DNA of 28,478 nt from a virus. The notes beneath the pieces are model-generated. The model did not search any database. It was not told the DNA's origin and saw only the letters and a list, made by a program, of their open reading frames with translations. This document shows positions 1 to 28,478 of the stretch, piece by piece (position 1 is the stretch's first letter; each line of letters starts with the position of its first letter). The stretch spans positions 1 to 28,478 of the IMG/VR virus record IMGVR_UViG_3300047316_000193; one strand, 5' to 3'. Made by a program: the position numbers and the translations under genes.

Positions 1-462
1 CGTGAGCGAGGCCGTGGACGACGTAGTGAGCGCCACCTGGACCGGATCGTCCGGGTAGAGCGTGAGCACGAGCGTGGCCGACTGCGCCGCGGCCGGATGC
101 GACTTGATCCGGTAGGTGTAGCCGTTGCCGGGCGTCAGCGTGATCGTGATGTAGCCCTGCGCATACTGGTTGGCCGTGGCCAAGGTCGCGCCAAGAGTCA
201 CCGCAATCGTGAGGTCACCAATCGCCGCCGCCGCCTGCACCGCGCAGGCCTGGTGGTTCGCGATGGGCGCAGCCGCCTGCAAGGCGTTACCGACCACGAG
301 GTCCGCCGCGCCAGCCTGCGCGAAACGGAACTTGCGGCCGTCACTGGTCTGCGCCATCGTGCCGAGCGCGAGCGGCTTGAGCGAATCGGCCGCCAGCGTC
401 GACGAGATGATCGCGTTGGTATTGAACGGAAACGAGAGAATCGGTCCTGTGAGATCAGCCAT
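1..462 (-). CDS. Virion-type structural protein, C-terminus cut by window edge
   Basis: A minus-strand gene reading out of the left edge; the 154 residues present begin MADLTGPILSFPF. The start ATG at 462 has a good ribosome site (AGGAGA about 8 nt upstream). The sequence is rich in Ala, Thr, Gly and beta-branched residues with alternating hydrophobics (TIAVTLGATL, GYITITLTPG), typical of small beta-rich phage head or decoration proteins. It lies directly downstream of the major capsid gene, apart from an HNH insertion on the other strand, which fits a head protein. I do not recognise a named family, and the stop codon lies outside the window. Confidence 0.7.
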   Translation of the reverse strand, partial: MADLTGPILSFPFNTNAIISSTLAADSLKPLALGTMAQTSDGRKFRFAQAGAADLVVGNALQAAAPIANHQACAVQAAAAIGDLTIAVTLGATLATANQYAQGYITITLTPGNGYTYRIKSHPAAAQSATLVLTLYPDDPVQVALTTSSTASLT

Positions 463-482
463 AAACCCTATCTCCTAGGCAC

Positions 483-503
483 GGTTGTCATATAATAACA
501 ACC
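483..503 (+). promoter_or_regulatory. Consensus -10 box inside an inverted repeat, upstream of HNH gene
   Basis: TATAAT lies at 491-496, only 7 nt before the ATG at 504. It is enclosed by the inverted repeat GGTTGT (483-488) and ACAACC (498-503), whose right arm touches the start codon. No good -35 box is seen near 468-473. If used, the transcript would be leaderless or nearly so. The inverted repeat could be an operator or a hairpin. This is inferred from sequence only. Confidence 0.4.
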
Positions 504-992
504 ATGCCTAATAAGCCATTACATGAACGGTTCTGGAGCGCCATCGAAAAGCAGCCCAACGACGGCTGCTGGCTCTGGCGCAACCTCAGCACGAACGGGT
601 ATGGATACGGCCAGATTTGGAATGACGAGACGACCAAGTTGCTGCTTGGCCATCGCATTTCGTGGGAATTGCACCACGGTTCCATTCCGAAAGGTCTGTT
701 CGTGCTCCATAAGTGTGACGTGCCTGCGTGTGTCAATCCTGCTCACTTGTTCCTTGGCACGCAGCGAGAAAATCTCGAAGATATGCGCCGTAAACAGCGC
801 GGCTACGAATTTCAACCGCGCACAGGACAAGCGAACAATAAGGCCAAGCTCACCGAGGACGACGTGAAGTTGATTCGCACGCTCTTTGACGCCGGAGGAC
901 ACAGCTTGAGTGCGCTGGGCCGTCGCTTCGGCGTATTTAAGCAGACGATTCGTCAAGTGGTCCTCAGAAAGACTTGGAAACACGTTCAATGA
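504..992 (+). CDS. Free-standing HNH endonuclease (homing-type)
   Basis: 162 residues. The HNH core is clear: W-W-R near the N-terminus, HRISWELHHG, then LHKCDVPACVNPAHLFLG with the paired His/Cys and Asn-Pro-x-His expected of this nuclease family. The C-terminal 50 residues (KLTEDDVKLIRTLFDAGG, then ALGRRFGV) look like a helix-turn-helix DNA-binding tail, as in many mobile phage HNH enzymes. The gene runs opposite to the surrounding late genes, sits between capsid and the next structural gene, and its TGA ends one base before the capsid gene's stop. It is visibly AT-richer than its neighbours, which suggests mobility. No Shine-Dalgarno is seen, only a -10 box very close to the start. Confidence 0.88.
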   Translation: MPNKPLHERFWSAIEKQPNDGCWLWRNLSTNGYGYGQIWNDETTKLLLGHRISWELHHGSIPKGLFVLHKCDVPACVNPAHLFLGTQRENLEDMRRKQRGYEFQPRTGQANNKAKLTEDDVKLIRTLFDAGGHSLSALGRRFGVFKQTIRQVVLRKTWKHVQ

Positions 993-1970
993 TCACGTAA
1001 TCGCCGAGATGACGCCCAGATGCCGGGACGCCTTCACGGTCAGGTTGCCGACGGTCATCACGCGATGGACCCGCGCCAACTGGTTCGCCGGTTCGACCGG
1101 ATCTTTCATCTTCAGCCACGCGCCCTTGAGATACTCGAGCTTCAGGAAGTTGTTGTTGAGCTCGTAGAGCGTGTTGGCGGGGCAGTTCTCGTCATACACG
1201 TAGGGCTTGCCCTTGAAGGCAATCGCTTCGTTGATGAACGCGATGTCGCCGTCCTTCTTCGCATCGGCGCGATAGAGCCGCTCGACCGCCACGAGGATGC
1301 CCTCGTACCCTTCGAACGTCGCGCGATCCGAGATGAGTGCCGTCGGGACGCGCTCGGTGCCGCCCAGCGAACACTGATTGAAGATCGACGTCATGTTCGC
1401 GCGCAGCGTGTCGTAGGCCGTGCTCGTGTGCGTGCCCGTGACCTGGCGATTGCGCCAGAAGGGGAACGTCGCGCGATTGATGCCGCCGACCGTGCCGGTC
1501 GTGGGCGTGGACGAGACGATCTTGGCGAGCCCGTCCATGTCCTTGCCCGAGTTGCCCGTGCCGTCCCCGAACAGCATGATGTCGAGCTGTTCCATCGCGG
1601 TGGACGACCCGTTCTTCAGCTTCGCGGCCACCACATCGAACTTGCGGTTCTCGACGGCGTTGCGGAGTTCCTCGAGGTCGGAGAAGACGATCGTGCCGGC
1701 GAAAATCTTCTGGTCGAACCGGGCGGCGTCGAAGACGTCGATACGGGTCGTGTCCAGCGTTTCCATCTCGCCGTAGGACTTGAACGTGGTGTTCTGCGCG
1801 TATTCGAGGGTCGCTTCGAACTGGCGCCCACCCGCGGTGGACTCCTTGAAGCCGTTTTCCCCGAAGGCGTAGAGGAGCGCCTGACTCGTGAAGATGTTGT
1901 CGGTCGGGCCGTCGGTGATGACGGCTTCCCAGGTCGAGGCGACGACCTGGCCGATATTCGGATCAGCCAT
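993..1970 (-). CDS. Major capsid protein
   Basis: 325 residues starting MADPNIGQVVASTW. The length, the position downstream of a scaffold-like gene and portal, and features such as LDIMLFGDGTGNSGKD, the basic strand RNRQVTG and a C-terminal beta-rich stretch (RVHRVMTVGNLTVKA) match HK97-fold major capsid proteins of uncultured tailed phages. It is shorter than the P22 coat protein although the gene order portal-scaffold-coat is P22-like. The ribosome site is weak (AAGG about 11 nt upstream), so expression may depend on the scaffold gene 32 nt upstream and the promoter in front of it. Confidence 0.85.
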   Translation of the reverse strand: MADPNIGQVVASTWEAVITDGPTDNIFTSQALLYAFGENGFKESTAGGRQFEATLEYAQNTTFKSYGEMETLDTTRIDVFDAARFDQKIFAGTIVFSDLEELRNAVENRKFDVVAAKLKNGSSTAMEQLDIMLFGDGTGNSGKDMDGLAKIVSSTPTTGTVGGINRATFPFWRNRQVTGTHTSTAYDTLRANMTSIFNQCSLGGTERVPTALISDRATFEGYEGILVAVERLYRADAKKDGDIAFINEAIAFKGKPYVYDENCPANTLYELNNNFLKLEYLKGAWLKMKDPVEPANQLARVHRVMTVGNLTVKASRHLGVISAIT

Positions 1971-2002
1971 GAGGGACCAGCCTTCGAACGCGGTTCAGGC
2001 GT

Positions 2003-2995
2003 TCAGGCTTTCCCGGCGCGCGTGAGTTCGGCTTCGATGGCGTTCTTGGCGGCGGTATTCCAGTCGAGTGGACGCCGCTTGCCGTTGGCCGTGGACCCTC
2101 GCACGACGGTGCTGCCGGGGGCCAACGCTTGGGTGGGCACCACGGGAGCGGTTGTGAGTTCAGCGAGGGTCTTGGCCCGAGTGGATTGTTCGATCGTGGG
2201 CACGTAGGCGCGGAGCGCCCGATCATAGGCGACCTGAATCGTCATCGACCGATCGGCTTGCATGAGACGAATCATCTCGGGCTTCAGGGCAACGAAATAC
2301 GGTTCTTTCGCGATTTCGCTGATCTGTTGCCGCGCGATCGATTCGGCCTGTGTTTGCTGATGGCCTTTGAGGAGCGGTTCGACTTCTGACCGGAGGCCCG
2401 TCGTCGCCTTGTCCACGAAATGCTGAATAAGTTTGGCCGTCTCCTCCGCCGTATAGACGAGCGATCCGTCATCGGCGCGAAGTTTCGGTTGGGGCAACTC
2501 GTCCGTCGGGGCCGTCGCACTGGGACGGGCGGCGGGCGTCGGATCTTTCAGCAGCCCAGCGGCGCGCAGTTCGCGGCCGATGAGTTCGTAAGCGGCGACG
2601 GGATTCTGACGGAGCGTATTCACGATCGGCGCGAGGCCGCTCGATTGCCATTCGTCAGGATTCACGCCATAAATTGACGTGAGGCGTTCGCGTTCTTTCG
2701 TGCGGGCGGATTCGAGAATCTTCTGGTGCCGGGTGAGCGGGATCGGCCCGTCACCTGACGCCTCGCCGTCGTCAGCCGTCGCGGACGCCAGTGTCGCAGG
2801 CGCGGGCGAAGGAACCGTGGAGGCTGGTGTCGTCTCAGATCCGGAGACGGCTGCGGACGTCGCAGAGGGCGAGGCTGCGGCGGCACGGCTGGTCGCGGAC
2901 GGGTCAGGCGTGGCCGACGTCGCAGCAACGCTGCTCGTCTCGGTGTCCGCTTGAATCGTTGCGACGGCCGTATCGATGTCGCCCGAAAGGCTCAT
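2003..2995 (-). CDS. Scaffold-like capsid assembly protein
   Basis: 330 residues. The first 75 or so are low-complexity Ala/Ser/Thr/Pro. The middle is charged and helical (ILESARTKERERLTSIYG, EETAKLIQHFVDKATTGL), with a long helical segment around QQTQAESIARQQISEIAKE and a basic C-terminus (RGSTANGKRRPLDWN). This disordered, helical, Gln-rich make-up and its position immediately before the capsid gene are typical of phage scaffolding proteins; P22 gp8 is about 300 residues and occupies the same position. There is no Shine-Dalgarno before the ATG. Instead a promoter ends 11 nt upstream, so the mRNA may have almost no leader. It could instead be a minor head protein. Confidence 0.65.
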   Translation of the reverse strand: MSLSGDIDTAVATIQADTETSSVAATSATPDPSATSRAAAASPSATSAAVSGSETTPASTVPSPAPATLASATADDGEASGDGPIPLTRHQKILESARTKERERLTSIYGVNPDEWQSSGLAPIVNTLRQNPVAAYELIGRELRAAGLLKDPTPAARPSATAPTDELPQPKLRADDGSLVYTAEETAKLIQHFVDKATTGLRSEVEPLLKGHQQTQAESIARQQISEIAKEPYFVALKPEMIRLMQADRSMTIQVAYDRALRAYVPTIEQSTRAKTLAELTTAPVVPTQALAPGSTVVRGSTANGKRRPLDWNTAAKNAIEAELTRAGKA

Positions 2996-3006
2996 AGAGC
3001 GCCGTG

Positions 3007-3035
3007 AGAATACCGTGATTGCCCGAGACTGTCAA
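3007..3035 (-). promoter_or_regulatory. Sigma-70-type promoter for scaffold and capsid genes
   Basis: On the minus strand, TTGACA (3035-3030) is followed by exactly 17 nt and TATTCT (3012-3007, four of six matches). The -10 box ends 11 nt before the scaffold ATG at 2995, so the predicted start leaves only a few leader bases. TCACGG occurs on both sides of the -10 box as a 5-nt-spaced direct repeat. It would let capsid and scaffold be made independently of the upstream packaging genes. Confidence 0.6.
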
Positions 3036-3038
3036 AAA

Positions 3039-3560
3039 TCATCGCGGTTTCTGGTAACTGCGGATGGCATGCCGGCATTCGATCCGGATGCGGTCAGGCG
3101 TCACCGACGCACGGCACCCATCCTCGCGTTTGTTGAGGCCGCAGGCGAGACAGTAGAGGGCTTCCTGTAACTGGTAGCGGATGAGGAACCGCTTATAGGC
3201 CCAGAGCATGTGCGCTTCGAAGGCGTTGAGCGACTGCTCCTCGATTTCGCCCGTCTCAATCAGCCGTTCCTGTGGGATGCCGTGACCACTGATGCCCAGC
3301 GTGGCGGGCGGCGTCAGGCCGAACCAGAGGCCGTGCGGACAGATGAGGCCAACCTTGAGATCGTTCAGCGCGATCTCCATGCCCGACTCGCGCGTGCGCT
3401 CGCAGGAGGGACACCAGAGTTTCGCCACCAGCGCCTTCCGGTCGAGCCACACGCGGTAGACGCGGAGCAGTCGCGCCTCATCAGCCGAGAGTTCGTAGGC
3501 CGGAACGTTGAGCGTCTCATCCTGGCCGGTCGTGACGGTCGCCGTGCTATCGGTTGCCAC
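3039..3560 (-). CDS. Protein with two tandem zinc-finger repeats
   Basis: 173 residues from a GTG at 3560, chosen because GGAGG stands 6 nt upstream; it overlaps the preceding gene by 14 nt. Residues about 27-77 and 113-165 are an internal duplication. Each has a helix (RLLRVYRVWL / HMLWAYKRFL), then L-W/Y-C-x2-C (C50/C53; C137/C140) and a second pair (C74-P-H76; C162-R-H164). Each unit probably binds one metal ion. The gene lies between portal and scaffold in a translationally coupled chain, so a head-assembly or DNA-packaging role is possible. I do not recognise a family. Confidence 0.7.
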   Translation of the reverse strand: MATDSTATVTTGQDETLNVPAYELSADEARLLRVYRVWLDRKALVAKLWCPSCERTRESGMEIALNDLKVGLICPHGLWFGLTPPATLGISGHGIPQERLIETGEIEEQSLNAFEAHMLWAYKRFLIRYQLQEALYCLACGLNKREDGCRASVTPDRIRIECRHAIRSYQKPR

Positions 3561-4011
3561 TGATGGCCTCCAACTCCGAGACGGTGAGCCCCAACCGCAC
3601 CGAGGCTTCCTCACGGCGGACTTTCTGTTCGGCTGGGGACAAGGCCGCCATCGGACGCGGGTCGTGTCCCGGCGCCGATCCGATGTCCCATGTCACCGTG
3701 ACTGGGGACTTATCGGTGCCTGGCACCGGGACGTGATGCACGCGGTTCTCGAAGCCACGCGCGGCACATTCGGCGCGATATTGCGACTTGGTTTCGATCC
3801 AGACGGGTTGTGTGTCGAGATTCTCGACCCAGCGCGGGCCGCCCCAGAGCGTGTCTCCGTAGACCGTGGGTGAGGTCGGGCCGATAGGATCGGGACGATG
3901 GCCGAGCTGGCCACAGTCGGAGCAGCGGAGCGGCTGGCCATCTTCCGAGAGGCCCGAAAACGCGCCATGCGCGTCACAGACCCACGTTTTCCACACGAAT
4001 CGGCGTCTCAT
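3547..4011 (-). CDS. Zinc-ribbon protein, FmdB-like in layout
   Basis: 154 residues. The start at 4011 is set by an ATGA overlap with the portal stop; the longer open frame upstream is an antisense-like shadow of the portal gene. The N-terminus has C12-x2-H15 and C30-x2-C33, a single zinc ribbon. The middle (WIETKSQYRAECAARGFE) resembles the motif seen after the ribbon in phage FmdB-like zinc proteins. The C-terminus ends in a charged helix (VRREEASVRLGLTVSELE). It forms a tandem pair with the following two-finger protein between portal and scaffold. Function is unknown; DNA or protein binding is inferred from the zinc site only. Confidence 0.7.
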   Translation of the reverse strand: MRRRFVWKTWVCDAHGAFSGLSEDGQPLRCSDCGQLGHRPDPIGPTSPTVYGDTLWGGPRWVENLDTQPVWIETKSQYRAECAARGFENRVHHVPVPGTDKSPVTVTWDIGSAPGHDPRPMAALSPAEQKVRREEASVRLGLTVSELEAISGNR

Positions 4012-6185
4012 GCGAGGGGCGGCGGTCCGCTCCGCTCGCCCGTTCGGTCGGCCTGATGCTGGACGATGGGCGCCATCTTTTCGGCCCCGCCCGGATGCGG
4101 GAGTTGGCGCGTGCGGCCCCGCGGCTGGGGTCCGGGCGGCACGGCTTGGGGCGCGGGCGCCGACTGAGGCGTCGGCGGCTGCGCCGGGGGCAACGGATGG
4201 CCTGTCGCCGCGGCGACCGTCTGCGTGACCGTGTCGGGACTGATGATGAGACCGAACTGCCGCAGGAGTTCGATGACGCTCGCGTCTTGCAGATCCTCGG
4301 CCTTGAGTGAAATGGTCGGCTTGGGCGGATCGGGCGGCGCTTGCGGAATCTGCGGGATCACAAACGTCGCTGGATCGAGCGAGAACCGCTCGCACACATA
4401 CGACAGGAACGCCACGCGGTTGAAGTGCGGATCGCGCGCGAGCATGTTGTAGGCGTTCAGCAGCCGCGTCTGTTCGGCCGCCGCATCCTCGCGCATGGAC
4501 GAATCCGGCTTGATTGAGAACAGGAACCGCATGGGCGTCGGATCTTGCGCCGCCTGCTGCCACGTCGCCCAGCCGTCGGGGCCGAGAATGGGGAGCAGGT
4601 CGGCCTGATCCGCGAACATCTCGAGGAGCGCCGCCAGTTTTTCCGCGCCGGCCGCATACCAGGCCAGCACGTTATTGCGTTCCTTGGTGAGCCGCGTGTC
4701 GGTCGCCTGCTGAATGAGCGACAACTCAGTGGCGGTCTTCGATCCGCTCGCGACGACGGATTGCTGATTGGCCCCGAGCGCCCAGAGGCGGTCGATGTCC
4801 TGCTGGGTGATGTTATTGAACTCAAAGTTTTCGCGCTGGAAGACCGACATGCCGATGGGCTTCACGGCGAGGTTCGGATCGCCCTTGATCGGGATGATTT
4901 CCTGAATCTCTCCGCTCACCATCTTATCGACCACGGTTTTGTCGACCATGTTCGTGTCGACGCCGCGCTGCGGGAGGCTGCGCCGCTTCTGGAGCATCAT
5001 CTGCGTGCGGCCGAGCGAGAGTTCATCGGACGCGGCCCGCGAAATGGTGCAATCGGACGGCGCATAGGCCGATCCGGTCATCGGTCGGATGGATAAGAGG
5101 TGAATCGGGTTGCCGCGCAGGCCCTTGACGACGCGGCCGGCGCGATCGAGCGTCTGAAACGGCGAGGGTTCATGCACGGCGACCGTCGGTTGCATTTTGT
5201 CGGAGGCCATGAGGACGAGTCGGCGGTAAATCTCGGGATTCTGGACCGTCGAATCGTAGACCGACGCCCGATACCAGATGACGTAGGCGTGCGAGCACTC
5301 GGAGAGGAACTCCGAATCGTTTGGGGACGACAACGTATCGCCCACCGGGCCGACACCGAGAGATTTGCGCGGCAAGAGCCGCTGATCGGCGGCCTGATCC
5401 TGGTCCAGGTCCACTTCGTAGCCGAGCCACGGGGCTTTGGCCCAGTCGGTGGACCGAAACTGCGCCGGAATGAGCAGTTTTTCTGGTTCGATCCGGTCCC
5501 AGTAGAACCGGCACCAGAGTTTCTGCGGCACGGCCTGCATCGGGGGCGGCGCTTGCGGCTGAAACGGCGTGCCCGCGAGTGGACCGGGAGGCATCACCGG
5601 ACCAGAACTCGTGATGCCAGCGAGAGGAGGCCCAGACGGCGCGGCCGGCGGCGCCGCGACCGGCATCTGGACGTTCGTCGTCACGGCCTCATAGCCGAGG
5701 ACGGAGGCGCCAAAACCGGCCGGGCACAGATGGTCGAGGAGGAGCGTATCAACCAACGCCTCGGCGTCAATTTCGTGCGGGCCGAGGTAGTAATTGACGA
5801 CTTCGCCCACGAGAGACGCCCGTTCGATCGTCGGCGGCTGATTCATGCCGCGCTTGGGCGCGACGACGACGGTGGGTGTTTGGAAAAAGAGTTGCGCCTT
5901 CTTCTGCTCAGTCTGGTAGAAGTCGACGTTGACGCTAATCGTCTCACGCGATCGCACGCCAAAGAACTTGGGCGACTCGCCGCGATAGCGCGACAGGTTC
6001 GCCTTCCAGCTCGGCAGTTCTTTCTTGCGCCGCTTCTGCGCGTCGGTGACTTGATCTTTCCAGAAGGCCTCGCTGCCCACGCCCTGCATCGGCACGGGCA
6101 CCTTCAGCGTCGGGGCGGCGTCGGGATCAACTTCGACGCTCGTCGCGCCGTCAGGACTATTCGGAGGCGTCGGAACGACGGCCAT
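4008..6185 (-). CDS. Portal protein
   Basis: 725 residues, immediately downstream of the large terminase. The N-terminal part (W-K-D-Q-V-T-D-A-Q-K-R-R, then LSRYRGESPKFFG and ETISVNVDFY) and the central part (NNITQQDIDRLWALGANQQS, followed by TELSLIQQATDTRLTKERNN) match large phage portals in which a long helix crosses the head vertex. A Pro-rich insert of about 50 residues sits near residue 190, and the C-terminal 80 residues are Pro/Gln-rich and probably flexible. Length and neighbours fit podovirus-like portals of the P22 kind, though I see no close sequence identity to P22. The ring would dock the terminase and form the DNA channel. The start ATG follows a TATAAT box by 11 nt. Confidence 0.85.
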   Translation of the reverse strand: MAVVPTPPNSPDGATSVEVDPDAAPTLKVPVPMQGVGSEAFWKDQVTDAQKRRKKELPSWKANLSRYRGESPKFFGVRSRETISVNVDFYQTEQKKAQLFFQTPTVVVAPKRGMNQPPTIERASLVGEVVNYYLGPHEIDAEALVDTLLLDHLCPAGFGASVLGYEAVTTNVQMPVAAPPAAPSGPPLAGITSSGPVMPPGPLAGTPFQPQAPPPMQAVPQKLWCRFYWDRIEPEKLLIPAQFRSTDWAKAPWLGYEVDLDQDQAADQRLLPRKSLGVGPVGDTLSSPNDSEFLSECSHAYVIWYRASVYDSTVQNPEIYRRLVLMASDKMQPTVAVHEPSPFQTLDRAGRVVKGLRGNPIHLLSIRPMTGSAYAPSDCTISRAASDELSLGRTQMMLQKRRSLPQRGVDTNMVDKTVVDKMVSGEIQEIIPIKGDPNLAVKPIGMSVFQRENFEFNNITQQDIDRLWALGANQQSVVASGSKTATELSLIQQATDTRLTKERNNVLAWYAAGAEKLAALLEMFADQADLLPILGPDGWATWQQAAQDPTPMRFLFSIKPDSSMREDAAAEQTRLLNAYNMLARDPHFNRVAFLSYVCERFSLDPATFVIPQIPQAPPDPPKPTISLKAEDLQDASVIELLRQFGLIISPDTVTQTVAAATGHPLPPAQPPTPQSAPAPQAVPPGPQPRGRTRQLPHPGGAEKMAPIVQHQADRTGERSGPPPLA

Positions 6186-6191
6186 GCGTGG

Positions 6192-6207
6192 CGGCGATTA
6201 TACGCCG
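6192..6207 (-). promoter_or_regulatory. Consensus -10 box in perfect inverted repeat before portal gene
   Basis: On the minus strand the sequence reads CGGCG-TATAAT-CGCCG. The -10 hexamer (6202-6197) is flanked exactly by a 5-bp inverted repeat and shares bases with the large-terminase stop codon. It lies 11 nt before the portal ATG. A TTGCGG 19 nt upstream is the only -35 candidate. Promoter or operator function is inferred. Confidence 0.4.
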
Positions 6208-7817
6208 TCTGCGGCGGAAGCCCGCAAGGCATCAATCTCGGCGCCGAGTGATCCCTCCGGATACGTCACCTCGGCGGCGCGGTCGTAGGGCGACGGGCGA
6301 CTCATGCAGAAGTAGCGGGCCTCATCGAGCGCGTGGTCATCGCCGGTCGTATCCACATCTTCCGGATTGACCGGATCGGATTGGGCCAAGGGCAGCGTGC
6401 GACGGAAGTAGCGGCAGGACGGATCGACCGTGAGCCACGGATGGCCCGTGCCGTCATCGCGCAGAAACGACCGCAGCCGCTCCCAGCCATTCTGCCGGTC
6501 GCTCACACTGGGCCGAAAGCGGAGACGCCCGCGGTCGATCGTCGCGAACTGTTCGGCAATCGACTCGCCCAACTTGTCCTGCGTCTTGGCAAAGAGCGCC
6601 CGGTCGCAAATGGAGTAGCGATACTGCTCGAGGTCGAGTCCCAAATCCTTATCGCGCGCCAACACCAGCGCGGCCACCTCGGCCACGTCCTTGTCCTGAA
6701 ACTTCATCTCGCTCACCCGATGCAGATGCCCGTCAGGCAGAATCAGCCACCAACCGACGCACCCCGGCTGCGTCCGGCCCCAGTCCATCGACCGACCCCA
6801 TTCGGCCGTCCGGACCGCCGACCGATCGACCTCGGCCACATGCCACGGGGCCCCGGCCTTCGTCTCGCGCCAGGTCGAAAAAAACTGCCCCGCCAGCACG
6901 GTCCAGTCCGCGTGCCGGAGCTGCTGATACCGCACGGGATTATCCAAATGCGTGAGCGCCAACTGCGCCCCATAGCCGGCCCCGAGATACGGGTTGTCCT
7001 CGAGCGTCGACAGAATCGCCACCCAGAATCGCGGGTCATAGTGGACGCGGGCCTCGGGCACCAGCTCAAAGTTCGGCGTATGGTGAATGAACATGTCGGC
7101 CAAGATCCGCGCCGACGCGCCGCCAGGATTCGTTAACGGCCGAAACCACGGGCCGCCCGCCGCCAAGACCGACGCCTTCGATGACCGCGCGCGAGACGCC
7201 ACCTGAAAGAGCGGCCCCGGCTGAAACGTGGAGGCCTCATCGGGCACCACATCGTCATACTCGGTCGAGAGATACTTATCCAGGTCGTTCACGTCATCCA
7301 AGTGTCCGCACTTGATGAGCGCATTCGTCTTCGGAAACCGCATGATGCGGGCCGCACTCCGAAACTCCACCCCAATCCCCAACTCATTCAACCGCCGCGC
7401 ATCTTCCTCCATGCGCAGCAGATGCGTGCTCTCGAGCTCCGGAAACGTCCGCCGCAAGAGCAACCCCTCATACCCCTCGAGCGTCATCGCCCGCCGATAC
7501 ATCGACCATCGCCCAAAGAGGCTCTTGGTCGTCCCGGCCGCCCCGCCCCCCAGCACATTGAACGCACTCCCGTCGCTCTCCCCCGGCCGGTGCTGCCGCT
7601 CCATCTCCACCTGAATCGGCAACGGCACATAGATCCACACCCACGCGCCGCGCACCTCCGCCCCCATCGCATACCGCTGCTGCGCCGAGAGACACGCCGG
7701 CGTCTTACACCAGTAATGCGCCCCAAACCGATACAGCCCGCCCTGACACCAACAACACTTCGCCACCCCATGTGGCACTGGTTCGATGGGCTCAGGAGAC
7801 AGACCGACGTCACTCAC
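6198..7817 (-). CDS. terL: Terminase large subunit with N-terminal zinc-finger-like segment
   Basis: 539 residues from a GTG at 7817 that overlaps the upstream stop as GTGA; a GTG at 7880 would add 21 residues. Motor domain: a deviant Walker A (GGGAAGTTKS, residues 90-99, with Thr where Gly normally precedes Lys) and Walker B YDDVVPDEAS (187-196, Asp193-Glu194). Nuclease domain of RNase H fold: Asp345 (SMDWGRT), Asp405 (SICDRAL) and the C-terminal DDHALDEARYF near residue 500. It cuts and pumps phage DNA into the head through the portal. Unusually, residues 21-42 carry Cys21/22, Cys24, Cys37 and Cys42, suggesting a small metal site ahead of the ATPase. Confidence 0.9.
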   Translation of the reverse strand: MSDVGLSPEPIEPVPHGVAKCCWCQGGLYRFGAHYWCKTPACLSAQQRYAMGAEVRGAWVWIYVPLPIQVEMERQHRPGESDGSAFNVLGGGAAGTTKSLFGRWSMYRRAMTLEGYEGLLLRRTFPELESTHLLRMEEDARRLNELGIGVEFRSAARIMRFPKTNALIKCGHLDDVNDLDKYLSTEYDDVVPDEASTFQPGPLFQVASRARSSKASVLAAGGPWFRPLTNPGGASARILADMFIHHTPNFELVPEARVHYDPRFWVAILSTLEDNPYLGAGYGAQLALTHLDNPVRYQQLRHADWTVLAGQFFSTWRETKAGAPWHVAEVDRSAVRTAEWGRSMDWGRTQPGCVGWWLILPDGHLHRVSEMKFQDKDVAEVAALVLARDKDLGLDLEQYRYSICDRALFAKTQDKLGESIAEQFATIDRGRLRFRPSVSDRQNGWERLRSFLRDDGTGHPWLTVDPSCRYFRRTLPLAQSDPVNPEDVDTTGDDHALDEARYFCMSRPSPYDRAAEVTYPEGSLGAEIDALRASAADGV

Positions 7818-8128
7818 CGCGCACACCCAAATGCCCCGCGCGCCGCCCCGCCCGGCATCTGCATAAACCACGTCGCACACCCCACAACCGGCGTCACCAC
7901 GAGCCCAGGCACCTCACTCGTCTCCACCGCCGCCGTCCAGAACCCGGAGGCTATGAAGGAGTCCACCCCGCCCGCCTCGACCTTCGCACTCCCGCCCGCC
8001 GACACGTTCACCGTATACGTCACCGCATACCGCGTCGGCCGCATCGGCGAACACCCCGTCACCGACGCAATCACCCACGCCGCAATCAACCCAAAGAGAA
8101 TCGCCTTCACCAGATCCGCCCGGCTCAT
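7814..8128 (-). CDS. Small lipoprotein
   Basis: 104 residues. A hydrophobic segment (residues 8-22) is followed by the lipobox V-T-G-C at 23-26, so signal peptidase II processing at Cys26 is expected. The mature part of 79 residues is Gly/Ala/Val-rich and not recognised. It is joined to both neighbours by overlaps (ATGA with the 69-aa gene, GTGA with terL), so it belongs to the packaging operon. Phage lipoproteins include superinfection-exclusion proteins and outer spanins; neither is supported beyond the lipobox. Confidence 0.65.
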   Translation of the reverse strand: MSRADLVKAILFGLIAAWVIASVTGCSPMRPTRYAVTYTVNVSAGGSAKVEAGGVDSFIASGFWTAAVETSEVPGLVVTPVVGCATWFMQMPGGAARGAFGCAR

Positions 8129-8334
8129 GGCCGCTCCTTCTCCCGCTCCGCCATCATCGCATCCGCCAAATTGTAGGCATCCTCCGCCACCTCACTGAAC
8201 GTCCAGTCCCCCGCCCGCGCGTCCGCCAACATCCCACTCACCGCCTGCCCCGCCAACCAATCCCGCAACTGCATGTCCGCCGCCGCCACCCGCCGCACAA
8301 TCGGCGGCACCACCAGCCCCACATGCCGCCTCAT
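8125..8334 (-). CDS. Conserved small phage protein
   Basis: 69 residues, start MRRHVGLVVPP set by an ATGA overlap with the preceding gene; a longer upstream start is not needed. The pattern LRDWLAGQAVSGML, then VAEDAYNLADAMMAE, is a familiar small phage protein type (RDWFAxQAL...AYxxADAML) of unknown function, usually found among short accessory genes. It is predicted to be all helical. It overlaps the lipoprotein gene by ATGA. Confidence 0.7.
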   Translation of the reverse strand: MRRHVGLVVPPIVRRVAAADMQLRDWLAGQAVSGMLADARAGDWTFSEVAEDAYNLADAMMAEREKERP

Positions 8335-8555
8335 GACAACCTCCGCTTCGTCTGCGCAAAGGTGATACACCCGCGATCATGCAGAAACGGCGTCAGCGTC
8401 TCCCCGCCCCGCAGATCCACCGGATACCGCTGACGCTCCGTGCACGTCGGACACGTCACCACATATTCCGCGCCGACACACTCAACGTGGCACCCCGTGC
8501 GCCGCATCCGCTCCGCAATCCGCCTCGTCACATGCACCACCGCAAACTCACTCAT
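8331..8555 (-). CDS. Small zinc-ribbon-like protein
   Basis: 74 residues. It contains C-P-T-C in the middle with Cys22 and Cys27 before it (GCHVECVG) and an HDRGC motif near the end, consistent with one metal site. Its start overlaps the end of the RHH gene by 8 nt and its stop forms an ATGA with the next gene, so it is part of one coupled mRNA. Function is unknown. Confidence 0.6.
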   Translation of the reverse strand: MSEFAVVHVTRRIAERMRRTGCHVECVGAEYVVTCPTCTERQRYPVDLRGGETLTPFLHDRGCITFAQTKRRLS

Positions 8556-8748
8556 CCCCCACCTCCGCCAACACCGCCGTGGCCGCCCGACGCCTCGACG
8601 CCTTCACGAGCGGCAAGACCTTCAACGCATACAACTCCACCCCGCGCCGCACCGCCGCACTGGCACACACCCCCGTCGCCACGTTCAACGCCTTCAGCCG
8701 CTCCACCGTCGCCTCATCCACTGTCACCGTAATCCGATTCATACGCAT
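8548..8748 (-). CDS. Ribbon-helix-helix (Arc/CopG-type) DNA-binding protein
   Basis: 66 residues. An N-terminal beta strand (NRITVTVDEATVERL) is followed by two helices (LKALNVATG, ASAAVRRGVELYAL), the standard layout of a dimeric RHH repressor. It heads the chain RHH, zinc protein, 69-aa protein, lipoprotein, terL. The inverted repeat CATAC-N10-GTATG overlaps its start codon and is a natural candidate operator for autoregulation. The first ATG (8748) lacks a Shine-Dalgarno; a second in-frame ATG lies at 8742. Confidence 0.7.
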   Translation of the reverse strand: MRMNRITVTVDEATVERLKALNVATGVCASAAVRRGVELYALKVLPLVKASRRRAATAVLAEVGDE

Positions 8749-8765
8749 ACGTTAGCACGAGTATG
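8746..8765 (-). promoter_or_regulatory. Inverted repeat overlapping RHH start: candidate operator
   Basis: On the minus strand CATAC (8765-8761) and GTATG (8750-8746) form a 5-bp inverted repeat with 10 nt between, so the arm centres are about 1.5 helical turns apart. The right arm contains the RHH start codon, and GTATG is repeated once more 6 nt further in. RHH repressors commonly bind such short paired sites over their own promoter. Confidence 0.35.
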
Positions 8766-8954
8766 AGGTGAGGTCCCACGGAGAAAAAATTGTGCGGGGA
8801 GGACAGGCCGTGGCCGGGGCCGGGTCCCTCGGCGGGATCTCCGCGCCCGCAACCGGCCACGTTCGGTCAGGACGCGACCATCCGGCCGGACCATAGCCGA
8901 GTGGCCCTCCTGCGTCGTGCGCGTGCCGTAGGGCATCGTAGGCCGCCCTGGCGC
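8749..8954. other. Gene-free segment with inverted repeats between RHH and terS genes
   Basis: No convincing gene is seen here. The segment holds the 9-bp inverted repeat CGTGGCCGG (8809-8817) / CCGGCCACG (8853-8861) with a GC-rich 35-nt interior, and the 10-bp palindrome TCCGGCCGGA at 8881-8890. A short A-run follows GGAG at 8781-8789. It could be a terminator-like or regulatory leader for the RHH-terL operon, or part of a packaging site beside terS. Confidence 0.4.
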
Positions 8955-9482
8955 CTACTCTGCGTCTGGCTCAGACTGGGCGCGGAGGGTATCAGCGATG
9001 GCGGCGGTCAGCGCCGCGCCGAGATCTTGTCGGTCGATTGACACCACAAGGGCTTGTGGTTCAGTCACTTGCGGCGTTGTGTCAATTTCTTGACTGCGGA
9101 TTGCGCCTGTTTCGGGCAAGGTCTGATAATGGCCGTTATGGTTAGCGTCTGATGGGGCCTCGAGCCGCTCAGCCGTGACCGTTTTCACCGCATCCCACGG
9201 GTTCGGGCCTAGAGGCTGAGCCCCAGTGCCGATCATCACAATCACCTGGCTGCTAGTGAGCTGACCCACAACCTCGGTCGGCACCAGGCGAGCGCAGATC
9301 TGGTAGAACGCCGTTTGATTCTTGGCCTTGGCCCCCCACGCGGCTAGAGCCTTCCAACCGCCGTTCGCTTGAAAGGCCCTGAGCAGGGCGTCACGGAAAC
9401 TCGCGTTATAGCGGTTAGGGACGCCTGGAGTGCGACCACGACCGAGGGTGAGGTTGGCGATATTGCCGTGAGGGTTAGCCAT
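8955..9482 (-). CDS. Putative terminase small subunit
   Basis: 175 residues. The N-terminal half is basic and helical: GRGRTPGVPNRYNASFRDAL, then WGAKAKNQTAFYQICARLVP. This matches the DNA-binding region of small terminase-like proteins in many podoviruses and siphoviruses (G-R-P-K-G-xx-N followed by short helices). The C-terminal half is acidic and Thr/Pro-rich. The large terminase is five genes downstream on the same strand. No Shine-Dalgarno is evident. It lies beside a cluster of short repeats to which it, or the neighbouring RepA-like protein, may bind. Confidence 0.55.
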   Translation of the reverse strand: MANPHGNIANLTLGRGRTPGVPNRYNASFRDALLRAFQANGGWKALAAWGAKAKNQTAFYQICARLVPTEVVGQLTSSQVIVMIGTGAQPLGPNPWDAVKTVTAERLEAPSDANHNGHYQTLPETGAIRSQEIDTTPQVTEPQALVVSIDRQDLGAALTAAIADTLRAQSEPDAE

Positions 9483-9504
9483 TACAGACTTTCAATCGGA
9501 AGTT

Positions 9505-9787
9505 TGTCGGATTCTAACAAAGAGCGGCTGTGTAGTTCTTACACTCTTCCAGACAGTCCGCGGACAGGGACATGGACGGACACCCCTCTAGAGAGAGGGG
9601 GTTGTCCTGTCCGGTTGTCCGGAAGGTGTCCGTGAGGGAAAGTGTCGGACGGCTGTCCGCGGCTGTAAGTCTTTGCCGTGGTGATGGTTGCTGACTTGTC
9701 CGGACAACGGTCGGACAGTTTCGGACACGAGATTTTCGCGCTGTCCGGAGCGCAAAACTATGCTCAGAATGATTAGAAGTTGTCCGG
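9505..9787. repeat. Iteron-like cluster of TGTCCG/CGGACA: candidate origin or pac site
   Basis: Twelve exact TGTCCG or CGGACA hexamers occur between 9561 and 9786: starts at 9561, 9577, 9608, 9616, 9627, 9654, 9697, 9701, 9712, 9722, 9742 and 9781, plus near matches at 9505, 9556 and 9643. Several extend to TTGTCCGGA, and 9696-9707 is the perfect palindrome TTGTCCGGACAA. Copies at 9701, 9712 and 9722 are 10-11 bp apart, one helical turn. A hairpin (CCCCTCT-AGAG-AGAGGGG, 9583-9600) lies inside. An AT-rich patch (9752-9780) is interspersed. The segment from 9483 to 9809 has no accepted gene. It lies between the RepA-like gene and terS. Confidence 0.7.
9583..9600. repeat. Hairpin within the iteron cluster
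   Basis: CCCCTCT and AGAGGGG form a 7-bp stem with a 4-nt loop. The outer GGACA (9578-9582) and TGTCC (9603-9607) can extend it with a 2-nt bulge, so two of the repeat units become the base of the hairpin. On single-stranded DNA this could be a priming or recognition structure. Confidence 0.5.
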
Positions 9788-9809
9788 AGAACTGGTAAAG
9801 CGTGTGTGC

Positions 9810-11066
9810 TCAATGCTTTAGCCCGATTAATCCGTTCGGAAGCGTGACGTAGTAGCCCTTCTCGAGTCCGCGGCGGACGGTCTTGGAGACGGTGTCCGGC
9901 TTGTCTTCGGGTAAGGCGCTGATGATGGCTTCCATGCTGAGGGGTTGAAATCTGAGCGTGGCATGGAGGCGCTGGCGCGTCGTAAGGGTGAGGGCGAACT
10001 CAGGCGTATCGGTGGCCGAGGTGCGCTGGATGCGCGTGGCGTCCGGGCCGAAATAGATCGAGAGGGCCATGGGGGCGCGGAGCCGGCCAGTGTTGCACTT
10101 GCGCTGAGACAGCAGCACTTGGATTTCCGGGCCGTCGTCGTCCGGGTTGGAGCGGCGGATGTGCCAGGTCGCTCGAGCGGAGTTCTGCCAGAAGCCAGAA
10201 CCGAAGGGCTTCTTGTCGCCGTCTTCGGCTTTGGTGACGTGGGCGATGAGGAGCGACCCGCAATTGAGCGAGCGGAGCGCGCGGAAGTAGGCGATGGCGG
10301 ATTCGGCGGCTTCCGGAGGGCCCTGGCAGCCGAAGGCGGCCGAATCGAGGATGACGAACTCGACGGCGTGCTCGAGGCAGATATTGCGCAGCCGGTCGGC
10401 TTCGATAATGAGGGGGCGCTCGCAGCGGGCGTAGAGGATGGGCGGGAGCGCGAGCGGGTAGAGCTTGTCGAGCCGGCGCCGATGGTCCGCGCCATCGGAT
10501 TCCCAGTCGGCATAGAGCACGCGTGAACCCGTGAGCGCGATCTGGCCGGCCGCCCAGAGGCTCAGGAGGCTTTTGGCCGAGCCGCCGTCACCAAAGAGGA
10601 TGGTCGGTTGCTTCTTGGGTAAGGTCCAGCCGTGGAGGTCGAATTCGCCGGCCTCGGGCGGCAGGTCCACGTCTGCCAACAGCGAGATGCTGTCGCCGGT
10701 GCGCTCGGCCTGAATCACACGGAAGCAGAGCTCTGAGAGCCAGCCCTCCCAGTCCATGTCGTCAGCAAGCGCTCGTTGGGCGAGGTGCTTGGCCCTGGTG
10801 CTTCGGGCTTGCACGCTGGACAGGTTGAAATCGCCAGCCGAGAGGATGCCCTCGATGGTCCTGGCGCCGGCCATGTTGAGTCGGACGACGAGCTCACCAA
10901 TGAGTTCGTCCCGCTCCCGTCGCAGCCGCCCGATATCGAAGGTGAGGAACGCTCGCGGCACGGCGAGGCGGTAGGCCGAGAAGCCGGTGACGTTGAAGGT
11001 GCGCGGCCCCCAGTCGTTCGGATGGGGCGCAGGCACAGCATCACGCGGTTTATCCGCGCGACTCAT
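9810..11066 (-). CDS. RepA-like replicative ATPase/helicase (RecA fold) with C-terminal winged helix
   Basis: 418 residues. Walker A is GDGGSAKS (159-166), Walker B VEFVILD (235-241), and a sensor-like GSLLIAHVTK (270-279) precedes GSGFWQNSARATWHIRR (289-305), which is characteristic of RSF1010 RepA/AAA_25 hexameric ATPases in phages. The N-terminal 130 residues are helical and probably regulatory. The last 70 residues (TTRQRLHATL, EDKPDTVSKTVRRGLEKGYY) look like a winged helix. It would unwind DNA at an origin, and the iteron-like cluster starts right after its stop. The ATG at 11066 has no strong Shine-Dalgarno and is coupled to a tiny leader ORF by ATGA. Confidence 0.85.
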   Translation of the reverse strand: MSRADKPRDAVPAPHPNDWGPRTFNVTGFSAYRLAVPRAFLTFDIGRLRRERDELIGELVVRLNMAGARTIEGILSAGDFNLSSVQARSTRAKHLAQRALADDMDWEGWLSELCFRVIQAERTGDSISLLADVDLPPEAGEFDLHGWTLPKKQPTILFGDGGSAKSLLSLWAAGQIALTGSRVLYADWESDGADHRRRLDKLYPLALPPILYARCERPLIIEADRLRNICLEHAVEFVILDSAAFGCQGPPEAAESAIAYFRALRSLNCGSLLIAHVTKAEDGDKKPFGSGFWQNSARATWHIRRSNPDDDGPEIQVLLSQRKCNTGRLRAPMALSIYFGPDATRIQRTSATDTPEFALTLTTRQRLHATLRFQPLSMEAIISALPEDKPDTVSKTVRRGLEKGYYVTLPNGLIGLKH

Positions 11067-11086
11067 GGGCGATTCAATCCAGGCAT
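11063..11086 (-). CDS. Seven-residue leader ORF coupled to the RepA-like gene
   Basis: A strong ribosome site (AGGAGG, 4 nt before the ATG at 11086) opens an ORF reading MPGLNRP and stopping at TGA. The stop overlaps the RepA-like start as ATGA. The big gene itself lacks a Shine-Dalgarno, so ribosomes probably load here and re-initiate. Short coupled leaders that limit Rep synthesis are known in iteron and antisense-controlled plasmids; a similar role here is inferred. Confidence 0.45.
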   Translation of the reverse strand: MPGLNRP

Positions 11087-11189
11087 GGAGCCTCCTAGAA
11101 AGGCTAGAAAGTGGGGGCGGCCCGCGCCTGCGTTCTAGGCGCAGCCACGAGCATCAGCGGCGAACCGCCTACGCCCCGTGCGGGTTATA

Positions 11190-11375
11190 TCACGCGCCGT
11201 CGTTCAGGGCGCGAAAATCCTCGAGCAGCCGCGCGTAACGGGCCTCCAGCGCTTTCAGTTCCTTGAGCGTCTCGTGATGCTGACCGAGCGCGATCTGGAG
11301 CATCTCGCGGTAAATCAGCACGTCCTTCCCAAGGCTGACGATCAGCCGGTCCTCGAGCGTGACTAAAGTCGGCAT
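11190..11375 (-). CDS. Small coiled-coil protein
   Basis: 61 residues, mostly one amphipathic helix (LIYREMLQIALGQHHETL, then LKALEARYARLLEDFRAL) with heptad-like Leu spacing. GGAGG lies 8 nt before the ATG. It overlaps the preceding zinc protein by 13 nt and ends about 100 nt before the RepA leader, so the three may share a message. Function is unknown. Confidence 0.65.
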   Translation of the reverse strand: MPTLVTLEDRLIVSLGKDVLIYREMLQIALGQHHETLKELKALEARYARLLEDFRALNDGA

Positions 11376-11578
11376 CGGGAGTTCCTCCGCTCCTCATCGA
11401 ACCGCCGCAACTTCGCCTCAATCACAGACGTCGGCAGGTCGATGGGCGACTCGCGCACCTTCGCGTGACTCCGCGCCGCGGCGGCGTTCCGATGTTTCAC
11501 CCCGCACGCATGGCAGCGATGGGCTTTGGGCCGAAAGAGGGTGGTCGGGCAGTCGAGGCACTGGCGGCGGGGGATCAT
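11363..11578 (-). CDS. Small zinc-ribbon protein
   Basis: 71 residues from the ATG at 11578; an ATG at 11599 would add seven residues including one Cys. C-L-D-C at residues 7-10 and C-H-A-C further on (RPKAHRCHACGVKH) make a four-Cys ribbon, followed by a basic helix (RNAAAARSHAKV). No Shine-Dalgarno is visible for either start. It faces a divergent plus-strand gene across a 60-nt gap and may be the first gene of the leftward operon. Confidence 0.6.
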   Translation of the reverse strand: MIPRRQCLDCPTTLFRPKAHRCHACGVKHRNAAAARSHAKVRESPIDLPTSVIEAKLRRFDEERRNSRCRL

Positions 11579-11616
11579 GATGCGCGGACAATACCGCATG
11601 TTGCGTGCGATTGCAA

Positions 11617-11630
11617 GATGCGATAGCATC
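11617..11630. promoter_or_regulatory. Inverted repeat in the divergent gap
   Basis: GATGC-GATA-GCATC is a 5-bp inverted repeat centred in the 60-nt gap between the leftward zinc-ribbon gene and the rightward 52-aa gene. TTGC and GCAA also face each other at 11601-11615. The position suits an operator controlling both directions; no clear -35/-10 pair was found here. Confidence 0.3.
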
Positions 11631-11638
11631 TGAAGCCC

Positions 11639-11797
11639 ATGAGCACCCTGACTAGCAAGGCCGCCTCCGTTCTCGGGAAGAAACGGTGGGCGGGGAAGTC
11701 CAAAGCGCAGCGCAGCGCACACGCCAAAGCCATGAGCGATCGCCGCTCCGAACTCATCGCCGCGGGCCGAAAAGCTGAAAAACAGGCCGGAAAGTAG
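11639..11797 (+). CDS. Small basic phage protein
   Basis: 52 residues, rich in Lys, Ala and Arg (SVLGKKRWAGKSKAQRSAH, then GRKAEKQAGK). The KKRWAGKS...RS pattern resembles small basic phage and plasmid proteins that carry KRWA repeats; no function is known. The ribosome site is weak (GAAG 5 nt before ATG). It is the first rightward gene and lies upstream of the strong early promoter. Confidence 0.5.
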   Translation: MSTLTSKAASVLGKKRWAGKSKAQRSAHAKAMSDRRSELIAAGRKAEKQAGK

Positions 11798-11801
11798 GGG
11801 C

Positions 11802-11830
11802 TTGACACGGCTAGGCGCTTTCGGTAGTAT
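11802..11830 (+). promoter_or_regulatory. Strong sigma-70-type promoter of the rightward early operon
   Basis: TTGACA (11802-11807), a 17-nt spacer and TAGTAT (11825-11830, five of six) make a near-ideal promoter. GCGCT (11815-11819) and AGCGC (11833-11837) form an inverted repeat around the -10 box and start point, ending directly before the ATG at 11838, so a repressor site is likely. It drives a chain of overlapping genes with few gaps as far as about 20.7 kb. Confidence 0.75.
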
Positions 11831-11849
11831 CTAGCGCATGGAGACGCCA

Positions 11850-12083
11850 ATGACCTCAGCCGCCCGCTGGTCCTGGAAGAACGAACCCGTCCTGATGGCC
11901 CGCCTTCAGGCGGCGCAGAACACGACGAAGCACGCGCACCGCGACATCATGACCTTCGCGGGCCTGTGTGACTCCCGAGCCGAACTCGAGCGGCACGTCC
12001 TGAGCTGCGAAGGGCAGGCCGGCCTCGTGCCGGACCCGTTCGCCCGGCTCGTCGCGCTCGGCCTCGCGCAGGCGGTGCGCTAA
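11850..12083 (+). CDS. Hypothetical early protein
   Basis: 77 residues from the ATG at 11850, which has GGAG 6 nt upstream. The in-frame ATG at 11838 would add four residues and would sit at the predicted transcript start, giving a leaderless message. The sequence (RWSWKNEPVLMARLQAAQ, DIMTFAGLCDSRAELERHV) is helical with no recognised domain. It is the first gene after the strong early promoter; its stop forms TAATG with the next gene. Confidence 0.6.
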   Translation: MTSAARWSWKNEPVLMARLQAAQNTTKHAHRDIMTFAGLCDSRAELERHVLSCEGQAGLVPDPFARLVALGLAQAVR

Positions 12084-12289
12084 TGGTCCACGAACCCAAT
12101 CCCAACGCCGACCTTGGCTACGACAACCGCCAAGTCTGCGAAGACTGCGACGAACACTTCACGCCGCGCTCGGCCTTCGATGACCAGTTCCGCTGCGGCC
12201 CGTGCGCCGAGAAGTATGACGAAGCCCACTTCAATGACGAAGATGTGCCGTCCGACTGGTGGAGCGGAGGCATTTGTGAAAACCATTGA
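12083..12289 (+). CDS. Small acidic zinc-ribbon protein
   Basis: 68 residues. C-E-D-C and C-G-P-C (VCEDCDEHF, RCGPCAEKY) make a treble-clef or ribbon zinc site. The remainder is very acidic (FNDEDVPSDWW). The start shares one base with the preceding stop (TAATG). Function unknown. Confidence 0.65.
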   Translation: MVHEPNPNADLGYDNRQVCEDCDEHFTPRSAFDDQFRCGPCAEKYDEAHFNDEDVPSDWWSGGICENH

Positions 12290-12497
12290 ACTGCGCCTCG
12301 AACTCGAACCCGTCTGCCCGCGCTGCGCCGGCGACGGCTGGATCGAAACCTGCCGCGCCGATGGCGAGGACTGCCGCCGCGAGACGTGCCCAGTCTGCGA
12401 AGGTTGGAGCGCGGAGGATGAGCGCGAGGGGGACGAAGCGGCCTACGCGGAACACATCGACCGGCAGATCGACCGGATGCAGGATGGAGATTTCTAA
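12276..12497 (+). CDS. DnaJ-type zinc-motif small protein
   Basis: 73 residues from a GTG at 12276 with GGAGG 5 nt upstream; it overlaps the previous gene by 14 nt. Two C-P-x-C-x-G motifs (CPRCAGDGW, CPVCEGW) about 20 residues apart resemble half of a DnaJ central zinc domain, followed by an acidic helix. Such proteins may bind protein or nucleic acid; no specific role is known. Confidence 0.6.
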   Translation: MKTIELRLELEPVCPRCAGDGWIETCRADGEDCRRETCPVCEGWSAEDEREGDEAAYAEHIDRQIDRMQDGDF

Positions 12498-12772
12498 TGC
12501 GAAGAACTGTCAGAGTCTCAGGAATTGGCGTCGATACGTGGGCGTTCGACACATCGCGTGAGCGGGACGACTTGGAAATCGAAATCGGGGCCGATGTGCC
12601 CGACGCGGCCGTCTTCGACATTGCGACCGCCACCGATGAAGCTGAAGTGTATCGGTTTCACCGGATCACCCTAGCCGACTTGCGCGCCTACCTCGAGCAG
12701 CGCGATGCGTATGTCGCCGCGTCCACCGCCAGCCGTCTCGGCCAGTCCGCGCAGATCGAGGAGGTCAAGTGA
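12497..12772 (+). CDS. Hypothetical protein
   Basis: 91 residues, start shared with the previous stop as TAATG. The sequence is acidic with a beta-rich N-terminus (TVRVSGIGVDTWAF) and a helical C-terminus (RITLADLRAYLEQRDAY). No motif is recognised. It is coupled to the next gene by a GTGA overlap. Confidence 0.55.
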   Translation: MRRTVRVSGIGVDTWAFDTSRERDDLEIEIGADVPDAAVFDIATATDEAEVYRFHRITLADLRAYLEQRDAYVAASTASRLGQSAQIEEVK

Positions 12773-13014
12773 GCAACCGCGCCGACTTGGTTTGGGCCGC
12801 CGCCTTCGCGCTCGAGTTCGGCAGCGCCTACACGCGCTGGCGCAGCATCGAACAGGACCGCCTGTTCGGCACGCTGCCTTACAGGAGCACGCCCGATCTG
12901 GCGGCCTCCAGCATGGCTGAGACGCGAGCGATGCAAGCGGCGGCGATGGACGCCTGCGTCGACGCTGACCGAGCCGTTGAAGGCTTGCGGCGCATCATGG
13001 AGGAAGGCAAGTGA
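12769..13014 (+). CDS. Hypothetical helical protein
   Basis: 81 residues from a GTG overlapping the previous stop (GTGA), with GAGG 5 nt upstream. It is Ala-rich and helical (AAAFALEFGSAYTRW, SSMAETRAMQAAAMDA). The pattern LVWAAAFALEF resembles small phage proteins often placed next to recombination genes, but no function is known. It leads by a GTGA overlap into the RecE-like gene. Confidence 0.55.
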   Translation: MSNRADLVWAAAFALEFGSAYTRWRSIEQDRLFGTLPYRSTPDLAASSMAETRAMQAAAMDACVDADRAVEGLRRIMEEGK

Positions 13015-13838
13015 GCGACCCGGTCCTGCTCATCGACTTGTCATCGGACGCCTACCATGCGTCTGACGCCTGGGGATCGCACTCGCTGAAGGCCATGCGG
13101 AAAGGTCCACCCGCACGGGTCATGTGGGAGCGCGAGAATCGCCGCGAGTCTGACGCGATGGCGTTCGGCACGGCGGTCCACATGGCCGTGTTTCAGCCGA
13201 CGCTCTACGCCGAGACGTATGTCGCGAAGCCGGACGGCATGAGCTTCGCGACGAAGGACGGCAAAGCGTGGCGAGACGCGCACGCCGACCGGCACATCCT
13301 GACTTACGTCGAGGCGCTGACGGTCGATCGGATGCGCTTGGCCTTGTCTGCGAAGTCCCGCGTGGGCGAAGCGTTGACGCGCGCCACGCATCAGGAAGCG
13401 TCGATCTTCTGGTCCGATGCGCTCACGGGCGAACCGTGCAAGGCGCGACCGGACTGCCTGGATGCGCGGTATCTCTACGACCTGAAGATCAGCCGTTACG
13501 CGGGCGGCGACTTGGCGTATCGCGCGTTCGTGGAAGGCTGGATGCACCAGCTCGCACACTATCGCACCGGCGCGGAAGCCGTGGGGCTGGGCGTGCTCGG
13601 CGCGCGGCTGATTGTGATTCACCCGCAAGAGCCGTATTTCGTCTACACGCTGGAAATCAAACCGGACGCGCTCGACCTGCTCGCGATTGAGAACAGCCAG
13701 ACGCTCTACGCGCTCAAGACGTGCCGAGAGGCCGAGACGTGGCCAGGCACGCCGGACGAGTGGATGTTGATTGAACCGCCGCCGTCTGCGCTTATCGCGT
13801 CAACCGTGTTGGAAATGGTGGAGGACATTGATGGCTGA
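13011..13838 (+). CDS. RecE-like exonuclease, PD-(D/E)XK fold
   Basis: 275 residues, GTG start overlapping the previous stop. The nuclease signature is present: GTAVHMAVF (His57), Glu129 (HQEASIFW), Asp148 in CKARPDCLD, Asp157-x-Lys159 (YLYDLKIS), and a conserved Gln/Tyr motif MHQLAHY around 178-184. These match exodeoxyribonuclease VIII-like phage nucleases. They resect double-stranded ends to give 3' single strands for annealing. The usual partner RecT is not seen; instead the next gene encodes a small conserved protein often found beside such nucleases. Confidence 0.85.
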   Translation: MSDPVLLIDLSSDAYHASDAWGSHSLKAMRKGPPARVMWERENRRESDAMAFGTAVHMAVFQPTLYAETYVAKPDGMSFATKDGKAWRDAHADRHILTYVEALTVDRMRLALSAKSRVGEALTRATHQEASIFWSDALTGEPCKARPDCLDARYLYDLKISRYAGGDLAYRAFVEGWMHQLAHYRTGAEAVGLGVLGARLIVIHPQEPYFVYTLEIKPDALDLLAIENSQTLYALKTCREAETWPGTPDEWMLIEPPPSALIASTVLEMVEDIDG

Positions 13839-14244
13839 GAAGCTCGAGGCTGGCGAAGCGTATCGTGGTCCGTGCGGCATCCTGAAGGACAGCCAGTGGT
13901 TGTCGGCTGAGACGATTCCGGCCGACCGTGACACCATCTTGCAGATTGAAAAGGTCGTGCGCCGCAAGTCGGTGAAGTTCAAGAACGAGACGAAAAGCGG
14001 TTACGGCTCGCTCAAGTTCGTCGGACGCGAGCGCGAGCTTGGACTGAACAGCACGAACATCCGCATTCTCGCGGCTCTGTTCGGCCCGGACACCAGCAAG
14101 TGGTATGGCCAGCACATCGCGCTCTACGTCGATCCGGCTGTCTCGGCGTTCGGCCAGATCGTCTCGGCGGTTCGTATCCGCGCCAAGAAGGTCGATGCGC
14201 CGAAGAAGGACGCCGTCGAGCGCGAGCCTGGAGACGAGTCATGA
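13831..14244 (+). CDS. Conserved recombination-associated phage protein, probably OB-like
   Basis: 137 residues from the ATG at 13831, overlapping the nuclease gene by 8 nt. It has the pattern LNSTNIRILAALFGPDTSKW followed by GQHIALYVDP, typical of a widespread small phage family (L-N-x-T-N...L-x-G-x-D...W-x-G-x-x-I-x-L-Y) encoded beside RecE/RecT or helicase genes. The predicted all-beta body plus one helix suggests a single-strand-binding-like role, but this is inference. The C-terminal tail is Lys-rich then acidic. Confidence 0.65.
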   Translation: MAEKLEAGEAYRGPCGILKDSQWLSAETIPADRDTILQIEKVVRRKSVKFKNETKSGYGSLKFVGRERELGLNSTNIRILAALFGPDTSKWYGQHIALYVDPAVSAFGQIVSAVRIRAKKVDAPKKDAVEREPGDES

Positions 14245-14423
14245 CGCGCCGCTGGCCGAAGAAGCTCCTGACCGCGCCGCAGCGCATCGCGTGGCGACGG
14301 TTATTTTGTGGGCACAAGGAAATGCTCAGATACCGCGGCGAGGATGGTAGCTACAATCGCCGCTGCTCGCACTGCGGCGTCACCGTGCCCTACAGCATCG
14401 AAACGGAGAAGGTGAGCCGATGA
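14241..14423 (+). CDS. Small zinc-ribbon protein
   Basis: 60 residues, start by ATGA overlap. It has C-G-H (LFCGHKEM) and C-S-H-C (RRCSHCGVTV), a likely single zinc site, in a basic N-terminal context (TRRWPKKLL). Function unknown; it may bind nucleic acid. Confidence 0.6.
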   Translation: MTRRWPKKLLTAPQRIAWRRLFCGHKEMLRYRGEDGSYNRRCSHCGVTVPYSIETEKVSR

Positions 14424-14635
14424 AGCGCGCCAGGTTTCGCGCCTTCAAATGCCGTCACGGGGTGCATCGCTGGCACCAGAGAACCGAAATAACGGACGGT
14501 TTGTTCTGGAACACGTGCAAGGACTGCCGCCTGTCTGTTTCACATCCCATCATCAGCAGAGTTGATGTGCTGTATGGGTTCGGCGTCTTTCGACCCTTAC
14601 TGCCAGTGGCTTTGATGCAAGGAGCGATCTCGTGA
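14420..14635 (+). CDS. Small zinc-ribbon-like protein
   Basis: 71 residues, start by ATGA overlap. A basic N-terminus with C-R-H (FKCRHGVHRWHQR) and C-K-D-C (TCKDCRLSV) suggests a zinc site like that of the preceding gene, so the two may be diverged paralogues. The C-terminal 25 residues are hydrophobic (YGFGVFRPLLPVALM). Confidence 0.55.
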   Translation: MKRARFRAFKCRHGVHRWHQRTEITDGLFWNTCKDCRLSVSHPIISRVDVLYGFGVFRPLLPVALMQGAIS

Positions 14636-14760
14636 AGCTGTTTGAACTCACCGCGCTCGTGCTCCTAGTCCTGATGCTCGGAGCCCTGATCGGCCTAGAC
14701 CTGACCGTGAGCCGCATCGAGACGAGCCTGACCACCGGCTGCGCGATGGGGGGCAAATGA
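14632..14760 (+). CDS. Single-pass membrane miniprotein
   Basis: 42 residues from a GTG (GTGA overlap). Residues 4-24 form one hydrophobic segment (ELTALVLLVLMLGALIGL); the rest is short and polar. It ends in an ATGA overlap with the next gene. Role unknown. Confidence 0.55.
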   Translation: MKLFELTALVLLVLMLGALIGLDLTVSRIETSLTTGCAMGGK

Positions 14761-14936
14761 GCGACGACCTGCAATCTGCCAAGTGTCGCACGTGCGGGCT
14801 GTTGCTCAGGCGCGACCATAGCGTGGTCGATCTGCGCCAATGCGTCGATAAGTTGATTCAACGCCGCCGAGCGCAACCGGCTGGAGCCGATCCTCACCTC
14901 GCCCATCCAGATCCCGTGGGGAAATGTGGTGGCTAA
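14757..14936 (+). CDS. Small protein with a CxxC motif
   Basis: 59 residues, start by ATGA overlap. C-R-T-C near the N-terminus (KCRTCGLLLRRDH), a later Cys in RQCVDKLIQ, and a Cys in the terminal KCGG. The middle is helical and basic. Similar short phage proteins have four Cys in one ribbon; the partner pair here is incomplete. Function unknown. Confidence 0.5.
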   Translation: MSDDLQSAKCRTCGLLLRRDHSVVDLRQCVDKLIQRRRAQPAGADPHLAHPDPVGKCGG

Positions 14937-15026
14937 ATGACCACGCGCCAGCAGGCCGCCGTGGAGTTCGTGCTGCTCTGTTCCGGGATCGCGCTAGCCG
15001 TGTGCTGGCTGCTGAGGGTGCAGTAA
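14937..15026 (+). CDS. 29-residue membrane miniprotein
   Basis: The ATG directly follows the previous TAA, and the TAA at its end gives TAATG with the next gene. After a short polar start the protein is one hydrophobic helix (VEFVLLCSGIALAVCWLL). Its place in a gapless chain argues that it is translated, but it is very short and could be only a coupling ORF. Confidence 0.45.
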   Translation: MTTRQQAAVEFVLLCSGIALAVCWLLRVQ

Positions 15027-15223
15027 TGCGTTGCCGCGACTGCACCTGTCCACGCTCCACGATGACGCGCGAGGAAATTGACGCGCTGCCGGTGCGTTAC
15101 ATCACCTTGCGCCGTGACACTGATGTGGCCTTCGCTGAGCCGCTGAAGCCGCATATGGGTATCTCAGACGACATGTGCCCCATCACGATGCTCACCATCG
15201 TCGATGGCGTGAAGTGGCCATGA
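15026..15223 (+). CDS. Small Cys-containing protein
   Basis: 65 residues, TAATG start. MRCRDCTCPRS holds three Cys in a row of five positions, with one more Cys at DDMCPITML. It contains EEIDALPVRYI. No domain is recognised. It is coupled by ATGA to the next gene. Confidence 0.5.
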   Translation: MRCRDCTCPRSTMTREEIDALPVRYITLRRDTDVAFAEPLKPHMGISDDMCPITMLTIVDGVKWP

Positions 15224-15399
15224 TCTACGTCTTCGTCCACTGCTGCGGCGGCCCGTGGCTGGCGGGGATGATCGAACCCGGCGCATGGTGGCAAGTCTCC
15301 CCCGAGCGCGTGGCCAGTCAGGTCGAGTGCCCGCGCTGTCAGGGGAAGCCCAGTCTCTACGGCACGCTGGAGCCGCCCGTGCCGAAGGAGGCTGAGTAA
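15220..15399 (+). CDS. Small zinc-ribbon-like protein
   Basis: 59 residues, ATGA start. HCCGG near the N-terminus and C-P-R-C-Q-G-K near residue 40 could form one metal site. It ends in PKEAE encoded by GAAGGAGGCTGAG, a variant of the junction sequence repeated further downstream. Function unknown. Confidence 0.5.
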   Translation: MIYVFVHCCGGPWLAGMIEPGAWWQVSPERVASQVECPRCQGKPSLYGTLEPPVPKEAE

Positions 15400-15773
15400 T
15401 GCCGCTCCGTCTCTCCCGCCGCTCGAAGGCGTTCACGGTCAAAGTCCCTCGCGCCAATGCGGCCGATGGGCTGGTCACGCAGATCAAGCAACTGGGCTGG
15501 CGTGAGCCCGTCCGAGAGCATCGCTTTCACCATGTGCGGATGTGGCGCTTCGATCTGGCGTGGCCGGATTACCACCTGGCGGTCGAAGTCGATGGCGGGG
15601 GATTCGTGGGCGGTCGTCACGGGCGCGGCATGGGTATCGAGAAGGATTGCGAAAAGCTGGCCCATGCCGTGATCGACGGCTGGCGCGTGATGCGGGTGAC
15701 GCCGACGCAGATTCGTAAAGGGCTGGCGATTCAGTGGGTGGGTCAGATGCTTGTGGATTGGGGCGTGCGCTGA
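15399..15773 (+). CDS. PD-(D/E)XK nuclease, Vsr/DUF559-like
   Basis: 124 residues, TAATG start. Catalytic pattern: Glu40 (VREHRFHHVR), Asp52 (RFDLAWPD), then E63-V-D65-G, and the conserved GFVGGRHGRGMGIEKDCEK with RVMRVTP after it. This is a common small phage nuclease of the DUF559/VRR-like group, possibly acting as a branched-DNA resolvase or nicking enzyme. In this operon it may complement the RecE-like nuclease. Exact activity is inferred. Confidence 0.75.
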   Translation: MPLRLSRRSKAFTVKVPRANAADGLVTQIKQLGWREPVREHRFHHVRMWRFDLAWPDYHLAVEVDGGGFVGGRHGRGMGIEKDCEKLAHAVIDGWRVMRVTPTQIRKGLAIQWVGQMLVDWGVR

Positions 15774-15814
15774 TGCGTCCCGAGCCGACGCCACGCCCAC
15801 GGAGGCGACGATGA
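15773..15814 (+). CDS. 13-residue coupling ORF
   Basis: It starts by TGATG at the nuclease stop and ends by ATGA at the start of the next gene. The product is MRPEPTPRPRRRR. It carries the GGAGG used by the following gene within its coding sequence. It probably keeps ribosomes on the message across the gap. Confidence 0.3.
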   Translation: MRPEPTPRPRRRR

Positions 15815-16221
15815 GTGAGTGGACGGATGACCCGCTGGCGATTGCTGAATTGCTGCGCGATGGACAGGTGGAACGCGAACGGCTTCACGCCCTGCTGTTG
15901 GCGATTATGCGGGCGCTGCCACATGGCCACGAAGCGCCGATGGATCAGTGGCCGCAGATGATTGCCGATCAGGCGAACGCCCTCGCTGATCGGGACGCGA
16001 CGATCGCGCGGCTGCGGGAGGCGCAGGCGTGGCAGCCGATTGAGACGGCACCGAAGGATGGAACTGAAGTTCTAGCGTGGCGTGGCGGCCGACGAGGCAT
16101 CGTGCGGTGGCATGAGAACTCGTCATATTGGGACGAATGGCATCGCCCCACCGCGCATTGCCGAGTTGAGCCGACCCACTGGATGCCGCTACCCCTGACG
16201 CCCGCGAAGGAGGCCGACTAA
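15811..16221 (+). CDS. DUF551 protein with coiled-coil N-terminus
   Basis: 136 residues. The N-terminal half is helical (QVERERLHALLLAIMRAL) and ends in ALADRDATIARLRE. The C-terminal half is a DUF551 domain: WQPIETAPKDGTEVLAW, then THWMPLPLTP. DUF551 is common in phage accessory regions and its function is unknown. Both modules recur downstream: the coiled-coil piece at 17944-17985 and the DUF551 start at 18251-18299. The C-terminus AKEAD is encoded by the reused junction sequence. Confidence 0.75.
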   Translation: MSEWTDDPLAIAELLRDGQVERERLHALLLAIMRALPHGHEAPMDQWPQMIADQANALADRDATIARLREAQAWQPIETAPKDGTEVLAWRGGRRGIVRWHENSSYWDEWHRPTAHCRVEPTHWMPLPLTPAKEAD

Positions 16222-16322
16222 TGAGTGTCAACCAATGCGACGAACGTGGCCGACGTGCCGTGCCCGCGCGCCTGCATGACCTGTATCGCACGTTCACAGC
16301 GAAGGAGGCCGACCGTGAGTGA
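16221..16322 (+). CDS. 33-residue ORF between junction repeats
   Basis: TAATG start. The product begins MSVNQCDERGRRAV and ends FTAKEADRE; the tail comes from the junction repeat that also starts the next gene. It is basic and without a domain. It may be the remnant of a gene lost between two junction repeats. Confidence 0.4.
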   Translation: MSVNQCDERGRRAVPARLHDLYRTFTAKEADRE

Positions 16323-16626
16323 CGAATCGAAGCATGAAGGCCTAGAAGGGATGCAACTTCCGCCGTGGACGCTACGCGACCGTTGGCGCGCACGGCTCTT
16401 TCCGACGAGTTACGCGCCGGTCCCCGAACCCGTTGGGGACGGTGAAGGCGACGTGCTCACCGTAACGGCGAAGACGCGTTGGTCGATGGCGGATCGGCTG
16501 CGCTTGCTCGTGACTGGCTGTTCGGTCGTGCAGGTGCGGATCGCCGTCGGAATGCCAGTGCCGGAGCATCACACGACCACGGCGGCATGGGTCGAGCCGA
16601 GTGCGAAGGAGGCCGACCGTGGCTAA
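16315..16626 (+). CDS. Hypothetical protein ending AKEADRG
   Basis: 103 residues from the GTG inside a junction repeat (GGAGG 8 nt upstream). Contains LPPWTLRDRWRARLFPTS and a basic-hydrophobic segment MADRLRLLVTGCSVVQVRI that may lie on a membrane. The last residues AKEADRG are again the junction repeat. No domain is recognised. Confidence 0.55.
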   Translation: MSDESKHEGLEGMQLPPWTLRDRWRARLFPTSYAPVPEPVGDGEGDVLTVTAKTRWSMADRLRLLVTGCSVVQVRIAVGMPVPEHHTTTAAWVEPSAKEADRG

Positions 16627-16975
16627 GCCCGACTCGGCTGATGTGGATGCGGACGGCTATCCGACCGAGGCCGCCTTGGACCGACTGGCGAACTGGCCGC
16701 ATCCCGACTTCGGCGCGGCGCTCGACTTCGCGATGACGCTCTGGCACTGGCCTGACGCCGCCAGCCACGACATTAACGCGCATGAAGCGGGCGTGCTCCA
16801 TGCCACGCCCGAGGAGCGATACGTGCGGTTCGCGACCGGCGGCTGGAGCGGCAACGAGGCCGTGATTGCCGCATTGCGGAAGAACTTTATGATCCGCGCG
16901 ATGTGCTGGCGGCTGAGTGCATCCGGCGGGTTGCACATCTACCGCTATCCGCCAACGGAGTCACCCAATGGCTAA
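16619..16975 (+). CDS. Hypothetical protein (MAKPD start)
   Basis: 118 residues from the GTG in the junction sequence CCGTGGCTAAG. Contains ALDRLANWPHPDFGAALDF, a Trp/His-rich segment (MTLWHWPDAAS) and RFATGGWSGNEAVIAALRKN. The pattern L..W....D......F......W...G......TGGWSGNE is familiar from small phage proteins of unknown function. The following gene starts with the same four codons after ATG (MAKPD). Confidence 0.6.
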   Translation: MAKPDSADVDADGYPTEAALDRLANWPHPDFGAALDFAMTLWHWPDAASHDINAHEAGVLHATPEERYVRFATGGWSGNEAVIAALRKNFMIRAMCWRLSASGGLHIYRYPPTESPNG

Positions 16976-17165
16976 GCCCGACGCGCAGACCGTGGCGCAG
17001 ATGGCGGCGACGATTGCGAGTGGGCTGGCTGGCCGTCCACACGAGGACATGCGCGATCTGAGTCAGTGGGCCTTCAGCATCGCCGGGTTGTCGGTGCTCC
17101 TCGCCCGCGCCATCGTCGCTGAAGTCGAGCGGACGCAGCCGGAGGAGGAACCTGATGGCCAGTGA
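16968..17165 (+). CDS. Small helical protein (MAKPD start)
   Basis: 65 residues from the ATG at 16968, overlapping the previous gene by 8 nt. Its first codons copy those of the upstream gene (GGCTAAGCCCGA). A moderately hydrophobic helix (AFSIAGLSVLLARAIVAEV) may be amphipathic. Acidic C-terminus. Function unknown. Confidence 0.5.
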   Translation: MAKPDAQTVAQMAATIASGLAGRPHEDMRDLSQWAFSIAGLSVLLARAIVAEVERTQPEEEPDGQ

Positions 17166-17445
17166 GCGCAATCCGTGGCGACCGCTGACGAAACAGCCGA
17201 AAGCGACCTTCGCGAGAGCGCCATTCGACGGGCAGCCGATCCTTCTCGCCAACCGCACACTCTGGTGCCGTGGCTATTGGTTCGTCGGCGGCGACAAGTC
17301 GCACGGCTTCGTCACGAGCGTGCCACACAGCTTCGTCCACACGCGCGCCGACTATTCCGGCTGGACGCATTGGATGCCTGAACCGAAGCCGCCCAAGCTC
17401 GTGCGCGAGTTCGCGGGGCCGGAACCGAAGGCGGGGCGACGATGA
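17155..17445 (+). CDS. DUF551-like protein
   Basis: 96 residues, ATG with GGAGG 8 nt upstream. NPWRPLTKQPK, then DGQPILLANRTLWCRG and SGWTHWMPEP, follow the DUF551 plan. The C-terminal 48 nt (17398-17445) are repeated exactly at 19717-19764. Function unknown. Confidence 0.65.
   Translation: MASERNPWRPLTKQPKATFARAPFDGQPILLANRTLWCRGYWFVGGDKSHGFVTSVPHSFVHTRADYSGWTHWMPEPKPPKLVREFAGPEPKAGRR
17398..17445 (+). repeat. 48-bp exact direct repeat, copy 1
   Basis: Identical to 19717-19764. It encodes LVREFAGPEPKAGRR, the stop, and the ATGA overlap that starts the next gene. The two copies lie 2.3 kb apart in the same orientation, so recombination between them would delete the genes between. Confidence 0.9.
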
Positions 17446-17609
17446 TCATCGCGCTGCGCGTGCTCGGCAGTCTCGTCGTGCTATTCACGATGAACGTGAC
17501 GATGGTGCTGGTAGTTGACACGAATCCCCCATCGCCGTGGCGCGTGAATCGGCTGGTGGGACTGAGCGGGCTGGCCCTCGTGGCGCTGGCCGCGATCTGG
17601 GTGAGGTGA
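17442..17609 (+). CDS. Two-span membrane miniprotein
   Basis: 55 residues, ATGA start. Two hydrophobic segments (ALRVLGSLVVLFTM... and LVGLSGLALVALAAIWV) separated by a short polar turn (VDTNPPSPWRVN). A hairpin membrane protein; role unknown. Confidence 0.55.
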   Translation: MIIALRVLGSLVVLFTMNVTMVLVVDTNPPSPWRVNRLVGLSGLALVALAAIWVR

Positions 17610-17612
17610 CGC

Positions 17613-18026
17613 ATGACTGACGCGCCACGGCCGGACCTGACGGCGGCGGACTGGGCGGCGATGCGAGCGCGATGCAAGCTGCACGAGTGGCCAGATGGTT
17701 ACTGGGACCATGTGCGCGAGAACATCGCGGCCGAGCACTTCACGCTGTTGACGCACGCGCCAATCGATCTCCCGCTGGCCCTCGACTCGCGTGATGCGGC
17801 CCTCGACGCCCTCACGCGGCTGACGGCGGAGAATGCGCGGCTGGCAGAAGCCTTGCGTATCGCCAAGAATGACTGTCGAAGGATTGCTCGGAGCGGCCCA
17901 CGACATGCAGGGCGAAGTAGCCGAAGCCGTTCTCGCGCAAGCCGCCCTCGCCGATCGGGACGCGACGATCGCGCGGCTGCGGGAGTTCCTGACCCTTCAG
18001 AAGTCTCACTATCAGGCCGCACTTGA
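17613..18026 (+). CDS. Hypothetical coiled-coil protein, possibly frameshifted
   Basis: 137 residues. The first 85 residues look natural (LTAADWAAMRARCKLHEW, then ALTRLTAENARLAEALRI). The last 50 are Arg/Ser-rich and lie on top of a good gene in another frame (17869-18135), so they are probably not the original C-terminus. A single-base shift near 17865 would join the first part to the coiled coil of the next gene. Confidence 0.5.
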   Translation: MTDAPRPDLTAADWAAMRARCKLHEWPDGYWDHVRENIAAEHFTLLTHAPIDLPLALDSRDAALDALTRLTAENARLAEALRIAKNDCRRIARSGPRHAGRSSRSRSRASRPRRSGRDDRAAAGVPDPSEVSLSGRT

Positions 18027-18135
18027 CGGAGGTGCGGCGTCTGACACATTCCTGAGCCGCATTCGCGGCAAGCGAGACATGTGCGGCGAGGCGTTGGCCC
18101 AATTGCCCCTGACGCCCGCGAAGGAGACCCGATGA
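17869..18135 (+). CDS. Coiled-coil protein with recurring ADRDATIARLRE module
   Basis: 88 residues from the ATG at 17869. Contains LLGAAHDMQGEVAEAVLAQA, then ALADRDATIARLRE, copied from or to the DUF551 protein at 15811, and the ending LTPAKETR from a variant junction repeat. It may be an independent gene or the C-terminal half of a broken longer gene starting at 17613. Confidence 0.5.
   Translation: MTVEGLLGAAHDMQGEVAEAVLAQAALADRDATIARLREFLTLQKSHYQAALDGGAASDTFLSRIRGKRDMCGEALAQLPLTPAKETR
17944..17985 (+). repeat. Duplicated coiled-coil coding module
   Basis: 41 of 42 bases match 15979-16020. The encoded segment is ALADRDATIARLRE with the preceding Ala. The match ends abruptly where the first copy runs into its DUF551 domain. 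That domain's start is itself repeated at 18251-18299. Confidence 0.85.
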
Positions 18136-18473
18136 CCGAAGTCGAAGCCCGCGAATACATCGCCAAGGTGTTGGGCGACATGGAACGGCTCGCGCTTGGC
18201 GCGATCACGGCCACCGCCCGCATTGATGTCTTGACGCGCGAACGCGATGCGCTGCGGGAGGCGCAGGCGTGGCAGCCGATTGAGACGGCGCCAAAGGATC
18301 AGACGGCCGTGCTCGCAATAAATACGGGCAACCGCACCGGTGATCACGGCATGAAGGTGTGCTGGCGGATGGCCGTGGGCAGCGATGACTACCTCAACCC
18401 GCGCACGGGACAGCCATGGCGGCCGACCCATTGGATGCTGCTGCCGCTGGCGCCCGCGAAGGAGGCCGACTAA
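18132..18473 (+). CDS. DUF551 protein
   Basis: 113 residues, ATGA start. A helical N-terminus (VEAREYIAKVLGDMERLAL) leads to LREAQAWQPIETAPKD and, after a variable middle, PTHWMLLPLAP. The DUF551 start (18251-18299) matches 16011-16059 in 47 of 49 bases, so it is a recent duplicate with a different N-terminal half. Ends in AKEAD at a junction repeat. Confidence 0.7.
   Translation: MTEVEAREYIAKVLGDMERLALGAITATARIDVLTRERDALREAQAWQPIETAPKDQTAVLAINTGNRTGDHGMKVCWRMAVGSDDYLNPRTGQPWRPTHWMLLPLAPAKEAD
18251..18299 (+). repeat. Duplicated DUF551-start module
   Basis: 47 of 49 bases match 16011-16059. Together with the module at 17944-17985 it shows that the continuous stretch 15979-16059 has been distributed into two later genes. 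Confidence 0.85.
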
Positions 18474-18709
18474 TGAGTTTGACCATTTGCAATCGCTATC
18501 AGGCGGATGTCGCTGGCGACCTCTGTCCCGAATGCTCGTGCCCCCGAGACGCCCATGCCCAGTCGAAAGACACCGACGAGTGTGTAGACAGATTCTTGGA
18601 GTTATTTGAGCAAGCCGAAAGAGAACAGCCAGCGGCCATTGACCGCGCCCGCACCCGTGAGCGCATCCTCGCCCGTCTGATTGCCGCGAAGGAGGCCGAC
18701 CGTGGCTGA
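18473..18709 (+). CDS. Small zinc-motif protein ending AKEADRG
   Basis: 78 residues, TAATG start. Cys-rich N-terminus with C-P-E-C-S-C-P-R-D-A-H (plus Cys6), probably one metal site, then a helical acidic/basic tail (CVDRFLELFEQAERE). Ends in a junction repeat. Function unknown. Confidence 0.55.
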   Translation: MSLTICNRYQADVAGDLCPECSCPRDAHAQSKDTDECVDRFLELFEQAEREQPAAIDRARTRERILARLIAAKEADRG

Positions 18710-18932
18710 TGAACTCGCTCCGCTCAAGAGTCGCGAACGGCTGAAGGGGACTGGCGACGTGCTGAAGGACCTAGCGCACGCCGAGCGGATGACCGACGCG
18801 AGCGGCGGCTTCGGCGAACTCGTGTTGCGCGGCCGTGAACTGGACTTCGTGAACCGTGCGCTGCGCGTGGCGACTGGCGAAATCAAGGAACTGCGGAAGC
18901 GCCTTGGGGCGAAGGAGGCCGACCGTGGCTAA
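18702..18932 (+). CDS. Hypothetical helical protein ending AKEADRG
   Basis: 76 residues from the GTG of a junction repeat. The pattern RLKGTGDVLKDLAHAERMT, then ALRVATGEIKELRKRL, is helical and charged. No recognised domain. Both ends are formed by junction repeats (18686 and 18909), so the gene sits between two copies like a cassette. Confidence 0.55.
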   Translation: MADELAPLKSRERLKGTGDVLKDLAHAERMTDASGGFGELVLRGRELDFVNRALRVATGEIKELRKRLGAKEADRG

Positions 18933-19137
18933 CTGTCGGATGTGCGGCGACCCGCTGAACGCCCACAACAGCGAAGGGCTGCAAGACTGCCTCAACCTCG
19001 TCATTGGTGGCTGGTATCGCAACGCGCAAGGGTCGTGGTCGAAGAACCGGCATGAGGCAAAGAAGCGCGAATCCGCTGAGCGTAAGCGCGTGACGGCACT
19101 GCTCAAGGAGGCCGACCGTGGCAACAAAGCTGACTGA
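18925..19137 (+). CDS. Small zinc-motif protein
   Basis: 70 residues, GTG in a junction repeat. C-R-M-C-G-D-P at the N-terminus and a later Cys (LQDCLNLV) suggest a partial metal site. Basic C-terminus (KKRESAERKRVTALL). It reads through the next junction as KEADRGNKAD. Function unknown. Confidence 0.55.
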   Translation: MANCRMCGDPLNAHNSEGLQDCLNLVIGGWYRNAQGSWSKNRHEAKKRESAERKRVTALLKEADRGNKAD

Positions 19138-19333
19138 CTCGTGTTTGATGAAGGCGGCTGACGATGAACCGATCTTCGTGCTCCGCGCGCAAGACCTGCT
19201 CGCGTCTCAACTCGTGCGCGACTGGGCGCAGCGGGCTGCGATGTTCATCGGGAACGATGCACCGAAGGTCCGAGAAGCGTGGGCGCTCGCTGACGCGATG
19301 GACCAGTGGCCCACGCGCAAGTATCCCGATTAG
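19118..19333 (+). CDS. Conserved small phage protein
   Basis: 71 residues, GTG in a junction repeat variant. DEPIFVLRAQDLLASQLVRD, then PKVREAWALADAMDQWPTRK with the ending YPD, matches a widespread small phage family of unknown function. The ORF ends 10 nt before the next GTG. Confidence 0.7.
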   Translation: MATKLTDSCLMKAADDEPIFVLRAQDLLASQLVRDWAQRAAMFIGNDAPKVREAWALADAMDQWPTRKYPD

Positions 19334-19343
19334 GAGGCCGACC

Positions 19344-19553
19344 GTGGCTAACCCAGAACAGCCGCCGCAACTGATTACCGTGGTGCTCAACATCACGGGC
19401 GATACCAACCGCCATCCGTTGGAGTGGGCTGAAGAACTCGCCCGAGAGTTCGCGCGGCAGTTGAATGCTGACCAAACGAAAGGCTGGACGCGATTCACGG
19501 TGGAGATTGACGACTGCTACCCGCTGAAACAGGAGCCGACTAATGCCCGCTAA
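19344..19553 (+). CDS. Hypothetical protein
   Basis: 69 residues, GTG in the junction AGGAGGCCGACCGTGGCTAA. Beta strand (QLITVVLNITGDT), helix (WAEELAREFARQLNAD), beta strand (RFTVEIDDC). Possibly a small alpha/beta fold. Its last codons overlap an ORF start (TAATG at 19541-19545). Confidence 0.5.
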   Translation: MANPEQPPQLITVVLNITGDTNRHPLEWAEELAREFARQLNADQTKGWTRFTVEIDDCYPLKQEPTNAR

Positions 19554-19764
19554 GCCCCTCGCGCTCCGCTACCGCCGCCGCCTCTGGCAGACGCTCCGGA
19601 CGGTGGAACGTGGCTGAGACAAAACGGCCGCACAATGCGTGTGCCGCAAGCGACCGCGCCGCTGGTGCATCACTCACTGGCTGGAGACATTCAACCCGGT
19701 CACCGGCAAGCCGCGTCTCGTGCGCGAGTTCGCGGGGCCGGAACCGAAGGCGGGGCGACGATGA
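19543..19764 (+). pseudogene. Remnant of a DUF551-like gene
   Basis: In one frame, an ATG at 19543 reads 24 residues (MPAKPLALRYRRRLWQ...) to a TGA at 19615. The same frame then continues with RRWCITHWLETFNP and ends in the exact LVREFAGPEPKAGRR repeat shared with the DUF551-like gene at 17155. The T-H-W motif and shared tail mark it as the end of a DUF551-like gene whose front is missing or interrupted. A GTG at 19640 could still express the tail. Confidence 0.5.
19717..19764 (+). repeat. 48-bp exact direct repeat, copy 2
   Basis: Identical to 17398-17445. Here it ends a gene remnant, whereas copy 1 ends an intact DUF551-like gene, so this is the likely product of duplication followed by decay. 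Confidence 0.9.
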
Positions 19765-19931
19765 CGTTGGACGAGTTCATGCCGTTCCTGGTCGCGCGGA
19801 TCAACGAAGCGGCGAAGGCGGGCAATAAGGGCGAGTGCGTGCGACTGCTCAACGTCGGCATCGACTCGCTGACAGACGCACGGGACAAACTGCTGCTGGA
19901 GATGGCGAAGGAGACGCCCGACCATGATTGA
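19761..19931 (+). CDS. Small helical protein
   Basis: 56 residues, ATGA overlap with the repeat's stop. TLDEFMPFLVARINEAAKAG then LTDARDKLLLEMAKE; entirely helical and charged. Its 3' end (GCGAAGGAGACGCCCGACC) is another junction variant preceding the next ATG. Function unknown. Confidence 0.55.
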   Translation: MTLDEFMPFLVARINEAAKAGNKGECVRLLNVGIDSLTDARDKLLLEMAKETPDHD

Positions 19932-20265
19932 CACGCGCTACTCGGCGGAGGAACTGCGTGCCAAGGCGGACGAACTGGCCTCCGACGCCGTCGCCTGTAA
20001 GCAGCAGATTGACGACTTCGAGGCTGAGAATCCAGACGCGGCGTGGGACGTGGCCGAGGATGGGCCAAAGCCGCCATGTCCGTCATGCGACCAGAACGTC
20101 CCAGTCATCGCCATGCTGCGAGCGTGCGCCCGAGACGCCGAGACGCTGGCGGGGATTCGGGCGTGGCTGGTCGAGTCACAATCTGAACCGTGCGCCTGTT
20201 TGGAGTGCGCGTCATATCGCACCGCCATCGCTGAACTCGACCGACTCTCCCGAGGTGACGCATGA
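19924..20265 (+). CDS. Coiled-coil protein with Cys pairs
   Basis: 113 residues. Helical N-terminus (YSAEELRAKADELASD, QQIDDFEAENPD), C-P-S-C in the middle and C-A-C-L-E-C near residue 93, which may bind metal. Ends in ATGA with the next gene. Function unknown. Confidence 0.55.
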   Translation: MIDTRYSAEELRAKADELASDAVACKQQIDDFEAENPDAAWDVAEDGPKPPCPSCDQNVPVIAMLRACARDAETLAGIRAWLVESQSEPCACLECASYRTAIAELDRLSRGDA

Positions 20266-20444
20266 CTGAGGACCGCACTGTGAGACTTCCTGTGAATCTG
20301 AACATCCTGATTCTTGTCTGGACACTCATCGGCGTGCTTGGCCTAGCGATGTGGATCAGCGTTATGACGTTCGGACACGCCATCACCATCACAGTGGACG
20401 GTCACACACACGTCGTGTATATGGGGAAGGCTGAACGGCCATGA
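20262..20444 (+). CDS. Single-pass membrane protein
   Basis: 60 residues, ATGA start. A long hydrophobic helix (LNILILVWTLIGVLGLAMWI) is followed by a beta-like external tail (ITITVDGHTHVVYMG). Role unknown. Confidence 0.55.
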   Translation: MTEDRTVRLPVNLNILILVWTLIGVLGLAMWISVMTFGHAITITVDGHTHVVYMGKAERP

Positions 20445-20761
20445 CTGACCCCACGACGCTCTCGGCGGCGGAGTTGGACGAGATAGCGAACCGCGAGGTG
20501 TGTTTCACGAACGGCATCGGCTGGCGCATTGTGCTGACCGCCGAGGAGTGTGACGCCCTCGTCGCCCAAGCCCGACGCACCGAGGCGGCCGAGCGCGAAG
20601 TTGATCGGCTGAAGGACTACATCGGCAAGTTACATGCTGGGTTTGTAGCCTTGCGCGAAGATTCCGACCCCTGCGGCGAAACCTTCATGTTTAGCGAGGC
20701 CGCCAACGCCCTGTTTGACCGCATCACTCAGTTTTCGCTAACCGACACAGAGAAGGGTTAA
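20441..20761 (+). CDS. Hypothetical coiled-coil protein
   Basis: 106 residues, ATGA start. TTLSAAELDEIANREV, then VLTAEECDALVAQARRTE and EREVDRLKDYIGKLHAG, typical of small phage early proteins built from helices. It is the last gene of the continuous overlap chain; the next gene has a 12-nt gap. Confidence 0.55.
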   Translation: MTDPTTLSAAELDEIANREVCFTNGIGWRIVLTAEECDALVAQARRTEAAEREVDRLKDYIGKLHAGFVALREDSDPCGETFMFSEAANALFDRITQFSLTDTEKG

Positions 20762-20772
20762 GATCCGCGCCT

Positions 20773-21102
20773 ATGGCCAACATCGACCTCGAAATTGCCC
20801 TTGTCCCGTTCAACATGGCCGGTGACCCCAACCAGCCGTTGCATCGCGGCGGCCTCAAGCAAATCGGCGTGGCCTTCAACGGGACGCCGGTCTATGTCGG
20901 AGACTTTTCCGGCGGCATGCCCACGGCTGACCTGCATACCGGCGTCATCACGCTGGTGAATCCAGCGCCGAATCCGCCGACCAAGGCGAACTACATCATC
21001 TACAAGGGCGCGGGCCGCATTCTGATGAGCCCAAATTTCAACTGGTTGGCTCCTGATGGTCAGGACGGCCCCGGCTTCCTCTACATCGCACAGGAATACT
21101 GA
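20773..21102 (+). CDS. Possible virion-associated beta-rich protein
   Basis: 109 residues. IDLEIALVPFNMAGDPNQPL, then VAFNGTPVYVGDFSGGM and a Pro-rich loop (NPAPNPPTKANYIIYKG). The predicted beta structure and its place directly before the large TIM-barrel-like gene suggest a structural or receptor-binding accessory. No family is recognised and no clear Shine-Dalgarno is visible. Confidence 0.5.
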   Translation: MANIDLEIALVPFNMAGDPNQPLHRGGLKQIGVAFNGTPVYVGDFSGGMPTADLHTGVITLVNPAPNPPTKANYIIYKGAGRILMSPNFNWLAPDGQDGPGFLYIAQEY

Positions 21103-21103
21103 C

Positions 21104-22234
21104 GTGTCGGTCATGACCTGCATCGCCAGTTACCCCCAGACCGCCCCACAGCCGCCCGTGACGCTTCCGGGCCGTCAGACCCTCATCCATGCCCCGACGC
21201 GCTTCGGCGGGGGCGTGTGGGCCGACACGGGGCAACTGGGGCGCATCCCGTCGTGGGGGCCGGAGATCGGGATGCTGACCGCCAAGGCTGACCGTCAGGC
21301 GGTCTATGCGGCGCACAAGGCTGCCGGAGCGCAGGGGTTGTGGTTCTGCACGTTCATCCACTATCAGGAAGATGGCGTGGCCTACCCGGACGGCATTGCC
21401 GGGTGGAACGACTTCACCGGCAACTTCAGCCAAGCCGCAGAACTGGCCTGCGAAATCCTCGAAGCCGGTCTGTATCCCTGTGTCGAACTCGGCGGGGACG
21501 AACTCGGCAGCCAGACGGTCATCGACCAGTTCCCGGCGTTCATGGCCGCGATGAAGTCCTCACGTCTGGGCGACCTCACCCAAGGCGGCCTGATGGTGAC
21601 GCCGACGTTCGACAGTGACGCGGACGGGGACTGGTCTGACCCCGGCGACAACTGGGCGCGGGTGTTCGTGGCGCTCCGAGCGCAGATGCCCGATGCGATG
21701 GTGCTCTGTCTGTGGCTGCCAGCAGGCTGGGGGAGATTGGGCGCCGAGAACCTGAACGAATCCGATGTCCACAACGCCGAAGCCTGCGTGGATCGCTTCT
21801 GCCAAGAGGGGCCAGCGACGACCGACTGTGAGTTCTTGGCCCCGTGGCCCGCGATTCTGCCGGGTTCCCAATGGGACAGCGAACATGGCATCTATCAGCC
21901 AAACTGGGCGTCTGACCCGTCCGGCTGGCTCCAGTTCGTGCAGATGATGGCGCGACGTGTGCAAGCCGGATCGTGGGTGCCGCCACCGGATGAACCGTTT
22001 GACGTGCCCGGCGGCCTCGGGATCGGGGGTCCGCAGAACGGGCAACCCGTCACGGTGAGCGCCGATGCGCGGCACCCCACGACCTACACGTTCAACACTG
22101 GCCGTGGCGATACGACGTATTCGTGGGAAGAAATCAACACCTTTGGTTGGACGCATCAGGACGGCGTGACACCGGAACAACTCGACACGATCCGCATGGG
22201 CATTCGCCTCTGCGGTTGCAACACCAACGGCTAG
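21104..22234 (+). CDS. Possible glycoside-hydrolase-like (TIM-barrel) phage protein
   Basis: 376 residues from a GTG at 21104, two bases after the previous gene. The first 300 residues alternate strand and helix (QGLWFCTFIHYQEDG, ACEILEAGLYPCVELGGDE, DAMVLCLWLPAGW, SGWLQFVQMMARRV), with acidic residues at strand ends (E in CVELGGDE), as in TIM-barrel sugar hydrolases. The C-terminal 70 residues form a separate domain (TYTFNTGRGDTTYSWEE). Metagenomic phages carry barrel-like proteins of this plan, possibly polysaccharide-binding or -degrading. No signal peptide is seen. Enzyme activity is not proven, and it could be a receptor-binding protein. Confidence 0.5.
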   Translation: MSVMTCIASYPQTAPQPPVTLPGRQTLIHAPTRFGGGVWADTGQLGRIPSWGPEIGMLTAKADRQAVYAAHKAAGAQGLWFCTFIHYQEDGVAYPDGIAGWNDFTGNFSQAAELACEILEAGLYPCVELGGDELGSQTVIDQFPAFMAAMKSSRLGDLTQGGLMVTPTFDSDADGDWSDPGDNWARVFVALRAQMPDAMVLCLWLPAGWGRLGAENLNESDVHNAEACVDRFCQEGPATTDCEFLAPWPAILPGSQWDSEHGIYQPNWASDPSGWLQFVQMMARRVQAGSWVPPPDEPFDVPGGLGIGGPQNGQPVTVSADARHPTTYTFNTGRGDTTYSWEEINTFGWTHQDGVTPEQLDTIRMGIRLCGCNTNG

Positions 22235-22243
22235 GAGCCTCCG

Positions 22244-22435
22244 ATGTTTCAGTTCTTCGTGCGAGTCATTCTCGGCGTCGTGCTCTACGTCGCGTTCTTT
22301 CTGTGTTTGCCGCCGGTGCTGCACCTGATGGGCTTCAGCATTGGCGAGGACATGCTGACGCTGCTCCATGTCGTGCTGGCGCTTGGCGTGCTGGCCTATG
22401 CCATCTGGGGCCGGCCCGTGCCGGTGCCCTGGTAG
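22244..22435 (+). CDS. Two-span small membrane protein
   Basis: 63 residues, ATG with GGAG 7 nt upstream. Two hydrophobic helices (FFVRVILGVVLYVAFFLCL and LTLLHVVLALGVLAYAIW) flank a short acidic turn (GFSIGEDM). A holin-like or accessory membrane protein is possible, but such two-span proteins are common in phages. It precedes the structured RNA segment. Confidence 0.6.
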   Translation: MFQFFVRVILGVVLYVAFFLCLPPVLHLMGFSIGEDMLTLLHVVLALGVLAYAIWGRPVPVPW

Positions 22436-22447
22436 TAGACTCTCTCA

Positions 22448-22508
22448 GCCGAACGGGAGGACACTGGGCGCTGTGGTTCCCCTAGACAGCGAGTTTTCCC
22501 GATTCGGC
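22448..22508 (+). ncRNA. Candidate structured RNA, 5' domain (long hairpin)
   Basis: GCCGAA (22448-22453) pairs with TTCGGC (22503-22508), then CGGGA (22454-22458) with TCCCG (22497-22501). Inside, ACT pairs with AGT (22463-22465/22492-22494) and CGCTGT with ACAGCG (22469-22474/22486-22491), with an 11-nt loop GGTTCCCCTAG. About 20 base pairs in one arm, interrupted by bulges. There is no U-run after it, so a simple terminator is unlikely. Confidence 0.5.
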
Positions 22509-22522
22509 GTCGTGTTTTCAGT

Positions 22523-22651
22523 TTGGCGCGGCAGCACGGACAGGACGTGCCCCAACCTTCATGTCGCACATGTGGTGGGTCAAAGCCGGGTAGCTCCCGG
22601 TAGGACTGCGATTGCAGGCCGCCAGCGAGTATCAAGCCTCGCCCGCGCCAA
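22523..22651 (+). ncRNA. Candidate multi-branched structured RNA
   Basis: A perfect 9-bp closing stem (TTGGCGCGG 22523-22531 with CCGCGCCAA 22643-22651) encloses five hairpins in order. P2: GCACG/CGTGC (22534-22550, loop GACAGGA). P3: an 11-bp arm (22551-22579, loop CGC). P4: CCGGG/CCCGG (22586-22600, loop TAGCT). P5: CTGC/GCAG (22606-22617). P6: GCGAG/CTCGC (22625-22642). Unpaired joints include TCAAA and TAGGA. It lies in the only large gap of this otherwise packed gene series. It matches no RNA family I can name; a tRNA or tmRNA reading fails at the T-loop and anticodon arm. Confidence 0.6.
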
Positions 22652-22674
22652 TTCGTTTTTCATAGGAGGCCCTG

Positions 22675-23046
22675 ATGGTGAGACTGCTTCGCTCCCGTGC
22701 CGTGTCCGCTGTCGCGCTCGTGCTGGCGCTGTCGATCGTATCGGCGTGCAATGAAAAGCAGGCCGCGGCTGAAGCCTTGATTGGGCTATCGCAGGCGGCC
22801 ATCCTCGCCAATAGCACACTCGACGCCAACGGCAAGCCGCTGCTGTCCACGGCTGATACCGGCGCGGTGCTGCAATACGCGAATCAGGGGTTGGTCGTCA
22901 TCCAAGCATCGGCTAGCGGTTGGAAAGTGGCGCTCAAGACGGGCTGGTCCGCGGCCGTCGATGACATTCAGGCGAAGCATCCCAACGCCGGGACGACCTT
23001 GCGCGTGGCGCTGGCGGCGGTGACGGCCGCGATCGGGGCGCTGTGA
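22675..23046 (+). CDS. Lipoprotein
   Basis: 123 residues, ATG with GGAGG 6 nt upstream. A basic start and hydrophobic segment (VSAVALVLALSIVSAC) end in the lipobox V22-S-A-C25. The mature part is helical and Ala-rich (EALIGLSQAAILANS, LRVALAAVTAAIGAL). It follows the structured RNA closely. Role unknown; a spanin or exclusion role cannot be judged from sequence. Confidence 0.65.
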   Translation: MVRLLRSRAVSAVALVLALSIVSACNEKQAAAEALIGLSQAAILANSTLDANGKPLLSTADTGAVLQYANQGLVVIQASASGWKVALKTGWSAAVDDIQAKHPNAGTTLRVALAAVTAAIGAL

Positions 23047-23219
23047 GACGGGTCACGAACACGGCGACTTACCGTAAGTGCAGCGAATGCACCAACGGAT
23101 CGATCGTCTTTACAGACGGCCGCGAGCCCGCCAAGGTCGAATGTCCCACATGCGGCGGGACCGCTGAACTGCTCGAATCTCGCGTCATTGAAATCATCGA
23201 AGAAATGGACATCACCTAA
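23043..23219 (+). CDS. Small zinc-ribbon protein
   Basis: 58 residues from a GTG (GTGA overlap). C-S-E-C (YRKCSECTNG) and C-P-T-C-G-G (VECPTCGGTAE), 22 residues apart, form a classic four-Cys zinc ribbon. The C-terminus is acidic (EIIEEMD). Coupled to the next gene by TAATG. Function unknown. Confidence 0.6.
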   Translation: MRRVTNTATYRKCSECTNGSIVFTDGREPAKVECPTCGGTAELLESRVIEIIEEMDIT

Positions 23220-23398
23220 TGGCTGACATCACCCCGCAGGAAATCGAACTCGCCATCGCCTTGGCCGAGAAGGTGCTGTCGCTGTTGAACGGCAGCAAGT
23301 CGGCGGCGGAAGTGGCCGGCGAGATCGAAGCGCAAATCACCGGCAATCAGAAATGGCTGAAAGACCACGGCTTCTTCCCGCCGAACACGGGGGCGTAA
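23219..23398 (+). CDS. Small helical protein
   Basis: 59 residues, TAATG start. QEIELAIALAEKVLSLLNGS, then EVAGEIEAQI and a Trp-Lys-Asp-His tail. It is helical and acidic. No function recognised. Confidence 0.55.
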   Translation: MADITPQEIELAIALAEKVLSLLNGSKSAAEVAGEIEAQITGNQKWLKDHGFFPPNTGA

Positions 23399-23401
23399 CC
23401 G

Positions 23402-23629
23402 GTGCATCCAGACCAATTCCGCCTCGCCAAGCCAGCCACGAACGACGCCGCCGACGACCAGACCGATCTGGCCCGCCGCGCCGCCCGCTACCATGACGCG
23501 CTGACCGAGATTGCCCAGAGGCCCATCCCGAGCTTCCCCGCGCCGCCCGGCGACACGTTCGGGCCGAAAGTGAAGCTCGCGGATGTGCAGGCGATGCGAG
23601 ATGTGGCGCGGGAAGCGTTGAAGGGCTGA
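23402..23629 (+). CDS. Hypothetical protein
   Basis: 75 residues from a GTG 3 nt after the preceding stop. DLARRAARYHDALTEIAQRP, then a Pro-rich linker and a helix (LADVQAMRDVAREALKG). No clear Shine-Dalgarno for the GTG. Ends in TGATG with the next gene. Function unknown. Confidence 0.5.
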   Translation: MHPDQFRLAKPATNDAADDQTDLARRAARYHDALTEIAQRPIPSFPAPPGDTFGPKVKLADVQAMRDVAREALKG

Positions 23630-23814
23630 TGCCGACGTGCGGTGACTGCCTGCATTTCAAGCACCGCTCAACCTTTCATGGGGTCTGCTGGCTTCATCTC
23701 ACTAAAGCCCAAGTGGATGATAGCTGCCCAGAATGGTCCGCAAGAGTCGTCATGTCTGAAGCCACATCCATGTGGCTGAAGCGGCAACAGGCGGCTGAAA
23801 TCAAGGTAAAATAA
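23629..23814 (+). CDS. Small four-Cys (zinc or Fe-S) protein
   Basis: 61 residues, TGATG start. C-G-D-C-L-H-F, then G-V-C and D-D-S-C-P-E-W, fits a familiar short phage/bacterial pattern (CxxCxxF...GxC...CxxW) that binds one metal centre. A helical tail follows. Function unknown. Confidence 0.65.
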   Translation: MPTCGDCLHFKHRSTFHGVCWLHLTKAQVDDSCPEWSARVVMSEATSMWLKRQQAAEIKVK

Positions 23815-23886
23815 ACGGACGCGACCGATTCATGGGGAATCGCGCCGCGCCCTTGGCAGACGTTCGCATCTCGGAAGGATGCCAAC
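23815..23886 (+). other. Short spacer before the second HNH gene
   Basis: This 72-nt gap holds a 6-bp hairpin, CGATTC (23826-23831)/GAATCG (23837-23842), and a ribosome site GGAAGGA about 8 nt before the HNH ATG. TAAAAT at 23807-23812 resembles a -10 box but has no fitting -35. Confidence 0.4.
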
Positions 23887-24336
23887 ATGCGGCCCGGCAT
23901 TAAGCCTACTCCACTTCAAGATCTATTCTGGCCAAAAGTCCTCAAAACAGAAACGTGTTGGCTTTGGACCGCGACACTCAGCAACAAGGGATACGGAAAG
24001 ATCGGCGTCTGTAATCCTCGTCGCGTGGCATCGGCTCATCGCGTGGCATGGGAGTTAACTCACGGGCCCATTCCTGATGGCCTGTGGGTGCTCCATAAGT
24101 GCGATGTGCGCGCATGCGTGAATCCCTCTCATTTGTTCTTGGGAATGGCGAAAGACAACACCGACGATATGAACCGTAAAGGGCGACATCCGTGGGTTCG
24201 ATTAGATGGCTTATGCAGAAATGGCCTGCATAACCTGAACCTTCCAGGAGTAAATGCGACTTGCCAATCAGGGAAAAGAAGGTGCCGTTTGTGCGCAAAT
24301 GCAGGCCAACGGCGTCGATGGAAGAAAGTCACATAA
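23887..24336 (+). CDS. HNH endonuclease (homing-type) with C-terminal zinc motif
   Basis: 149 residues. The HNH core (HRVAWELTHGPIPDG, then VLHKCDVRACVNPSHLFLG) is close to that of the enzyme at 504. The C-terminus differs: C-R-N-G-L-H-N-L and C-R-L-C-A-N-A-G form a zinc-binding tail common in phage HNH proteins. Base composition is AT-richer than its surroundings, and it sits at the end of the rightward genes, suggesting a mobile insertion. Ribosome site GGAAGGA. Confidence 0.87.
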   Translation: MRPGIKPTPLQDLFWPKVLKTETCWLWTATLSNKGYGKIGVCNPRRVASAHRVAWELTHGPIPDGLWVLHKCDVRACVNPSHLFLGMAKDNTDDMNRKGRHPWVRLDGLCRNGLHNLNLPGVNATCQSGKRRCRLCANAGQRRRWKKVT

Positions 24337-24341
24337 GCGCG

Positions 24342-24458
24342 ATGGTCGGACGCGATTACGTCTGCGAGGACTGGGAGCAGAAGGTGATCGTGGTGCGGCG
24401 TCATCCGGTCACGACGGATCGTGACGATCCACGACCGGCCGTGCCTGTGCGCGAGTAA
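24342..24458 (+). CDS. Possible 38-residue ORF after HNH
   Basis: MVGRDYVCEDWEQKVIVVRR then an acidic/Pro tail. It starts 6 nt after the HNH stop, without a clear Shine-Dalgarno. Its 3' 50 nt overlap a minus-strand gene end to end. Weakly supported. Confidence 0.3.
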   Translation: MVGRDYVCEDWEQKVIVVRRHPVTTDRDDPRPAVPVRE

Positions 24459-24591
24459 TCGCGGTTTCCACCACGTCGCGACAGGCGGCGACTTTCGTCT
24501 CGAGTTCACGCGCCTTCGCCATGCTCACAACGTAGCCAGGATTCCACTTGGCGGCCAGATAATCCCAGAAGGCCGAGATCGTCCACTTCAC
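24409..24591 (-). CDS. Small protein in putative lysis cassette
   Basis: 60 residues from a GTG overlapping the holin-like stop (GTGA). MKWTISAFWDYLAAKWNPG then a helix (MAKARELETKVAACRDV). There is no signal peptide or membrane helix. It is last in the leftward operon and converges on the plus-strand genes. Possibly a lysis accessory; unproven. Confidence 0.5.
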   Translation of the reverse strand: MKWTISAFWDYLAAKWNPGYVVSMAKARELETKVAACRDVVETAITRAQARPVVDRHDPS

Positions 24592-24782
24592 GGCTTGGGC
24601 GGATTCACCAAGCGTGCCATCGTCTCCAGCGCGTTCTGGGCCAGCTTCTCGTACGTGTCGGCGCGCACCACTTCCCGTAAATACACGCTCTTCGGAATCA
24701 GCCACCCCGAAGCCAATAGGGCGGCCAACACGAACAGCGCGCCGTATTTGTCCAACGCGGTGAGGATCGGCGCTACGTCCAT
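24588..24782 (-). CDS. Holin-like single-span membrane protein
   Basis: 64 residues from the ATG at 24782. A short N-terminus (MDVAPILTALDKYG), one hydrophobic helix (ALFVLAALLASGWLIP) and a charged helical tail. Single-span proteins of this size next to late genes often act as holins or holin regulators. An AT-rich stretch (TTAAATTATG) lies just upstream and could hold a -10 box. No endolysin is seen next to it. Confidence 0.5.
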   Translation of the reverse strand: MDVAPILTALDKYGALFVLAALLASGWLIPKSVYLREVVRADTYEKLAQNALETMARLVNPPKP

Positions 24783-24837
24783 GAGTGGCCATAATTTAAC
24801 CGAAATCCTACCGCAAAAGGCGGCGCTGTCGTTCCTG

Positions 24838-25038
24838 TCATGTCGTCCACTCAATACGGTCCACGCGACTGAGCGATTCGCGCGTGTGATCCGTCGACCA
24901 CACCCGCGCGTAACAGCCACGGGCCATCAGCCGGCGCGTCGTCTTCGCCACCTGATGCTTGAAGCACGCCTGCTCAATCACTTCGCCCGTGCGGAGCCAG
25001 ATAAACAAGCGCACGGAGGTCCGGTCGTCCCGAGCCAT
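24838..25038 (-). CDS. Small basic protein
   Basis: 66 residues. DRTSVRLFIWLRTGEVIEQA, then KHQVAKTTRRLMARG and CYARVWSTDHT. Two short beta/alpha units with many Arg. Start 3 nt after the preceding gene's stop. No family is recognised. Confidence 0.5.
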   Translation of the reverse strand: MARDDRTSVRLFIWLRTGEVIEQACFKHQVAKTTRRLMARGCYARVWSTDHTRESLSRVDRIEWTT

Positions 25039-25041
25039 GCC

Positions 25042-25281
25042 TCAGAAAATCTGATCCGCAATCTGGTGCAGACCCTTGTGCCGCAGTTCGTTCAGCGCCT
25101 CTCTGACCAGCTCGACCTTGTCGGACGGGTCGAGTGTCGGGTCGTCCAGAATCTCTAGGCCCTTGTCGATGATGGGCGCGGCGGCCGCGAGGAACCGGCC
25201 GCGGTGGTCTGAGGCCGGAATCGCGGCGATCCTGGCGGTGACGGCCGCCACGTGGGCGTCGTGCTCGGATTGATGCTTCAT
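25042..25281 (-). CDS. Small helical protein
   Basis: 79 residues, ATG with GGAG about 9 nt upstream. HVAAVTARIAAIPASDHRGR, then LDDPTLDPSDKVELVREALN and a His/Ile-rich end. Helical and acidic. Function unknown; position within the tail/lysis-side operon. Confidence 0.55.
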   Translation of the reverse strand: MKHQSEHDAHVAAVTARIAAIPASDHRGRFLAAAAPIIDKGLEILDDPTLDPSDKVELVREALNELRHKGLHQIADQIF

Positions 25282-25302
25282 GGTTTTGTCTCCTCGAGTG
25301 AA

Positions 25303-25734
25303 TCAATCGCGTGGTCCAGCCGCGGTCGGGCCCGTGGGCTGCTTCGTCTTCATCAGCCCCCGTTTGGCCGCGGCCGTCTGCGTCCGAATGATGAGTTGGC
25401 GCTTGGGGTCCGGCTTGGTCGAGGCTTCCGCCTGCGCGAGTTGGGCATGGGCCGCGCCGATGTTCTTGTGCATCGTCGCGATGTTCTTCAGATGGGCGAC
25501 CATGCCAGTTTCCTTCTCGTGCCCAGCCTTGCCGGTGTAATGCTTCGCCAAGACGGCGTGATGGGTCGCGAGCTGGCCGTGATGAGTCGCCCCGGGACCG
25601 TCTGAGACGTGCTCAGGCAGATCAGTCACGCCCTTACTCGCGTCATCGAACTCCTGCACGACGGCCGGAGTGATCGAACCTTCGCCCTCGTGGGCGTGCA
25701 TGTAGCCCTGTTGGGCCTTGGATTTGTAGGGCAT
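25303..25734 (-). CDS. MPYKSKAQ-type small phage protein
   Basis: 143 residues beginning MPYKSKAQQGYMHAHEGEG, a start shared by a common small phage protein type of unknown function. The middle is His-rich and helical (THHGQLATHHAVLAKHYTG, MVAHLKNIATMHKN). The C-terminus is basic. It lies downstream of beta-rich virion proteins in a tight series. A metal-binding or internal virion role is conceivable from the His content only. Confidence 0.6.
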   Translation of the reverse strand: MPYKSKAQQGYMHAHEGEGSITPAVVQEFDDASKGVTDLPEHVSDGPGATHHGQLATHHAVLAKHYTGKAGHEKETGMVAHLKNIATMHKNIGAAHAQLAQAEASTKPDPKRQLIIRTQTAAAKRGLMKTKQPTGPTAAGPRD

Positions 25735-25736
25735 GG

Positions 25737-25907
25737 CTAACTCTCCACGGGCGGAATCTCAGCGACCGGAGGCGTCATCTGTGACAAAAGCGCCTTGGCC
25801 TTCGTGAGTTCGTCGGCCAATTCCGAGTTGACAAGTTGCAACCGGACCATCTCCATGTGGAGCTGGCCCAGATGATCTTTAAAGACTTGCTCAGCAGTGA
25901 GTGGCAT
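25737..25907 (-). CDS. Small coiled-coil protein
   Basis: 56 residues, start MPLTAEQVFKDHLGQLHME with GGAG 10 nt upstream. One continuous amphipathic helix (VRLQLVNSELADELTKAKAL), then a Pro-rich tail. Located 2 nt from the preceding and next genes. Function unknown. Confidence 0.6.
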   Translation of the reverse strand: MPLTAEQVFKDHLGQLHMEMVRLQLVNSELADELTKAKALLSQMTPPVAEIPPVES

Positions 25908-25910
25908 CGG

Positions 25911-26693
25911 TTAAATCTCCACGAGGGTAACATCGACATCTTTGAGCGTGGCGTTGCCGCCCGTCACGGCCTGAAACTGAAGATCAAACCAGGCCGCCGT
26001 GCCGAGCGTCAGGCCGGTGGCGATAATCGACCACGAGAGTCCCTGCTGGCCGGCCGCGGTCGAGGCGACAAAATGTTTCGTGCCACCCACGACGGTGCCA
26101 CTGGCCGCGGCCCCATTGACCGGAGCCGTGCCGGTGCCGAAGGCCACTTTCGCATTGAGCCCATCGGCCAGGATGCTGTTGAGGGCGACGGCCGTGATGA
26201 GGCAGAGAATCCGGCCCGTGACCTGTGGGGTAATCGGCGCCGCCAGTCCGAGCATGACAAAAGAGGCCGTCGTGGCCGTCAGCGCCGGCGTGGCCGAACT
26301 GGTGAGCGACTGCTGTGGCTTGATCGCGACGGTTTCGGCCTGACGGATCACCGGCAGCGTCAAGTTCTGCGTGCCGACGGTGGTGGACCCTTGGAGCTGG
26401 ATCTGGTTGGAGCCGCCAAACTGGATATAGGAGTTCCCGACCAGCGTCACATGGTCGGCCTTGAGTCCATTATTGGCGCTCCCATTGCCGGTCAGATCTA
26501 ATAGGCCACCACTCCAGGTGAAGACGCCCGTCGTCCCCGGCGCAATCGTGGTCGTAGAGTTATAGACCGCCACGTCTCCGATCGCGCCTGTGCCGATGCC
26601 GCCGCCTCCCACCGCCACATTGACGATGAGGTAGCCGTTCGCATCGGTGCGGCAGTAGAGATTCGCCAGATTAGTCAGCGGGCCGTCAGCCAC
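25911..26693 (-). CDS. Virion/tail fibre-like beta-rich protein
   Basis: 260 residues from a GTG. NLYCRTDANGYLIVNVAVGG opens a Gly-rich N-terminus common in phage fibre or baseplate-associated proteins. The C-terminal half (LSWSIIATGLTLGTAAWFDL then LKDVDVTLVEI) is a jelly-roll-like domain found in many uncharacterised phage virion proteins. Likely exposed on the virion. Receptor binding is inferred. Confidence 0.6.
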   Translation of the reverse strand: MADGPLTNLANLYCRTDANGYLIVNVAVGGGGIGTGAIGDVAVYNSTTTIAPGTTGVFTWSGGLLDLTGNGSANNGLKADHVTLVGNSYIQFGGSNQIQLQGSTTVGTQNLTLPVIRQAETVAIKPQQSLTSSATPALTATTASFVMLGLAAPITPQVTGRILCLITAVALNSILADGLNAKVAFGTGTAPVNGAAASGTVVGGTKHFVASTAAGQQGLSWSIIATGLTLGTAAWFDLQFQAVTGGNATLKDVDVTLVEI

Positions 26694-26696
26694 GGG

Positions 26697-27110
26697 TCAC
26701 AGTCCCTTCAGCATCTGCCGCACGTCGCTGACCGTCCGCATCGGATGCGGCAGGCCCCGGTAGCGGGCGGCATGGTGAATCACATCGTTGAGTTTGCCCG
26801 TCTGCGCGATGTCGAAGTCCCGCGAGAACTTGTGCAGCGGCAGCCCGCACTCGTCAAACGCCTTGATGAGCGCCAGATCGAATTCGTCCAGCGCCTGCGC
26901 TTCGGCCAAGGCCAAGGCGGTCGGCGGCGGCGTCGTCTGGACGACCAATCCTGAGCGGTCCTCGCCTTCAGCTAGTTTGGTGGGCATTTTGCGTCCTCCG
27001 CCGGATTTCTCCGGAGGCGCTTCCACACCGCGCATCCACGGGCGCATGAGCATCCCCAGAATCGGCAGGGCGGCCAGCATCGATAGGATTTTGTAGGTGG
27101 CGAGACTCAT
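26697..27110 (-). CDS. Protein with N-terminal membrane helix
   Basis: 137 residues, ATG with AGGAG 5 nt upstream. Residues 4-22 are hydrophobic (ATYKILSMLAALPILGMLM), followed by a Lys/Gly linker and a helical domain (LIKAFDECGLPLHKFSRDF). The N-terminus could be a membrane anchor or signal. It sits between virion-type genes. Function unknown. Confidence 0.55.
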   Translation of the reverse strand: MSLATYKILSMLAALPILGMLMRPWMRGVEAPPEKSGGGRKMPTKLAEGEDRSGLVVQTTPPPTALALAEAQALDEFDLALIKAFDECGLPLHKFSRDFDIAQTGKLNDVIHHAARYRGLPHPMRTVSDVRQMLKGL

Positions 27111-27131
27111 AACGACTCCTGATGGCGCATG

Positions 27132-27761
27132 TTAGCCGACTCCGAGTGCGGCCAGCTTCTTGACGGTGGGACCGCCCCCGCCGCCCACGCTGAAGACGGC
27201 GTTATAGACGCCGCTCGTGGCCGAGACTGAAAACGTCCACGAGGGATTCTGCGCGGTCGCCGCGACTTGCGAGAGGTAGGCCAAGGCGCTGGAGAAATTG
27301 ACCCCGCCAGCGATATCCTGATGGTCCGTGATCGTGTAGCCCGAGTCGATCGAGGGCCCGACCGTCCCGCCGCCAATCCCGCTGAACATGAGATTGGTCG
27401 CGCTCGCCGGGGTGAGCGCGCCGCCTTGGGCGGGCGAAGTGTTGTTGCTGGTGCCCGTCTCCTGGTCGAACGTGACGACGTCGTCAAACGCGGCGATACA
27501 GGCCGAGGGGACCGAGCCGCTCGATTGGAACGTGTGCGTCGCGGAGGTCGTCGGGTTGATGACGTAGAAGAACCGCTCCGCCGACCCGAAGGCGCCCGTC
27601 TGGGCGGTGAGCGGAGTCCAGGTATTGCCGGCGCTGTCGGTGATGACGTCTCCGGATGAGGCGCTCGCAAACGACGCGATGAGGAATTTCGCATTCGTCG
27701 TGCTGATCGCCCCCGAGGGCGTGCTCGCACCGGCGAAGGACGTATGGGAGAGCAGCGCCAT
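27132..27761 (-). CDS. Virion-type beta-rich protein
   Basis: 209 residues, TAATG overlap with the upstream gene's stop. Thr/Ser/Gly-rich with beta pattern: SSGDVITDSAGNTWTPL, then FFYVINPTTSATHTFQSSG and SATSGVYNAVFSVGG. This resembles a family of phage or surface beta-sandwich proteins that often form fibre or decoration domains. No enzyme motif is seen. Confidence 0.6.
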   Translation of the reverse strand: MALLSHTSFAGASTPSGAISTTNAKFLIASFASASSGDVITDSAGNTWTPLTAQTGAFGSAERFFYVINPTTSATHTFQSSGSVPSACIAAFDDVVTFDQETGTSNNTSPAQGGALTPASATNLMFSGIGGGTVGPSIDSGYTITDHQDIAGGVNFSSALAYLSQVAATAQNPSWTFSVSATSGVYNAVFSVGGGGGPTVKKLAALGVG

Positions 27762-28162
27762 TACCCGATCCCCACAAACGCCGGATCGTAGGCCGCCTTC
27801 GCGGTCGCCAGCAGGTTCGCCACGTCCTTGTCATCGGCCGCGAGGAGTCCCGCGGTAATCTTGCGCTGGCCGGATTGGAGTTGCTGATAGGCCTGCAGAA
27901 ACACCTGCTGCGGCGTGGGAACCGGATCGGGCGGCGCGGTCAAGTCAATCGCCTGTCCGATCGGCAGCGTGATCCCCGCTTGCGCTGTCAGACTCGCGGC
28001 CACTGACCGCAACCGAGCGGTAATGATGGCGTCGGTCACGGCGCCGGAGAAGGATTCGCGGAAGGGCGCTTTGACGCTGACCTGATCGGTCACGACGCCC
28101 GTGGCGACCATGGTCATGCTATCGACGCGCGTGAGAGCTTCGAGAACGGCGACGTTGGGCAT
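27761..28162 (-). CDS. Hypothetical virion-region protein
   Basis: 133 residues. VATGVVTDQVSVKAPFRESF, then LRSVAASLTAQAG and a helical C-terminus (QQVFLQAYQQLQSGQRKITA). It starts directly after the preceding stop. Mixed alpha/beta; no family recognised. Its place among virion-type genes suggests a structural role. Confidence 0.5.
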   Translation of the reverse strand: MPNVAVLEALTRVDSMTMVATGVVTDQVSVKAPFRESFSGAVTDAIITARLRSVAASLTAQAGITLPIGQAIDLTAPPDPVPTPQQVFLQAYQQLQSGQRKITAGLLAADDKDVANLLATAKAAYDPAFVGIG

Positions 28163-28478
28163 TTATTTGAACCAGAAGTTGCAATCGACGGCCGTGGATG
28201 GCGCGGTGGCGTTCGTCGCGGCGGTCGTCGCGGCGACACATATCGCGGTGCCGAATTGAATGCCGAGCGTGAGTTCGAGATTCGCCGCCGAAGTCGCCGG
28301 AATCCCAATCGAGAGTTTCGGCACCGTCGTGCCGACTGTGATGGACCCGGTCGCCGTATCAAAAATCTGCACGTAGGCGACCGACGAGTTCGGATTGTAG
28401 ATATACCATCCGCCGAGTGTGCCCTGTCCGGACTTCACCTGCGCGTTCGTGTTACTGAGCCCGTTCTTGAGGAAGTAG
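28163..28478 (-). CDS. Virion-type protein, N-terminus cut by window edge
   Basis: The frame is open to the right edge (YFLKNGLSNTNAQV precedes the first internal GTG at 28438), so the true start lies outside. LGGWYIYNPNSSVAYVQIFD, then TTVPKLSIGIPAT and LTLGIQFGTAICVAATT, match a common small phage structural protein type with a beta-sandwich fold. Its Cys is near the C-terminus (DCNFWFK). Confidence 0.65.
   Translation of the reverse strand, partial: YFLKNGLSNTNAQVKSGQGTLGGWYIYNPNSSVAYVQIFDTATGSITVGTTVPKLSIGIPATSAANLELTLGIQFGTAICVAATTAATNATAPSTAVDCNFWFK

Follow-up and report, generated by a model that had tools for sequence, protein, structure and literature searches.

A candidate intercistronic RNA in a phage, with a conserved hairpin and a conserved closing helix around an unconserved interior

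GOLLD is an RNA that occurs in phages. Here we analyzed a gap between two genes of a viral sequence of 28,478 nt (IMG/VR record IMGVR_UViG_3300047316_000193), the whole of which is referred to as the window. As with the large, ornate RNAs GOLLD and ROOL, as these appear in the excerpted text of PMC12286853, the gap holds a candidate structured non-coding RNA, but the element is much smaller and has no Rfam match above threshold. In the excerpts of PMC6121014, R1.1 of phage T7 is described as an RNA of 60 nt located between genes 1.0 and 1.1, with 4/5 nt in its asymmetric internal loop. The first domain of our element (D1) is of similar size (61 nt), likewise lies between phage genes and is predicted to form a hairpin whose internal loop is also asymmetric, a trait of T7-type RNase III signals. 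It differs from R1.1, as there excerpted, in its internal loop (predicted 6/1 vs. 4/5) and in the clamped variable domain that comes after it; cleavage of D1 is putative. In T4, the structured leaders at the translation starts of genes 43 and e also place a hairpin 5′ of a phage ribosome-binding site, according to the excerpts of PMC3014915, but those leaders belong to a given gene, whereas the element described here has neighbors that vary from phage to phage. No RNA built of a hairpin and a clamp was found among the best 1-15 literature matches listed from open-licence papers, which constitutes a weak test of novelty.

The gap and its predicted domains

The gap (22436-22674) is flanked by two rightward genes. 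An earlier, sequence-only reading had considered it devoid of genes, and indeed no reading frame is open in all three of its versions (window and the related loci L003 and L004, introduced below), on which ground a protein-coding gene was rejected; that claim needs qualifying in that one + frame stays open across both the window and the L004 version. The same reading had placed a bulged arm at 22448-22508 and a perfect 9-bp stem at 22523-22531 with 22643-22651. Both are located as claimed, and ViennaRNA recovers the two domains, folding the gap into the bulged hairpin D1 and a multibranch domain (D2) closed by the 9-bp helix (the clamp). The features are as follows.

22436-22674, + strand: whole gap, 239 nt, all bases between the stop codon that ends the 63-aa gene and the start codon (ATG) of the 123-aa gene
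22436-22451, + strand: 5′ anchor TAGACTCTCTCAGCCG, the sole portion of the gap present in the record of L002
22448-22508, + strand: D1, predicted bulged hairpin of 15 bp, a 6/1 internal loop and an apical stem of 6-8 bp
22523-22531, + strand: 5′ arm of the closing helix (clamp)
22532-22642, + strand: D2 interior, absent in conserved form from L003 and L004
22534-22550, 22551-22579, 22585-22601, 22603-22620 and 22625-22642, + strand: five predicted hairpins of the D2 interior
22643-22651, + strand: 3′ arm of the clamp, with a compensating G to A in L004
22650-22659, + strand: tail AATTCGTTTT, kept in L003 and L004 despite the different next gene of L004
22664-22669, + strand: Shine-Dalgarno sequence AGGAGG, identified by eye, for the gene that follows; mostly paired in the prediction
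22244-22435, + strand: upstream gene, 63 aa, hydrophobic by eye
22675-23046, + strand: downstream gene, 123 aa, a putative lipoprotein with the lipobox read by eye

The 123-aa downstream protein gave a helical predicted model (mean pLDDT 79.6). A 392-aa protein encoded upstream had no match in solved structures, Pfam or PHROGs, and its predicted structure (mean pLDDT 39.8) was not used.

Relatives carrying or lacking the element

A search with the downstream protein returned four viral records, and a second search with the alignment of their proteins returned the same four. One of them, G001 (L001), is 99.6-100% identical to the window in three long blocks and carries the gap unchanged. The clamp is present in both G003 (L003) and G004 (L004), where the D1 region is 97% identical over the first 99 bases of the gap and 86% identical over the first 100, respectively. 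G002 (L002) has only the first 16 bases of the gap in common, and the D1 model R1 found no D1 in the pieces of its record. The comparison rests on three distinct sequences, namely the window, L003 and L004.

Across 50 sources (548,074 bases), model R1 gave four matches at E up to 1, which were the window, G001, G003 and G004. It gave 0/20 in terminase-related viral records, in a search run without a positive control. The terminase search for a wider phage group returned 21 viral loci and 18 in bacterial genomes, two of the viral ones being close (100 and 82%, the first of which is G001), and it led to no further element. BLASTN found no match for the gap among 50,697 phage records, for its first 100 bases among 72,556 plasmids, or for the D2 of L003 and the D2 of L004 among phage records. 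Exact patterns were also scanned over viral contigs, where TGGGCGCTGTGGTTCCC occurred in 7 stretches (3 of them the element), TTTCAGTTTGGCGYGG in 32 (3), GTTTTCCCGATTCGGC in 10 (3) and CAATTCGTTTTCAAGGAG in 4 (2). The element stretches lie in G001, G003 and G004 (for CAATTCGTTTTCAAGGAG, in G003 and G004), and the remainder were judged unrelated from their flanks. These scans of the viral collection revealed no carrier beyond the window, G001, G003 and G004, with the proviso that they register exact matches only, miss diverged copies and possibly left out the window's own record.

The element fills the interval between the stop codon of the upstream gene and the following Shine-Dalgarno sequence in all three versions, and its neighbors change. 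The upstream gene is replaced in L003 and L004 by different small hydrophobic genes (hydrophobicity judged by eye), and in L004 an 88-aa gene sits between the element and the lipoprotein gene. As far as these gene arrangements go, the element is independent of both neighboring genes. The proposal that it could be a cis leader specific for the lipoprotein gene was rejected, since it precedes a different gene in L004 and different upstream genes precede it in L003 and L004. At the corresponding place L002 has a 62-aa gene, preceded by an unrelated strong fold of 91 nt (L002 3740-3830); BLASTN of this fold in phages gave 8 records with partial cover and a best E of 0.08, which were taken as chance.

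When the pairs of D1 were compared among the three sequences, all 69 of 69 cells were paired; 20 of the 23 pairs are invariant and 3 are changed one-sidedly, while slid versions used as a control were only 39-54% paired. D1 of L003 is identical to that of the window over 61 nt, and D1 of L004 has three one-sided, pair-keeping changes and 3 nt extra in the apical region; two-sided changes in D1 were not seen among the three sequences. For comparison, 15/67 fourfold sites of the next gene differ from the window in L003 and 20/66 in L004. Since short near-identical patches are present elsewhere in these mosaic genomes, the identity of D1 could reflect recent exchange. The linker between D1 and the clamp measures 10, 8 and 11 nt in the three versions. 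In the clamp, 26 of 26 cells are paired, with one L004 cell excluded at an alignment gap; there is one double change in L004 (C-G to U-A), and two changes to G-U are found in L003. Stem-breaking changes in D1 or the clamp, which would have spoken against the proposed fold, were thus absent from the relatives, and all observed changes keep pairing. Covariation is a different matter: although pair-keeping changes occur, the clamp signal was reached by 161/500 column shuffles and is not significant with three sequences.

The interior shows none of this conservation. Its length is 111, 95 and 77 nt in the three versions, the observed pairwise alignment scores were reached by 981, 664 and 405 of 1000 shuffles, and the three interiors fold differently from each other. 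Judged by these alignments, the part enclosed by the helix is completely different in both related phages that carry the element. Of the two-domain architecture proposed at the outset, the pairing of D1 and of the closing helix is retained in two relatives and the inner arrangement is not. A TAGCT loop is indeed present at 22591-22595, but it has no alignable counterpart in the relatives, and the suggested dimer contact through AGCT was rejected on that basis. Taken together, the RNA of the gap probably forms two conserved elements, a hairpin and a closing helix.

Fold stability and known RNA families

The stability of the gap as a whole is modest (z -1.82, with 7/200 shuffles as stable; z -1.73 and 24/500 in a repeat), and its opposite strand folds about equally (z -2.13, 5/200). 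The excess over shuffles anticipated by the sequence-only reading resides in D1 (z -3.3, 1/500; second run z -3.39, 0/200) and in the clamped D2 (z -3.3, 2/500; second run z -3.53, 0/200), and does not extend to the D2 interior, which without its clamp is not significant (z -1.87, 19/400). The interiors of L003 and L004 gave z -1.26 and +0.35 (50 and 248 of 400 shuffles). The five inner hairpins, which had been put forward as a defined architecture, are about what GC-rich DNA yields. In a scan of 130-nt segments over both strands of the window (20 shuffles each), the D2 segment ranked 17 of 876 after being placed by hand in its best register, outside the regular grid, and no regular-grid segment at the element was among the 30 best listed. 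Stability alone is unexceptional at the element. The D2 of L004 reaches z -1.8 on the + strand, the D1 of L004 has a shifted minimum-energy fold of its own, and the L004 element as a whole does not stand out from shuffles (z -1.0, 85/500).

These values raise the question of whether the structure arises by chance folding of GC-rich intergenic DNA and has no function. The modest z of the whole gap (-1.8), the rank of 17 even in the best register, the unremarkable interior and L004 element, and the lack of significant covariation with three sequences are all in line with this explanation. Nevertheless, we consider it rather unlikely, since in the window D1 and the clamped D2 were each matched by only 1-2/500 shuffles, the observed stem changes keep pairs, and L002, though unrelated in sequence, is again strongly folded (0/500).

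Comparison of the strands bears on a further alternative. The D2 of L003 folds better on the + strand (z -3.6 vs. -0.8 on the - strand), as does the unrelated fold of L002 (z -4.5, 0/500 shuffles, vs. -0.5), a bias attributed to G-U pairs, as these read A-C on the complementary strand; this favors an RNA read in the coding direction over a feature of double-stranded DNA. No clear difference between the strands was observed in the window (D2, -3.3 vs. -2.5; D1, -3.3 vs. -3.4) or in the D2 of L004 (-1.8 vs. -2.2). The alternative in question is a junction at the DNA level, in which D1 and the clamp arms would be patches of homology for cassette swaps, the arms being inverted without any role in RNA. 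Such a junction would suit genomes that are very mosaic, with repeated linkers (for example AAGGAGGCCGACCGTGGC, present in six copies that are 89-100% alike) and an exact 48-nt repeat; it would also suit the non-homologous stretches that flank D1 in L003 and L004, the end of similarity with L002 after 16 common bases and the folding of D1 as single-stranded DNA (z -3.86, 1/200). Against these stand the strand-specific folds of L003 (D2) and L002 and the fact that changes in the D1 and clamp stems all keep pairing (G-U on the + strand, one double change), and we regard this possibility as somewhat unlikely.

In agreement with the sequence-only reading, which recognized no known class, Rfam 15 (riboswitches and phage RNAs included) gave no match above the gathering threshold in the whole window; matches in searches at relaxed E were all below threshold, and none was obtained at E up to 2 in the 3-kb loci (L036-L039) around the four relatives' places. 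ARAGORN reported no tRNA or tmRNA in the window and 7 loci, and the general tRNA model RF00005 matched 0/5 records at E up to 10, on which grounds tRNA and tmRNA identity was rejected. The D2 of L003 is nonetheless its record's best match to tRNA-Sec (RF01852), at full length with 20.7 bits and E 0.0028 for the record, the next best in that record scoring 12.7 bits; on short queries, E for the whole Rfam library was 0.061 and 0.036. The gathering score of 47 bits was not reached, and the model had no match in the window or in the record of L004. Viewed as a fold, L003 4881-4979 is a sub-threshold tRNA-Sec-like structure whose clamp encloses a T-loop arm of the tRNA type. It resembles tRNA-Sec and other T-loop RNAs in its arm junction, with that arm beside the closing helix, and is unlike tRNA-Sec in its sub-threshold score and in an anticodon arm that, by eye, is not of normal form. 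The T-loop hairpin of L003 is GCGG-TTCGACT-CCGC and the T-loop-type hairpin in the D2 of L004 is GCGG-TGCAAGT-CCGC; such hairpins occurred in 51/5000 and 25/5000 shuffles, respectively, for a motif that was selected only after being seen, and the window's own interior has none.

It is conceivable that the element is a trans-acting phage RNA, in which D1 and the clamp would serve as an invariant scaffold for a variable interior that does the work (as a sponge, antisense RNA or decoy) and evolves rapidly in an arms race; in one variant, the tRNA-like interior of L003 could decoy host factors that act on tRNA. We rate this on a par with the DNA junction. A constant frame around unrelated interiors, independence from both neighboring genes, and the tRNA-Sec match of L003 (20.7 bits, with its T-loop hairpin) alongside the similar hairpin of L004 are what such an RNA might show. 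However, the Rfam scores are far below gathering (20.7 vs. 47; 18.8 vs. 34 for the match discussed next), the general tRNA model and ARAGORN found nothing, the window's interior is without the post hoc T-loop motif, the interiors are no more stable than shuffles, and the alignment of the hairpin common to L003 and L004 was equalled by 405/1000 shuffles. Moreover, neither a sigma-70-type promoter nor a terminator of its own was found at the element; inside the gap there is no intrinsic terminator (a short GC stem-loop with a direct T run), the single such site lying at 22273-22292. The more specific proposal of a new type of phage RNA, with a fixed docking hairpin and a fixed clamp holding an exchangeable cassette (tRNA-like in L003, a T-loop RNA in L004) that would counter host factors in trans, for instance defenses acting on tRNA, appears distinctly improbable.

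The remaining resemblance is to the twister-sister ribozyme (RF02681), whose best match in the record of L004 is the D2 (positions 1-81, 18.8 bits, record E 0.0042; library E 0.092 and 0.051 on short queries). A self-cleaving ribozyme ranks last among the alternatives, after chance folding, and we hold it to be very improbable. While L004 has a hairpin with the loop TGCAAGT in common with twister-sister, its score is below the gathering value of 34 bits, eight positions are marked as non-standard pairs and the core pairs are not formed; furthermore, the window and the record of L003 have no match, and an unrelated place in the record of L002 reaches 15.2 bits. Both the tRNA-Sec and the twister-sister matches seem to rest largely on the T-loop-type hairpin, and these resemblances are leads only.

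A possible intercistronic role and other sites in the window

Considering its position, the conservation and pairing of D1 and the clamp, the unconserved interior and the change of neighbors, all of which are observed, our preferred though tentative explanation is that of a cis-acting RNA element which lies between the cistrons of a phage operon and is passed between phages independently of the flanking genes, with D1 as a recognition or processing hairpin and the clamp as an insulator of the ribosome-binding site. From these features we infer that the element is transcribed, processed and insulating. D1 (22448-22508) would be the conserved recognition hairpin, most likely a signal for RNase processing by analogy with those that T7 puts between its early genes. 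The clamp (22523-22531 with 22643-22651) would tie off the enclosed sequence, giving the following ribosome-binding site (10-12 nt 3′ of the clamp) a compact, insulated 5′ end from which to start. The interior may then be a replaceable filling that must merely stay looped out.

Several observations run against the cis-acting element. The record of L002 is without D1, the whole L004 element is about as stable as shuffles and its D1 fold is shifted, the clamp's covariation does not reach significance, and double changes are absent from D1. In addition, the mean unpaired probability of the Shine-Dalgarno sequence is 0.36, 0.18 and 0.37 in the three versions, i.e., it is predicted to be 63-82% paired, which fits poorly with a freely exposed site and is the weak point of the insulation reading. 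Conserved pairing of the Shine-Dalgarno sequence with the 5′ anchor was considered and rejected, as it appears solely in the predicted fold of L003. As it stands, with few homologues, the element is a modest finding. If real, it would be an RNA module mobile between phages independently of flanking genes, with its base helix kept and its core replaced, and as such a useful natural example of modularity at the RNA level in mosaic phages. It would also be a candidate, compact and simple to test, for mRNA processing in phages beyond the T7 and T4 models.

Other sites in the window deserve mention. The 18-nt linker AAGGAGGCCGACCGTGGC holds a ribosome-binding site and lies at six places among small genes (16302, 16606, 18689, 18912, 19105 and 19331), and the perfect 48-nt repeat lies at 17398-17445 and 19717-19764; both are possible sites of cassette shuffling. 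A gap between two leftward genes (9483-9809) contains 12 of the window's 26 TGTCCG/CGGACA words, and both strands of 9483-9813 are much more stable than shuffles when folded (z -6.2 and -5.3, 0/100 each). By eye, this gap looks like replication-origin iterons beside an ATPase-like gene (9810-11066). Finally, at 8158-8780 the window has about 620 bases, between blocks 99.6-99.7% identical to G001, where G001 has about 190 bases, which points to a strain-specific insertion or replacement.
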